Origin: Nitrospira sp.
GTDB taxonomy: Bacteria > Nitrospirota > Nitrospiria > Nitrospirales > Nitrospiraceae
Length of the DNA: 50,314 nt
Assembly: GCA_016873515.1 (NCBI GenBank)
Contig: VGXB01000012.1
Coordinates: forward strand, 1 to 50,314
Direction: 5' to 3'
Each line of letters begins with the position of its first letter. Position 1 is the stretch's first letter. The notes under the pieces are model-generated. The model was not told the DNA's origin and made no database searches. It worked only from the letters and a program-made list of their open reading frames with translations. Of the stretch, positions 1 to 50,314 are shown piece by piece. Made by a program: the position numbers and the translations under genes.

Positions 1-163
1 TCTTGGCGACCAGCAGTGCCAGGGATTCGAGATGAGCCAAACCTTGCCCAGGGTCGTACAGCGATTAAATGGCCAACCGATGTTTGTAGTGGTCTGGGCA
101 GGTGTCGATTGCTTCATGGGGCTGGATAATTTTCGCCTGGATATTCGAAAACACAAAATGGAA
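1..163. other. No supportable gene; possible decayed frame on minus strand
   Basis: No complete reading frame with a start and ribosome binding site is visible. On the minus strand two protein-like stretches lie in one frame but are separated by a TAA: one ends in CPDHYKHRLAI, the next begins SLYDPGQGLAHLESLALL and runs off the window. This may be the edge of a gene outside the window or a decayed one. Confidence 0.2.
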
Positions 164-307
164 CTATTCTCGAAGATGGTGATGGATGCGCGGAACGACG
201 GAGTCGCTCGGGGGGCTGACAGGGGAAGCAAGGGAAACCGGATTCAGGTCCGGGCCGGCGCTGCATCCGACGATGAGCAGAAACAGGAACGCCGAACTCA
301 CATGCAT
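164..307 (-). CDS. Candidate small lipoprotein (47 aa), not recognised
   Basis: A 47-residue frame begins MHVSSAFLFLLIVGCSAGPD. It has a hydrophobic segment followed by a lipobox-like VGC with Cys15, as expected for a type II signal peptide. The rest is proline- and serine-rich and ends at a TAG. It starts 37 bases after the preceding exported-protein gene on the same strand, so it could be the last gene of the sulfur-carrier operon. There is no convincing Shine-Dalgarno sequence. It may be real, or the truncated front of a longer lipoprotein. No family was recognised. Confidence 0.35.
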   Translation of the reverse strand: MHVSSAFLFLLIVGCSAGPDLNPVSLASPVSPPSDSVVPRIHHHLRE

Positions 308-344
308 CCAGTGGGAGATCATCGTCTGGCAGCTGATCGCACGG

Positions 345-662
345 TTACTTGCACTCTTTCCCGTTGAAGTACATGCATGTCGATTCGCCGGATTTCACCT
401 TCCATGTTTTGAGGACAGGCATGTCATTCTCGCTGCGCACTTCAACCACAAAATCCACCAAGCCGGAGATCGGCAACTTGTCCATATGGGGACGCGCGAT
501 GTCTGGGACGTCGATGTAGAACACGCCACCGAGCTCGGAGATCAAGATGCGATGGTTTTCGACGTCAATATGGATGACAGGGCTGTAATAGCTCTTATCA
601 GCGGCAAGGCTGATGCTGCTGTGGCCGAGAGTGAGGACGAGGGTGAGAAGAATGATGCGCAT
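345..662 (-). CDS. Secreted hypothetical protein (105 aa)
   Basis: The start is set at 662 because GAAGGAG lies six bases upstream and the product then begins with a clean signal peptide (MRIILLTLVLTLGHSSISLAA, cleavage near AA-DK). An upstream in-frame start would add 42 residues of unlikely leader. The mature part is about 85 residues, predicted beta-rich, with two late cysteines (STCMYFNGKEC) that could form a disulfide. No family was recognised. It follows the JAMM peptidase gene by 77 bases on the same strand, so it may be cotranscribed with the sulfur-carrier genes, but nothing in the sequence ties it to them functionally. Confidence 0.7.
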   Translation of the reverse strand: MRIILLTLVLTLGHSSISLAADKSYYSPVIHIDVENHRILISELGGVFYIDVPDIARPHMDKLPISGLVDFVVEVRSENDMPVLKTWKVKSGESTCMYFNGKECK

Positions 663-739
663 GTTCGCTCCTTCGAACCAGCCGGGAGAGGGTAGCATGA
701 TCGCATTCATAGTTGGAAGAAGGTAGCCGCAGCTTAGGC

Positions 740-1249
740 TCAACGCACGATAAAGGAGGCGTTCGAAACCTGGCCGGACTTGATCCAATAGTTTTTGATG
801 TCTGGTGTGGTATGCATGAGCGAGATGAGGAGATAGGATGGGATCGGCAGGTTGATCTTCGGCCAGATCTCTTCATAGTCAGTGGCAATCTTGATGTCGG
901 TGATGGAAGGACGGGCCGGGTCGTGGGGATGCGAATGATAGACGATTTGCAGGTCGAGTCCGTGATTACGCATATCTTTCTTGGCAGTTGAGAAGTCCTG
1001 CATGTCCATGACGAAGGCGATCTCCGCTCGTTCAGCCGGTGAGAGCCGCTCCAAGTGTGCAATTTTGGCTGAGTCGAATGACGAAAGATTTTGCGCACCC
1101 TCTATTGCGACAATATTGGCAATTCGGTACATACGGCTCACCACACCATTGTTTCCAGCTAAAAGGCCGCAACATTCGTGCGGTGCCAGCTCGCGTGCAT
1201 GGGCGATCATATCGTTGAGAATGGCTTGAGGAATGACGAGATCTTTCAC
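740..1249 (-). CDS. JAMM/MPN+ metallopeptidase (Mec/HcyD-like)
   Basis: This 169-residue protein has the complete JAMM zinc-protease signature: Glu25 in PHECCGLL, then H105-x-H107-x7-S115-x2-D118 in HSHPHDPARPSITD. Bacterial members of this size (Mec of the CysO pathway, HcyD of the thiocarboxylate methionine pathway) hydrolyse bonds after the diglycine of ubiquitin-like sulfur carriers. They either release cysteine from the CysO-cysteine adduct or trim residues beyond GG. The gene uses a GTG start and sits 60 bases after a MoeB/ThiF gene in an operon holding two carriers. One of these (5835-6035) ends GGGR and so needs trimming, which makes it a plausible substrate. Family assignment is firm; the exact substrate is inferred. 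Confidence 0.9.
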   Translation of the reverse strand: MKDLVIPQAILNDMIAHARELAPHECCGLLAGNNGVVSRMYRIANIVAIEGAQNLSSFDSAKIAHLERLSPAERAEIAFVMDMQDFSTAKKDMRNHGLDLQIVYHSHPHDPARPSITDIKIATDYEEIWPKINLPIPSYLLISLMHTTPDIKNYWIKSGQVSNASFIVR

Positions 1250-1311
1250 AGGAAGCTTACTTCTATTCTGTTCAGCGCCTCACGCTTCACGAGTGACACT
1301 TCACGTGCTTG

Positions 1312-2115
1312 TCAAATCGTGCAGTTGACGGTGTAATCCATGCTAAGATCTTTGATCTTCGGATTCGGTCCGCAGAGAGGGCAGACGGGATCCTTGGGGC
1401 GTCCGACTTTCCTGAACTTCATGTCGAGCGCGTCGTAAATCAGCAGTTTGTCGGCGATGGTTTCGCCAGTGCCGAGAATTTCTTTGATGGCTTCGGAGGC
1501 TTGTAAAATTCCCATTGTGCCAGCTAACACGCCTAGGACACCGGCCTCCTGGCAATTCGGAACCAAGCCGGCCGGAGGTGGTTCCGGATACAGGCATCGA
1601 TAGCAAGGGTAGCCGGCATGGGGCTTGATCGTGGTCAGCTGCCCTTCGAACCGGAACATGCTGGCAGAGATCAATGTTTTCTTGGCGAAGAAACAGGCAT
1701 CGTTTACGAGAAATCGCGTCGTAAAATTATCCGATCCATCGAGTACAATGTCGTATTGGGAGACGAGGGGAAGAATATTCTCGGCATCAACCAGTTGGTG
1801 ATAGGCGTTAATCGTAATTTCAGGGTTGATCGCCGAGAGCGTTTTCTTGCCGGATTCGACCTTGGGTTTTCCCAGTGTGGCCGTCGAGTGCATGATCTGC
1901 CGCTGCAAATTGGAAAGATCGACGACATCGCCGTCAACGAGGCCGATCGTTCCGATGCCGGCGGCAGCAAGATAGAGACCAGCTGGCGAGCCGAGACCAC
2001 CGGCGCCAATCAACAGCACTTTGGCGCGCTTCAGCTTGAGTTGGCCCTTCCCGCCGATGTCTTGAAGAATGATGTGACGGCTATAGCGTTGAATTTCTGA
2101 TTCGGTGAGTTCCAT
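1312..2115 (-). CDS. MoeB/ThiF-family E1-like adenylyltransferase (copy 2)
   Basis: An E1-like enzyme that adenylates the C-terminal glycine of a ubiquitin-like sulfur carrier with ATP before thiocarboxylate formation. Family marks are the RYSRHIILQDIGGKGQ opening, the nucleotide-binding loop LLIGAGGLGSP, the DGDVVDLSNLQRQ stretch, and paired zinc ligands CYRC and CPLCG. The start is placed at the ATG at 2115 (MELTESE). A TTG 24 bases upstream would add residues encoded by a short direct repeat that looks intergenic. It is a paralogue of the E1 at 4010-4837. Having two E1s with two carriers suggests one per carrier, or a shared set; the sequence does not say which pairs with which. Confidence 0.9.
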   Translation of the reverse strand: MELTESEIQRYSRHIILQDIGGKGQLKLKRAKVLLIGAGGLGSPAGLYLAAAGIGTIGLVDGDVVDLSNLQRQIMHSTATLGKPKVESGKKTLSAINPEITINAYHQLVDAENILPLVSQYDIVLDGSDNFTTRFLVNDACFFAKKTLISASMFRFEGQLTTIKPHAGYPCYRCLYPEPPPAGLVPNCQEAGVLGVLAGTMGILQASEAIKEILGTGETIADKLLIYDALDMKFRKVGRPKDPVCPLCGPNPKIKDLSMDYTVNCTI

Positions 2116-2126
2116 GATAGTGATAC

Positions 2127-2157
2127 CGTCAATCGTCAAATGTCATTCGTCAATCGT
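2127..2157. repeat. Short direct repeat (10 bp x 2) in spacer
   Basis: CGTCAATCGT occurs at 2127-2136 and again at 2148-2157. The spacer from about 2130 to 2216 is built from degenerate TGACG/GTCA words. Similar wording recurs in other spacers of the window, for example 1280-1320, 7780-7805 and 19861-19880. Confidence 0.6.
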
Positions 2158-2216
2158 GAAGACATATTCTGGTTTCTGACCACTTGACGTGTTACGCATG
2201 ACGGTTGACGTTCCTG

Positions 2217-2465
2217 TCATTCCACCACATTCAGTTCAATTGGATCGACGACGCAGCCCTTTTTGCGCAGGCCTTCGACCGCGCGCTCGATTTCCGTCGT
2301 TTCGCCGGAGAATTCCACATCCGCCCAGCCCGTGGTGTCCCGCACATCAGCGCGCCTGACATCAGTCACAACGTTATATTCATGTCCGATCTGATAGATG
2401 ATCGGCTGTCGAATCTTGTCTTCCGGGAAACGGATATGAAACCGCAAGTGTGATTGGTGTGCCAT
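2217..2465 (-). CDS. NIL-domain protein (82 aa)
   Basis: A free-standing NIL domain, the small ferredoxin-like fold also found at the C terminus of MetN methionine transporters and in archaeal homocysteine-forming proteins. Visible hallmarks are FPEDKIRQPIIYQIG at the front, the central VRRADVRDTTGW, and a final segment EIERAVEGLRKKGCVVDPIE. It spans the whole 82 residues with no other domain. It begins two bases after the stop of the MoaD-like carrier and precedes a second E1. NIL domains are linked to methionine or sulfur amino-acid metabolism, and here the context suggests a role in sulfur transfer or in sensing methionine. The function is inferred. Confidence 0.85.
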   Translation of the reverse strand: MAHQSHLRFHIRFPEDKIRQPIIYQIGHEYNVVTDVRRADVRDTTGWADVEFSGETTEIERAVEGLRKKGCVVDPIELNVVE

Positions 2466-2467
2466 GA

Positions 2468-2740
2468 TCAGCCTCCCGCGATCGCCGGAACAATCGACAC
2501 TTCGTCGCCGGATTTCAAGGTGGTGTCTTTACCTTTCAGGAACCGGATATCTTCTTCATTAACGTAAATGTTGACGAACCGGCGCAGCTCGCCACTGCCG
2601 TCGCACAGGCGCGCTTTGATGCCGGGATAAGATGCCTCTAGTGTGTTGACCAGATCCGTGATGGAGTCGGCGGTTACGTCAACTTCGCCCTGATTCTTTG
2701 TCAATGATCTCAGCGGAGTTGGAATGCGGACTTTAATCAT
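2468..2740 (-). CDS. MoaD/ThiS-family sulfur carrier ending in Gly-Gly
   Basis: A 90-residue beta-grasp protein with the MoaD/CysO pattern: IPTPLRSLT at the front, the [15 protein letters not shown] core, and the [14 protein letters not shown] tail ending exactly at the diglycine. Such carriers are adenylated by an E1 and converted to a C-terminal thiocarboxylate that donates sulfide. It overlaps the threonine synthase-like gene by ATGA and is followed after two bases by the NIL-domain gene, so the three are translationally coupled. The downstream context of E1 and JAMM supports a CysO- or HcyS-like role rather than molybdopterin synthesis, since no MoaE is nearby. Confidence 0.9.
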
Positions 2741-3987
2741 GCGTCACCACCACCATTTTTCCTGAGCTTGAAGGTTTTCTCAAAAGCCACGAGGCTCGGT
2801 TGAATACGGGTTGGCCGCCCGACGGCATCGATGACCGCTTCCTGCGTTTTCAATCCGTTGCCCGTAATGTAGGCCACTGTGACTTCGTTCTTCTTGATAA
2901 TGCCTTGCTTGACCAGCTTCTTGAGCACGCCGATGGTGACACCGCCCGCTGTTTCTGCGAAGATGCCTTCGGTTTGCGCGAGCAGCTGGATGCCTTCCAC
3001 GACTTCTTCATCGGTCACCATGTCCATGGCTCCGTAGCTTTCAGCCGTGGCCTTGAGCGCGTAGTAGCCATCCGCCGGGTTGCCGATCGCGAGGGATTTG
3101 GCGATGGTTTTTGGCTTCACCGGCTTGAAGAAGTCGTATCCCCCCTTGAAAGCAGTGGAAATTGGCGAGCAGCCTTCTGCCTGGGCACCGTTGACCTTGG
3201 TACGGACCTGGTCGATCAAGCCCACATACTTCATCTCGTGCAAGCCCTTCCAGATTTTGGTCAAGAGCGAGCCGGAGGCCATGGGAATCACAACTTGATC
3301 CGGGGTTTTCCACCCCAGCTGTTCCACAGTCTCGAAGGCGAGAGTCTTGGACCCTTCGGCATAGTAGGGGCGAATATTGATATTCACAAAGGCCCAGCCG
3401 TGTTCGCCGGCAATTTCGCTGCACAGCCGGTTGACGTCGTCGTAGTTACCTTCCACTTCGACCACGTGTGGCTTGTAGATCAGATTGCCCAGCACCTTGG
3501 CGGCCTCCAGATCGCCGGGAATGAAGACATAACAATGGAGATTGGCCGCCGCCGCGTGTGCCGACACCGAATTGGCCAGGTTTCCCGTCGAGGCGCAAGC
3601 GACGGTTTCGAATCCGAGTTCGCGGGCGCGGGTCAAGGCAACGGCCACCACACGATCCTTGAACGACAGGGTCGGATGATTCACCGTATCATTCTTGATG
3701 TACAACTCGTTCAGTCCCAGATAAGCGCCGAGATTCTTCGCGCGCACCAATGGCGTAAGCCCGGCATGCGGGCCGACGAAGTTAGTGCCTTCGACCGGGA
3801 GCAGGTCAAGGTATCGCCACATGCTGTTCGGGCCATCCGCGATTGTTTTACGCGAGATGACTTCTTTGATCTCATCGTAGTTGTACTTGACCTCAAGCGG
3901 GCCGAAGCACATCTCGCACACGTGGATGGCCTTGGTTGGATATTCTTTGCCGCACTCACGGCATACCAGCGCTTTCATTTTGCTCAT
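2737..3987 (-). CDS. thrC: Threonine synthase (ThrC family), in a sulfur-carrier operon
   Basis: A 416-residue fold-type II PLP enzyme. Threonine synthase converts O-phosphohomoserine to threonine. Residues 9-27 form a zinc ribbon (C9/C12, C24/C27) typical of one ThrC subgroup. The PLP lysine is K110 in PTLSFKDR, and STGNLANS and the glycine-rich ASGSLL loops follow. The start has AAGGTGG upstream. It overlaps the MoaD-like carrier by ATGA and lies between the E1 and NIL genes. That setting is odd for ordinary threonine synthesis. It may be the normal ThrC, or a ThrC-like enzyme that uses carrier-bound sulfur on O-phosphohomoserine. The family call is strong; the sulfur role is inference. Confidence 0.88.
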
Positions 3988-4009
3988 CGTTACACCACCT
4001 TCTCAAATC

Positions 4010-4837
4010 CTATGCGGATGGACGCATGGCGCATCCGGCATAAGGGTCCCCATCGTCAAACAGCGCGGTGATCGTTGGATGGTCACCGCAGAGGGCACAA
4101 TTGGGATTGTGTCGGACTTTGATTTCACGGAACTGCGTTTTGCGCGCGTCGAAGTCAAGCATGCGATTGGTCAGCGGCCTGCCGATACCCAGGATGAGCT
4201 TCAACGCCTCCGTTGCTTGGATTGTCCCGATAATGCCGGCGAGGACCCCGATGACACCGGCTTCCTGACATGAGGCGACCAAACCGGGCGGCGGCGGGGT
4301 CTTGAACACACAGCGATAGCAGGCCGACTGTTTGGGGACGATCGTCGTCACCCGGCCGTCGAAACGCAAAATGCCACCATGCACCAACGGTTTACCGGAA
4401 AAATAACAGGCGTCGTTGATGAGGAATTTCGCCGTGAAATTGTCGACGCCGTCGATCACCACATCATAGTCGTTGAAAATCTTCAGCGCATTACCGGCTG
4501 TTAACCGTTCTTCATACATCGACACGTTCACATCTGGATTCAAAGCCTGGATTTTTTCTTTCCCTGAAACCACCTTGGGGCGTCCCACGTCTGGGGTATG
4601 GTGCAGCACCTGACGTTGGAGATTAGTCAGATCCACTACATCGCTGTCGATCAATCCAATGGTCCCCACACCAGCCGCAGCCAGATACAGCGCAGCCGGT
4701 GACCCGAGACCGCCAGCCCCGACGAGAAGAATGCGCGACTTGGCAATCTTCTTCTGTCCCTTGCCACCAACCTCGGGTAACAGGATATGCCGGCTATAGC
4801 GGTTGATCTGTTCGTCTGTAAAGTTCACTTGAGTCAT
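4010..4837 (-). CDS. moeB: MoeB/ThiF-family E1-like adenylyltransferase (copy 1)
   Basis: A 275-residue adenylyltransferase for ubiquitin-like sulfur carriers. It shows the RYSRHILLPEVGGKGQ opening, the ATP loop LLVGAGGLGSP, the DSDVVDLTNLQRQ stretch, a DGVDNFTAKFL segment and two zinc-binding pairs, CYRC and CALCG. It is clearly paralogous to the E1 at 1312-2115 but has a longer tail (FDDGDPYAGCAMRPSA). The ATG at 4837 is preferred over a TTG directly before it. It sits between cysteine synthase and the ThrC-like gene on the same strand, about 70 bases after the former. MoeB, ThiF and CysO-activating enzymes cannot be told apart on sequence alone, so the symbol is provisional. Confidence 0.9.
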   Translation of the reverse strand: MTQVNFTDEQINRYSRHILLPEVGGKGQKKIAKSRILLVGAGGLGSPAALYLAAAGVGTIGLIDSDVVDLTNLQRQVLHHTPDVGRPKVVSGKEKIQALNPDVNVSMYEERLTAGNALKIFNDYDVVIDGVDNFTAKFLINDACYFSGKPLVHGGILRFDGRVTTIVPKQSACYRCVFKTPPPPGLVASCQEAGVIGVLAGIIGTIQATEALKLILGIGRPLTNRMLDFDARKTQFREIKVRHNPNCALCGDHPTITALFDDGDPYAGCAMRPSA

Positions 4838-4908
4838 CAAGTCTAAATATCCGAAAGTCTTAACGCTGGGATTTCTGACGTTATGACTTTCAAACTTCCG
4901 ATGTCCCT

Positions 4909-5838
4909 TTAAATATTAAAATACTTTTCGATACTGATATACCGCTCACCGGTGTCACAGAGTATCGTCACCACATTCTTACCGGGACCGAGTTCTTCCG
5001 CAACCTTTTGGGCGGCGAAGACGTTAGCACCGGCTGAGATCCCCACCAGCAGGCCCTCTTTCTTGGAGAGCAGTTTCGCCGTCTGATAGGCCTCATCATC
5101 GGTCACGGTGACGACGCGGTCGAGAATCTTGCGATTCAGGACCCTGGGAATAAAACCTGCGCCGATCCCTTGAATCTTGTGTGGACCGGGGTCACCGCCG
5201 GACAATACCGGAGACGTAGCCGGTTCGACGGCAATGATGCTGATCTGTGGGTTCTTTCCCTTGAAAAACTCGCCGCATCCTGTGATCGTGCCACCAGTTC
5301 CTACCGCCGCGACCAGGGCATCAATCTTCCCGTCCAATGCATCCCATATTTCCACGGCCGTTGTCATCTTGTGCATGGCCGGATTGGCCGGATTGGAAAA
5401 CTGATCCGGCATGAAATACGACGGATTCTGGGCCAGGATACTCTCCGCTTCCTTGATCGAGCCCTTCATGCCTTCCCAGGCTGGTGTCAACACCAACTGC
5501 GCGCCGTACGAGGACAGCAGGCTGGCCCGTTCCATGCTCATGCTTTCCGGCATGACAAGGATCAGCTTATAACCCCGCACGGCTGCGACCAAGGCCAGAC
5601 CGATACCAGTATTGCCACTCGTCGACTCAACGATAGTCCCGCCCGGCTTGAGCTTGCCTTGACGCTCCGCCTCATTGATCATGTTGAGGCAGATACGGTC
5701 TTTCACACTGCCGCCCGGATTGAAAAATTCAACCTTCCCATAGATCGTCGCGGCGCCTGGATGTGACAGTCGGTTCAGCCGAACAAGTGGAGTCTTGCCG
5801 ATCAACTCAGTGATTTCTTTGTGCGATACCATCGTCAC
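4909..5838 (-). CDS. cysM: Cysteine synthase (CysK/CysM family)
   Basis: A fold-type II PLP enzyme of about 309 residues that makes cysteine from an activated serine and a sulfur donor. It shows the PLP lysine at about K46 in NPGGSVKDR, the substrate loop STSGNTGIG, and the phosphate loop GTGGTITG. A GTG at 5838 overlaps the stop of the thiS-like gene, and an ATG lies two codons in; both have GGAGG at usable distance, so the exact start is uncertain. Tight coupling to a ubiquitin-like carrier resembles the CysO-CysM arrangement, in which a thiocarboxylate replaces free sulfide. Whether it uses O-acetylserine with sulfide or O-phosphoserine with carrier cannot be read from the sequence. Confidence 0.92.
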   Translation of the reverse strand: MTMVSHKEITELIGKTPLVRLNRLSHPGAATIYGKVEFFNPGGSVKDRICLNMINEAERQGKLKPGGTIVESTSGNTGIGLALVAAVRGYKLILVMPESMSMERASLLSSYGAQLVLTPAWEGMKGSIKEAESILAQNPSYFMPDQFSNPANPAMHKMTTAVEIWDALDGKIDALVAAVGTGGTITGCGEFFKGKNPQISIIAVEPATSPVLSGGDPGPHKIQGIGAGFIPRVLNRKILDRVVTVTDDEAYQTAKLLSKKEGLLVGISAGANVFAAQKVAEELGPGKNVVTILCDTGERYISIEKYFNI

Positions 5839-6035
5839 CGGCCTCCTCCCATGTAGAAGAGGAACTCGACCTGGTCTCCTTCGCTGAGGGCTGTCGTAGC
5901 GAGGTGGTCACGGTCCAACACTTTGTCGTTCACTTCGACGGCCACCATCTGGGGTTCGATCTTTTTACTCTTGAGCAAGTCGAGGACCGTTCCACCCGGT
6001 ATGTCCTCGGATTTTCCGTTGATTTTGACCTGCAT
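5835..6035 (-). CDS. thiS: ThiS-like sulfur carrier with C-terminal GGGR
   Basis: A 66-residue beta-grasp carrier. The start is the ATG at 6035, with GGGAG six bases upstream. The body carries typical ThiS features (VKINGKSEDIPGGTVLDLL, VAVEVNDKVL, EGDQVEFLFYMGGG). Unlike ThiS or MoaD proteins that end at the diglycine, it ends GGG-Arg. The terminal residue must be removed before the glycine can be adenylated, and a JAMM peptidase is encoded in the same operon. It is the first gene after the promoter at 6075-6103 and overlaps cysteine synthase. No thiG or thiazole genes are nearby, so a cysteine or methionine role is more likely than thiamine. Confidence 0.9.
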   Translation of the reverse strand: MQVKINGKSEDIPGGTVLDLLKSKKIEPQMVAVEVNDKVLDRDHLATTALSEGDQVEFLFYMGGGR

Positions 6036-6074
6036 GAATTCTCCCAAGTTGGCTTAGAAATTAGGGATTTTGCC

Positions 6075-6103
6075 AACCTAACAAACGAGCTCGTGCTTGT
6101 CAA
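6075..6103 (-). promoter_or_regulatory. Sigma70-type promoter for the sulfur-carrier operon
   Basis: On the minus strand TTGACA (6098-6103) is followed after exactly 17 bases by TAGGTT (6075-6080), about 40 bases ahead of the thiS-like start. The -35 is a perfect match; the -10 is weak. No riboswitch-like structure was recognised in the short leader. Confidence 0.55.
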
Positions 6104-6258
6104 GGAAACCGTGAGGGAGGTTAAAGCCATGAACTGAAGATTGGAGTCAATCTGCTCATATGCAGGGGGGGAGACTATCACAAGGGGAAGCAGGAGGAGG
6201 TGGTCGACTTCCGATGGCGGCCTTTATCTTTGTGGGATCCCAAGCTACGGTGCACCCT

Positions 6259-6477
6259 ATGGATTGAAAGAGCCGCATTACGATCGATCCTGAGAAGCGT
6301 GGCGGCAAGCTCTGCATCCGCGACCACCGCATGACTGTGTACGACGTATTGGAGTACCTTACCTCCGGTATGAGCAAAGAGGACATTCTCAAAGATTTTC
6401 CCGATTTGACACGCGAAGACATCCGCGCCTACCTGGCTTTTGCGGCTGACCGGGAACGGAAACTGAGCCTGGAGAAT
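6259..6477 (+). pseudogene. Decayed DUF433 antitoxin gene
   Basis: The frame from ATG 6259 reads MD-stop-KSRITIDPEKRGG, then LCIRDHRMTVYDVLEYL and LTREDIRAYLAFAADRERK. This is the familiar layout of DUF433 proteins, VapB-like antitoxins with a winged-helix fold. Codon 3 is TGA where TGG would fit, so the normal start no longer gives a full product. A later ATG at 6331 would give a protein lacking the first 24 residues. The 3' end runs straight into a palindromic repeat at 6478-6540, which replaces the native C terminus. The usual partner toxin gene (DUF5615 PIN-like) is absent downstream. It is best read as a remnant of a lost toxin-antitoxin pair. Confidence 0.75.
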
Positions 6478-6540
6478 GGTGTTAGGAACCATTTTTCGAA
6501 CTGCGGGCTGGGGATCTTGCCGCCAATGGTTCCTGACACC
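6478..6540. repeat. Palindromic REP/MITE-like element, 63 bp
   Basis: The left end GGTGTTAGGAACCATT (6478-6493) and the right end AATGGTTCCTGACACC (6525-6540) are inverted copies that differ at one base, around a 31-base GC-rich centre. Ends of the GGTGTCAGGAACC type are, as I recall, common in short palindromic elements mobilised by REP-associated tyrosine (Y1) transposases. No transposase is present here, so it would be non-autonomous. It interrupts the 3' end of the DUF433 gene. Confidence 0.65.
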
Positions 6541-6549
6541 TTTATTCCG

Positions 6550-6651
6550 CTAATATCTTTTGCGGTCTATCGCAATCGGATCAGCAATCATCAAGCCGAA
6601 CATTAACACCACGTATGCTGTGATGCCGAAGAAGATCAAATCGAGATACAT
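6550..6651 (-). CDS. 33-residue single-span membrane peptide
   Basis: A minus-strand frame reads MYLDLIFFGITAYVVLMFGL and continues with MIADPIAIDRKRY before a TAG. It has one hydrophobic helix of about 20 residues, then an acidic-basic tail. AAAGGGAG lies about ten bases ahead of the ATG, a good ribosome binding site. It is too short for usual gene callers. The layout resembles small accessory subunits of membrane complexes, but no family was recognised and no respiratory gene adjoins it. It sits between the palindromic repeat and the divergent gene at 6847. Coding status rests on the ribosome site and the membrane pattern. Confidence 0.55.
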   Translation of the reverse strand: MYLDLIFFGITAYVVLMFGLMIADPIAIDRKRY

Positions 6652-6846
6652 ATGATCTGCTCCCTTTCGTTCAACCACCAGGTGGCTCCACGCTATTTCC
6701 GTCATTTCTGAACAGCGTTAGTTGGACAGTATCTTTCCCTAATCCGCTAGGCTGCCGAGTCTTGCTGGGAGTTCAGGCACGAGAAAAGCAACCTTGACTT
6801 TAATCCGCATCCGCCGCCACTATGCCGCGTCCACCGGAGTTCCGTT

Positions 6847-7224
6847 ATGTGGAAGAAAAATTTCCTCTTCCGTGCCACCGAACCCACCCCGATGACGCAA
6901 TCGGAGAACGAACTGTTTCACGACATTGAGCTAGCCATGGACAGTGCAGGGCTGACGCTGGATCGGTTTCTCTCTGTCTGGGTGCAAGGTGAAGGGGGGG
7001 AGGATAAACCCTCCATGTTCACCAATGTCTATGTCCGAACCGCTGCGTTGGATGTGGCCAAACAAGTCGCGTTTCTTCAGCCGCTCCAGGGGCGCTCCCA
7101 TCAGATTAAGCAGATGCTGGCGCCGGGTCAGAAGGAATTTCTCCAGCAATGGCTGAAGAACCATGCTCCGCAAGCGTGGGAATCTACCGAAGATCATGTC
7201 CGCGACCTCTTCGAACCGGAATAA
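6847..7224 (+). CDS. Hypothetical protein (125 aa)
   Basis: A soluble 125-residue protein with no signal peptide or recognised domain. The middle is hydrophobic-alternating (LTLDRFLSVWVQGEGG, FTNVYVRTAALDVAKQVAFL), followed by helical, charged segments and an acidic end (DLFEPE). Its last 29 bases overlap the start of the PLD-like gene, so the two are probably cotranslated. It is the first gene of a plus-strand run that continues to about 11.3 kb. Confidence 0.65.
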   Translation: MWKKNFLFRATEPTPMTQSENELFHDIELAMDSAGLTLDRFLSVWVQGEGGEDKPSMFTNVYVRTAALDVAKQVAFLQPLQGRSHQIKQMLAPGQKEFLQQWLKNHAPQAWESTEDHVRDLFEPE

Positions 7225-7783
7225 TGCGCACTTGTCTGGTCCGTTAAGCCGGATCTACGGTATCGGTGTACTGCTCTGTTCAGTGAGTCTCCTGTCGGTG
7301 GTGCCAAGCCGGGAGGCCACCGCCATCTCAGTGGAGGTGTGGTATGGGCCTGAAGATCAACCGCTATGGCGAGTCACGCAACTCTATGACCGGGCGACGC
7401 GCTATATCTATGTCGCCGTGTATGGACTGACGTCTCCACAGGCGGTCAAAGCGTTAGTGGCGGCGGAAAAACGGGGAATTGATGTCCGGGTTCTCACCGA
7501 TCGTGAACGGCTGAATGACACGAAGCAACGAGCAGCATTGGCAGTGTTGCGCGAAGCCGGCATCCCCGTCAAAATCAACCGGCACAACAATCTGATGCAC
7601 CTGAAACAGGTCGTGATCGACGATGAGGTGAATACCAACGGCTCGATGAATCATACGACCAACGGCAATCGCTTCAACGACGAGCGAGTGGATGTCATTC
7701 GAGACCATGCTCTATCGGCTAAGGCCCGTGAGAAATTCCTCTCGATGTGGAAGGATCAGGAACGGTTTGTCGAGTGGAAGTGA
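7196..7783 (+). CDS. Exported phospholipase D-like (single HKD) nuclease family protein
   Basis: The start at 7196 (MSATSSN) is chosen because it gives a hydrophobic export segment (IYGIGVLLCSVSLLSVVPS) ending near ATA. The mature part matches the Nuc-type PLD fold: YDRATRYIYVAVYGLTS, a KRGIDVRVLTDRE strand-helix, and one HKD motif H-L-K-x4-D followed by NTNGSMNHT. Proteins with one HKD motif dimerise to build an active site and cleave phosphodiesters in nucleic acids or lipids. At 195 residues it is the usual length. The motif is intact, so activity is plausible, in the periplasm or extracellularly. It overlaps the preceding hypothetical gene. Confidence 0.82.
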   Translation: MSATSSNRNNAHLSGPLSRIYGIGVLLCSVSLLSVVPSREATAISVEVWYGPEDQPLWRVTQLYDRATRYIYVAVYGLTSPQAVKALVAAEKRGIDVRVLTDRERLNDTKQRAALAVLREAGIPVKINRHNNLMHLKQVVIDDEVNTNGSMNHTTNGNRFNDERVDVIRDHALSAKAREKFLSMWKDQERFVEWK

Positions 7784-7800
7784 AACGTGAGGGATGACGG

Positions 7801-9075
7801 GTGAGGATAGAAGAGACCGACATCGCGGTGGTCGGTGCTGGGGGAGGCGGGGCGGTGCTTGCATTGGCGCTGGCTCAGAAGGGGATCAAGACGATCGTTT
7901 TGGAGCAGGCCCCCGGACCACCGCAAGGTCTGCGTGGTGAGATTCTTCAACCGAACGGTCAGCGCGTGCTCGATCAGCTTGGATTATTGAACAAGCTGTC
8001 TGCTGATTCTACACGAACCGTACGCCGTTTCCATTTTTGCCGTGTCGGGGGTGAACGGCTCTGCACGGTGGACTATGGAGACCTGCCGCCGCCCTATAAC
8101 CGAGCGGTTGTCACACTTCCCAATGTGGCTCACCACGCTATCCTCAATGCCATCCAAACAGAACCATCGGTGGCGCTCTGGTATGGGACAGCGTTCACAG
8201 GACTGCTGCGAGCACATGGCCAGGTGGTCGGCCTCACGGCGAAAAAGGGGACTGATGAGATCACCGTGAAGGCCAATGTAGTGGTCGGCGCAGATGGAGT
8301 ATTTTCAAAAGTTCGAGAAGCGCTGCAGATTCCTGCCGATCTGCATCTCTATCCGCAGGGGTATTTGATTGCTATTGTGGAGACGCCGAAACCGATCACC
8401 GAGGTGAAATATTTTGTCGGCAAACGAACCATTCTTGGCATGTTTCCCGCCGCCGGGAATCAGGTCTATCTCTTCTATATGATCGCTGCCGGCTCCTATG
8501 AAGATGTCAAAGCGCAAGGGCTGCCGGCATTGCAGCAGGCCTGGACCGCGATCGATCCTGCCAGCGAGGGACTGTTTCGTGCATTGACAGACTGGAAGCA
8601 AACCGCGTTTATGCCGACCGGACGTGTCCGTACACCAACCTGGGTGGCTGATGGCGCAGTCCTGATCGGAGATGCGGCGCATGCCATGAATCCGCATGCG
8701 TCACAGGGTCGTATGCAGGCCATGGTGGATGCGATGACGCTGGCGGATCTCCTACCCGATTGTCTTGAGGCCCGGGACTATTCGGCGACTCGGCTGAAGC
8801 ATTTCGAAAACACGCGCCGGCCTCAAGTGACGATGCTGCAGAAGCTGGCCGACGAACAAGTGGTGTATTGGAACACCGCGAATCCAGTTATTGCCTGTTT
8901 ACGCGACCGTGTCTTCCGCACGTTGGACGGCAATGCGCGGTTGCGCTATCGCGTGCTCTCGACCACGGCGGGGCTTCGACAGACTCCTCCATTCGGCGCA
9001 ATCGATCGCCTTATGGCGGCAGGCTTGTTGCCTGATCCGTCAGCCGACAAGGTGACGGCAGGAGGCATCCAGTAG
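7801..9075 (+). CDS. FAD-dependent monooxygenase (UbiH/aromatic hydroxylase family)
   Basis: A 424-residue class A flavoprotein. It has the Rossmann dinucleotide loop near the N terminus (IAVVGAGGGGAVLALALAQKG), the ADGVFSKVR segment of the DG motif, and the GDAAHAMNPHASQGRMQAM motif that holds the FAD ribityl chain. Relatives hydroxylate aromatic rings or quinone precursors using NAD(P)H and oxygen. The substrate cannot be told. The GTG start at 7801 follows a spacer rich in GTGA repeats. The C terminus has no membrane helix. It is followed within 5 bases by the nucleotidyltransferase-like gene. Confidence 0.85.
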   Translation: MRIEETDIAVVGAGGGGAVLALALAQKGIKTIVLEQAPGPPQGLRGEILQPNGQRVLDQLGLLNKLSADSTRTVRRFHFCRVGGERLCTVDYGDLPPPYNRAVVTLPNVAHHAILNAIQTEPSVALWYGTAFTGLLRAHGQVVGLTAKKGTDEITVKANVVVGADGVFSKVREALQIPADLHLYPQGYLIAIVETPKPITEVKYFVGKRTILGMFPAAGNQVYLFYMIAAGSYEDVKAQGLPALQQAWTAIDPASEGLFRALTDWKQTAFMPTGRVRTPTWVADGAVLIGDAAHAMNPHASQGRMQAMVDAMTLADLLPDCLEARDYSATRLKHFENTRRPQVTMLQKLADEQVVYWNTANPVIACLRDRVFRTLDGNARLRYRVLSTTAGLRQTPPFGAIDRLMAAGLLPDPSADKVTAGGIQ

Positions 9076-9079
9076 CATC

Positions 9080-9835
9080 ATGCCGTCTGAAGATTGGACG
9101 ATCGAGGGGCTGCCACATGAGACGCACACACTCTTAAAGCGTTACATCCAAGATGTGAGAAAAGTATATGGAAGTGAATTGCATGGCATTGTGCTTTTCG
9201 GCAGCGCGGTCCGGGGAGAATTCATGCCGGGCCGGTCCAATCTTAATATCTTGCTCGTGCTGGCATCCTACGATCTGCGAGTGTTGAAACAGTATGACGG
9301 CATTCACCAGCGCTGGAGCAAAGAGCAGGTGGTGGTGCCACTGTTTCTGACGGCCGCTGATCTCCAGTCCGCAGCATCGGTCTTCCCGCTGGAGTATCAA
9401 GACATTCAAGAGAGCTATCGGGTGTTGTGGGGGCATGATCCCTTTGTGGGGCTGAAGATCGATTCTTGCTATCTGGGCGTGAGTGTGTTGCAGGCCCTTC
9501 GGGGCAATCTGCTCCGGCTCCGCCAGCGGCTCGTGGAAGGGCGAAGTACTGAAGAAGCCATTACCATTCTCTTGTCGCTCTCCATCACGGGACTCCTGCC
9601 GGCGCTTCGAGGACTGCAACGGTTATTGAATCGTCCGGTGCTTGCTCACGGAGAGTCGCTACTCAAAGATATCGAATCCCAGTTGGCCCTCGATCTCACC
9701 GGCCTTCGCGATGCGCTCTCTCTGAAACGAGGGCACATCTCTCCAGGCCAGAAAGAGGTGTCGCGGCTTGTGGACCGATACATCGCGAACTTGACAAATC
9801 TTATCACTGCTGCGGAACAGCGGATTGCCATGTGA
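9080..9835 (+). CDS. Nucleotidyltransferase-fold protein lacking catalytic aspartates
   Basis: The first ~110 residues carry a Pol-beta-type nucleotidyltransferase motif, HGIVLFGSAVRGEF followed by GRSNLNILLV. In active enzymes the second part is SDxDxxV, with two aspartates binding metal; here both are asparagine (S-N-L-N). The Gly-Ser loop is kept. The second half is alpha-helical (two leucine-rich blocks, about residues 130-250) and may be a HEPN-like or scaffold domain. Loss of both aspartates suggests a catalytically dead, perhaps regulatory, protein. It ends overlapping the TPM-domain gene start. Fold assignment is good; function unknown. Confidence 0.75.
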   Translation: MPSEDWTIEGLPHETHTLLKRYIQDVRKVYGSELHGIVLFGSAVRGEFMPGRSNLNILLVLASYDLRVLKQYDGIHQRWSKEQVVVPLFLTAADLQSAASVFPLEYQDIQESYRVLWGHDPFVGLKIDSCYLGVSVLQALRGNLLRLRQRLVEGRSTEEAITILLSLSITGLLPALRGLQRLLNRPVLAHGESLLKDIESQLALDLTGLRDALSLKRGHISPGQKEVSRLVDRYIANLTNLITAAEQRIAM

Positions 9836-10584
9836 TGGTGTTCTACAAAAAACACGCCTTCGGCCTCACTCCCCTTGGTTTGATTTTCTTGCTGTATGCA
9901 GGTGATACCCACGCCTCGTTCTATGATCGCCCGAAGGAACGGGTGCCGCTGCCCGATCCAATCGGCTATGTCAGCGATCATGCCCACGTCGTGGAACAGG
10001 TGTGGAGGGACCGCATTCGTTCCGTCTGCATCGATCTTGAAAAGAAGAGCGGCATCGAAATGGTGCTTGTGACAGTGCCTAGTATGAAACCGTATCCGAC
10101 GGCTGCAGCCTATGCGGATGCTCTGTATGAGAAATGGCAGATCGGTTCTACTCAACAGGAACATGGAGTAATGGTGGTCGTGGCCGTGCAAGAACGGCAA
10201 GCCGCCATGGCCTTGGGACGACGAATGTTTCCGGTGATCACGCCCGCTGTGAGGGCAGGGGTCAGCCGTAAGTATCTTCAACCCGCAATCGAACGGGGAC
10301 AATTCGGTGAAGGGCTGTATCGGACGGCAGTGGCGTTGGCGACGTCGGCGCAAGAAATCCGCATCGAGGTTCCGACTAGGACTCGGTTTCGTGATTTCGG
10401 CATCTGGATTACACTCGGCACCACAATCGCCGTGGTCTCGTTCTTCTGGTGGATCAGTCGACCCGATCTGCGCCATCCGTATCGGCGGATTCAGAAGGGC
10501 GAATACTGGGGAACCGGTCAAGGCGGGTTTGGCGGAAACTGGGGTGGTTTTGGCGGCGGGATGAATGGGGAGGGATGGAGATAG
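9832..10584 (+). CDS. TPM-domain protein (TLP18.3/Psb32/MOLO-1 family), membrane-anchored
   Basis: A signal or anchor segment (FGLTPLGLIFLLYAGDTHAS) precedes a TPM domain over about residues 40-165 (YVSDHAHVVEQ near the front, IEMVLVTVPSM, AYADALYEKWQIG, HGVMVVVAVQERQ, GRRMFPVITPAVRAG). A transmembrane helix lies near residue 195 (GTTIAVVSFFWWI), and the tail is glycine-rich (GGFGGNWGGFGGG). This is the layout of bacterial TPM proteins whose roles remain vague; some have phosphatase activity. The start is GTG at 9832 or the ATG next to it, overlapping the upstream stop. It is followed directly by the broken DsbA-like lipoprotein gene. Confidence 0.85.
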   Translation: MMVFYKKHAFGLTPLGLIFLLYAGDTHASFYDRPKERVPLPDPIGYVSDHAHVVEQVWRDRIRSVCIDLEKKSGIEMVLVTVPSMKPYPTAAAYADALYEKWQIGSTQQEHGVMVVVAVQERQAAMALGRRMFPVITPAVRAGVSRKYLQPAIERGQFGEGLYRTAVALATSAQEIRIEVPTRTRFRDFGIWITLGTTIAVVSFFWWISRPDLRHPYRRIQKGEYWGTGQGGFGGNWGGFGGGMNGEGWR

Positions 10585-10585
10585 C

Positions 10586-11344
10586 ATGAACGGTACACTG
10601 ATTCCGAGATTCCTCGTGATCTTTGTCCTGTTCATGACCGGTTGTGGAAGCACGACCAGCGAGACCAAGCATGCGTCGTCGCTCTCAAATGACCTCATCG
10701 ATGCGGCAATTGAACGATACATTCGTACTCATTCGAAAGTCATCGTGCAATCGCTCCAGGCAATGGAAGCGAAACGCAAAGCGGAACAACGGGTGTGTCA
10801 AAAAAACGCCCTCGCTGCCCAAGCAGAGGGAATTGATCTGCGATTCAGCGTCACCGGTCAGCGGCAATCCGAAGGGCGAGATCACGCGGGGCAAGTTTTA
10901 TGACTACCGCTGCGGCTACTGTAAGCAGGCAGTGTCGGCTGTCATGGAACTTCAGAAGCAAGACCCACGGATTCGAGTGGTCTATAAGGATTTCCCCATT
11001 CTAGGCGAACCATCGGTGCTCGCGGCTAAGGCGACATTCGCGTCTCAGGCCCAGGGGAAACATCAAACCTTCGATGAGGCATTATTGACATCTCATGGTG
11101 GTATGACGAAGGAAGAAATCTTGAAAATTGCCGTGAGTGTCGGCCTTAATACGAAGCGCTTCGAGGCGGAGATGGCTAATCCTAAGTGGTAGATTGTCAT
11201 CGGTAAGAATCGAGCGTGTACGCACGAACTTGGAATCTTCGGAACACCGGGATTCATTGTTAGGATCGGGTTGAGCCCGGGGTGTTGGATTTGAATGGGC
11301 TGAAAGAACTCATCGCCAGGGCAGGGGAAATAATGAATTGGTGA
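10586..11344 (+). pseudogene. Broken DsbA-family lipoprotein thioredoxin gene
   Basis: It opens as a lipoprotein (MNGTLIPRFLVIFVLFMTGC, lipobox MTGC), continues through a helical region, then shifts frame near 10860. The other frame resumes with PVSGNPKGEIT and FYDYRCGYCKQAVSAV, carrying the CxxC active site, and DFPILGEPSVLAAKA of DsbA-like proteins. A TAG after NPKW (near 11190) ends it, yet homology continues (IVIGKNRACTHELGIFGTPGFIV), a second shift follows, and the C-terminal LDLNGLKELIARAGE is still readable. So there are at least two frameshifts and one nonsense codon. An intact gene would encode a periplasmic disulfide oxidoreductase. Confidence 0.85.
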
Positions 11345-11424
11345 AATGCGTCGGTGTAGCGATGGATCCCAAAGGGTGCTCGGAATGGCCGTCAACTGCG
11401 CTCGACCAAGTCTCGACATTGCGA

Positions 11425-11856
11425 TCAATCACGCTTTGGAACGCTCCGTCCCTCTTCCAGATCTTGTAGATCCGACCACGCAGTGATATCCGTGCGCGAC
11501 GGATCGATGGCGACCAAGTATTTCTTGAACTTCACCGCACTTTCTGGAGAGCTCGGTCCGTACGTCAGCAGTGTTCGATTCCATTCTTCCAATTCTATCG
11601 ATGCGTGCGGCTTGGCCTGCTGCTGAAACCAAGCCGCGACTGCTTCATCAGTTGTGTTGGCCTTGACAGCGGCGGTGAACTGATCACTGGTGATACCGGT
11701 GAAGTCGAGCAGTCGCTCATCCATTGGGCAAGGGTAGATGTACTCCCCCTCGGTGCCGGCGAGGACAGCTCGGCATTTGTCGATCATGCGGGCCACGTGT
11801 ACGTGACCCGCAAGCTTGACCCTCATACTACGAGGAAATCCGGTTCGTAAATCCAT
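11425..11856 (-). CDS. DUF5069 family protein
   Basis: A 143-residue soluble protein matching DUF5069 by its opening DLRTGFPRSMRVKLAGHVHV, the ARMIDKCRAVLAGTEGEYIYPC segment read across, and the DERLLDFTGITSDQF block. The function of the family is not known. It starts two bases after the stop of the DUF3386 gene, so the two form a transcription unit driven by the promoter at 12576-12604. The second half is helical and charged (WFQQQAKPHASIELEEWNR). Length is normal for the family. Confidence 0.85.
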   Translation of the reverse strand: MDLRTGFPRSMRVKLAGHVHVARMIDKCRAVLAGTEGEYIYPCPMDERLLDFTGITSDQFTAAVKANTTDEAVAAWFQQQAKPHASIELEEWNRTLLTYGPSSPESAVKFKKYLVAIDPSRTDITAWSDLQDLEEGRSVPKRD

Positions 11857-11858
11857 CG

Positions 11859-12533
11859 CTAAATCAACTTGTGGTTCTTGAAGGTGAGACTTTTGACGAT
11901 AACAGTGCCGTTTTCAAATGTAATGATTCGTCTGGTTGCCGGGAGATCAGACGATTCGACGCGAACGTGGCTGTCGGTAAAACTCTCGACGTTGTTCAGC
12001 TTTCCATCCGTCGGGGAATAGTAATAGACGGTGTATTTGGTCGTCAGGTGCTTCCCGTCTTGCGTGACGACGCTGTCTTCGACATTGATCGTGAAGGCAA
12101 ACGGTGCCATGCCTGGATGCGCCATGCTCCGATTGATCTGGGTGATCCGGTTGTCTTTGAGGCGATAGAATGAATTGGAACCGTGGATGACGAGTTTTGT
12201 GCCTAACGGATGCCCATCTTCTTCCATCGTTAAGGAGTATTTTCCATCCGATTCCTCGAAGCTCCGGGGACCTCGATGGACCGCGATCATGCCCAGTTGT
12301 TCCTGCGTCCACTTCTGGACCTCGGCGTTGTCGAGTTGGACAGACACTTCCCGTGGACCCTTGACGATGACCGGGCCACTTGTGTCCTTGCCATTGATGT
12401 TTACGGTGAGATCGGCGGTAAAGCCGGTGAAATCTCTCTGCCACCGTGCGGTGTTCTCAAAGGCCCGACGCAAGAGATCACGGGCTTGAGGGTCGTCGGC
12501 CACGGTTGGCTGAGATGAGGCATACTGGTTCAT
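11859..12533 (-). CDS. DUF3386 family protein
   Basis: This 224-residue protein resembles DUF3386, known from cyanobacteria and plastids: DLLRRAFENTARWQRDFTGF at the front, a beta-rich centre (VNINGKDTSGPVIVKGPREV, SLTMEEDGHPLG), and VTQDGKHLTTKYTVYYY near the end. The start at 12533 is supported by AAAGGAGA seven bases upstream. Frames reaching further upstream would cross the promoter. No signal peptide is seen. The biochemical role is unknown. It is the first gene of a two-gene unit with DUF5069. Confidence 0.8.
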   Translation of the reverse strand: MNQYASSQPTVADDPQARDLLRRAFENTARWQRDFTGFTADLTVNINGKDTSGPVIVKGPREVSVQLDNAEVQKWTQEQLGMIAVHRGPRSFEESDGKYSLTMEEDGHPLGTKLVIHGSNSFYRLKDNRITQINRSMAHPGMAPFAFTINVEDSVVTQDGKHLTTKYTVYYYSPTDGKLNNVESFTDSHVRVESSDLPATRRIITFENGTVIVKSLTFKNHKLI

Positions 12534-12575
12534 GAGCAGTCTCCTTTTTACAAGCAGAGTGATGATTGCTAAGAG

Positions 12576-12604
12576 ATTATACTGGCTCTTCTCCAGTCGC
12601 TCAA
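12576..12604 (-). promoter_or_regulatory. Sigma70 promoter for DUF3386-DUF5069
   Basis: On the minus strand TTGAGC (12599-12604), a 17-base spacer, then a perfect TATAAT (12576-12581), giving a leader of roughly 35 bases before the DUF3386 ribosome site and start. Confidence 0.65.
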
Positions 12605-12708
12605 TGGCGGAGATGATCACAGGGTGAGGCAGAGACTGGTGGCTCCCTTTGGAAAATCCATCATGGCCCTCCGGGCAAACCCTCCGGAAATTGATCTGAA
12701 ACAACGGA

Positions 12709-12737
12709 TTCAAATCTCAGCGCAACTCTGCTATACT
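12709..12737 (+). promoter_or_regulatory. Extended -10 promoter for the basic-protein gene
   Basis: TTCAAA (12709-12714), a 17-base spacer, then TGC-TATACT, an extended -10 with TATACT at 12732-12737. It lies about 70 bases before the start at 12810. The same TGCTATAnn wording recurs at 41697-41705 and 44728-44735. Confidence 0.5.
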
Positions 12738-12809
12738 CAACATGTTTTCCCGCTGCTGGTGTGATGAGGGTTGACGATCCGCGATAGGCGGAACTGAGAA
12801 AGGACGGGC

Positions 12810-13214
12810 ATGGAACGGCGCGTGGCGTCTCATACTGAAGAAGAAGAAATGAACCAACGCCGAAAGCTGCTCGGCGCAGCCAGGCGGGGGGACACAAAAG
12901 CTATCAGCAAATTATTCGAGCTCTACCAGGTCCGTGTGCTCAGTGGGGAGCAGTTGGTGAAGGTGAATCGGACTATGACGTATTTGGCTCCCGTTGCCCC
13001 CGCAAAAATGGGAAAGTCTTCTGGCAAGCGGGCAAAAAATGCCAAACCCGCTCCTTCGACGTCGACAAAACCAGTCAAGGCCAATCCGAGAAAGCAGGTG
13101 CTCGCTGCGACCGCTCCATCCAAGAAATCCGTTGCGAAGGTTCATCCGACCCAGAAACCGAAGCCCAAACACAAGGCCAAGCCTAAGGCTAAGCCAAAGG
13201 CGAAGCACAAATAA
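12810..13214 (+). CDS. Lysine-rich basic protein with histone H1-like tail
   Basis: A 134-residue protein with a helical head (KLLGAARRGDTKAISKLFEL and LSGEQLVKVNRTMTYL) and a long low-complexity tail of Lys, Pro and Ala ending KPKAKPKAKHK. Tails of this kind occur in bacterial histone H1-like and other nucleic-acid-binding proteins, so DNA or RNA binding is a reasonable guess, not a finding. AAAGGACGG precedes the ATG at 12810; a second ATG at 12849 has only a purine tract. It converges with clpS, seven bases apart. Confidence 0.75.
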   Translation: MERRVASHTEEEEMNQRRKLLGAARRGDTKAISKLFELYQVRVLSGEQLVKVNRTMTYLAPVAPAKMGKSSGKRAKNAKPAPSTSTKPVKANPRKQVLAATAPSKKSVAKVHPTQKPKPKHKAKPKAKPKAKHK

Positions 13215-13221
13215 GCTACAG

Positions 13222-13518
13222 CTACTGCACCATGACCTTGAGCCCTCCTCCTGCCAATTTGACTGCGATCTCTTCCGCCTGCTCCGTGGCTCCGCTATAC
13301 ACGACGGCTTCTCCTTCGTGGTCGATTCGATAGGCTAATTCGAACGCTTTGGTGGCCGTCATACCAGGAATGAATTGGCAAAAGAGGTCAATCACTTCTT
13401 GGTAGGTGTGGCATTCACAATTAAAGACGATGACGCGAGATTCGAATCCGCTGACGATGCTGGTCTTAATGTCTTCCGTGATCTCCGGAATCGTCTCGGG
13501 TGTTGAAGGTGACGGCAT
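13222..13518 (-). CDS. clpS: ATP-dependent Clp protease adaptor ClpS
   Basis: A 98-residue ClpS: an acidic flexible N terminus (about 25 residues), then the core VIVFNCECHTYQEVIDLFCQ, ATKAFELAYRIDHEGEAVVY and a closing strand GGGLKVMV. ClpS delivers N-degron substrates to ClpA or ClpC. The position usually read as N-D-D in the substrate pocket is N-C-E-C here; the asparagine is kept but two neighbours differ, which might alter specificity. No clpA is adjacent. Confidence 0.85.
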   Translation of the reverse strand: MPSPSTPETIPEITEDIKTSIVSGFESRVIVFNCECHTYQEVIDLFCQFIPGMTATKAFELAYRIDHEGEAVVYSGATEQAEEIAVKLAGGGLKVMVQ

Positions 13519-13656
13519 GGGGCCAATTCTAGCAAATCTATCTGATCGAATTAATACTTGTTTTATCCTTTCTCTCCTGATCGATTGACTGGTGAATCGA
13601 AATCGAGACCTGCCGGAAAAATCGACAAAGAGCGGTGCTCGGGCTAGGGTTCTCCT

Positions 13657-14945
13657 GTGCGACGACTGTTTTCCTCTTGGCTGAACGTTCTGCTGCTGTT
13701 CATTCCCGTGACGGTGGGCCTTGAACTTCTGAAGGCCAACCCGCTTCTTATTTTTGTATCATCGTCCGTCGCGATTATCCCGCTTGCCGGTTTATTGGGA
13801 CGGACCACCGAACACCTGATGGTGCACGTCGGGGCGGGAATCGGCGGCTTATTGAATGCGTCGATGGGCAATGCGGCCGAGTTGATCATTGCATTGGTTG
13901 CACGGCACGAGGGGTTGCATGACATGGTGAAGGCGTCGCTGATCGGATCAATTATCGGGAATGTTTTGCTTGTACTAGGCGCTTCGATGATTGCCGGTGG
14001 CGTCAAATATGAGCGACAACAGTTCAATTAGATGGCGGCTGGGATGGGGAGCAACATGCTGCTATTGGCGGCCGTTGGCCTCATCATTCCGACACTGGTT
14101 CATTTCACGACACCCACTCAGACTCGCAGGCCGAGCATAATCTCAGTCTGAATATCGCGATCGTACTCTTTCTGATCTACGGCCTGAGCTTGGCCTTTTC
14201 GCTGAAGACGCACTGGCATCTTTTTACGGGCGGTGAGCGCGACGCGCACGACATCGGAGAAACGCCATGGAGCTATCGGTTTTCATTATCCGTACTCATA
14301 GTGGTGGCGATTCTCATTGGTGTGATGAGTGAAATGCTGGTTGGGGCCATCGAGCCGGTCGCCCACAGGCTTGGATTGACACAGGTATTTGTGGGGGTCA
14401 TTTTAGTGGCACTGGTGGGGAATGCTGGGGAACATTCGACAGCAGTGCTGATGGCTATGAAGAACAAAATGGATCTGACGCTTGGGATCGCTGTTGGATC
14501 GAGTACCCAAATTGCCCTACTGGTCACCCCGCTGCTGGTTTTTGCAAGCTATGGATTTGTGGCCCCGCTGGATTTAATCTTTACCCCATTTGAGGTGGCG
14601 GCTGTCACGATGTCGGTGCTGATTGTAGGGTTTGTCTCGATGGATAGGGAATCACACTGGATGGAAGGCGTGATGTTGGTCGGGGTCTACGTGATGCTGG
14701 CGATCGCGTTTTATTTTTTTGCCGACCTGATGGCTACATTTTATCCATGTCGATTATCTCTGTCGCATCCCACAGATTTTTCGACTCCGCATCCGCCAAG
14801 TCTTTTTCTCGATCTAATTCGGTTTCTTCCCCGAATGCCTTTGGCGGGATATTCATATGAGCCTCCTCTCCTGATTGGTTCAGTCTGCGCCGCTTTTTCG
14901 AGGGATCCATGTTCACTGGCATTGCGCGTTCTCCTGTCCGGTTGA
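13657..14945 (+). pseudogene. cax: Broken Ca2+/H+ antiporter (CaCA family, Cax) gene
   Basis: The first part reads as the N-terminal half of a cation/proton exchanger ([17 protein letters not shown], then [19 protein letters not shown] with the conserved acidic GNAAELI motif). It ends in TAG at 14029-14031 after QQFN, while homology continues (AAGMGSNMLLLAAVGLIIP). Near 14110 the frame shifts into SDSQAEHNLSLNIAIV. The second half then runs intact with the partner motif GNAGEHSTAVLMA. The family C terminus should fall near 14730; the frame runs on to 14945 through sequence antisense to a small gene. With one nonsense codon and one shift, no full transporter can be made unless these are sequence errors. 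Confidence 0.85.
14734..14922 (-). CDS. Small charged hypothetical protein (62 aa)
   Basis: A 62-residue hydrophilic frame (MPVNMDPSKKRRRLNQSGEE, then FGEETELDREKDLADAE, ending IIDMDKM) with AGGAG eight bases before the ATG. The composition is strongly charged and looks protein-like, unlike the overlapping plus-strand tail of the broken cax gene. No family was recognised. It may be a nucleic-acid-binding or disordered peptide; nothing more can be said from sequence. Confidence 0.55.
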   Translation of the reverse strand: MPVNMDPSKKRRRLNQSGEEAHMNIPPKAFGEETELDREKDLADAESKNLWDATEIIDMDKM

Positions 14946-15003
14946 TCGTGTCTGCCCGGCTCGCGGGGCTTGTCCGTCCAGCCGAATGCCCATTTTATCA
15001 AGA

Positions 15004-16140
15004 CTAATATAATTCTTGGGCGACCGAGTCCGCATATCGTCTGCCTTGTGCCGTCAAGCGAATATAGTCACCGTTGCATTCGATCATTCCGTGGCGACTG
15101 AGCTGGACAAGAATCTGGTGCTGCGGCATGTCGGGGCGAAGAAGATGCCGGGGTACTCCTTCCATCCGGCGAAGGCCAAACACCAGCGCGTCCCGCTGCT
15201 GCTCGGCATCCGAGAGGGCAATGCGCTCCACGATCGGCAAGCGACCTATGTTCAGACTCTCCGTATAGGCCGTGAGATTGGGGACCGTTCCGAAACGGAT
15301 GCCGTTGACATATGATTGGGAACTGGGACCGAGTCCGAGATAGTCGCCACCGGTCCAATAGAGCAGATTATGGCTGCAGGGGAAACCTGGCTTAGCATAG
15401 TTTGAAATCTCATATTGATCGAACCCTGATTCCTTCAACAGGCTCTCCGCTGCTGATTCCATGTCGACCTGAAGTGTCTCGTCAATCCTGGGAACCACAT
15501 TCCTGGCAATATTCTCAGCCAGTGTTGTGCCGTCTTCAATGGTCAAGGCGTAACAGGACACGTGTGTCGGTTCGAGGGCAAGCAGGGAGTGCACAGTCTC
15601 AGTCCACGAAGCAAGCGATTGACCGGGCAGCCCATACATCAGATCCAGATTGATATTGGTGAAGCCGGCGGCACGTGCGGCTTCGACGGCGCTCCCCGCA
15701 TCCTGAACTCGTCCGGGTCGGCCGATTCGGGTGAAGTCATGCTCGTCCATGGATTCGGCACCGAAGCTGATGCGATTGAATCCGGCATCGGCCAAGATGT
15801 GCAAGTCCCTGCGGCTTACGGTGGACGGATGGGCTTCCACCGTAATCTCCACGGATGATTCCGTCGACCAGGCTTGTTGGATTAATTGTAACAGCGAAAC
15901 CAGTTGCATGGCTGGGAGGGCAGTCGGTGTTCCGCCACCGAAATAGATGCTGCGCAATGCGCGGTGCCCCACCAACCCATCCTGCCGATAGAGAAGGATT
16001 TCTTGCGCAAGCGCCGCACAGAAGGAGCGCATCCGCTCGGGTCTGGCAACTTCGAGATAGAACGCGCAAAAGTGACAGCGTTGTTTGCAGAACGGAATAT
16101 GGACGTAGAGACCGATGTCGCGGTGCAGCTTCGTGGCCAT
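15004..16140 (-). CDS. hemW: Radical SAM protein HemW-like (heme chaperone)
   Basis: A 378-residue radical SAM protein of the HemN/HemW group. The iron-sulfur motif is HIPFCKQRCHFC (CxxxCxxC), followed by IYFGGGTPTALP and, later, INLDLMYGLPGQS and DQYEISNYAKPGFPCSHN. The length and the single CxxxCxxC, without the extra N-terminal cysteine of HemN, match HemW, which binds heme and helps insert it into respiratory proteins, rather than coproporphyrinogen dehydrogenase. It starts two bases after the stop of the small gene at 16143-16409, so the two are cotranscribed. Confidence 0.88.
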   Translation of the reverse strand: MATKLHRDIGLYVHIPFCKQRCHFCAFYLEVARPERMRSFCAALAQEILLYRQDGLVGHRALRSIYFGGGTPTALPAMQLVSLLQLIQQAWSTESSVEITVEAHPSTVSRRDLHILADAGFNRISFGAESMDEHDFTRIGRPGRVQDAGSAVEAARAAGFTNINLDLMYGLPGQSLASWTETVHSLLALEPTHVSCYALTIEDGTTLAENIARNVVPRIDETLQVDMESAAESLLKESGFDQYEISNYAKPGFPCSHNLLYWTGGDYLGLGPSSQSYVNGIRFGTVPNLTAYTESLNIGRLPIVERIALSDAEQQRDALVFGLRRMEGVPRHLLRPDMPQHQILVQLSRHGMIECNGDYIRLTAQGRRYADSVAQELY

Positions 16141-16142
16141 GG

Positions 16143-16409
16143 TTAGATGGAGTAGGACTGGGATGTTGAAAAGTTTCGTTCCAAGATGACTTCGATTTCA
16201 TCTTCAGGCGATTTGCCGCGATTGCGCGTGTGCACGGTCCAGTGCGGCGCCTTTCTCAGCGACTCGAAGACGACTTTGATCAGTTCTGGTTTCATGCGGG
16301 CTTCCCAGGCGTGCAGCCAGGCATGGTGGTCGTCCTCGCCCTCGTAATCGTCCGGGAATCGCGCCTCCAGGCTGAAGCGCAGGGTGAAGGTTTTGTCTTC
16401 TTGATACAT
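16143..16409 (-). CDS. Hypothetical protein (88 aa) upstream of hemW
   Basis: The start at 16409 (MYQEDKTFTL) is chosen for GAGAGGAC just upstream; a longer frame would add 11 residues from the divergent promoter region. The protein is soluble and alternates beta (FTLRFSLEARF) and helix (HAWLHAWEARMKPELIKVVF), ending with a strand and a polar tail. No family was recognised. Tight coupling to hemW hints at a shared role or only at shared expression. Confidence 0.7.
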   Translation of the reverse strand: MYQEDKTFTLRFSLEARFPDDYEGEDDHHAWLHAWEARMKPELIKVVFESLRKAPHWTVHTRNRGKSPEDEIEVILERNFSTSQSYSI

Positions 16410-16422
16410 AGAAGTCCTCTCG

Positions 16423-16451
16423 TTGCGATCCGGCGGGCGCAACTTTATAAT
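16423..16451 (+). promoter_or_regulatory. Sigma70 promoter for the FmdB-like/FAD dehydrogenase unit
   Basis: TTGCGA (16423-16428), a 17-base spacer and a perfect TATAAT (16446-16451), ahead of AAGGAG and the ATG at 16476. It is divergent from and overlaps the leader of the 16409 gene. Confidence 0.65.
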
Positions 16452-16475
16452 GAGCCGTCACCAAGGAGTCTTACC

Positions 16476-16700
16476 ATGCCTATCTTCGAATATGTCGGTC
16501 GGGAATGCAATCATCGTTTCGAGTTGTTGGTCCAGGGATCGGGGGAAGCGGCCTGCCCCCAGTATCATACCACCAAGCTCGACAAGCAGTTCTCCGCTTG
16601 TGGCGTCGGGGCGATAGCCCGTTGGGCGTCGGCTAGCGGTCCTGGGGCCTGCGGCAGTTGCGGAGACCCTCGTGGCCCAGGTTTCTGCTCGATGAACTAA
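16476..16700 (+). CDS. FmdB-family zinc-ribbon protein with missing cysteines
   Basis: A 74-residue protein with the FmdB layout: MPIFEYVGRECNHRFELLVQ, ACPQYHTTKLDKQFSAC, and the tail CGSCGDPRGPG. AAGGAG precedes the start. FmdB-type ribbons normally have two CxxC pairs; here the first reads G-R-E-C and the second C-P-Q-Y, so one cysteine of each pair is lost and zinc binding is doubtful. The tail cysteines (CGSC) remain. It may be an allele in decay or a variant ribbon. It leads the plus-strand unit with the 109-residue hypothetical and the FAD/Fe-S enzyme. Confidence 0.8.
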   Translation: MPIFEYVGRECNHRFELLVQGSGEAACPQYHTTKLDKQFSACGVGAIARWASASGPGACGSCGDPRGPGFCSMN

Positions 16701-16707
16701 TCGGCGC

Positions 16708-17037
16708 ATGGGGACGTTAGACGAACAGGCTCTGTCCCGCGCAATCGTGGCCATCTCTCACGCTGATCCTCTGATCAAGCTGCTGCAGCAGGTCCGGCTC
16801 GGTCGAATGAAACCTACTGACGCGGGTTTGCGAGCAATCACGGAGTCCTGGCTGGACGCCTATGAAAAGGCGCTAGCCACAGATGGTCTCACCCGATCCT
16901 GTCTCCGGCGGCTCGATCCCACACCTCGGCTTGCCGTTCTGATCGATGCCGGAGTACTGACCAACGACCATCCCGGAGTGACGGCACTCATGACAGGCTA
17001 TGAGCGGGCTGTTGTCCATGCCCCAGCGCAGCTATGA
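16708..17037 (+). CDS. Hypothetical helical protein (109 aa)
   Basis: A mostly alpha-helical protein (SRAIVAISHADPLIKLLQQV, TDAGLRAITESWLDAYEKAL, HPGVTALMTGYERAVVHAP) with no signal peptide. It overlaps the FAD/Fe-S dehydrogenase start by ATGA, so it is translationally coupled and may serve that enzyme, for example as a small partner or maturation factor. No family was recognised. Confidence 0.65.
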   Translation: MGTLDEQALSRAIVAISHADPLIKLLQQVRLGRMKPTDAGLRAITESWLDAYEKALATDGLTRSCLRRLDPTPRLAVLIDAGVLTNDHPGVTALMTGYERAVVHAPAQL

Positions 17038-19877
17038 CTGCCCCAGCACTGATTATCCCCGAACGATCCCGCGCCGTTGCTGCCGACCTTCGAGCCAAGC
17101 TCGGCTCAGATAGGGTGAAGGACGATCCCCCAACCCTCACGGCCTATGCGGTCGATGCCAGTATTTATCGCATGAAGCCGAAGGCTGTTGTGCTCGCCGA
17201 ATCGGAAGAAGACATTGTGACCACTGTCCGGTATGCTGCGGCCAATGGTATCCCACTAACGCCGCGAGCTGCCGGTACGAATCTCACTGGTTCTGCCATT
17301 GGATCTGGAATCATATTGGACATCTCGCGGTTAAACCGAATCCTTAAAGTAAATCATGAAGAACGTTGGGCTCGTGTACAACCGGGGATTGTCCTTGCCG
17401 AATTGAACAAACAGCTAGCCCGCGATGGTCTGCTCTTCGGTCCAGATCCGTCCAGCGGCGAGATGTGTAAGCTCGGTGGCATGCTGGCAAACAACTCGTC
17501 TGGACCTCATACGTTGCGCTATGGTGCGGTTAAAGACAACGTGCTCAGCCTCCGCGCCTGTTTGGTATCTGGAACTTGGCTGGACGCACAACTCTACAGA
17601 GTGAATGATCCGGCCTTCGAGCGAGTGCTGACAGCCATTCCGGTACTGCGGAAGATCTTCGTGCTGGTGCAGGCACATGCGGATATGATTCGCGCGAAGA
17701 AGCCGACTGTCAGTAAGAACAGTTGTGGCTACAATCTCTTTAGTTTGGCCGATGGCCTGGCGGACGGACTGTTCAATCTACCCAAATTGTTCGTTGGCAG
17801 TGAGGGAACGCTGGGGGTTATCAGCGAGGCAACCGTGAAGCTTGTCGACAAGCCGAAGGCGACATTGACCGCGTTGATTCATTTTCGCCACCTTCAAGAG
17901 GTGGGCGAGGCGGTGCCGCGATTGCTTGAATTAGAACCGAGCGCCTTGGAGATCATGGATGCTAATACGCTTGACCTGATCGGGCGCGCGAAGCATGGTG
18001 TGCCCGTCGACGCAGCGGCGACATTACTGATCGAATTGGATGCGGATTCTTTTGATGTCGATCTGCGCAAACAGGCCGAGAGAATGGCGGCTGTCTGCTG
18101 CCCATTTAGGTTGGCCTCGGAGTTGACCCTGGCGTTCGATGTGGATCGGCGGGAACAACTCTGGAAAGCGCGGAAAGCTCTGTACCCTACGCTGTATCGG
18201 TATGATCCTCGAAAGAAACCGATCAACTTTGTGGACGATGTCGTCGTTCGCGCCGAACGCATCAGCGAGCTGATTCATTATCTGGAAACATTTTTCAAGG
18301 AACAGCAGGTGCCGGTGGCGATCTTCGGCCATATCGGGAATGGAAATGCTCATATTGTTCCGCTCTTAGATGTCAATGACTGCAGCGATTTCAGTAAAAT
18401 GGTTCAAGGCTATCATGAGATTCATTCAGCCGTGCTGGATCGTTTTGGCGGATCCATTTGCGGAGAACATGGTGACGGCCGAATCAGAGCTGAATATGTG
18501 AGGAAAATGTTTGGTGAGGACTTGTACGGTCTCTTTGTGCAAGTGAAGCAAGCCTTCGATCCCGGCAACATTCTCAATCCGGGAATCAAGATCAGCGATC
18601 GGCCGTTTACCGACCACATCGACTACACCAGACTGTCGAAATCGTGCGCGACCTGCGCGAAATGCAACGCGGTCTGTCCAGTCTACGATGTCTTCCAATC
18701 CGAGGATATGAGTTCGCGCGGCTGGTTTGAGATCGTGACGGCAAATGATTACAGCTATTTAAACTCGAAACGTGTGGTGGAAGCCTGCCTAAATTGCAAA
18801 TCCTGCCGGACGGTCTGTCCAGCCGGTGTGGACGTGTCTGATCTCATTTTGAAAAAACGCGCGGAACATCCCAATCGGCTGGCGGGCTGGATTTTCCGAT
18901 TCCAAGCAGGCGGAGCTCGATTCGATGTGCTGCTCCGCTGGTTGGGGAAAACGCAACCGCTGTGGGATCGTCCATTCGTGCGCCGGCTCATTGAATGGGT
19001 GACGAAGCCGATTATGCGGTGGCTAGCTCCTACAGCGCGATTGCCCCACGAGCTGGTTTTACCACGATTCGCGACCAAACAGCTGAGAGAACGCCATGCG
19101 GACCTGATTCCAGCCGAGTCGGACGCACTCCAATCGAAAGACATTGCCTATTTCCATGGGTGCGCGGCAAACTATCTCGACGACGGAGTCGGTGATGCGG
19201 TGATCGGCGTTCTGCGAAAACATGGTGTGGAACCGGCTCTGCCACCGCAACGATGTTCCGGGACGCCGATTCAAACCTATGGGCACATGGAGCTCGTGCG
19301 CGAGGGAGCGCGGTTCAATCTCAACTCGTTGGCGCGATATGACACCGTCGTAACTGGTTGTGCCTCCTGTACCCTGATGCTCAAGGACTACCCGGCGCTG
19401 TTTGCGGACGGCGAAGCGCGCCGCCAGGCGGAACAGCTGGCGAAGAAGGTCGTGCATATCACGGAGTTCGTCGCACGTGCTCCGCGGATTCCGCCCATGG
19501 CGCAATCAATTGACGGGACGAAGCGGGTGACCTACCATTCCTCCTGTCACCTGCGGGCCGCCGGTGTAACCAGGGAACCACAGAAGCTCTTGGCCTTGTT
19601 GCCAGGCGTCAATTTTACCGAGATGGCCGACGCCGATCGCTGCGCGGGCGGTGCCGGAACATTTATCGTCAAGGATTACGACACGTCGCAGCACATCTTC
19701 GCGCGCAAGGTCCGGGCGATTGAACAGGCTGGCGCGGATGTCGTGGCGACAAGTTGTCCCGCGTGCATGATCCGCTTGAACAATGGGTTGCCAGAAAAAA
19801 TCGAAGTGAAACATGTCGCGCAGATGCTGCATGAAGCCTATGAAGCAGGGGAGAAGAACAGGCCTCGTGAAGCGTGA
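17034..19877 (+). CDS. FAD-linked oxidase / Fe-S (CCG) fusion, D-2-hydroxyacid dehydrogenase type (YdiJ-like)
   Basis: A 947-residue multidomain enzyme. About residues 20-240 form an FAD_binding_4 domain (PRAAGTNLTGSAIG, LGGMLANNSSGPHTLRYG, VGSEGTLGVISEA). About 270-520 form the FAD-oxidase C domain (IFGHIGNGNAH, ICGEHGDGRIRAEYV). Two 4Fe-4S motifs follow: CATCAKCNAVCP near 537 and CLNCKSCRTVCP near 584. A CCG-type heterodisulfide-reductase-like region fills the rest (RCSGTP, CAGGAG, SCPACMI). The layout matches YdiJ and relatives that oxidise D-lactate or D-2-hydroxyglutarate and pass electrons to quinone. The first CCG reads R-C-S-G, a common variant. Substrate is not determinable. Confidence 0.88.
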   Translation: MTAPALIIPERSRAVAADLRAKLGSDRVKDDPPTLTAYAVDASIYRMKPKAVVLAESEEDIVTTVRYAAANGIPLTPRAAGTNLTGSAIGSGIILDISRLNRILKVNHEERWARVQPGIVLAELNKQLARDGLLFGPDPSSGEMCKLGGMLANNSSGPHTLRYGAVKDNVLSLRACLVSGTWLDAQLYRVNDPAFERVLTAIPVLRKIFVLVQAHADMIRAKKPTVSKNSCGYNLFSLADGLADGLFNLPKLFVGSEGTLGVISEATVKLVDKPKATLTALIHFRHLQEVGEAVPRLLELEPSALEIMDANTLDLIGRAKHGVPVDAAATLLIELDADSFDVDLRKQAERMAAVCCPFRLASELTLAFDVDRREQLWKARKALYPTLYRYDPRKKPINFVDDVVVRAERISELIHYLETFFKEQQVPVAIFGHIGNGNAHIVPLLDVNDCSDFSKMVQGYHEIHSAVLDRFGGSICGEHGDGRIRAEYVRKMFGEDLYGLFVQVKQAFDPGNILNPGIKISDRPFTDHIDYTRLSKSCATCAKCNAVCPVYDVFQSEDMSSRGWFEIVTANDYSYLNSKRVVEACLNCKSCRTVCPAGVDVSDLILKKRAEHPNRLAGWIFRFQAGGARFDVLLRWLGKTQPLWDRPFVRRLIEWVTKPIMRWLAPTARLPHELVLPRFATKQLRERHADLIPAESDALQSKDIAYFHGCAANYLDDGVGDAVIGVLRKHGVEPALPPQRCSGTPIQTYGHMELVREGARFNLNSLARYDTVVTGCASCTLMLKDYPALFADGEARRQAEQLAKKVVHITEFVARAPRIPPMAQSIDGTKRVTYHSSCHLRAAGVTREPQKLLALLPGVNFTEMADADRCAGGAGTFIVKDYDTSQHIFARKVRAIEQAGADVVATSCPACMIRLNNGLPEKIEVKHVAQMLHEAYEAGEKNRPREA

Positions 19878-19994
19878 AGCCCGCTTCGCCGGCTTAGCGA
19901 GGCTCTCGGATTCGTCACAAGGCGAGCGAGCGTATCTCATGAAGTAGTACGCAAACAGTGAGATGCGCACGACGAAATACGAGGAATGAGTCTG

Positions 19995-20273
19995 ATGGTG
20001 ACGGTGCTGGTGCTGGGCAACATCTTGCGCGATGCGGTGGGGGGCAGCAAAATCGACGTCGAGGTGTCTGGTTCTACGACGGTGAAGAAGTTGGTCGAGA
20101 CGAACCAGGTGGAACTCGGGGCGCTGCTGCCGTTCATCGCTGGACGTGAAACCTTGATCACGATCAATAAGCGGATTGGATCGGACGATTCGACGGTGCG
20201 CGATGGCGACACCGTGAAGTTTGTCTATCAATCTCGGGCCTCCTATGACGGTACTCGCGACATTCCGGTGTAA
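19995..20273 (+). CDS. MoaD/ThiS-like beta-grasp protein without a C-terminal diglycine
   Basis: A 92-residue beta-grasp protein (MVTVLVLGNILRDAVGG, SGSTTVKKLVETN, INKRIGSDDSTVRDGDTVKF) that ends SYDGTRDIPV rather than GG. Without a terminal diglycine it cannot be adenylated like a sulfur carrier, so it is more likely a structural or interaction domain. GAGG precedes the ATG at 19995; another ATG lies three codons upstream at 19986. It follows the FAD/Fe-S enzyme by about 110 bases and is two bases ahead of a membrane protein gene. Confidence 0.75.
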   Translation: MVTVLVLGNILRDAVGGSKIDVEVSGSTTVKKLVETNQVELGALLPFIAGRETLITINKRIGSDDSTVRDGDTVKFVYQSRASYDGTRDIPV

Positions 20274-20275
20274 CC

Positions 20276-21055
20276 GTGCCGCGCGATGATAACCAGAAAG
20301 CTCAGAAGGCTCGTACCGGAGCTCGGCGGCTCATCGAGCAGGCGCCGATCGCCTTCGCGGGCTTGGCGGTCACGACAGGGCTGGCCTATCTCGCCGGATC
20401 CTTTTACACGAGGGCGTATTTTGCCGAATTCGGCGCCTCATGGATCTTGGAAGAGGTTCCAGCGGCAATCTACTTCAGCCAAAGCTGGATTCCGCTGCTG
20501 CTGATTCTCTTTTTCGTCTATTTGGCCACGACGAATCTCGGGTTGATCGACAGTCCGAACCAACTGACGGCGAACACTAAATTCAAGATTTCAGTCGTCG
20601 TAGTCCAATATGGCTCGGGGCTCTTCAGTCTGCTCTTAGTAGTAATCCTGTTGCTGAGTTATGCTGGTGCCACGTTCGCTGCTATCGTGTTGTCGGTCAT
20701 TTCCGTGGTGGTCCTTCTCTGGTTGCTGGCGTCCGCGCTCGAACTGTGGGTGGTCCGTCTCATCACGGAAGACCTGCAGATGGATCTCACGATGGCCTCT
20801 ATCGCCTGTGTCCTGGTTGCCGTCGGCCTGTATGTCGTCCCGGCACAATTGGGGATGAATCGAGCACGAGCGGACAAACAAGCACCCGCCTCTTTACTCA
20901 CGGTGTATCTGCATGGGAACACCGAAAAGGAGTACAAGCTGCTGTTTGCAGCCGATGAGCGGCTGTATGTATTTCCGGCCCAGTACGAAGGAAATTATCC
21001 GTCCGTTGAAGGCACAACGGCAGCTAATGTGAGCTTCCTGCCGATTGAGAAGTAA
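20276..21055 (+). CDS. Multi-pass membrane protein, unknown (259 aa)
   Basis: A GTG start two bases after the MoaD-like stop. The product has about five hydrophobic spans in its first 190 residues (IAFAGLAVTTGLAYLAGSF, SWIPLLLILFFVYL, YGSGLFSLLLVVILLLSYAG, VLSVISVVVLLWLLA, MASIACVLVAVGLYV) and a soluble end of about 65 residues (LTVYLHGNTEKEYKLLF, PAQYEGNYPSVEG). A basic N terminus suggests a cytoplasmic start. No family was recognised. A transport or sensor role cannot be chosen from sequence. Confidence 0.75.
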   Translation: MPRDDNQKAQKARTGARRLIEQAPIAFAGLAVTTGLAYLAGSFYTRAYFAEFGASWILEEVPAAIYFSQSWIPLLLILFFVYLATTNLGLIDSPNQLTANTKFKISVVVVQYGSGLFSLLLVVILLLSYAGATFAAIVLSVISVVVLLWLLASALELWVVRLITEDLQMDLTMASIACVLVAVGLYVVPAQLGMNRARADKQAPASLLTVYLHGNTEKEYKLLFAADERLYVFPAQYEGNYPSVEGTTAANVSFLPIEK

Positions 21056-21067
21056 TCGGATTGGCGT

Positions 21068-23593
21068 TCAACGCCGTGGCCGTTTAGATTTCGCCGTGGG
21101 TGGTGCCGTGAGCGGATCGTCCGGCCAATGATGCGTGGGATAGCGGCCACGCAGTTCTTTGCGCACGGCGTGGTAAGATCCCATCCAAAATCCAGCCAGA
21201 TCTTGTGTGATCTGCACCGGGCGTTTTGCCGGCGAAAGCAGGTGCAGCAGCAGCGGAACCTTTCCTCCTGCGATGCGGGGCGTCACTTTACAACCGAACA
21301 TTTCTTGCAACCGCACGGCCAGTACTGGTTGATTGGCAGTGTCGTAATCGATGCGTATGTTCGATCCGCTCGGCACGGTGTAATGGGTTGGAGCGAGACG
21401 GTCCAGGTCGCGTCTCTGTTCCTGGGTCAAGAGTGATTGGAGGGGTTGCGTCAGATCTACCCGTTGGACGCGGTCAAGGGTGGTCATGCCATGCAGGTTG
21501 AACCCGAGCCATTTCTCGAGTGATCGGAGCAAGCCTGCATCCGACAGGTCTGGCCATGAGGCACCGAGGCCATCAATTCGTCTGAGAAATTGAACTCTCG
21601 CTCGCCACTGCCGCAGTTCTGTCGTCCAGGCAAGCGTGTCCAGACCGGCCCGGCGCACGCCATCCAAGAGCGCTGCGGTGAGCACCGCGAGATTTGGATC
21701 TGACAACGCCTCTTCAGACAACACTAATGAACCGAGCCGACGTTGTCGTGATGCGCGAACTGACGCAGCCTGTTCATCCCAGGCGACCGCTTCGATCGTG
21801 ACAATCTGGTCTCCGTACAGCTGCTCGATGTCTTCGCGCGAGATCGGGGTAGCCAGATCAATGCGTCCCCATTGAGATCCGGCATCCAGATCGGCGATGA
21901 CGAGATACGGTTCCGACGCCAAGGGGTCAGGCTGGATAAAGAGGGCTCCCCGGCCGTTCGTCAAAAGATAGCGCGCCTCGGTGCCCGGTTGACGTTGGGC
22001 GATCCGGTCGGGGTAGGCGAGTGCCAACAGTGGTCCAATCGCATCCAGGCTTGTCTTGCCCGTAGCTTGTGAGCGGTCAGGGGATCGAATCAGCTGCCGT
22101 TTCCACGCAGCAGCCGTATCCTTGACTCGCTGGAGTGTGCCACGGTCGATCGTCGATTCCATAACCTGGTGGCGTTCACCGCGCAATACGTCAAGTCTGG
22201 TCCTAACATCCGCGTGATGTGCGAACGATGGACCTCTAAGCAGGTCGCGTTCACCCAGCAGTGCGGCAAGATCGCAGGCTAACTCAGCGCACTGCATAGT
22301 AAGAGCTCGCACGAGCATATGGGAGAGACGTGGATGCAGCGGATACTCCGCCATCCGTTTGCCATGGGGGGTAATTCCGCCAGCAGATTCCAATGCTCCC
22401 AGACGAATCAACAAGTCTTTGGCCTGTGCCACCGATCCGGCAGGTGGCGCATTCAGCCACGACAATTCCGATGGATCGGCAGTTCCCCAATGTGCCAAGT
22501 CCAGTAGGAGCGGGGCAAGGTCTGTATGGAGAATCTCCGGTGGACGTCGGGGAGCGAGTCCAGCTTGTTCTGATTTCGTCCAGAGCCGATAACAGATGCC
22601 CGGCTCCAAACGGCCGGCTCGGCCCCGGCGCTGTTCGGCAGAATCTTGTGTGATTCGGATCGTCTCCAGCCGGGTGAGGCCGGAACGCGGATCAAATCGC
22701 GGCACGCGGAGGAGACCGGCGTCGATCACGATGCGAATGCCCTCAATCGTCAAGCTGGTTTCCGCAATCGACGTGGCCAACACCACCTTTCTCGTGCCGG
22801 GCCTGGCCGGAGTGATTGCGGCATCTTGTGTCTGTTGCGGCAAGTCGCCATGAAGTGGAGTAATGCGTATCTGCGGATCGAGGGCGGATTCTCGGAGAAA
22901 CCGTTCGACACGGCGGATTTCCGCCATGCCGGGTAGGAACACGAGCACGCTGCCTTGGTCATGGGTAAGCGCACGACGGATGGTGTGTGCGACAGCCATA
23001 TCGAGGCGATCGGTAAGGGGTTGATCCAGATAGCAGGTGTCGACAGGAAACATGCGGCTCTCGCACCGGAGTGTCGGGGCGGGGCGCAACAGTTCACCGA
23101 CTGGTCCACAATCCAACGTGGCCGACATCACCAGCAAACGGAGATCCGGACGGAACAATTTCTGAGTTTCAAGCGCAAGGGCTAAGCCGGCGTCGGCTTG
23201 CAGACTGCGCTCATGGAATTCGTCGAAGATCACTGCCGCGTAGCCAGCTAACTCTGGATCGTGTTGAAGCAGTCTCGTCAAGATGCCGTCCGTGACAACC
23301 TCGATTCGGGTCGCGGGCCCTACCTTTGTGTCCAGCCGCATTCGATACCCGACGGTGGCGCCGACTGACTCTTGAAGCGTGGCGGCCATACGGTGAGCAG
23401 CGGCGCGGGCCGCGAGTCGGCGAGGTTCGAGTATCAGGAGCTTCTTGCCTTGGAGCCATGGAGTGTCGAGCAAGGCCAGGGGGACGCGGGTGGTCTTTCC
23501 TGCCCCAGGTGGCGCGGTCAGTAGGGCATTGCGCCCGTTCAAAAGCGTGTCGCGCAACGCGGGCAACACATCTTCTATTGGCAGGTGGGACAT
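21068..23593 (-). CDS. hrpB: ATP-dependent helicase HrpB
   Basis: An 841-residue DExH helicase. Motif I is TAPPGAGKTTRVPLALL, motif II is DEFHERSL, motif III is SAT, and motif VI is RRGRAGRLEPGICYRLW. An HrpB C-terminal domain fills the end (PTHYTVPSGSNIRIDYD, RYPTHHWPDDP). HrpB is the DEAH-like RNA helicase family of bacteria; its physiological task is not settled. The start is placed at 23593 (MSHLPIEDVLPAL), the usual family opening; a start at 23611 adds six residues. Length is normal. Confidence 0.92.
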   Translation of the reverse strand: MSHLPIEDVLPALRDTLLNGRNALLTAPPGAGKTTRVPLALLDTPWLQGKKLLILEPRRLAARAAAHRMAATLQESVGATVGYRMRLDTKVGPATRIEVVTDGILTRLLQHDPELAGYAAVIFDEFHERSLQADAGLALALETQKLFRPDLRLLVMSATLDCGPVGELLRPAPTLRCESRMFPVDTCYLDQPLTDRLDMAVAHTIRRALTHDQGSVLVFLPGMAEIRRVERFLRESALDPQIRITPLHGDLPQQTQDAAITPARPGTRKVVLATSIAETSLTIEGIRIVIDAGLLRVPRFDPRSGLTRLETIRITQDSAEQRRGRAGRLEPGICYRLWTKSEQAGLAPRRPPEILHTDLAPLLLDLAHWGTADPSELSWLNAPPAGSVAQAKDLLIRLGALESAGGITPHGKRMAEYPLHPRLSHMLVRALTMQCAELACDLAALLGERDLLRGPSFAHHADVRTRLDVLRGERHQVMESTIDRGTLQRVKDTAAAWKRQLIRSPDRSQATGKTSLDAIGPLLALAYPDRIAQRQPGTEARYLLTNGRGALFIQPDPLASEPYLVIADLDAGSQWGRIDLATPISREDIEQLYGDQIVTIEAVAWDEQAASVRASRQRRLGSLVLSEEALSDPNLAVLTAALLDGVRRAGLDTLAWTTELRQWRARVQFLRRIDGLGASWPDLSDAGLLRSLEKWLGFNLHGMTTLDRVQRVDLTQPLQSLLTQEQRRDLDRLAPTHYTVPSGSNIRIDYDTANQPVLAVRLQEMFGCKVTPRIAGGKVPLLLHLLSPAKRPVQITQDLAGFWMGSYHAVRKELRGRYPTHHWPDDPLTAPPTAKSKRPRR

Positions 23594-23667
23594 GGTAGGG
23601 TTCACCATCATGGGAGGACTGTAACAGACTTGTAACTACAGCACCACGAAGAAGGAGCGCGACAGCG

Positions 23668-23859
23668 ATGTATCAATGGACGAAGGATAAACCGACGGGC
23701 CCTGGCTGGTACTGGTTTCGTGGGGAGGCCCATGAGGCTGATCCCTATATCATACAGGTGGACAAGGTCGGCCAATTTCAATGGCCGGATGGGGAGTTTC
23801 AGGAAGTGACACTGGCCAAAGGAGAGTGGGCCGGGCCAATCGAAGCGCCTGAAGAATAA
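23668..23859 (+). CDS. Small conserved-looking hypothetical protein (63 aa)
   Basis: A 63-residue tryptophan-rich protein (MYQWTKDKPTGPGWYWFRG, VGQFQWPDGEFQEV, GEWAGPIEAPEE) with GAAGGAG ten bases upstream. The repeated aromatic strands suggest a small beta-barrel or sheet. It is divergent from hrpB. No annotated function is recognised. Confidence 0.7.
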   Translation: MYQWTKDKPTGPGWYWFRGEAHEADPYIIQVDKVGQFQWPDGEFQEVTLAKGEWAGPIEAPEE

Positions 23860-24351
23860 CCTCGGCCGTCGTTCTCTAGGTGACGATCAAGAAGGAAGCG
23901 AGGAACGGCACGGCGAGGCTCCCGTGTGCCGGCAGCACAAGACGGGGTGTCACTGTGGCTGGACGTGCTGATCCAGTTGCATGTGTTGCAAGGAGTCCTG
24001 ATACTTGCCCCGCCAGCTTTTGGCTTGAACCTGTGCTTACGCAATTTGACTGGAGGGCATGTCCTGAGCCAGCCGATGTGATGAGAAAGTAGATACAGCC
24101 GGATTTTGCGACTTGCACGAAAGTTGGTGGTTGCTCGCGGCCAGAAATGGGATCGGTCAAGGACGTCACGGATGATCTCTTGTTTTCAGTGATGACTAGT
24201 CTGGCGCAAACTTATTGGACACATCCATATTTCTTTCTCGAGTCGCTCTGCCTTGCGAGATCATAATTAACATGATAGGTGACACACCCATTCCAAGCAG
24301 GTACATTTATTTCTGCAATGGGTCATGGTTTTGGTGCTGGAGGTGCGGTTT
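23860..24351. other. Intergenic, about 490 bases, no gene supported
   Basis: Frames of 70-97 residues exist here but none has a ribosome site or protein-like composition. An AT-rich patch near 24190-24290 may hold the promoter for the sensor gene at 24352, but no convincing -35/-10 pair was found. Confidence 0.5.
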
Positions 24352-26733
24352 ATGAATGCTCCTGTGCTCGCCACAATGAGTCCGGAGTGGTTGTTCACGC
24401 TGCTGAAGATTTGCGATCCGGTCCTGGCTGTTTCATCAATGTTACTCGGCGGTGCGGCCTCTTACGTCATTCTCAGCATTGCCGAGCGAATGCGTGCCAC
24501 CGATCAGAGCCATGTAAAGAAGCAATGGCTGACCATCGGTGCAGTCGCTGCCGGCCTTGAGATCTGGGCGATCCACTTTATCGGAAATTTAGCGTTCTGC
24601 AGACCGGAAGTATCCGTGCTGAATATTGCGTTCACCGGCCTGTCCATTCTCCCTGCCGTAGCGGCAGGAGCTGTTGCCGTGTACCTTATCGGCAGCTTCA
24701 GCGCGTCTCCGATCCGGCTGTTGTCCGGCGGCTTAGCAATGGGAGCCTCCATGGCGGTGGCTCATTTCACCACCATGCTGGCGATGCATCCTTGGATCGA
24801 TCTGGATTCGAACATGGCTCAATTGATGCTGTCAGGTATTATCATCATACTCCTGGGCATTGTCGTGATCGGGCTCGGCGCATGGAATATCACTTATGGA
24901 GGCTGGCGAGTCACCGAAAAGGCAAGCGCGATGGGACTGGCTCTATCCGGTGCCCATTTCGCCGGAATGATGCCAGTGTACGGTGTCCCTGGTGTCGAGG
25001 TTCATGCATTGACGCCGGGAATTGAAGTGGATTTACTTGCTCTGGTTGCGATTTCATTCTCGAGTCTATTGGCCATTATCGATCGGCACGTGACGACGGC
25101 GTCCGGATTGGCGCGCGACACCCATGAACGAATGATCGCGGCTATCGAAAGCATCCCGCAGAGTGTTGCGCTTTTCGATACGGACGACCGTCTGGTGATC
25201 TGCAACCGCAAGTATCGGGAAGGCGTGTCTCAGCCTGATGAGGAAGTGCAGCTTAATGACTCGTTCGAGTCCATCATTCGCCGCGTGGCACTTCGAGGCG
25301 ATATTCCTGCGGCGATTGGAGATATTGATTCGTGGGTTAATATGCGTCTAGCCATGCACCGCAATCCCCGAGGGCCGTACTTACAATACCGATCTAATGG
25401 AGAATGGATGCAGATCAACGAGAGTCGGACGCATGATGGCGGCATCGTCGCGATCGCCACCGACATTACCGCCCTGAAAAATGCTGAGCAAGCCGCCGAG
25501 GATGCCAAAGCGCGGTTGGCCGATTCGCTGACCTTGGTGGAAGCGGCAAAGACCCGTATGCAAGAAGAGCTCAATGTGGGGCGCGATATTCAGCGAAGTA
25601 TGCTGCCGCGGGTGTTCCCGGCCTTTCCGGATCGCAAAGAAATTGAGCTCTATGCAGTGCTTGAACCGGCAATGGAAGTGGGCGGTGATCTCTATGACTT
25701 TTTCATGGTTGATGATCATCGATTGTGTTTTGTCATCGGCGATGTATCGGGAAACGGGGTTCCCGCTGCGTTGTTCATGACGATGACCAAGATCATGGTG
25801 AAGACTAGAGCAGCGTCGGACCCCTCGCCCGCCAGCATCGTCACTCATGTCAACGATGCGCTTAGCGCGGACAACGACAGCGCCATGTTCGTCACTCTCT
25901 ATCTAGGCATCTTGAATCTCCGCGACGGCACGCTGTTGACGACGAACGCGGGGCATAACCAGCCCTTGCTGAAGCGCCAGGATGGGCGCTTTGAGTGGTT
26001 GACGGCACAGGATGGACCCATTGTCGGCCCCATGCCAGGCATCGCGTTCAAGGAAAGTGTCACTCGGTTGGCTCCAGGGGACGAGTTATTTTTCTACACG
26101 GATGGGGTAACCGAAGCCGATAATGTCAGGCGGGAGCTGTTCGGTAACGACAGATTGAAAACAACGCTGGACCAATCCAAAGCGACCACGATTATCGATC
26201 GTATTGCTGATGTCATGAGGGCCGTGAAGGCCTTTGCTGGCGAGATGGCACAGGCAGACGACATCACTATTCTGGGACTGCGGTATTACGGTGTCGCGCC
26301 GACCAGCGCAGCTGCAGGATTTTTTCGTCAAACGATGCCCAACCGTTTGATGGCGATTCCCACCCTGCAATTAGCATTTGAACGGTATGTTTCGCAGTGG
26401 GAGAGAGCCAGGCCAATAATTCCCACGTTAAATATGGCGTTGGATGATCTGCTCAACAATGTCGTCGAATACGCGTTCCCCAACGATCAGTCGGAGCATC
26501 AGATCGTCGTGGAAGGTGACGTGCGCGATGGGTATGTTGTGCTGATCATTACGGACGACGGGATTCCTTTTAATCCCTTGACCGTAGCCCCGCCGGATCT
26601 GTCACTGTTATTACACAAACGAGAAATCGGCGGATTGGGGATTCATTTAGTACGAGCCATGTTTGATGAAGTATTGTATCATCGCGATATCGGGCGCAAT
26701 GTGCTGACCATCAAAAAGAAGCTGGCAGGTTGA
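24352..26733 (+). CDS. MHYT-sensor, PAS, PP2C (SpoIIE/RsbU) and HATPase signalling protein
   Basis: The start at 24352 (MNAPVLATMSPEW) has GGAGGTG seven bases upstream, giving 793 residues. Residues 1-250 hold seven hydrophobic spans with MHYT-like repeats (AIHFIGNLAF, VAHFTTMLAM, GAHFAGMM), an integral sensor thought to bind metal or gas. A PAS domain covers about 255-380 (SIPQSVALFDTDDRLVICN), and a short coiled coil leads to a PP2C-type phosphatase at about 405-640 (VGRDIQRSMLPRVFP, GGDLYDFF, IGDVSGNGVPAALFM, DDITILGL). A HATPase_c_2 domain of the RsbW/SpoIIAB type closes the protein (NMALDDLLNNVVEYAF). It thus joins phosphatase and anti-sigma-type kinase in one chain, next to two STAS antagonists. 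Confidence 0.9.
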   Translation: MNAPVLATMSPEWLFTLLKICDPVLAVSSMLLGGAASYVILSIAERMRATDQSHVKKQWLTIGAVAAGLEIWAIHFIGNLAFCRPEVSVLNIAFTGLSILPAVAAGAVAVYLIGSFSASPIRLLSGGLAMGASMAVAHFTTMLAMHPWIDLDSNMAQLMLSGIIIILLGIVVIGLGAWNITYGGWRVTEKASAMGLALSGAHFAGMMPVYGVPGVEVHALTPGIEVDLLALVAISFSSLLAIIDRHVTTASGLARDTHERMIAAIESIPQSVALFDTDDRLVICNRKYREGVSQPDEEVQLNDSFESIIRRVALRGDIPAAIGDIDSWVNMRLAMHRNPRGPYLQYRSNGEWMQINESRTHDGGIVAIATDITALKNAEQAAEDAKARLADSLTLVEAAKTRMQEELNVGRDIQRSMLPRVFPAFPDRKEIELYAVLEPAMEVGGDLYDFFMVDDHRLCFVIGDVSGNGVPAALFMTMTKIMVKTRAASDPSPASIVTHVNDALSADNDSAMFVTLYLGILNLRDGTLLTTNAGHNQPLLKRQDGRFEWLTAQDGPIVGPMPGIAFKESVTRLAPGDELFFYTDGVTEADNVRRELFGNDRLKTTLDQSKATTIIDRIADVMRAVKAFAGEMAQADDITILGLRYYGVAPTSAAAGFFRQTMPNRLMAIPTLQLAFERYVSQWERARPIIPTLNMALDDLLNNVVEYAFPNDQSEHQIVVEGDVRDGYVVLIITDDGIPFNPLTVAPPDLSLLLHKREIGGLGIHLVRAMFDEVLYHRDIGRNVLTIKKKLAG

Positions 26734-26823
26734 TCAGCTGACTCCTGTCAGATGGTGTGCTTGGAAATCTGACTAATCCATCCGCCAGTCGCAGGACGCC
26801 ATGGAGGCAATGGGTAAGGGGAT

Positions 26824-27174
26824 ATGAAGATGATTATTGCCTTACGTGAGAATGGCGCCGTCGTCATTGTTGCCCCGCAAGGGCGGTTTGACACGAACGG
26901 TTCGCCAGAAGTCGAGCGCGTTTTAACCGACCACATCGCGCGGGGAGCCAAGCGGATCGTACTCGATCTTTCGCGGATTGAGTACATCTCCTCCATCGGG
27001 CTTCGCGTAATCTTGAAAACTATGATGGCGATGAATCGAACGGGCGGGAAAATCCTGCTGTGTGGAGGAAATGACCATTCCCGAATGGTACTTCAGATGA
27101 GCGGCGTGATGGGCATGAATATTTATGCGGCCAACGTGGAAGAGGCTATCGTGAGAGTTTATGGGTCAAGCTGA
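26824..27174 (+). CDS. STAS-domain anti-sigma factor antagonist (1)
   Basis: A 116-residue single STAS domain of the SpoIIAA/RsbV type. The conserved phosphorylation loop reads IEYISSIGLR, near residue 56. AAGGGGAT precedes the ATG. Such proteins bind an anti-sigma kinase when unphosphorylated and are released when it phosphorylates them; PP2C phosphatases reset them. It lies 90 bases after the MHYT-PP2C-HATPase gene on the same strand, so it is the likely substrate of both its kinase and phosphatase halves. Confidence 0.9.
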   Translation: MKMIIALRENGAVVIVAPQGRFDTNGSPEVERVLTDHIARGAKRIVLDLSRIEYISSIGLRVILKTMMAMNRTGGKILLCGGNDHSRMVLQMSGVMGMNIYAANVEEAIVRVYGSS

Positions 27175-27312
27175 AATCTCGGGGTCAGTCCCGCAAGCTA
27201 TATTTTGCAATGGCATGGCACATGCAGGTTTGATACCATGGGACTTGTCTTGTGTAAGCAATCCTAGGCGAGCACCTTTTCAGTATGTTTCGAATCAGAA
27301 TGGAGGGGAATT

Positions 27313-27696
27313 ATGGAGCAAGAGACCAGGCATACATTGACTGTGACCTCTCACGAGAAAGCCGGGGTCACTGTCGTTAAGATAAAAGGCAGCCTGGCTG
27401 CAACCACTGCTGAGCAGGGAAACAGGGAAATGGAGAAGATACTGAATGCCGGCGCGAAAAAACTGATCCTCAACCTGGCTGAGGTGGATTATATCAGCAG
27501 TGGTGGGATCCGGGTTATCATGTTGGCCTTCAAGGTCTTGCAAGGTGTGCAAGGGCAGATGAAACTTTCCTCCGCAAAGGGGATGGTCAAAGAAGCCCTA
27601 CAGGCCAGCGGGTTTGATTTACTTAGCCGTATGTATGGAGGCAATCTTCAGCTGTACAGTACGGATGAAGAGGCACTGGCCGCGTTCAATTCCTAA
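27313..27696 (+). CDS. STAS-domain anti-sigma factor antagonist (2)
   Basis: A second STAS domain, 127 residues, with the loop VDYISSGGIRV and a following helix-strand pattern (AKGMVKEALQASGFDLL). GGAGGGGAATT lies before the ATG. It is a distinct paralogue rather than a recent copy of the first. Two antagonists beside one phosphatase/kinase could give different thresholds or outputs. No sigma factor gene is adjacent, so the output could be diguanylate cyclase, motility or surface regulation as in other partner-switching modules. Confidence 0.88.
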   Translation: MEQETRHTLTVTSHEKAGVTVVKIKGSLAATTAEQGNREMEKILNAGAKKLILNLAEVDYISSGGIRVIMLAFKVLQGVQGQMKLSSAKGMVKEALQASGFDLLSRMYGGNLQLYSTDEEALAAFNS

Positions 27697-28026
27697 AGAT
27701 CTGGAGGCCAGATACGAACCCTGTGAGCTATGGGTTCGGTCCCCGTGCGGCGGTAGCCCGTCCCAACCTCAAATCTCTTTTGGCGACCCTAAAAGAAACG
27801 CGAAATTGCATCGCGAAATATTTTTCCATCAACCCACTTAATCTAACGGCTGATTCTGTTCATGGTAGATTACAAGGTCTGAGTTTCGCCACCGCAAGGC
27901 CAATCCCACAATTCAATCAAGCTCGATCGGGTTGGTGTTGTTGTCAGAATCTCTATCAGTGAATTGATCTCGCCCCCTTAAATGGGTCCCACTCGTCTGT
28001 TAGGGTCGGGCCAAAAGAAGGGCTGC
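27697..28026. other. Intergenic, about 330 bases, no gene supported
   Basis: It begins with a small perfect hairpin (ATCTGG-AGG-CCAGAT near 27700-27714) without a following T-run. The remainder shows no frame with a ribosome site. It leads into the IS remnant, so part may be old insertion-sequence flank. Confidence 0.4.
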
Positions 28027-28222
28027 ATGTCACGTTTGCATCACACTCTCGGATAAAGTCTCGCCAAGCTGCGTGAAGCTGAAGTGGCTCTGAGCAAAGG
28101 CCAGGCAGTGGCCCAGGTCTGTCGGACTCTGGACATCACCAAACAAACATAGTACCGCTGGCGCAACGAATACGGTCATCTAGAAGATCGATCAAACCAT
28201 GCGGTTGAAAGATCTCGAACGC
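28027..28222 (+). pseudogene. IS3-family transposase orfA remnant
   Basis: From ATG 28027 the frame reads MSRLHHTLG-stop, then AKLREAEVALSKGQAVAQV and CRTLDITKQT-stop-YRWRNEYG. This is the helix-turn-helix front of IS3-type OrfA. A one-base shift then gives KIDQTMRLKDLER, the next part of the family, and the match stops at 28222. There are two stop codons, one shift and a truncation; no orfB and no clear terminal inverted repeats were seen. This is an old, inactive fragment. Confidence 0.8.
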
Positions 28223-28452
28223 GCGAGTGGAGATGAACCCTGATTGTCCTGCATTGGAGCCGACAGCATTCAAATCACGATAGACACTTAGGGCCATCTC
28301 TTCCTCAGTGGAAATCGTGGGTGGGCTGATACGCTGGATGAGATTGTCGGTACGGTCGGTTCTGCATTCGCTCTGCACCAGAAGGCAGTAATCGAGGAGG
28401 TACTCGCTTGAGCAGCCGAGTGGTAAGTCACTGGATTACCAAGGGGTTTATT

Positions 28453-28528
28453 TGGTGGCGGTGACCCGGATCGAACGGGTGACCCGCGGCTTATGAGTCC
28501 GCTGCTCTGCCAACTGAGCTACACCGCC
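28453..28528 (-). tRNA. tRNA-Met (CAU), elongator type
   Basis: A 76-base cloverleaf on the minus strand: acceptor GGCGGTG pairs CACCGCC, D arm GCTC-AGTTGGCA-GAGC, anticodon loop CTCATAA with anticodon CAU, T arm ACCCG-TTCGATC-CGGGT, and an encoded CCA. The anticodon stem lacks the three G-C pairs of initiator tRNA. A lysidine-type tRNA-Ile (CAU) cannot be fully excluded by eye, but the AGTTGGCAGAGC D arm and AGCGGACTCATAA stem-loop fit elongator Met best. Confidence 0.92.
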
Positions 28529-28669
28529 ACGGTGATGAGCAGGCGGAAAACAGTGCGGATCATAGCCGAAGAACAGCAGCCCTGTCCACCTGCTGTATGT
28601 CGATACAGTGGCAGGATCTTTCCATGATCTTGGAGGAGAAACCTGCTAAGGTGGGTTCCTCGTTCACGG

Positions 28670-29539
28670 ATGCGTATGATATCGATTGGCAATGGCAGAG
28701 CGGTGGTAGTCACTGGAGCCTCGACCGGGATCGGCGCGGCCTGTGCGGTCCATCTGGACCGGTTGGGTTTTATGGTGTTTGCCGGTGTGCGGAAATCCCA
28801 AGACGGAGCGACGCTTCAACAGCAGGGGGCAGGAGTCATTCCGCTCATACTCGATGTCACCGATGAGGCGCTCATCCTGAAAGCTCAACAGCAAGTTCTT
28901 GAAAAATGCGGAAGTGTTGGATTATATGGGCTTATTAATAATGCTGGTATAGCGGTGGTTGGTCCGCTTGAAGGAGTGCCGATTTCAGATTTGCGAAAGC
29001 AGCTGGAGATCAACGTGATCGGACAAATTGCTGTGACGCAGGCATTTCTTCCGCTGATACGGAAGGCCCGTGGCCGGATCGTGAACATGGGTTCGATCGC
29101 AGGCCGTGGAGCATTGCCGTTGATGGGGCCCTATTCTGCGTCGAAGTTTGCGCTGGAAGCGATGACCGATGCCTTGCGATTAGAATTGCAGCAATGGGGA
29201 ATCCACGTATCGATTGTGGAGCCCGGGGCAATTGCGACGCCGATCTGGGAGAAGTCCGGGAAGGATGCCGCCGCTTTAGAAGTGGCCATGCCGATGCATA
29301 TGCGCAGCCTCTATGCCACTCTGGTGGCTGCAGTCAGAAAGGTGGTTGGGGAAGCGTCTGCACGGGCCATTGCCACCGATGCTGTTTCGCAAGCTGTGGA
29401 ACATGCACTTACGGCATTTCGTCCGAAGACTCGGTATCTTGTAGGGATGGATGCGAAACTCCGAGCCGTAATGATGACGCTCCTTCCCGATCGGCTCTCT
29501 GATGCTGTGCTCACCTGGGCGCTCAAGTTGCCTCGGTAG
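28670..29539 (+). CDS. Short-chain dehydrogenase/reductase (SDR)
   Basis: A 289-residue classical SDR: cofactor loop VVVTGASTGIGAACAV, LINNAGIAVVGP, the catalytic Ser in MGSIAGRG, and YSASK with the Tyr-Lys pair. The tail VEPGAIATPIWEK matches SDRs that act on lipophilic or steroid-like alcohols. GTG-rich context and an ATG at 28670 or 28676 leave a two-codon doubt on the start. The substrate is unknown. It converges with the NTF2-like gene at 29566. Confidence 0.88.
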   Translation: MRMISIGNGRAVVVTGASTGIGAACAVHLDRLGFMVFAGVRKSQDGATLQQQGAGVIPLILDVTDEALILKAQQQVLEKCGSVGLYGLINNAGIAVVGPLEGVPISDLRKQLEINVIGQIAVTQAFLPLIRKARGRIVNMGSIAGRGALPLMGPYSASKFALEAMTDALRLELQQWGIHVSIVEPGAIATPIWEKSGKDAAALEVAMPMHMRSLYATLVAAVRKVVGEASARAIATDAVSQAVEHALTAFRPKTRYLVGMDAKLRAVMMTLLPDRLSDAVLTWALKLPR

Positions 29540-29565
29540 GCTATTTTCTCAGTGATCGGGCCCTG

Positions 29566-30093
29566 TCAAGGTTGGACAATGGACTGATCAATTTTGTCGG
29601 ACCGAAACGATTCGTGCCAGGACAGCAGTTGCCAGTGGCCGTTTCGGCGTTCAAGCACACCGGTTTCTTGCATAGGTAGAACCATTCGTTTTAATTGGTC
29701 CCCTTCGGCGACGTAGCGAATGTAATCGAGTTCCATCGAGTACCATGCGATATCTCCCTTCGTCCAGACCTTGAGTTCACGGATGGGGATCTCAAGCTTC
29801 TGCGCGTTGAGAAATTCATCTCGCAATCCTTGTTCAAGCTCCTCCCAGCCCACATATTTCCGCCCGGCCACCCCATAGCTGATGATATCGGCATCGTGAG
29901 CCATCATTCCGGAAAGAGTGGAGAGATCTTTTCCAGCATTTGCCTGTATCATCCGACGAATAGCGGACTCGGGATCAGAGGGTTCTTGAGCAATGGCCAG
30001 CGGAGCGAAGCTCAGACACAGAGACAGGATCCAGCAGGAGACGAATCTGGAAGAGTCCATCGAGGTAATTCGAGAGAATCGTTCATTTCCCAT
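29566..30093 (-). CDS. Secreted NTF2/SnoaL-like protein
   Basis: A signal peptide (CWILSLCLSFAPLAIAQ, cleavage near AQ-EP) is followed by an NTF2-like alpha+beta cone: ESAIRRMIQANAGKDLSTLS, the MAHDADIISYGV strand, GWEELEQGLRDEF, DIAWYSMELDYI and GHWQLLSWHESF. The fold is used for ligand binding or as ketosteroid-isomerase-like enzymes. The start at 30093 lies two bases after the ETHE1-like stop; an internal ATG at 30060 would also give a signal peptide. The pair is likely one transcript. Confidence 0.8.
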   Translation of the reverse strand: MGNERFSRITSMDSSRFVSCWILSLCLSFAPLAIAQEPSDPESAIRRMIQANAGKDLSTLSGMMAHDADIISYGVAGRKYVGWEELEQGLRDEFLNAQKLEIPIRELKVWTKGDIAWYSMELDYIRYVAEGDQLKRMVLPMQETGVLERRNGHWQLLSWHESFRSDKIDQSIVQP

Positions 30094-30095
30094 GA

Positions 30096-30836
30096 TTACT
30101 GATCGATACGTCCCGCTTTGATGTTGGCAGGGAGTGCCACATCCATGCGTGCTGGCCTCGGCTGGTGTCGACGGGACATCAGTTCGACGAACTGCGCGCG
30201 GCTGATGGAGAGATTTAGGCGTTCATTGTATCGTTTTTCCTCGCCGATGGTTGAGGACACTCTGCCGGTGTAATCATGGCCAGGATAGACAATCGTTTCG
30301 TCGGGTAACATGAACAGCTTCTGGCGGACCGAATCGAAGAGATGTTCCGAAGAGCCGCCCTGGAGATCCGTGCGTCCGTTCCCGCGGACGAACAGCGTGT
30401 CCCCTGTAAAGACTGCGCCGGGCAGCACATAACTCGTACACCCGTCAGTGTGACCGGGAGTGGCCAGCGCCTGTATGGCTGTGCGTCCGAAGCGGAGCGC
30501 TTGGCCATCATGGAGAAAGACATCCCCTCCCGTCACGGTACCCTGAGTGCCACCACCATAGACGATACGAGCACCGGTGGCATCTTGAATGCGCGCGGCG
30601 CCGGTGATGTGGTCCGCATGAATGTGGGTTTCAATCACATAGACGAGTGAGAGCCCCAGTTCTTTGACCAATCGTAGATCCCGCGCGACGTTTTCGAGAA
30701 CCGGATCGATGAGGATAGCCTGGCTGGACTCGCGATCGGCGACGAGATAGCTGCGGCTTTCAGCGCGATCGTCTACATTCTGATCGCCATTCACATCCAA
30801 AAGAATTGTGACAGTATAGGAATCTGTTGTGGCCAT
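30096..30836 (-). CDS. ETHE1-like persulfide dioxygenase (MBL fold)
   Basis: A 246-residue metallo-beta-lactamase-fold protein. The metal site THIHADH is visible, with the second-half histidine in ATPGHTDG, the aspartate in VFTGDTLFV, and PGHDY. The block RGNGRTDLQGG is typical of ETHE1/persulfide dioxygenases, which oxidise glutathione persulfide to sulfite with iron. An unusual N-terminal stretch of about 30 residues contains DVNGDQNVDD, resembling a calcium-binding loop of dockerin/EF-hand type. It leads a two-gene unit with the NTF2-like secreted protein. Confidence 0.87.
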   Translation of the reverse strand: MATTDSYTVTILLDVNGDQNVDDRAESRSYLVADRESSQAILIDPVLENVARDLRLVKELGLSLVYVIETHIHADHITGAARIQDATGARIVYGGGTQGTVTGGDVFLHDGQALRFGRTAIQALATPGHTDGCTSYVLPGAVFTGDTLFVRGNGRTDLQGGSSEHLFDSVRQKLFMLPDETIVYPGHDYTGRVSSTIGEEKRYNERLNLSISRAQFVELMSRRHQPRPARMDVALPANIKAGRIDQ

Positions 30837-30887
30837 TGTTGGCGAAAGACTCTAGCATCATATCAGAAATCAGAATGGTCAGCCAGA

Positions 30888-31247
30888 ATGTTGCTATGTT
30901 TTACGATCACTCTATTTCGTGGCCTATTCAACTGTTCGTTCTTCCCGTGCGAGGCAGATCCTCTAGAATTTAGAGTAGGCCTGGATCACGTCCGTCTCCG
31001 TGCCGTCGTTGATCACTACGGCGTGTCCCGTATCGATTCATTCAAAGATGCTGCTCTAGATATTGACGATATTGGAATAACCGTGCCGATGCAGTTGCCC
31101 CGCAATCCGTCCGCTGCAGTATCTCACCGAGCAATAAATCGCGACTGGTTTCTCTGGGGCGATGTCGGTCAGTCAATCAAGCGAAAAATTCTCGAGGCCA
31201 ACCCAGATGGCCCGCGGGATATTACTCACTTCGAATTCTTGAGATGA
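30888..31247 (+). CDS. Possible hypothetical protein (119 aa)
   Basis: An open frame with a hydrophobic front (MLLCFTITLFRGLFNCSFF) and a charged body (DSFKDAALDIDDIGITVPMQ, NPDGPRDITHFEFLR). No ribosome site is clear, and the surroundings hold several gene fragments, so it could be a remnant or chance. No family was recognised. Confidence 0.3.
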   Translation: MLLCFTITLFRGLFNCSFFPCEADPLEFRVGLDHVRLRAVVDHYGVSRIDSFKDAALDIDDIGITVPMQLPRNPSAAVSHRAINRDWFLWGDVGQSIKRKILEANPDGPRDITHFEFLR

Positions 31248-31333
31248 GCAAGTGTCGAGTATCTGAAATGGTTCTGATGCCAGTTTGTCGATCAAGATTT
31301 CTGGCACACGGTGCGAGGGGAGATAGTAGAAGA

Positions 31334-31450
31334 TCATAGGCGTTGTCGCTTACATGCAGCGATTGCCTGCACGTTTTGTCCCCCGAGGAAGAGGACTGCT
31401 CCTAACGCAACCAATCCCATAATCAACAGGTATCGTATCAGGAATTGTCC
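31334..31450 (-). other. Possible Flp-type pilin fragment
   Basis: On the minus strand a frame reads GQFLIRYLLIMGLVALGAVL, then FLGGQNVQAIAACKRQRL and stops. The GQ-x4-Y start and the single hydrophobic span recall Flp/Fap pilins, but the prepilin glycine-processing front and a start codon are missing. It is a fragment at best. Confidence 0.2.
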
Positions 31451-31592
31451 GTAGAGGTGGCTCCACAAGCAATGCCTTCCAGAATATCGCGTGTAAAAAT
31501 ATCATCAACTGCCAATTTGTCATATCCCTGCGTTGAAATCCGGACCGCTTGACTGGCGAAAAGGTGTTTAATCGTTCCAATGTGTCGCTCAT
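31438..31592 (-). pseudogene. Frameshifted DUF4258 gene remnant
   Basis: Starting at ATG 31592 the frame reads MSDTLERLN and then loses sense. One base over, the sequence reads HLFASQAVRISTQGYDKLAV, then DDIFTRDILEGI and soon stops. The middle resembles DUF4258, a small toxin-like or RNase-like family seen beside antitoxins. A single indel near codon 9 and a truncated C terminus mark it as a remnant. No antitoxin gene is adjacent. Confidence 0.55.
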
Positions 31593-31666
31593 GACGTTCT
31601 ATTGGCCAGTTTCCGTCCGTTGGAGCTATCACATGCATTGAGAGTACTGGCAGTCGGCGGTGCAGT

Positions 31667-32452
31667 CTACTGGGGGTGGTTTTGTGAAATCCAACTATCA
31701 GGCGGGCATATTTCACCCAGCTTGCCAAGCCGCGATTGGAGAATACTGATGGTGGCGATGGCGGCGGTTTCGGCTCGAAGTATAGAAGTGCCAAGGTTAA
31801 TTGGTTGGATGTCTTCTTGTTTGGCCAGTGCCATCTCTTCCTTGCTCCAGCCCCCCTCCGGTCCAATCAAGATCAGCACACAGCCGGTCGGCTCTTGCGG
31901 TAGCGCGACTGTTTGTAAACTCATCCCGTCTCGCCGCTCAATGAGCATGAGGGTGACGATGCCACCTGGACGGTTCTTCAGAAATGCGCTGAGGGATTGG
32001 GGCGTGGTGATCGCCGGCACACGCCACTGTTCCGATTGCTGGGCGGCTTCCAGCGCAATGCGTTGCCATCGAGTGACCTGATGGTCCACGCGGTCAGGTT
32101 TGATCTGCACGACACTATGCTGGCTATCAATCGGCATAATTTCGCTGATGCCAAGCTCAGTAGCTTTTTGGATCACCCAGTCCATTTTTTCGCCCTTGAT
32201 CAGCGATTGCCCCAGGATCAGACGAGGTGAGTGGCGAGCCGGTTCTTGAATTGCCTCAAGAATACGCCCTGTAACGGCTCGTTTCGAGGTATCGGTGACT
32301 TCACCTCGGTATCTGGTGCCTCGTCCGTCACCAAACCACAGCGTTTCGCCGGCAACGACACGCAAACTGTCTCGGAGATGCACGAGCAAGTGGCCGGTGA
32401 TGGAGAAAGTCGGAAAAGTGACGCACTCAAGGGGAACGAAAAATACAGGCAT
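31667..32452 (-). CDS. rsmE: 16S rRNA (uracil-1498-N3)-methyltransferase RsmE
   Basis: A 261-residue SPOUT methyltransferase. The N-terminal PUA-like part precedes LILGQSLIKGEKMDWVIQKA and TELGISEIMPIDSQHSV. The trefoil knot is visible as LILIGPEGGWSKEEMALA and LGTSILRAETAAI, where SAM binds. RsmE methylates U1498 of 16S rRNA with SAM. It follows dnaJ by about 30 bases on the same strand, a common bacterial neighbour order. Confidence 0.93.
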   Translation of the reverse strand: MPVFFVPLECVTFPTFSITGHLLVHLRDSLRVVAGETLWFGDGRGTRYRGEVTDTSKRAVTGRILEAIQEPARHSPRLILGQSLIKGEKMDWVIQKATELGISEIMPIDSQHSVVQIKPDRVDHQVTRWQRIALEAAQQSEQWRVPAITTPQSLSAFLKNRPGGIVTLMLIERRDGMSLQTVALPQEPTGCVLILIGPEGGWSKEEMALAKQEDIQPINLGTSILRAETAAIATISILQSRLGKLGEICPPDSWISQNHPQ

Positions 32453-32482
32453 CAGGACTCACAAGATCAAGGGGAGGAGAGA

Positions 32483-33598
32483 CTATTCGAAAAACGTCTT
32501 CATCTTGTCAAAAAATCCATCGCCACTGGCATCCATGATCATGCCACTTTCCTTGGCGAACTCGGTGAGGAGTTCTTTCTGTTTGGCCGTCAGTTTGGTG
32601 GGAATCTGGACCTTGATCATATACAGATGGTCGCCGGTTGAGCCTCCCTTAAGGCTGGGGACGCCGAGTCCTTTAATTCGCAGCACTTTGTCATGTTGAG
32701 TTCCCGCTGGAATCTTGATGACAGTGTCGCCTTTCAGTGTCGGGACTTCAACTTTTCCACCGAGCGTCGCTGTAATAAAGCTGATCGGCACGTCAGAAAG
32801 AATGTCCAACCCCTTCCGCTGAAACACGTGGTGGGGTTTAACGGTAATGGCTACATAGAGGTCCCCTGGCGGTCCAGCATTGGGACCATGTTCCCCTTCG
32901 TTGGCGAGGCGGAGCCGCATGCCGGTTTCAATCCCGGCGGGAATATGCACGGCTATCGTCCGTTCTTTGTAGACGCGTTGGCGGCCTTGACAGGTGGTGC
33001 AGGGGTCGGTTACGAGCCGACCGGCACCGTCACACTGTCCGCACTGACGGCTGACACTGAAAAACCCTTGCTGGAAACGGATCTGGCCGGTTCCTTTGCA
33101 ACTGGGACAGCTCTTGATCGCGTGTGGGGATTTTGCGCCGGTCCCCGCGCAATCCGTACAAAGTTCCCATCGTGGAATCTTGAGCTTGGCGTCCTTGCCG
33201 TACACCGATTCTTCGAATGACACTTCCAGGTTATATTGCAGATCACTACCGCGTTCCGCTCGGGCTCTTCTGCCCCCTTGAGTTTGGCCCAAGAAATCTT
33301 CAAAGATGTCGTTGAACACATCGCCGAAGCCCCCTCGGCCGAAGTCGAACCCCTCGGCACCGGGCTGAGACCCGGCGTGGCCGAACGTGTCGTAGCGCTT
33401 GCGCTTGTCTTGATTGCTGAGTACCTCGTAGGCTTCGTTGATCTCCTTAAATTTTTCTTCGGCGGCCCTTTTTTGATGGTCGCCGGTGTGGAGATCGGGA
33501 TGGTGTTGGCGGGCCAACCGCCTATAGGCCTTTTTCAGATCTTCGTCGGAGGCTTCTTTCCCCACGCCGAGGACGTCGTAGTAGTCGCGTTTGCTCAC
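32483..33598 (-). CDS. dnaJ: Chaperone protein DnaJ
   Basis: The start is the GTG at 33598 (SKRDYYDVLGVGKE), the classic DnaJ opening; an upstream TTG would add six residues. 371 residues: J domain with HPD (ARQHHPDLHTGD), a Gly/Phe region (FGRGGFGDVFNDIFEDFLG), four zinc-finger repeats (CTDCAGTG, CPSCKGTG, CGQCDGAG, CTTCQGRQ), then the substrate-binding domains. The fourth repeat ends GRQ rather than GRG. DnaJ stimulates DnaK's ATPase and delivers substrates. It lies about 80 bases downstream of dnaK. Confidence 0.95.
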   Translation of the reverse strand: MSKRDYYDVLGVGKEASDEDLKKAYRRLARQHHPDLHTGDHQKRAAEEKFKEINEAYEVLSNQDKRKRYDTFGHAGSQPGAEGFDFGRGGFGDVFNDIFEDFLGQTQGGRRARAERGSDLQYNLEVSFEESVYGKDAKLKIPRWELCTDCAGTGAKSPHAIKSCPSCKGTGQIRFQQGFFSVSRQCGQCDGAGRLVTDPCTTCQGRQRVYKERTIAVHIPAGIETGMRLRLANEGEHGPNAGPPGDLYVAITVKPHHVFQRKGLDILSDVPISFITATLGGKVEVPTLKGDTVIKIPAGTQHDKVLRIKGLGVPSLKGGSTGDHLYMIKVQIPTKLTAKQKELLTEFAKESGMIMDASGDGFFDKMKTFFE

Positions 33599-33680
33599 GG
33601 GTGCCAATGCTCGCAAGGTACAGAAAGACCGAGTTCCGTATTAGTGCAGGAAGCTCGGTCCATCCGCATCGTATCCTAGG

Positions 33681-35603
33681 CTACTGCTTGTCTTTATCTA
33701 CTTCTTCAAATTCTGCGTCCACGATTTTTTCATCTGTCGTCGCACTCTCTGCGCCGTCACCGCTGGGGCCTGCAGTGGGTTGTGGACCGGCGGTCGCTGA
33801 GGCTTTTTTATACATTTCTTCGGCGAGTTTGTGGGAGGCGGTCATGAGCGTTTGTGTCGCGGACTCAATGGCTTCGGCATCCGAGCCTTCCAGCGCTTTT
33901 TTTAGCGTGGCTACGGCGTCTTGGATTTTTGTCTTCTCGTCCGCCGCCACCTTGTCACCATTATCCGTGAGATTCTTTTCGGTCTGATAAATCAGATTGT
34001 CCGCTTGATTCTTCGCTTCGGCTAGTTTGCGCCGCTTCTTGTCGTCTTCCGTATGCGCTTGGGCATCCTTGACCAGCTTTTCCACCTCGTCCTTGTTGAG
34101 TCCGCTTGACGCCGTGATGCGGATCGATTGTTCTTTCTGCGTCGCCAAGTCTTTAGCTGCGACATGGACAATGCCGTTGGCGTCAATGTCAAAAGCCACG
34201 TCAATTTGGGGCATCCCGCGAGGAGCCGGCGGAATGCCGACCAGGTCGAATTGGCCCAAGAGCTTATTGTCGTTGGCCATTTCGCGCTCGCCTTGAAAAA
34301 CTCGGATGGTCACGGCAGTCTGATTGTCAGCCGCGGTCGAGAAGACCTGACTCTTTTTGGTCGGAATGGTGGTGTTGCGCTCGATCAGCTTGGTGAAGAC
34401 TCCGCCTAGCGTTTCGATGCCGAGCGAGAGCGGTGTCACGTCGAGCAGCAGCACATCCTTGACTTCGCCCTTGAGCACTCCGCCTTGGATGCCTGCGCCG
34501 ATTGCCACCACTTCATCCGGATTCACGCCTCGGTGCGGTTCTTTCCCGAAAAACTCTTTCACAACCTGGATAACTTTCGGCATACGCGTCATTCCACCGA
34601 CGAGGATCACTTCGTTGATATCGCGCGCGGAGACCCCTGCATCCGCCAGGGCTTTCCGGCAGGGCTCAACGGTTTTCTGGACGAGGTCATCCACGAGCTG
34701 CTCCAATTTTGAGCGGGTCAACTTCGTGACCAAGTGCTTGGGGCCGCTCGCATCGGCGGTGATGAAGGGAAGATTGATTTCTGTTTCCTGCGACGAAGAA
34801 AGCTCGATCTTGGCTCGCTCTGCCGATTCTTTCAGGCGCTGGAGTGCCATCCGGTCTTTCCGGAGATCGATGCCTTGATCTTTTCTGAATTCATCGACGA
34901 GCCAATCCATCACCCGGAGATCGAAGTCGTCACCGCCGAGATACGTGTCGCCATTGGTGGACTTCACTTCGAAGACGCCTTCGCCAATTTCGAGAATCGA
35001 AACGTCGAAGGTCCCGCCGCCCAAATCGTAGACGGCAATACGCTCATCTTTCTTTTTGTCCAGCCCATAGGCAAGTGAGGCGGCGGTCGGTTCGTTAATA
35101 ATACGCAGGACGTTCAGACCGGCAATCTGGCCGGCATCCTTGGTGGCTTGTCGCTGGCTGTCGTCGAAATAGGCCGGCACTGTGACCACGGCTTCGGTGA
35201 TTTTTTCGCCAAGGTAGTCTTCCGCGGTCTGGCGCATTTTCTGAAGGATCATGGCCGAGACTTCCGGAGGGCTGTAGCGTTTGCCTCGCAGCTCGACGTG
35301 GGCATCACCATTGTCGGCCTCGACGACTTTATAGGGCAGCCGCTTGATGGCTGCCTGCACTTCGGGGCTTTTGAACTTCCGCCCCATAAGGCGTTTGACC
35401 GAGAAAATGGTGTTTTCCGGATTGGTGATGGCCTGCCGTTTGGCGATTTGGCCAACGAGGCGTTCATTCTTATCCGTGATGGCCACAACGGAAGGAGTCG
35501 TGCGGCTCCCTTCGGCATTGGCAATGACGACAGGGTCTCCGCCGCTCATAATGGCGACGCAGGAATTTGTGGTGCCGAGGTCGATGCCGATGACTTTACC
35601 CAT
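33681..35603 (-). CDS. dnaK: Chaperone protein DnaK (Hsp70)
   Basis: A 640-residue Hsp70 of full length: [15 protein letters not shown] at the front, [14 protein letters not shown] read in the nucleotide domain, a linker [15 protein letters not shown], and a C-terminal lid ending in an acidic EEVD-like tail ([11 protein letters not shown]). It refolds or holds client proteins with DnaJ and GrpE. It is 49 bases downstream of grpE on the same strand. Confidence 0.97.
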
Positions 35604-35652
35604 TGGTGGACTCCTTCCTTCTCAATTGCAACGGTTCACTAAAATGACCGGG

Positions 35653-36234
35653 TCAGTTCGGAGCTGTCTCCTGATCGGTCACAGCTACAGGTCCAGACGA
35701 CACACTGACCATGGCGGCACGGAGCATTCGTTCATGCAGCCGATAGCCCTTTTGAAACTCCTCGATGACGTGATTCGAGAGCACAGTATCGGATGGTACA
35801 TGTGCGACGGCCTGATGGGTGGTCGGATCGAATACTTGGCCAATTGTCTCGATCGCCTGCACGCCGAATTTGGCGAGGCTGCCGGATAGTTGTTTTAGCG
35901 TCAGATCCACTCCTTGAACTAACGCGGAACGTCCTCCCTTATCGGAATCGCGGGCAGCCTTGAGGGCTCGTTCGAGATTGTCGATCACAGGTAACATTTC
36001 CTTCAGGAGCTGTTCGTTGCCAAATTTGATCTGATCGCGCTGGTCACGCTGAGCGAGTCGCTTATAATTTTCAAACTCTGCGGCCTGCCTTAAGTATTTA
36101 TCGTTCAGCGCGTTGCATTCGTCGGTCTTTGAGTTTAGAGCATTCTGTGTTTCCGCGAGGAGGGGATCGACGGTTGCAGTATTTGGCGTATCTTCGCCCG
36201 CGCCACCATCTTCTAAGTCATTAATTGTACTCAC
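35653..36234 (-). CDS. grpE: Nucleotide exchange factor GrpE
   Basis: A 193-residue GrpE: acidic start, long helix (KYLRQAAEFENYKRLAQRDQ), the LLKEMLPVIDNLERALKAA segment and the beta wing with GQVFDPTTHQAVAHVPSD and RMLRAAMVSVSSG. It releases ADP from DnaK. The GTG start at 36234 has AGAGGT upstream. It heads the grpE-dnaK-dnaJ-rsmE set. No hrcA gene and no CIRCE operator were found in the leader. Confidence 0.94.
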   Translation of the reverse strand: MSTINDLEDGGAGEDTPNTATVDPLLAETQNALNSKTDECNALNDKYLRQAAEFENYKRLAQRDQRDQIKFGNEQLLKEMLPVIDNLERALKAARDSDKGGRSALVQGVDLTLKQLSGSLAKFGVQAIETIGQVFDPTTHQAVAHVPSDTVLSNHVIEEFQKGYRLHERMLRAAMVSVSSGPVAVTDQETAPN

Positions 36235-36288
36235 TTTTACCTCTATAGTGTCCTGCGCTTAGCTTGTACATGTGTCTATTAGAGGATG

Positions 36289-36316
36289 CAGATATCCATA
36301 GAGGGTTAGAAGTCAA
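36289..36316 (-). promoter_or_regulatory. Candidate promoter upstream of grpE
   Basis: On the minus strand TTGACT (36311-36316), a 16-base spacer and TATCTG (36289-36294), roughly 55 bases before grpE. Match is moderate, and a heat-shock sigma form was not recognised. Confidence 0.35.
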
Positions 36317-36373
36317 CAGATGGGGAAAAGAAATGTCTCGTGAAAATGTGGGTAATGATCGGATGTGCAAACT

Positions 36374-37156
36374 TCAGGAAGGTGAAGCGGTCCCACGAGT
36401 ACGCCGGTAGAGGAACTCAAGGCCTTCGAGGGTCAGCAGGGGTTCGATCTTTTGAATCGAATCGGTTTCTGGGGCGACGATAGGAGCAAGTCCACCTGTG
36501 GCGATGACATAAGAGGGGTGTCCCATTTCCCGTTCCATTCGCCGGACAAGGGCATCGACGAGCCCGGCATAGCCGAAGAGGAGGCCCGATTGAATACTGC
36601 TTGCCGTATCATTGCCGATGACAGATTTGGGTCTCGTGAGTTCTACTTTGCTGAGTTTAGCGGCGCGAGTAAACAGAGCCTCGGCTGAAATACTGAGGCC
36701 TGGAGCGATAGCCCCTCCAAGGTAATCTCCGTCTTTAGTCACCGCACAGAAGGTTGTAGCGGTGCCGAAGTCGACAATGACGAGATCGCGATGAAATTTA
36801 TGGTAGGCGGCGGCCGCATTGACGATACGGTCGCTGCCAATTTCCCTAGGGTTCTTATATCGAAGCATCAGCCCTGTGTCCATATCTGATGTGACGATGA
36901 GCGGGGAGCAGCCAAAGTACGAGCTAACCATCGTCTCGAATAATTCCGTGAGAGACGGGACCACACTGGAAATAATAGCCCCAGTGACCTTATCGGGGGC
37001 TTGGCCGGTCCGTGTCAGCAAGTTCATGCAGAGCATGCCGTACTCATCGACCGTGGCTGTTGGATTCGTGGCTAGTCGCCAATGAGCGAGGAGGGATGTT
37101 CCTTCGAACACACCCCACATGACGGTGGTATTGCCGATGTCGATCGCTGCGAGCAT
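36374..37156 (-). CDS. coaX: Type III pantothenate kinase CoaX
   Basis: A 260-residue ASKHA-fold kinase that phosphorylates pantothenate in the first step of coenzyme A synthesis. Motifs: LAAIDIGNTTVMWGVFEG, SSVVPSLTELF, GSDRIVNAAAAY, VIVDFGTATTFCAV and GGAIAPGL. It follows birA on the same strand by about 30 bases, a frequent bacterial order, and is the last gene of the valS-nadC-birA-coaX set. Confidence 0.94.
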   Translation of the reverse strand: MLAAIDIGNTTVMWGVFEGTSLLAHWRLATNPTATVDEYGMLCMNLLTRTGQAPDKVTGAIISSVVPSLTELFETMVSSYFGCSPLIVTSDMDTGLMLRYKNPREIGSDRIVNAAAAYHKFHRDLVIVDFGTATTFCAVTKDGDYLGGAIAPGLSISAEALFTRAAKLSKVELTRPKSVIGNDTASSIQSGLLFGYAGLVDALVRRMEREMGHPSYVIATGGLAPIVAPETDSIQKIEPLLTLEGLEFLYRRTRGTASPS

Positions 37157-37189
37157 CGAGTCTATTGTACCTGCGGGAGCGGTTAACTG

Positions 37190-37975
37190 CTACTCATCGT
37201 AGATGTATGACATCCGCAGCACGTATATTGAGGAGAGGCAATAGGTGTGTTCCGGGGGGGGGGGGCAGGGGGCGGACTTGCAATGAAACAGTCGGATGTG
37301 CCTGCCAATTGTGTGACAATGGGAAATGTACACCCTGCGCAGCCGTCGAGATCCTTGATTTCCCAGCTCATCTAGGACCACTTCAAGCTCAAGTAATAGT
37401 TGAGATATTAGTTTGTTTCTATCGATAAGCTTGTGAGAAATCGCATAGAGAGAAGTTGCCGTTTGACGCAAATCTTCAGGGAATGAGTCAGCGGTCATAT
37501 TCACGTTGAGGCCAATCCCAATCACGACGATTGGGATGTCAGATGCGATGTGTGCACTCTCGCAGAGAATGCCGCCCACCTTACGGTTGTGGAACAGGAG
37601 ATCGTTCGGCCACTTCAAAGAGACTTCTACAGATGTCGTGGTACGAATTGCTTCTGCCGCTGCGAGTGCACTGACGAGCGGCACCCATGCGAGCCACTCC
37701 GAAAGTTTGAGGGCCGGTCCGATTCCTCGAATCACGATGGAACAATAAATGTTGACGTGAGGAGGGGAATGCCAGTGACGTGTCTGTCGCCCTCGTCCGG
37801 CAGACTGTTGTTCGGCCACTACCACAGTGCCATGTGGAGTGCCGGCGTGAGCTAACAATAATGCTTCGGAATTGGTCGAAGCGAGCTCTTGGTGTAGGTG
37901 AAACTGTTGTCCCAATGACTTCGTTGTCAGTGTACTGCGGATATTGTCGAGGGTCAGGGGAGTAGAGGAGAGCAT
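37190..37975 (-). CDS. birA: Biotin-protein ligase BirA with altered C terminus
   Basis: The catalytic domain is clear: HLHQELASTNSEALLLA, the biotin-binding AEQQSAGRGRQTRHW, LKWPNDLLFHNRKVGGILCE and IGIGLNVN. It joins biotin to the carboxylase carrier protein. There is no N-terminal DNA-binding domain, so it is not a repressor. Near the 3' end a run of twelve C (minus strand) sits in the frame; after it the reading is EHTYCLSSIYVLRMSYIYDE. One added C would instead give GTHLLPLLNIRAADVIHLR, which looks more like the usual BirA C-terminal strand. The start is the ATG at 37975, overlapping nadC. Confidence 0.88.
   Translation of the reverse strand: MLSSTPLTLDNIRSTLTTKSLGQQFHLHQELASTNSEALLLAHAGTPHGTVVVAEQQSAGRGRQTRHWHSPPHVNIYCSIVIRGIGPALKLSEWLAWVPLVSALAAAEAIRTTTSVEVSLKWPNDLLFHNRKVGGILCESAHIASDIPIVVIGIGLNVNMTADSFPEDLRQTATSLYAISHKLIDRNKLISQLLLELEVVLDELGNQGSRRLRRVYISHCHTIGRHIRLFHCKSAPCPPPPEHTYCLSSIYVLRMSYIYDE
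37254..37265. repeat. Homopolymer G12 (C12 on the coding strand) in birA
   Basis: Twelve consecutive G on the plus strand, followed closely by another G-rich run. It lies in the 3' part of birA, where length change would swap the C-terminal reading frame. Confidence 0.9.
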
Positions 37976-37977
37976 AG

Positions 37978-38859
37978 TCAACCAGACTGGTGCGAACGCT
38001 TTTTGGCCGAAGTCATAATCAGACTCAGCGAGACTGCCGGAGCTGAATGGGTCAGGGCACCGATCGAGATCCGATCGATACCGGCAGCAGCCATGGCGCG
38101 GACGTTCCTCAAGGTAATCCCACCCGAAACTTCCACTGTGGCGCGGCCGTTAATCAATTTGATCGAACGACGCACCATAGCCGGAGTCATGTTGTCTAGT
38201 AAAATAATGTCGGCCTTTCCCGCAATTGCTTGCTGGACTTCCAAGAGAGATTCTACCTCGACAATGATTGGCAGACTGCCTGCAGCGCCGGCCTTCGCCA
38301 ACCGACAGGCGGATCGGATAGCCTGGTTAGTTCGTCGGAGCAGTGCCAGATGGTTGTCTTTAACCAACACACCATCGCCAAGCGACATGCGATGATTCCG
38401 CCCGGTGCCAAGCCTAACCGCCCACTTTTGAAGCGCACGCCAGCCAGGGAGTGTCTTTCGCGTATCCAGAATAACGGCTCTATAGCCTTTAATGGCTGTA
38501 CAGAATTGGTGTGTGAGTGTGGCAATGCCGGAGAGATGTTGTAGAAAGTTCAGTGCGACCCGTTCGGCCTGTAAGATCGAACGCCCGTCCCCGGTCATAT
38601 GCAGAATCGATTCGCCTTTTTGGGCCAGCTCGCCGTCATGTCGGACGACTGAGAGAGTGAGTGTGGGATCCACGACGAGAAAAGTCTGCACGGCTGCGGC
38701 CATTCCAGCCACGACACACCGCTGTTGTGCCACAATGGTGGCACAAGCCGGTATCGGCTTCGGGAAGAGTACGGAGGTAGTAACGTCACCTTGGCCGAGG
38801 TCTTCTTCAAGACCAAGCCGGACTGCACGACGAATTTCGGCGGTGGGGAGCCGTGCCAT
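37978..38859 (-). CDS. nadC: Quinolinate phosphoribosyltransferase NadC
   Basis: A 293-residue enzyme of NAD synthesis that converts quinolinate and PRPP to nicotinate mononucleotide. Signatures: EDLGQGDVTTSVLFP near the start, ALNFLQHLSGIATLT read around the hinge, DTRKTLPGWRALQKWAVRLG, HRMSLGDGVLVKDNH, and EVSGGITLRNVRAMAAAGID. It starts three bases after the valS stop and overlaps the birA start. Length and motifs are normal. Confidence 0.95.
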   Translation of the reverse strand: MARLPTAEIRRAVRLGLEEDLGQGDVTTSVLFPKPIPACATIVAQQRCVVAGMAAAVQTFLVVDPTLTLSVVRHDGELAQKGESILHMTGDGRSILQAERVALNFLQHLSGIATLTHQFCTAIKGYRAVILDTRKTLPGWRALQKWAVRLGTGRNHRMSLGDGVLVKDNHLALLRRTNQAIRSACRLAKAGAAGSLPIIVEVESLLEVQQAIAGKADIILLDNMTPAMVRRSIKLINGRATVEVSGGITLRNVRAMAAAGIDRISIGALTHSAPAVSLSLIMTSAKKRSHQSG

Positions 38860-38862
38860 CGG

Positions 38863-41589
38863 TCACGTCCCTAGCATCGTGCGCAGTTGGGCCGCACTGC
38901 TCGCGAGGAGTGCACGGTCACGAGACAGGGTGCGCATCCGTTCCTGATATTCTGCAATCACCTCGGGTGGTGCTTTCGAGACAAATTCTGCATTCTTTAG
39001 TTTCCCGTCGAGGCGCTGCGATTCCTTATCACTCTCGACGAGTTGTTTGGCTAGGCGGTCGAGCGCTTTCTTGAGATCGACGTCGCCGGACACCGTGAGG
39101 CCGACCGACAAGCCTTCCGTGACAAGTTGAAGCCGTTGTCCCGCAGGCCACTCAGTTGCCGGGTTTACCTCGGCCGTGCCACGGCTGAGATGACCTAGAT
39201 GCGGCTGTAACCGCTGGAGTAGGTATTGCCTGTTTGGGTCGTCGTGTCCGACATGAAACAGAATCTGTTGCCCCGGCGGATAATTCAGGAGGACTCGGCC
39301 GGTACGGACTAAACTGACTGTCTGTTCTAGCAGTGCATACTGTTGCTCGGCTTTAGGCGATGTCCAGGTCTGATCGACGATTGGATACTGTTGTATCACA
39401 ATGCTTTCACCCTGATGGGGTATCGCTTGCCAAATTTCCTCTGTGATAAACGGCATGAACGGATGAAGCAGCCGCAGGGTCGTCTCCAGAGTCTCGACCA
39501 GGGTGTGCCTCGTGCTGGCTCCATCCGGATGGTCGGGTGTTTGGAGGACCGGTTTGATCAATTCCACATACCAGTCACAGTACTCGTGCCAGACGAATTG
39601 ATAGAGAGCTGTGGCTGCATGGTCGAAGCGGTACGATTCCAGTTCTGCCGTGACAGTGTGGATCGTGTGGTTGAGACGGCTCAAGATCCATCGGTCAGGG
39701 AAAGTTCGCTGCGTCGGTGGCAGGGGAGCGCGCGAGCCGTTGAGATACATGAGTGCAAAGCGGGCAACGTTCCAGATTTTGTTGGCAAAATTGCGGTAGC
39801 CCTCGATCCGTTCTTCTGCCAGCTTGATATCGCGTCCTGGTGAGGCCATCGAGGCCAGTGTGAACCGAAGGGCGTCGGTGCCGAATTGATCCATAACGTG
39901 CAGTGGATCGATCACATTGCCCTTGGACTTGCTCATTTTTTGGCCTTCAGCATCGCGAACCAAGGCATGGATATAGACGTCCTTGAACGGCACATCGTTC
40001 ATGAACTTCAGGCTCATCATGATCATGCGCGCAACCCAGAAGAACAAAATATCCAGTCCTGTTACAAGCGTGGACGTGGGGTAATACGTTTTCAGCTCCG
40101 ATGTCTGATTTGGCCATCCGAGGGTTGTGAATGGCCAGAGTGCGGATGAGAACCAGGTGTCGAGCACATCCGGATCGCGTAGCAAGTTTCGGCTGCCGCA
40201 GGTGGGACATTCGGCAGGAGCTGATTTGGACACAATCGGTATCGCGCCTTGCAAGATGGTCGTTCGATGATCTCCGGTGAGGATCATACGATCGTTGCAG
40301 GCCAGGCAGTACCACGCTGGAATCTGGTGTCCCCACCAGATTTGCCGTGAGATGCACCAGTCTTTGATCTCCCGCATCCAGCCAAGGTAATTATTGACCC
40401 AGTTCTCCGGAATAATCCGGATCCGTCCATCTTCCACCGCTTGAATGGCTGGATCGGCGAGTGGCTGAATCTTGACGAACCACTGTGGCGACAGATAGGG
40501 CTCGACGATGGTCTTGCAGCGATAGCACCTGCCAACCGCCATTTTGTGGTCGTCGGTTTTTTCGAGGATTCCCCGCTCACGGAGAAGGGCTTCGACCTTG
40601 GGTCGCGCTTTGGAGACGGGGAGACCTCGGAGCATGTCGATCACCGATGTCTCGACCGCTCCCTTCTGCATCCCGACCGGTTCCAGCAAGGCGGCATGAT
40701 CCAGCACAGCGATTCGAGGCAAGTTGTGCCGTTCTCCCGCTTCATAGTCGTTGAAGTCGTGCGCCGGTGTGATCTTCACTGCACCGGTGCCGAACTCCAG
40801 ATCGACGAGAATCGGATCGCCGACAATTGGGATTTCTCGGGTGGTCAACGGCAGGCAGATCTTCTTGCCGATCAGATGGCGGTAGCGTGGATCTTCCGGA
40901 TGGACTGCAATCGCCGTATCGCCTAGCATCGTTTCTGGACGGGTGGTGGCGACGGTCAGCGCGGCATGTGGATCATCCGCCAGTGGATACTTTAAATAGT
41001 AAAGCTTTCCCTTTACTTCTTCATGCTCTACTTCAATATCAGAAAGGGCGGTCAGACAGCGCGGGCACCAGTTAATGAGCCGCTCCCCACGATAGATTAG
41101 TCCGTCTTCATGGAGTCGAACAAAGACTTCGAGGACAGCCGTCGACAACCCCTCGTCCATTGTGAATCGCAATCGATCCCAGTCGCAGGATTCACCAAGT
41201 TGTTTTTGCTGGTTGATGATCGTATTGCCAGAGGTAGCTTTCCATTGCCACACGCGCTCAACAAACCGCTCCCGCCCTAACGAATCACGAGACAGGCCTT
41301 CGGCCACAAGCTGCTTTTCCACCACATTTTGCGTCGCGATTCCGGCATGGTCGGTACCAGGAATCCAGAGGGTGTTGCGCCCCTGCATGCGGCGCCACCG
41401 GATCAGAATATCTTGCAGTGAATGGTTGAGGGCGTGGCCGACGTGAAGTGAACCGGTGACATTTGGCGGGGGGATGACGATACAGTAGGGTTGGCCCGAA
41501 TGGCCCCCGGCGGCGCGGAAATAGCCTCGGGCGATCCACTCACGCGACCACCGGTCTTCGACGGATTTGGGTTCGTAGGTCTTCTCCAA
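38863..41589 (-). CDS. valS: Valine-tRNA ligase ValS
   Basis: A class I synthetase of about 908 residues. The start is the TTG at 41589 (MEKTYEPKSVEDRW) with AGGAGT nine bases ahead; frames reaching further upstream cross the divergent promoter region. The HIGH motif is PPNVTGSLHVGHAL and KMSKS is GQKMSKSKGNVIDPL. An editing domain lies between them, and the C terminus is a coiled coil (DLKKALDRLAKQL, RLDGKLKNAEFVSKAP). It charges tRNA-Val. It leads the valS-nadC-birA-coaX transcription unit. Confidence 0.96.
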   Translation of the reverse strand: MEKTYEPKSVEDRWSREWIARGYFRAAGGHSGQPYCIVIPPPNVTGSLHVGHALNHSLQDILIRWRRMQGRNTLWIPGTDHAGIATQNVVEKQLVAEGLSRDSLGRERFVERVWQWKATSGNTIINQQKQLGESCDWDRLRFTMDEGLSTAVLEVFVRLHEDGLIYRGERLINWCPRCLTALSDIEVEHEEVKGKLYYLKYPLADDPHAALTVATTRPETMLGDTAIAVHPEDPRYRHLIGKKICLPLTTREIPIVGDPILVDLEFGTGAVKITPAHDFNDYEAGERHNLPRIAVLDHAALLEPVGMQKGAVETSVIDMLRGLPVSKARPKVEALLRERGILEKTDDHKMAVGRCYRCKTIVEPYLSPQWFVKIQPLADPAIQAVEDGRIRIIPENWVNNYLGWMREIKDWCISRQIWWGHQIPAWYCLACNDRMILTGDHRTTILQGAIPIVSKSAPAECPTCGSRNLLRDPDVLDTWFSSALWPFTTLGWPNQTSELKTYYPTSTLVTGLDILFFWVARMIMMSLKFMNDVPFKDVYIHALVRDAEGQKMSKSKGNVIDPLHVMDQFGTDALRFTLASMASPGRDIKLAEERIEGYRNFANKIWNVARFALMYLNGSRAPLPPTQRTFPDRWILSRLNHTIHTVTAELESYRFDHAATALYQFVWHEYCDWYVELIKPVLQTPDHPDGASTRHTLVETLETTLRLLHPFMPFITEEIWQAIPHQGESIVIQQYPIVDQTWTSPKAEQQYALLEQTVSLVRTGRVLLNYPPGQQILFHVGHDDPNRQYLLQRLQPHLGHLSRGTAEVNPATEWPAGQRLQLVTEGLSVGLTVSGDVDLKKALDRLAKQLVESDKESQRLDGKLKNAEFVSKAPPEVIAEYQERMRTLSRDRALLASSAAQLRTMLGT

Positions 41590-41630
41590 TTGCGGCGTAC
41601 TCCTGATGATCCTAGAAAAGGAAGGGGCGC

Positions 41631-41658
41631 ATCTTAACACGTCCGCATCGCGCAGCAA
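41631..41658 (-). promoter_or_regulatory. Candidate promoter for valS
   Basis: On the minus strand TTGCTG (41653-41658), a 16-base spacer and TAAGAT (41631-41636), about 45 bases before the proposed TTG start. It is divergent from the promoter at 41677-41705. Confidence 0.4.
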
Positions 41659-41676
41659 ATGGCGTGGCCAGACTGC

Positions 41677-41705
41677 TTGTGGCTCTGTTCGGCCTATGCT
41701 ATACA
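41677..41705 (+). promoter_or_regulatory. Extended -10 promoter for the small basic protein
   Basis: TTGTGG (41677-41682), a 17-base spacer and TGC-TATACA with TATACA at 41700-41705, about 45 bases before the start at 41751. Confidence 0.45.
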
Positions 41706-41750
41706 CACAGCGTCGAAAGAAATTTATTCACTCTAGGGCAGGGAGCTGGC

Positions 41751-41870
41751 ATGGCACGAGGACGTGAAAAAGATCGCAAGACAAGACGGAAGCATCAAAA
41801 GAATGTGAAGCGGGTGAAGGCCTTAATCAAGGCACGTCGCGCAGCAGCAAAGCGCGGGAAAAAAGGGTAG
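41751..41870 (+). CDS. Very basic 39-residue protein
   Basis: The start at 41751 has GGGAG upstream; the product begins MARGREKDRKTRRKHQKNVK and ends AAAKRGKKG. About half the residues are Lys or Arg, which suggests binding to RNA, DNA or ribosomes, as with small basic ribosome-associated proteins. No family was recognised. Frames extending upstream would cross the promoter and are unlikely. A hairpin follows the stop. Confidence 0.7.
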   Translation: MARGREKDRKTRRKHQKNVKRVKALIKARRAAAKRGKKG

Positions 41871-41888
41871 CGGCTACGGCGAAGCCGC
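41870..41888. terminator. Hairpin between convergent genes
   Basis: GCGGCT (41870-41875) pairs AGCCGC (41883-41888) around a seven-base loop, between the stops of two converging genes. No T-run follows on either side, so intrinsic termination is only possible. Confidence 0.35.
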
Positions 41889-41895
41889 AGTCGGC

Positions 41896-42435
41896 CTACG
41901 GATCGCGGGTCAACCGTGTAAGTTCGGCTTTGATTTGTTGCTCAGTCAGTCCCGGGACGAGTTGCTGAACCGCCTCCTCAACAGTCGTTTCAGCAACGGT
42001 TCGTATGAGATCATTGGCCTGTAGTGGTGCCTGTTTCAGCACGACAGCCTGGATTTCATTCTTGATCAACTGGTCGATCGATCCGATTTGCTCGTAAATC
42101 ACTGTGGGAAGGTATTTGCAAATATTGGCCTCGGCTTGTTCGGGCAACCGCTGATCGAGCGTCGTATGAAGCACTGGCCCAACGATATCCGACACGGATT
42201 GCTTGATCATAGGCTCGAAGGTTTTCAGTGCCTTTTCTAGCAGGGACGGCAATGTCTGGGATAACAGAGGGCGAATGATCAACACCAGGTATTCCTCGGA
42301 CTGGATCTCCCCGAGCTGAGCCCGCACTTCTTTTTGCACCATCGGTTGGATATTGATCGAAAGTTTGACGTCGTCCACGCTTGAGTCCTGAGGATGAGCG
42401 GGTTTAGTCTGCATTCCTTTAGGCGAGGTCGACAC
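41896..42435 (-). CDS. Helical protein beside a response regulator (179 aa)
   Basis: A soluble protein made of repeated amphipathic helices (VQKEVRAQLGEIQSEEYLV, LPSLLEKALKTFEPMIKQSV, TVAETTVEEAVQQLVPG). The pattern recalls the helical tails attached to some delta-proteobacterial and Nitrospira response regulators, here as a separate gene 28 bases after the regulator. No domain was recognised. A scaffold or polar-complex role is only a guess from context. Confidence 0.65.
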   Translation of the reverse strand: MSTSPKGMQTKPAHPQDSSVDDVKLSINIQPMVQKEVRAQLGEIQSEEYLVLIIRPLLSQTLPSLLEKALKTFEPMIKQSVSDIVGPVLHTTLDQRLPEQAEANICKYLPTVIYEQIGSIDQLIKNEIQAVVLKQAPLQANDLIRTVAETTVEEAVQQLVPGLTEQQIKAELTRLTRDP

Positions 42436-42463
42436 AAATTGGCCTGTTCCCTTGCATTGTGGA

Positions 42464-43027
42464 TTACCGATGCCTGTTGGCGATGTCGACGCGGTGGGGA
42501 CGATCCGTAAGGAGGGGGGGGCTACTCGCTTGATCTTCGGCCGGCTCGTCTATCTCAGTCGTGCTGAGGATGGAGTTTGGCGCGTCGTCGTCCTCATCTG
42601 AACCAGTCGATGTCAGAGGCCAGGATCGGCGTTTGAGCCCTTTGCTGCTCCCCACCGCTTGATGTTGCTGGACGGACTTGATGTTCATGAGCAAATCGTC
42701 CGACTGGATCGGTTTGTTGAAGAAAGTTGTGACCCCCAATGTGCGGAGGAGTTTTTCATCTGGACGATCAGCCAGATTCACGAGTGCAATGAGAGAGGTT
42801 TCACTGAGATGATCGAGTTCATGGATTTCCTTACAAAATCCGAAAAGCATGATGTTGCTCATTTGGTAATCCGCAATGATCATCGTGGGGTTCATTTGTC
42901 GGGCGGCTTCCAATGCCGCGGAACCATCCTGGAATCTGATCACTTCAAATCTCTCTGGGGCTGAGAGCTGTTCGACCAACCGGCAAACGGCCGGACTGCT
43001 GTCGACGACGAAGATGAGGGATGGCAT
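42464..43027 (-). CDS. Response regulator with CheY-like receiver domain
   Basis: Residues 1-120 are a receiver domain: IFVVDSSPAVCRLVEQL with Asp9, the phospho-acceptor Asp53 in MIIADYQMS, and Lys105 in TTFFNKPIQ. The first acidic pair has only one Asp (D9-S10), which may weaken Mg2+ binding. About 65 polar residues follow without a known output domain, so it likely works by protein contact, perhaps with the next gene. No histidine kinase is adjacent, so it is an orphan regulator. Confidence 0.85.
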   Translation of the reverse strand: MPSLIFVVDSSPAVCRLVEQLSAPERFEVIRFQDGSAALEAARQMNPTMIIADYQMSNIMLFGFCKEIHELDHLSETSLIALVNLADRPDEKLLRTLGVTTFFNKPIQSDDLLMNIKSVQQHQAVGSSKGLKRRSWPLTSTGSDEDDDAPNSILSTTEIDEPAEDQASSPPLLTDRPHRVDIANRHR

Positions 43028-43162
43028 CGCATGGTCAGTATTTCTTAGGTTTTTACGAAGCTAGCAGTGAAGGTATTCTTTATCATGAAAACAGCTGATC
43101 GGTGATTGCCATAACGACAGCGCCGCTGTTAACGCACAATTACTGATTGAATCAGAGGACTA

Positions 43163-43906
43163 ATGGACATCAGCCATTCGATCCGAGTCGTCTTTTTCGA
43201 CGCCGCCGATACCCTCTTTCACGTCAAGGGGTCGGTGGCCGAGATTTATCTCCGGTATGCCACGGAATTCGGCTTTGCGCAGACGCCGCAGTCTCTCTCC
43301 GCCATCAAATTGGCATTTGGCCGAGCGTTTCGTGATGCTCCGCCACCGATATTTGCTGCCACGGAATCGGCGCAGATCAAACACAGCGAGCGCCTCTGGT
43401 GGTTTGACATCGTGCACAACGTCTTTTATCGGGTCGGAATGTTCGAGCGGTTTGATGACTTTTTCGAGCGAGTCTTTCAGGTGTTCGAAGAGGCGGAGTC
43501 TTGGCAGCTCTTTCCAGAAACAGCGCAGACGTTGGCCGCTCTAAAGGCGCGCGGAGTAGAATTGGGCATCATCTCGAACTTCGACTCGCGGCTTTTCACG
43601 GTGATCCGGGGGTTAGGACTTGCAGAGACGTTTGACACAGTGACGATTTCCAGTCTGGCACAGGCCTCAAAACCAGCTCCCAGGATCTTTCAACTCGCGC
43701 TGGAGAAGCACGCGGTTGATCCGGAGGAAGCCCTGCACATCGGCGACAGTCTGCGGGACGATGTCGAGGGGGCCAGCAGGGCTGGGCTGCATGCCGTGCT
43801 ACTGGATCGTGGAGGGACCCAGCAAGGGGCTGATATCCGATCGATTCGAACATTGGACGACCTGCTTCCGCTCATCGATCAGCTGGAGCAGAGCGGGCGA
43901 GGGTAA
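43163..43906 (+). CDS. HAD-superfamily hydrolase
   Basis: A 247-residue HAD hydrolase of subfamily IA. Motif I is VVFFDAADTLF (nucleophile Asp), motif II ISNFDSR, motif III with Lys in QASKPAPRIFQ, and motif IV HIGDSLRDDVEGASRAG. The cap is helical. Such enzymes dephosphorylate small phosphorylated metabolites; the substrate is unknown. A terminator-like hairpin follows at 43926. Confidence 0.87.
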   Translation: MDISHSIRVVFFDAADTLFHVKGSVAEIYLRYATEFGFAQTPQSLSAIKLAFGRAFRDAPPPIFAATESAQIKHSERLWWFDIVHNVFYRVGMFERFDDFFERVFQVFEEAESWQLFPETAQTLAALKARGVELGIISNFDSRLFTVIRGLGLAETFDTVTISSLAQASKPAPRIFQLALEKHAVDPEEALHIGDSLRDDVEGASRAGLHAVLLDRGGTQQGADIRSIRTLDDLLPLIDQLEQSGRG

Positions 43907-43925
43907 GATCCAGGACGGCTGTACC

Positions 43926-43949
43926 CTCAGTCTTAACCTGAGCTTTTTT
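43926..43949 (+). terminator. Intrinsic terminator after the HAD gene
   Basis: CTCAG (43926-43930) and CTGAG (43938-43942) form a stem with a seven-base loop, followed by C and six T (43944-43949). It lies between converging genes. Confidence 0.55.
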
Positions 43950-44680
43950 CAAGAACCGATCAACAACGGCACTACATCTTTGGCTCGCCCTTGCAAGGAC
44001 ACATCGACAAGGCCGGTGTGTGGCGTGATATTGAGATTGATTTCCGCCACGAACGCGCCGGCTTCTTTCGCGATTGAGGCGAATCCTGCGGCTGGGTACA
44101 TGACACCGGATGTGCCGATGATCAAGCACAGGTCGCATGAGCGAAGGGCGCCATCGCATTGCCGAAGGTCTTCGTCAGCCAGCGATTCGCCGAACCAGAC
44201 AATGTGAGGCCGAAGGAGGCCATGACAGTGGTCGCACATTGGCAAGATCTGGATCGGCATATCATGGTTTTCGACCACTCGTCGGCAGTTGGTGCAGCGA
44301 ACCTTCCAGATGTTGCCGTGAATCTCGGACAGTTTGTGTGAGCCCGCCGTCCGATGCAGTCCATCCACATTTTGGGTAATCAACCAGAATTGGGAATACT
44401 GCCGTTCTAATTCAGCGACAGCCTCGTGGGCGGCATTGGGTTGTTTCGTGGCGATCAATTCGCGACGCCAGTTGTACCATTCCCAGACCAGTCGTGGGTT
44501 CCGTGCAAAAGCGTCAGGTGTTGCCAAGTCCTCTGCCTGAAAATTCCTCCACAATCCGTCGGTACCGCGAAACGTCGGCACACCGCTATCGGCGGAAATT
44601 CCGGCACCAGTGAGCACGACTACGTTTCGTGCCGTGGCGATCTTTTCTCTAACGAGTCCCAAATTGGAACCAGGTACCAT
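43949..44680 (-). CDS. cobB: NAD-dependent protein deacylase, SIR2/CobB family
   Basis: A 243-residue sirtuin. NAD-binding motifs VVLTGAGISADSGVPTFRG and LITQNVDGLHRTAGS are followed by the catalytic His in SEIHGNIWKVRC and four zinc cysteines (CTNC, CDHC). The pair Y-x2-R in WYNWRREL matches class III, SIRT5-like enzymes that favour succinyl or malonyl lysines. It removes acyl groups from lysines using NAD. It is divergent from the panE-fusion gene. Confidence 0.9.
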   Translation of the reverse strand: MVPGSNLGLVREKIATARNVVVLTGAGISADSGVPTFRGTDGLWRNFQAEDLATPDAFARNPRLVWEWYNWRRELIATKQPNAAHEAVAELERQYSQFWLITQNVDGLHRTAGSHKLSEIHGNIWKVRCTNCRRVVENHDMPIQILPMCDHCHGLLRPHIVWFGESLADEDLRQCDGALRSCDLCLIIGTSGVMYPAAGFASIAKEAGAFVAEINLNITPHTGLVDVSLQGRAKDVVPLLIGS

Positions 44681-44727
44681 AGTAGTGTACCGTCCGGCCG
44701 AACGGCTGCGCCCCTCGATCGACGCAT

Positions 44728-44735
44728 GCTATAGT
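44728..44735 (+). promoter_or_regulatory. Extended -10 element before the panE fusion
   Basis: TG-C-TATAGT, with TATAGT at 44730-44735, about 35 bases before the start at 44771. No good -35 is seen, as is common with extended -10 promoters. Confidence 0.35.
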
Positions 44736-44770
44736 ACGCCCGTAGTGATCGCAACCACGAGGATAGGAAC

Positions 44771-46117
44771 ATGAAACAAATTTTGATGATCGGGGCCGGC
44801 TCGGTTGGCGGGTATTTTGGAGCACGCTTGGCCAAAACCAATCCCGATGTATCGTTTTTGCTGCGGCCCAATACGCTGATGGCGGTGAAACGACATGGAT
44901 TGACGATCCGCAGTGCCGACGGAACATTTACGGTGAGAGCTCAAGCTGCCTCAGATGCGCGGCAACTTCCCAGGCCTGACCTCATTGTACTCGGAGTAAA
45001 AGCATACGATCTCGACGAAGTGCTGTCTCAAATTGAATCGGTACTGACCGATACGACGGTTATCCTTACACTGCAGAATGGGATCGATACCGAAGACCGG
45101 CTTCATGCGCGCCTACAACGGAATTGTGTGGTCGGTGGCGTGGCCTACATCTACTCGAAAATTGTCGAGCCCGGCGTCATTGAGCATTATAAGAAAGGCG
45201 CAGTGGCCATCGGTGAACTGATGGGCCATGAGAGTACGCGGCTACTCGCTATCCGAGAGATATTCACGGCAGCTGGCATTCCGTGCCATCTCTCCAAAGA
45301 TATTCGCCGCACCAAGTGGGAAAAGATGTGTTGGAATTGCGTCTTTAACCCAATGACCGTCCTGATCGACGACCATGTAGCGAAAGCGTTGGATCATCCG
45401 GAGATGATGGGCGTGATCCGGCAAATCGTCGGAGAGGTGGCAGCGGTGTCAGCGGCGATGAAGGTGCCCTTACCGTTGGATATGCCCGATCGGGTCGTCA
45501 AAGCCACCCAGGAAATTCGTGATATTCATACGTCCATGTACGACGACTGGAAGGCAGGACGGAGGACAGAAATCGACTATCTAAACGGCTTTATTGTCAG
45601 GATGGGGCGTGAATTGGGCATTCCAACTCCCGTGAATGCGGCCTTGACGGCCATGATCAAGACGATGACTGAGAAGGAACAGACGAGTCCAGGCCGGGTC
45701 AGAATTGACGGTGCTGTTGTGCAGCCGATCTCTTTTGACCGCATGGCAATCGCGTCGTTGCCTGAAGAACACCAGCTTGATGTTTCTACGGTGATGCCGG
45801 GCATGCAGGGGCGAGGGATTCGGTTGAAGGGGTTGCTCGACGTTCCAGCCTTGGCCATTGACGCGGATCATGTCGCTGTTCATGCCGTCGATGGAAAGTA
45901 TTCGGCGTGTCTCACGTTGCAACAAGCCAGAGAGTACGGGGTCCTCGTCTATGAGCTTGATGGCACACCGCTGCCTGATTCAAAGGGCGGTCCGTTTCGT
46001 CTAGTCACTCCGGGACTGGGTGATCTCTGCGCCAACGTTAAAGGTGTGGGGCGTATTGAAGTCACCAAGGGACCAGGTCGGGACACTCGAGAGACAACGT
46101 GTCCACCAACGTCATAG
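44771..46117 (+). CDS. panE: Ketopantoate reductase (PanE/ApbA) fused to a sulfite-oxidase-fold domain
   Basis: Residues 1-305 are a full PanE: MIGAGSVGGYFGARLAK, the LQNGIDTEDRL segment, the catalytic Lys in RRTKWEKMCWNCVFNPM, and EIDYLNGFIVRMGRE. PanE reduces 2-dehydropantoate with NADPH. After about residue 310 comes a 120-residue domain: QPISFDRMAIASLPEE, PGMQGRGIRLKGLLDVP, VAVHAVDGKYSACLTL, VLVYELDGTPLPDSKGGPF and CANVKGVGRIEV. This pattern is that of the oxidoreductase molybdopterin-binding fold, but the molybdenum-ligand cysteine is not visible at its usual place. Normal PanE is about 300 residues, so the fusion is unusual. The role of the tail is unknown. Confidence 0.85.
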   Translation: MKQILMIGAGSVGGYFGARLAKTNPDVSFLLRPNTLMAVKRHGLTIRSADGTFTVRAQAASDARQLPRPDLIVLGVKAYDLDEVLSQIESVLTDTTVILTLQNGIDTEDRLHARLQRNCVVGGVAYIYSKIVEPGVIEHYKKGAVAIGELMGHESTRLLAIREIFTAAGIPCHLSKDIRRTKWEKMCWNCVFNPMTVLIDDHVAKALDHPEMMGVIRQIVGEVAAVSAAMKVPLPLDMPDRVVKATQEIRDIHTSMYDDWKAGRRTEIDYLNGFIVRMGRELGIPTPVNAALTAMIKTMTEKEQTSPGRVRIDGAVVQPISFDRMAIASLPEEHQLDVSTVMPGMQGRGIRLKGLLDVPALAIDADHVAVHAVDGKYSACLTLQQAREYGVLVYELDGTPLPDSKGGPFRLVTPGLGDLCANVKGVGRIEVTKGPGRDTRETTCPPTS

Positions 46118-46131
46118 TTTGACCGAGAACC

Positions 46132-46884
46132 ATGTATCGTGTTGTAGCCTTGGGTGCCAGCAATTTAACCCGTGGGTTCCAGGCTGTCGTCTCGACGGCT
46201 CGAACAATGTGGGGACCAGAGGTTGAAGTGTTGGCGGCACTGGGTCATGGGCGGTCCTATGGCGCTCCCAGCCGGTTCATCGCGCGTATGTTACCCGGCA
46301 TCCTGAAATCTGGGTTGTGGGCTGAATTGGAACGGCGATCTCCAATGACCACCAGGGGGCTGGTTACTGATGTTGGCAACGATATTCTGTATGGGTTCTC
46401 AGTCGAGCAAACTCTGGGATGGGTCGAAGAAGTGTTGGTTCGTCTCAGTCAGGTGACCGCCGATATCGTGATTACGGACCTTCCCCTTGCCAGCGTGCGT
46501 CGCATGTCGAATCTCAAATATCTGGCGTTTCGCTCGGTCCTGGTCCCGAACTGCCGGCTATCCTTACCTCAAGTACTCGATCGGGCTGAGCGTGTGAATG
46601 AAGGACTGGCGGTATTGGCCGAACGATACGGTGCCAAGTTATTTCGGCTAGACCCAACGTGGTACGGGTTCGACCCCATCCATGTCCGCCCGTCACTGTG
46701 GCGGACGGCTTGGCAGCAGATTCTTGGTAGTGAACCCCAGGGGAGGGCCGGTGGCAGAGTGACCATTGAAAGCATGAAACTCTACTTTCTGCGTCCCGAA
46801 CGGCGGTGGCTGTTTGGAGTCGAACAGGTGACGCCGCAATCTGGGGTTGCCCTCCGATCCGGCGGGCATGTGTGGTTGTACTAG
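46132..46884 (+). CDS. SGNH/GDSL-like hydrolase family protein
   Basis: A 250-residue protein with SGNH-type blocks: block I VVALGASNLTRGFQ (Ser in GASN), a DVGNDILYG stretch resembling block III, and block V DPIHVRPSLW with a D-x2-H pair. No signal peptide, so it is probably cytosolic. It might be an esterase or acyl-hydrolase. It starts 15 bases after the panE-fusion stop and may be cotranscribed. Confidence 0.7.
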   Translation: MYRVVALGASNLTRGFQAVVSTARTMWGPEVEVLAALGHGRSYGAPSRFIARMLPGILKSGLWAELERRSPMTTRGLVTDVGNDILYGFSVEQTLGWVEEVLVRLSQVTADIVITDLPLASVRRMSNLKYLAFRSVLVPNCRLSLPQVLDRAERVNEGLAVLAERYGAKLFRLDPTWYGFDPIHVRPSLWRTAWQQILGSEPQGRAGGRVTIESMKLYFLRPERRWLFGVEQVTPQSGVALRSGGHVWLY

Positions 46885-46920
46885 CGCAAGGAAAGACTGT
46901 ATGAGGATCGGAGGACTACA

Positions 46921-47268
46921 GTGAGCGATGCGAAGCCGTTGTTCCTTGAATTGTTGAAGAGAGGAATCACAGGTTTTGTGCTTGGGCTCATCGCCGGAGC
47001 AATTCAAGTCTGGTTCCTCAAGCAAGATCTCTCCCATCTCTGGGCCTCGATGGCGGCCGGCGTGCTCTTTATGACAACCTGGACGGTACTCATCGAATGG
47101 TTTCGGTTCGCCGGCGGGAAAATTCTACTTGGGGCGGTATCGGGACTGATCGCAGCCATTGTCTGGTGGGCCATCGCCATGCCCGTTGAGAATATGTTCC
47201 TCCAAGCCGCGGTGGCCGGCGCCTGTTTCGGCGCAACTTATGCTTGGTCGGATCGTCGGATGACTTGA
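46921..47268 (+). CDS. Small multi-pass membrane protein (115 aa)
   Basis: The GTG start has GGAGGA upstream. The protein has about four hydrophobic spans (GITGFVLGLIAGAIQVWFL, SMAAGVLFMTTWTVLIEW, ILLGAVSGLIAAIVWWAI, MFLQAAVAGACFGATYAW), with basic ends. No family was recognised. Its 3' end overlaps that of the MATE gene on the other strand by 31 bases. Confidence 0.75.
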   Translation: MSDAKPLFLELLKRGITGFVLGLIAGAIQVWFLKQDLSHLWASMAAGVLFMTTWTVLIEWFRFAGGKILLGAVSGLIAAIVWWAIAMPVENMFLQAAVAGACFGATYAWSDRRMT

Positions 47269-48575
47269 ATCTGCCTCCAGTGTTCCGATTGGTAGCGCCA
47301 TAGCAACAACGTCATCCGAACGGTCCAATCCGCGATCATCGCCGTCCAGACATAAAACACTCCCAGCTGCAGCCACACCCCGAAGATGAAGGCGAGCGGA
47401 ACCCGCACGCCCCACATGCCGGCGATCGTTGCCCACATAATGAATCGGGTGTCCCCCGCGCCGCGCAAGGAGCCCGCCAGGACCATCGTGATGGCCAGTG
47501 GCACTTGCATGAGCGCAACGATCCGCAAAAACTGTGTGCCGAGCTCAATAACCGCGTCATCCTGTGTGAACCCTCGCATTAATGCATAGGGAAAGAAGAA
47601 GAAGATGATGCCCATCGCGGCCATGCCGGCGACGGCAAGACGATTGACCTCCCAGTTTTCCAGCTTGGCGCGCACGTATTTGCCAGCCCCAATACTTTGC
47701 CCCACCATCGTGGCGGCGGCAATCGCGAAGCCATAGCCGGGCAGAAACGAGAAGGATTCGATGGAGAGTCCAACTTGATGTGCAGCATACGAAACTGTCC
47801 CATAGATCAGGATGATCTTGGTATACAAGATGATCCCGGCTTGCTGGACGATTCGCTCGCCGGATACTGGCGCGCCGATTTGCCAGGCTGAATGAATCAA
47901 ATCTCTGCGCAGAACCGTAGGGCGTGCCAGGAGCTTTCGGCACGACCACAGGAGATAGGCCGCTCCACTTGATTCAGCAATCCCGACGGCCCAGGCTGCA
48001 CCTTGAATGCCCCAGGCTGGGGCCCCCCACTTCCCATACACCAGAGGATAGGCCACGAGGATATGGAGAATATTCACACCGATGAGCGCGTGCATGGGGG
48101 TCTTGGTATTACCGGTTCCTTGGAGAATGGACGACAAGACTTGGATCAGAATCGTAAGGGGTATGACAAGAAAGATGATGTTCGAGTAGGGAACGGCTTG
48201 AGTGATCACATCGGGTTGTGCTCCGAGTGCACTCATGACCAGACTATTTCCGGATACGCCGGCAAGAGCCAGCAACGCCGAGGCAATCAGCGACAGGCCC
48301 ACGAGATGGGTGGCTGCCTCACCGGCGTCTTTGGTACGTCGTGCTCCCCAGAGTTGGGCCACCAACACATTGGCGCCGACTGAAAGCCCTGAAAGGAGTG
48401 TTGTGCCGATGAAGATGAGCAGTTGCCCCAATCCGACTGCAGCAATGGAGCTTGCGCCCAGGCCACCCACCAAGAACACCGCGGCGATACCTTCCGCCCG
48501 TTGCAAAAGACTACTCACGGTGATCGGGAGTGCAAGGCTGAGGACAGATTTTCTGATACGGGAAAAGATCGGCAT
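47238..48575 (-). CDS. MATE-family multidrug/Na+ exporter
   Basis: A twelve-span exporter of 445 residues in two bundles. Typical stretches: LALPITVSSLLQRAEGIAAV at the front, NVLVAQLWGARRTKDAGEA, IFLVIPLTILIQVLSSILQG, PGYGFAIAAATMVGQSIGAG, and MVLAGSLRGAGDTRFIMW. MATE proteins export organic cations or drugs using H+ or Na+. The ATG at 48575 is preferred over a TTG before it. It converges with the small membrane protein gene. Confidence 0.9.
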   Translation of the reverse strand: MPIFSRIRKSVLSLALPITVSSLLQRAEGIAAVFLVGGLGASSIAAVGLGQLLIFIGTTLLSGLSVGANVLVAQLWGARRTKDAGEAATHLVGLSLIASALLALAGVSGNSLVMSALGAQPDVITQAVPYSNIIFLVIPLTILIQVLSSILQGTGNTKTPMHALIGVNILHILVAYPLVYGKWGAPAWGIQGAAWAVGIAESSGAAYLLWSCRKLLARPTVLRRDLIHSAWQIGAPVSGERIVQQAGIILYTKIILIYGTVSYAAHQVGLSIESFSFLPGYGFAIAAATMVGQSIGAGKYVRAKLENWEVNRLAVAGMAAMGIIFFFFPYALMRGFTQDDAVIELGTQFLRIVALMQVPLAITMVLAGSLRGAGDTRFIMWATIAGMWGVRVPLAFIFGVWLQLGVFYVWTAMIADWTVRMTLLLWRYQSEHWRQIQVIRRSDQA

Positions 48576-48662
48576 CAATCGGATATCCTAACAGAAGCGG
48601 TGCGGTTCATGAACAATGTCAGCTAGACAAATGCGTGAGGGGTTCGTTAGGGTTGATCCACC

Positions 48663-50174
48663 ATGACAGAGTTGGATCGGACCACTCGCTTCTTGCCCGC
48701 ACCACGCTTATCCAAGTCGAAGTTTCTGGCCGGCCTTCAATGCCATAAACGGGTGTATTTGGATGTGCACCACCCCGATTGGGCTGCGCCACCAGACCCA
48801 TCCATGCAGGCCGTGCTTGAGATGGGGACGGAGCTTGGTGTGCTGGCCCGATCACGGTTTTCTGGAGGCTTGTTGATCGATGAAGGCTACCGCCAACGGG
48901 AGGCCGCCCTTGCCCATACAGTTGCAGCACTAGCCGATCCGGACGTATCGGCGATTTTTGAAGGCGCGTTCGAGCATGATGGAGTCCTCGTGCGCGTGGA
49001 TATTCTCGAACGGACGGCAAGGACGGAAGAAGATGGTCCGTCTTGGCGATTGATCGAGGTGAAATCGTCCTCGCGGGTCAAGGACGTGCATCTTGCCGAT
49101 CTGGCGATTCAAAGCGACGTACTGCAGGGATGCGGCATTACCCTGTCGGCGGTGTGCCTCATGCATATCAATACAGGCTATGTCTATGAAGGGGGTGGCA
49201 TCGACGTTGGCCGATTGTTCGTGATCGACGACGTGACCGACGCTGTGATGAGGCGACGGGTGAACGTTTCGGCACAAGTTGCCGAGATGAAAGCCCTCTT
49301 GCTCGAGCACGTACCTCCGGCAGTGGAGCCTGGTCCTCATTGCCAGAGCCCCTATGAATGTCCATTCTGGAAGCATTGCACGAAAGACAAACCAGCCAGG
49401 TGGATCTATCACTTGCCGGGCTCCAAACAGCTGGTCACAGGCTTGCTCGAACAGGGGATCACGACAATCGACGAGATTCCCTCCGGAATAAGACTGTCGG
49501 TCTCCCAGCGACGAGTGAAAGATAATATGGAATGGGTGTCCACGAAACTGGGGGCCGCGCTGCAATCGATCCAATATCCTGTGCATCATGTGGACTTTGA
49601 AACGGTGATGCTCGCGGCCCCGCGCGTGCCGTCCACCAGGCCATATCAAGCGATTCCCGTGCAGTGGTCGAATCATATCGAAGACGAGTCTGGCACAGTG
49701 ATCCATCAGGAATTTCTCCATGAAGAGCCAACCGAGCCGCGCAAACGATGGGCGGAAGCCTTGATCGAGTCCTTGGGCAAGCATGGGAGCATCTGCGTTT
49801 ATTCCACATACGAAGAAGCAATGATTCGGCAATTGGCCGAAGCATTTCCGGAATTCCGGTTCGCCTTCCAGCCGATTCTCAAGCGCCTCTGGGATCTACA
49901 CCTCATTGTCAAAGATCATTATTATCACCCCGGATTCAATGGATCATACTCGATGAAGTCCGTCTTGCCAGTGTTGGCGCCCTCGCTCGCCTATGACGAT
50001 CTCCGTATTCGAGAGGGGGGACAGGCGGCGGCTGAGTACTATCGAATGGTGTTTGTCGAAACCGATTGGGTTGAGCGCGCCGCGATTCGAGACGCGCTGT
50101 TTCGCTATTGCGAGAGGGATACCTTCGCAATGGTGGAATTGCGGAGGGTACTGAAGGAGAAGGCGGGGAGCTGA
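48663..50174 (+). CDS. DUF2779 nuclease-like protein (Cas4-type plus DEDD exonuclease)
   Basis: A 503-residue protein with two visible parts. The first (about 15-245) is a PD-(D/E)XK nuclease of Cas4/RecB type: LAGLQCHKRVYLD, the catalytic Asp in VRVDILE, IEVKSSSRVKD, and a cysteine cluster C-x5-C-x5-C (HCQSPYECPFWKHC) that with the first Cys may bind 4Fe-4S. The second (about 295-495) is an RNase H/DEDD-type exonuclease: HHVDFETVMLA, ICVYSTYEEAMI, LWDLHLIVKDHYYHPGFNGS and CERDTFAMVEL. DUF2779 proteins are presumed DNA-repair or defence nucleases. No CRISPR repeats are near. Confidence 0.85.
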   Translation: MTELDRTTRFLPAPRLSKSKFLAGLQCHKRVYLDVHHPDWAAPPDPSMQAVLEMGTELGVLARSRFSGGLLIDEGYRQREAALAHTVAALADPDVSAIFEGAFEHDGVLVRVDILERTARTEEDGPSWRLIEVKSSSRVKDVHLADLAIQSDVLQGCGITLSAVCLMHINTGYVYEGGGIDVGRLFVIDDVTDAVMRRRVNVSAQVAEMKALLLEHVPPAVEPGPHCQSPYECPFWKHCTKDKPARWIYHLPGSKQLVTGLLEQGITTIDEIPSGIRLSVSQRRVKDNMEWVSTKLGAALQSIQYPVHHVDFETVMLAAPRVPSTRPYQAIPVQWSNHIEDESGTVIHQEFLHEEPTEPRKRWAEALIESLGKHGSICVYSTYEEAMIRQLAEAFPEFRFAFQPILKRLWDLHLIVKDHYYHPGFNGSYSMKSVLPVLAPSLAYDDLRIREGGQAAAEYYRMVFVETDWVERAAIRDALFRYCERDTFAMVELRRVLKEKAGS

Positions 50175-50254
50175 AATACAGGCGGTATGTATCCGCCGAC
50201 CTCAATGCAAAAAGGCTGCGCCTGGTGAGTCGGCGGGTCACACGAAGTATGGTG

Positions 50255-50314
<60 letters not shown>

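Follow-up and report, generated by a model that had tools for sequence, protein, structure and literature searches.

PruR is a periplasmic protein of the SUOX fold that lacks the Mo-ligand cysteine and binds reduced pterins, including tetrahydromonapterin, without Mo; in Agrobacterium it controls DcpA, and it acts through DcpA/DTB regulators (PMC13259868). Structures are available for the proteins from Agrobacterium (Atu3496, 7KOS), Vibrio (7KOM, 7KP2) and Klebsiella (7RKB). The molybdoenzymes of the same fold (SoxC, SorA, SorT, sulfite oxidase and MsrP/YedY) are far longer, and the Arg of their HGxPxR motif and the Lys of [SN]VKW help to hold the pterin and the phosphate of the cofactor. Known PanE/ApbA proteins (TIGR00745; PDB 3hn2, 5ayv) stop at about 303 residues. 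The Nitrospira protein described here shares their fold, family score and active-site pattern over the whole of its first 303 residues, but it runs on into a second domain.

The window analysed (the whole stretch of 50,314 nucleotides of contig VGXB01000012.1, from a Nitrospira sp. assembly of 1.98 Mb in 83 contigs) contains at 44771-46117 (+) a single open frame of 448 amino acids. The single frame, the profile matches and the fold search agree with the original prediction of a ketopantoate reductase that continues in frame into a SUOX-type domain. The parts of the gene are as follows:

44771-45682, + strand: PanE/ApbA domain, residues 1-304 (TIGR00745, PF02558, PF08546, 3hn2 match, active-site pattern)
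45680-45691, + strand: flexible interdomain linker, residues 304-307 (pLDDT <50 at 304-306 in the full-length model)
45683-46114, + strand: minimal SUOX-fold tail without the Mo-ligand Cys (partial PF00174; tail-alone model and fold search)
45890-45901, + strand: DGKY, residues 374-377 (profile alignment with 7kom; comparison of 36 tails; PMC13259868)
45986-46003, + strand: GGPFRL, residues 406-411, a retained piece of the SUOX cofactor-site motif (comparison of 36 tails; alignment with HGGPIRLV of 6y0k)
46019-46042, + strand: GDLCANVK loop, residues 417-424, with invariant C420 and K424 (comparison of 36 tails)

The full-length structure model has a mean pLDDT of 91.3, with the dip at the linker. 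Each domain is folded with confidence, but their mutual placement is uncertain (pTM 0.70), so that no claim can be made for contact between the tail and the active site of PanE.

By its sequence, the first half is a ketopantoate reductase, an enzyme on the route to vitamin B5, from which coenzyme A is made. Residues 4-301 match TIGR00745 (2-dehydropantoate 2-reductase) with 264 bits against a cut-off of 141, PF02558 (residues 4-150) and PF08546 (residues 177-299) are both above cut-off, and a fold search with the whole fusion gave 3hn2 with a Z of 38.7 (rmsd 1.7, 299 aligned). The active-site pattern is intact, with N103 (in QNG), K185, N189, N193, S255 and E267, the last five being invariant across 43 PanE halves. 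The catalytic residues of E. coli ketopantoate reductase are K176 and E256, which we take to have their counterparts in this PanE. NADPH dependence and ketopantoate reduction are predicted from the family. It is the sole clear PanE-type gene of this genome (131 bits, against 24 bits for the runner-up), and PanB is present. In the fusions of family f2 (L038, L039, L040), the PanE half contains some 40 inserted residues near query residues 150-157.

Since the PanE half filled the match list of the whole-fusion search, the tail was folded and searched separately. The tail-alone model had a pLDDT of 90.6 and a pTM of 0.85, and its top PDB matches were all of the SUOX fold, with Z from 17 to 10, against 6.0 for the next unrelated fold; among the Mo enzymes, 2xts matched with a Z of 17.4 (rmsd 2.9, 140 aligned) and 2blf with 16.4. 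Structure prediction and fold search thus agree on the SUOX fold proposed originally. The folded part comprises residues ~308-432, with a disordered C-terminus beyond. PF00174 matches residues 348-435 above cut-off (E 7e-13), covering only model positions 72-164 of 169. Since the match begins at position 72, the stretch with the Mo-ligand Cys is missing or unalignable. The tail has in common with the SUOX molybdoenzymes the fold and the second half of the cofactor domain, but it is much shorter and lacks both the segment of the Mo-ligand Cys and the dimerisation domain.

Absence of the Mo-ligand cysteine had been noted from this one sequence, and the classical segment is gone in all aligned tails; to this is added an invariant cysteine elsewhere, C420 (codon 46028-46030). 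It lies in a GDxC[AS]NVK loop and not at the classical Mo-ligand position. Eight residues are invariant in 36/36 tails: G406, G407, P408, R410, L411, P414, C420 and K424. The first five fall in the SUOX-type signature named in the original prediction (residues 391-411, VLVYELDGTPLPDSKGGPFRL). In the 6y0k alignment, R410 and K424 correspond to the Arg of HGxPxR and the Lys of [SN]VKW and, because both are retained, the pocket of the tail may fit a phosphorylated pterin better than that of PruR. Many tails have an additional Cys near the C-terminus. A haloarchaeal short cytosolic protein annotated as "molybdopterin-dependent oxidoreductase" (Halopiger WP_013875857, 167 aa) is 33% identical over 132 residues and has, like the tail, a Cys in the same loop ahead of [SN][IV]K. 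Unlike the tail, it also has a Cys near the classical place (DDFACIEGW) and is a stand-alone protein. For database entries of the tail's type, the same label is put in doubt, since the tail is without the usual Mo ligand and is similar to pterin sensors.

By size and fold, PruR is the best precedent for the tail. Both consist of one minimal SUOX-fold domain, about 140 residues long, without the Mo-ligand Cys, and they match over almost their full lengths. The closest PruR match was 7kos_D (Z 14.2, rmsd 2.2, 120 of 146 residues), together with 7rkb (Z 13.7), 7kom (Z 12.9) and 7kp2 (Z 12.7), and the profile match with 7kom had an E of 8.8e-7. The equal or higher Z of the Mo enzymes counts against a pterin reading. 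In the 7kom alignment, N-D-Y-A-A falls onto D-G-K-Y/F-A/S-A of the tail, from which the PruR contacts Tyr104 and Asn102 would correspond to Y377 and D374, respectively. The first position is Tyr in 21 and Phe in 15 of the 36 tails, and the replacement of Asn102 by Asp also occurs in two PruR groups (PMC13259868). A further contact, the mostly conserved Trp160, has no counterpart, as the Nitrospira fusion tail has no Trp, and this also counts against a pterin reading. The tail differs from PruR in retaining Arg410 and Lys424 as well as the invariant Cys; it is cytosolic, C-terminal to PanE and without an N-terminal secretion signal, and no dcpA/DTB regulator lies next door. The suggestion that the domain may bind its cofactor differently has thus gained a concrete precedent in a Cys-less pterin binder, from which we infer the ligand of the tail. 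Short SUOX proteins of other Nitrospirota (L166-L168) were considered as PruR candidates and discarded, since their Cys is kept at the classical place.

Both halves were found in 80/80 of the GTDB loci kept, nearly all in one frame, which excludes chance and confirms the observation of a PanE-SUOX fusion as a whole. Carriers include N. moscoviensis and N. defluvii, both with complete genomes. The loci and these genomes together rule out an assembly error or a missed stop, and the two parts are not separate genes in all relatives, as an artefact would have implied. In a class-wide search at 1e-20, matches were obtained in 220/269 genomes; most of the matches listed for family f1, and many of those for the order's other families, were a single open frame extending from query residue 1 to residue 441-448. 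Between close species, dN/dS was 0.03-0.06 for PanE and 0.04-0.06 for the tail, indicating strong purifying selection on each half. Outside Nitrospirota, the search covered plasmid records, none of which matched over 80% of the query, and the fusion is undescribed in the open-access literature searched. At one locus of a Nitrospira RSF5 MAG (L076, 3001-4344), an in-frame stop falls exactly at the linker, at residue 303, which is either a rare natural split or a sequence error; the other four stops flagged are positioned at the natural C-terminus or close to it.

In the outgroup families f7 and f10 of the class, each genome gave two matches, one for PanE and one for the tail, which are separate genes there. 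In genome G205, the unfused tail and a panE-HAD pair lie on opposite strands, about 2.3 kb apart. Most likely, the fusion formed at the root of the order, by the joining of genes that were already neighbours. Outgroup and order tails split with full support in the tail tree, for which a midpoint root was used for drawing only.

Un-fusing followed later, in both directions. In G040, the PanE gene (L033:3650-4609) ends with ...VKARTARMETTHGPGQDTKPAMNA, the tail having been excised in frame with retention of its terminal THGPGxDTxP motif (THGPGQDTKP). Conversely, G048 has the tail only (148 aa, beginning at the linker), while its congener G058, the sister of G048 on the tail tree (96/89), carries the fusion. 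G042 also has the tail only, and G368 and G369 of the same genus (g7), whose matches of 1e-41 to 1e-46 are weak like that of G042, are read in the same way. Each half can therefore stand alone, to judge from these sequences. No PanE was detected by PF08546 in G048, G042 and G203, and PanB was found in all three. PanB without a PanE-type protein was observed in these genomes and in G039 and G052, which would imply another ketopantoate reductase there. The G048 tail gene (L031:4447-5127) adjoins a putative cyclase (PF04199), at a site that is still flanked by Sir2.

The fusion has Sir2, HAD, SGNH-like and MATE genes as neighbours, two of which lie upstream in the window:

43949-44680, - strand: Sir2-type deacylase gene, divergent, 90 bp from the fusion start (tblastn match in 75/80 loci)
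43163-43906, + strand: HAD-family hydrolase (PF00702)

The HAD gene is the one that adjoins the unfused panE in G205, and in family f2 it is directly upstream of the fusion. Downstream, the frame at 46132-46884 has SGNH-hydrolase-like motifs (GASN, GND, DPxH) and a homologue in 30/80 fusion loci; it gave no match in Pfam or NCBIfam. No riboswitch was found upstream of the fusion in Rfam, the one match being a tRNA elsewhere, and a consensus promoter scan between Sir2 and the fusion gave nothing above shuffles. Regarding the unfused tails, that of G203 has moaC and a moaD-moaE fusion gene nearby, and the others had no Moco gene neighbours in the stretches read. In f7, f8 and f10, they have long His/Asp-rich C-termini that are not present in fused tails; such runs end L136:230-811, L137, L138, L139 and L140 (e.g. 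HGHSHEGHSHDHGHDHD...). C-termini of this kind are typical of metal-binding tails, and their composition suggests metal binding. Together with the moa neighbours in G203, they allow a molybdopterin or metal role.

With the fusion, its fold, the loss of the Mo-ligand Cys, the conserved motifs, purifying selection and history established by sequence comparison, our preferred reading, with a probability of roughly 40%, is that the tail is a cytosolic PruR-like pterin-binding domain that tunes or localises a normal PanE activity. The pterin, either of the reduced folate type or phosphorylated (molybdopterin, for example), would occupy what is left of the SUOX cofactor pocket, and no Mo would be held there by the classical cysteine. 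Occupancy by the ligand, and perhaps the redox state of C420, would tune or place PanE activity, and coenzyme A synthesis would thereby be tied to the pterin/folate pool on which PanB depends. Since PanB, one step before PanE, consumes 5,10-methylene-tetrahydrofolate, such a link would be biochemically sensible. The invariance of R410 and K424, the Tyr or Phe in 36/36 tails and the moa neighbours of the G203 tail were counted for a pterin. The case of G040, where PanE does without the tail so that regulation by it is dispensable in that genome, counts against the preferred reading. Considered separately, a pterin as the ligand class has a little less than an even chance, and an effect of the tail on PanE is rather doubtful.

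The tail could also handle molybdopterin or Moco, as a carrier, a store or a Mo site ligated by C420, in which case PanE would be a passenger, either unrelated or co-regulated. The invariant C420 in the loop bearing the VK cofactor motif, the retained R410 and K424, the highest fold Z being that of Mo enzymes, the G203 neighbours and the His-rich C-termini of unfused class-level copies, which could bind metal, are all in line with this role, the last two being its chief support. However, it remains unlikely, since the classical Cys segment is gone, the His of HGxPxR is changed to K/S/R/A/D/E, the Trp of VKW is replaced and the remaining unfused tails are away from Moco genes. A thiol/redox or metal-responsive regulator of PanE without a pterin ligand, sensing through C420, is less probable still; it would account for the invariance of C420 in fused and unfused tails alike and for the further C-terminal Cys, but a sensor Cys alone leaves the invariant GGPxRL, K424 and the DG(K)Y/F motif unexplained.

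Equally hard to credit is a purely structural tail acting in stability or oligomerisation. The clean loss of the tail in G040 with PanE retained fits it, and the scaffold role considered in the original prediction has become less likely, since the tail survives alone in G042 and G048, genomes without PanE, and its conserved residues take in the cofactor-site motifs as well as the invariant Cys. Finally, the PanE half might be another 2-oxoacid reductase, working with the tail in a different pathway. D-mandelate dehydrogenase is among the top fold matches, and same-class genomes with PanB and no PanE indicate that the pathway can do without PanE in them. This is quite improbable given the TIGR00745 score far above cut-off, the intact catalytic pattern and a gene that is the only clear PanE of this genome, beside PanB in gene content.

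Nitrospira, to which the comammox bacteria belong, are among the main nitrite oxidisers. The parts of the protein are known; new, as far as the open-access literature searched goes, are the way in which they are joined, the fixation of the fusion in the order and the attachment of a cytosolic SUOX domain without the Cys to a metabolic enzyme. Retention of the fusion across Nitrospirales means that the two activities belong together there, and the natural un-fusing in both directions provides ready controls. The stronger proposal that a pterin sensor built into the enzyme (for the folate pool or molybdopterin), a cytosolic and fused cousin of PruR, gates the synthesis of coenzyme A in Nitrospirales is improbable at present; if true, a pantothenate enzyme would be under a novel form of allosteric control, and a Cys-less SUOX pterin pocket would be in use outside the periplasmic PruR-DcpA/DTB systems.
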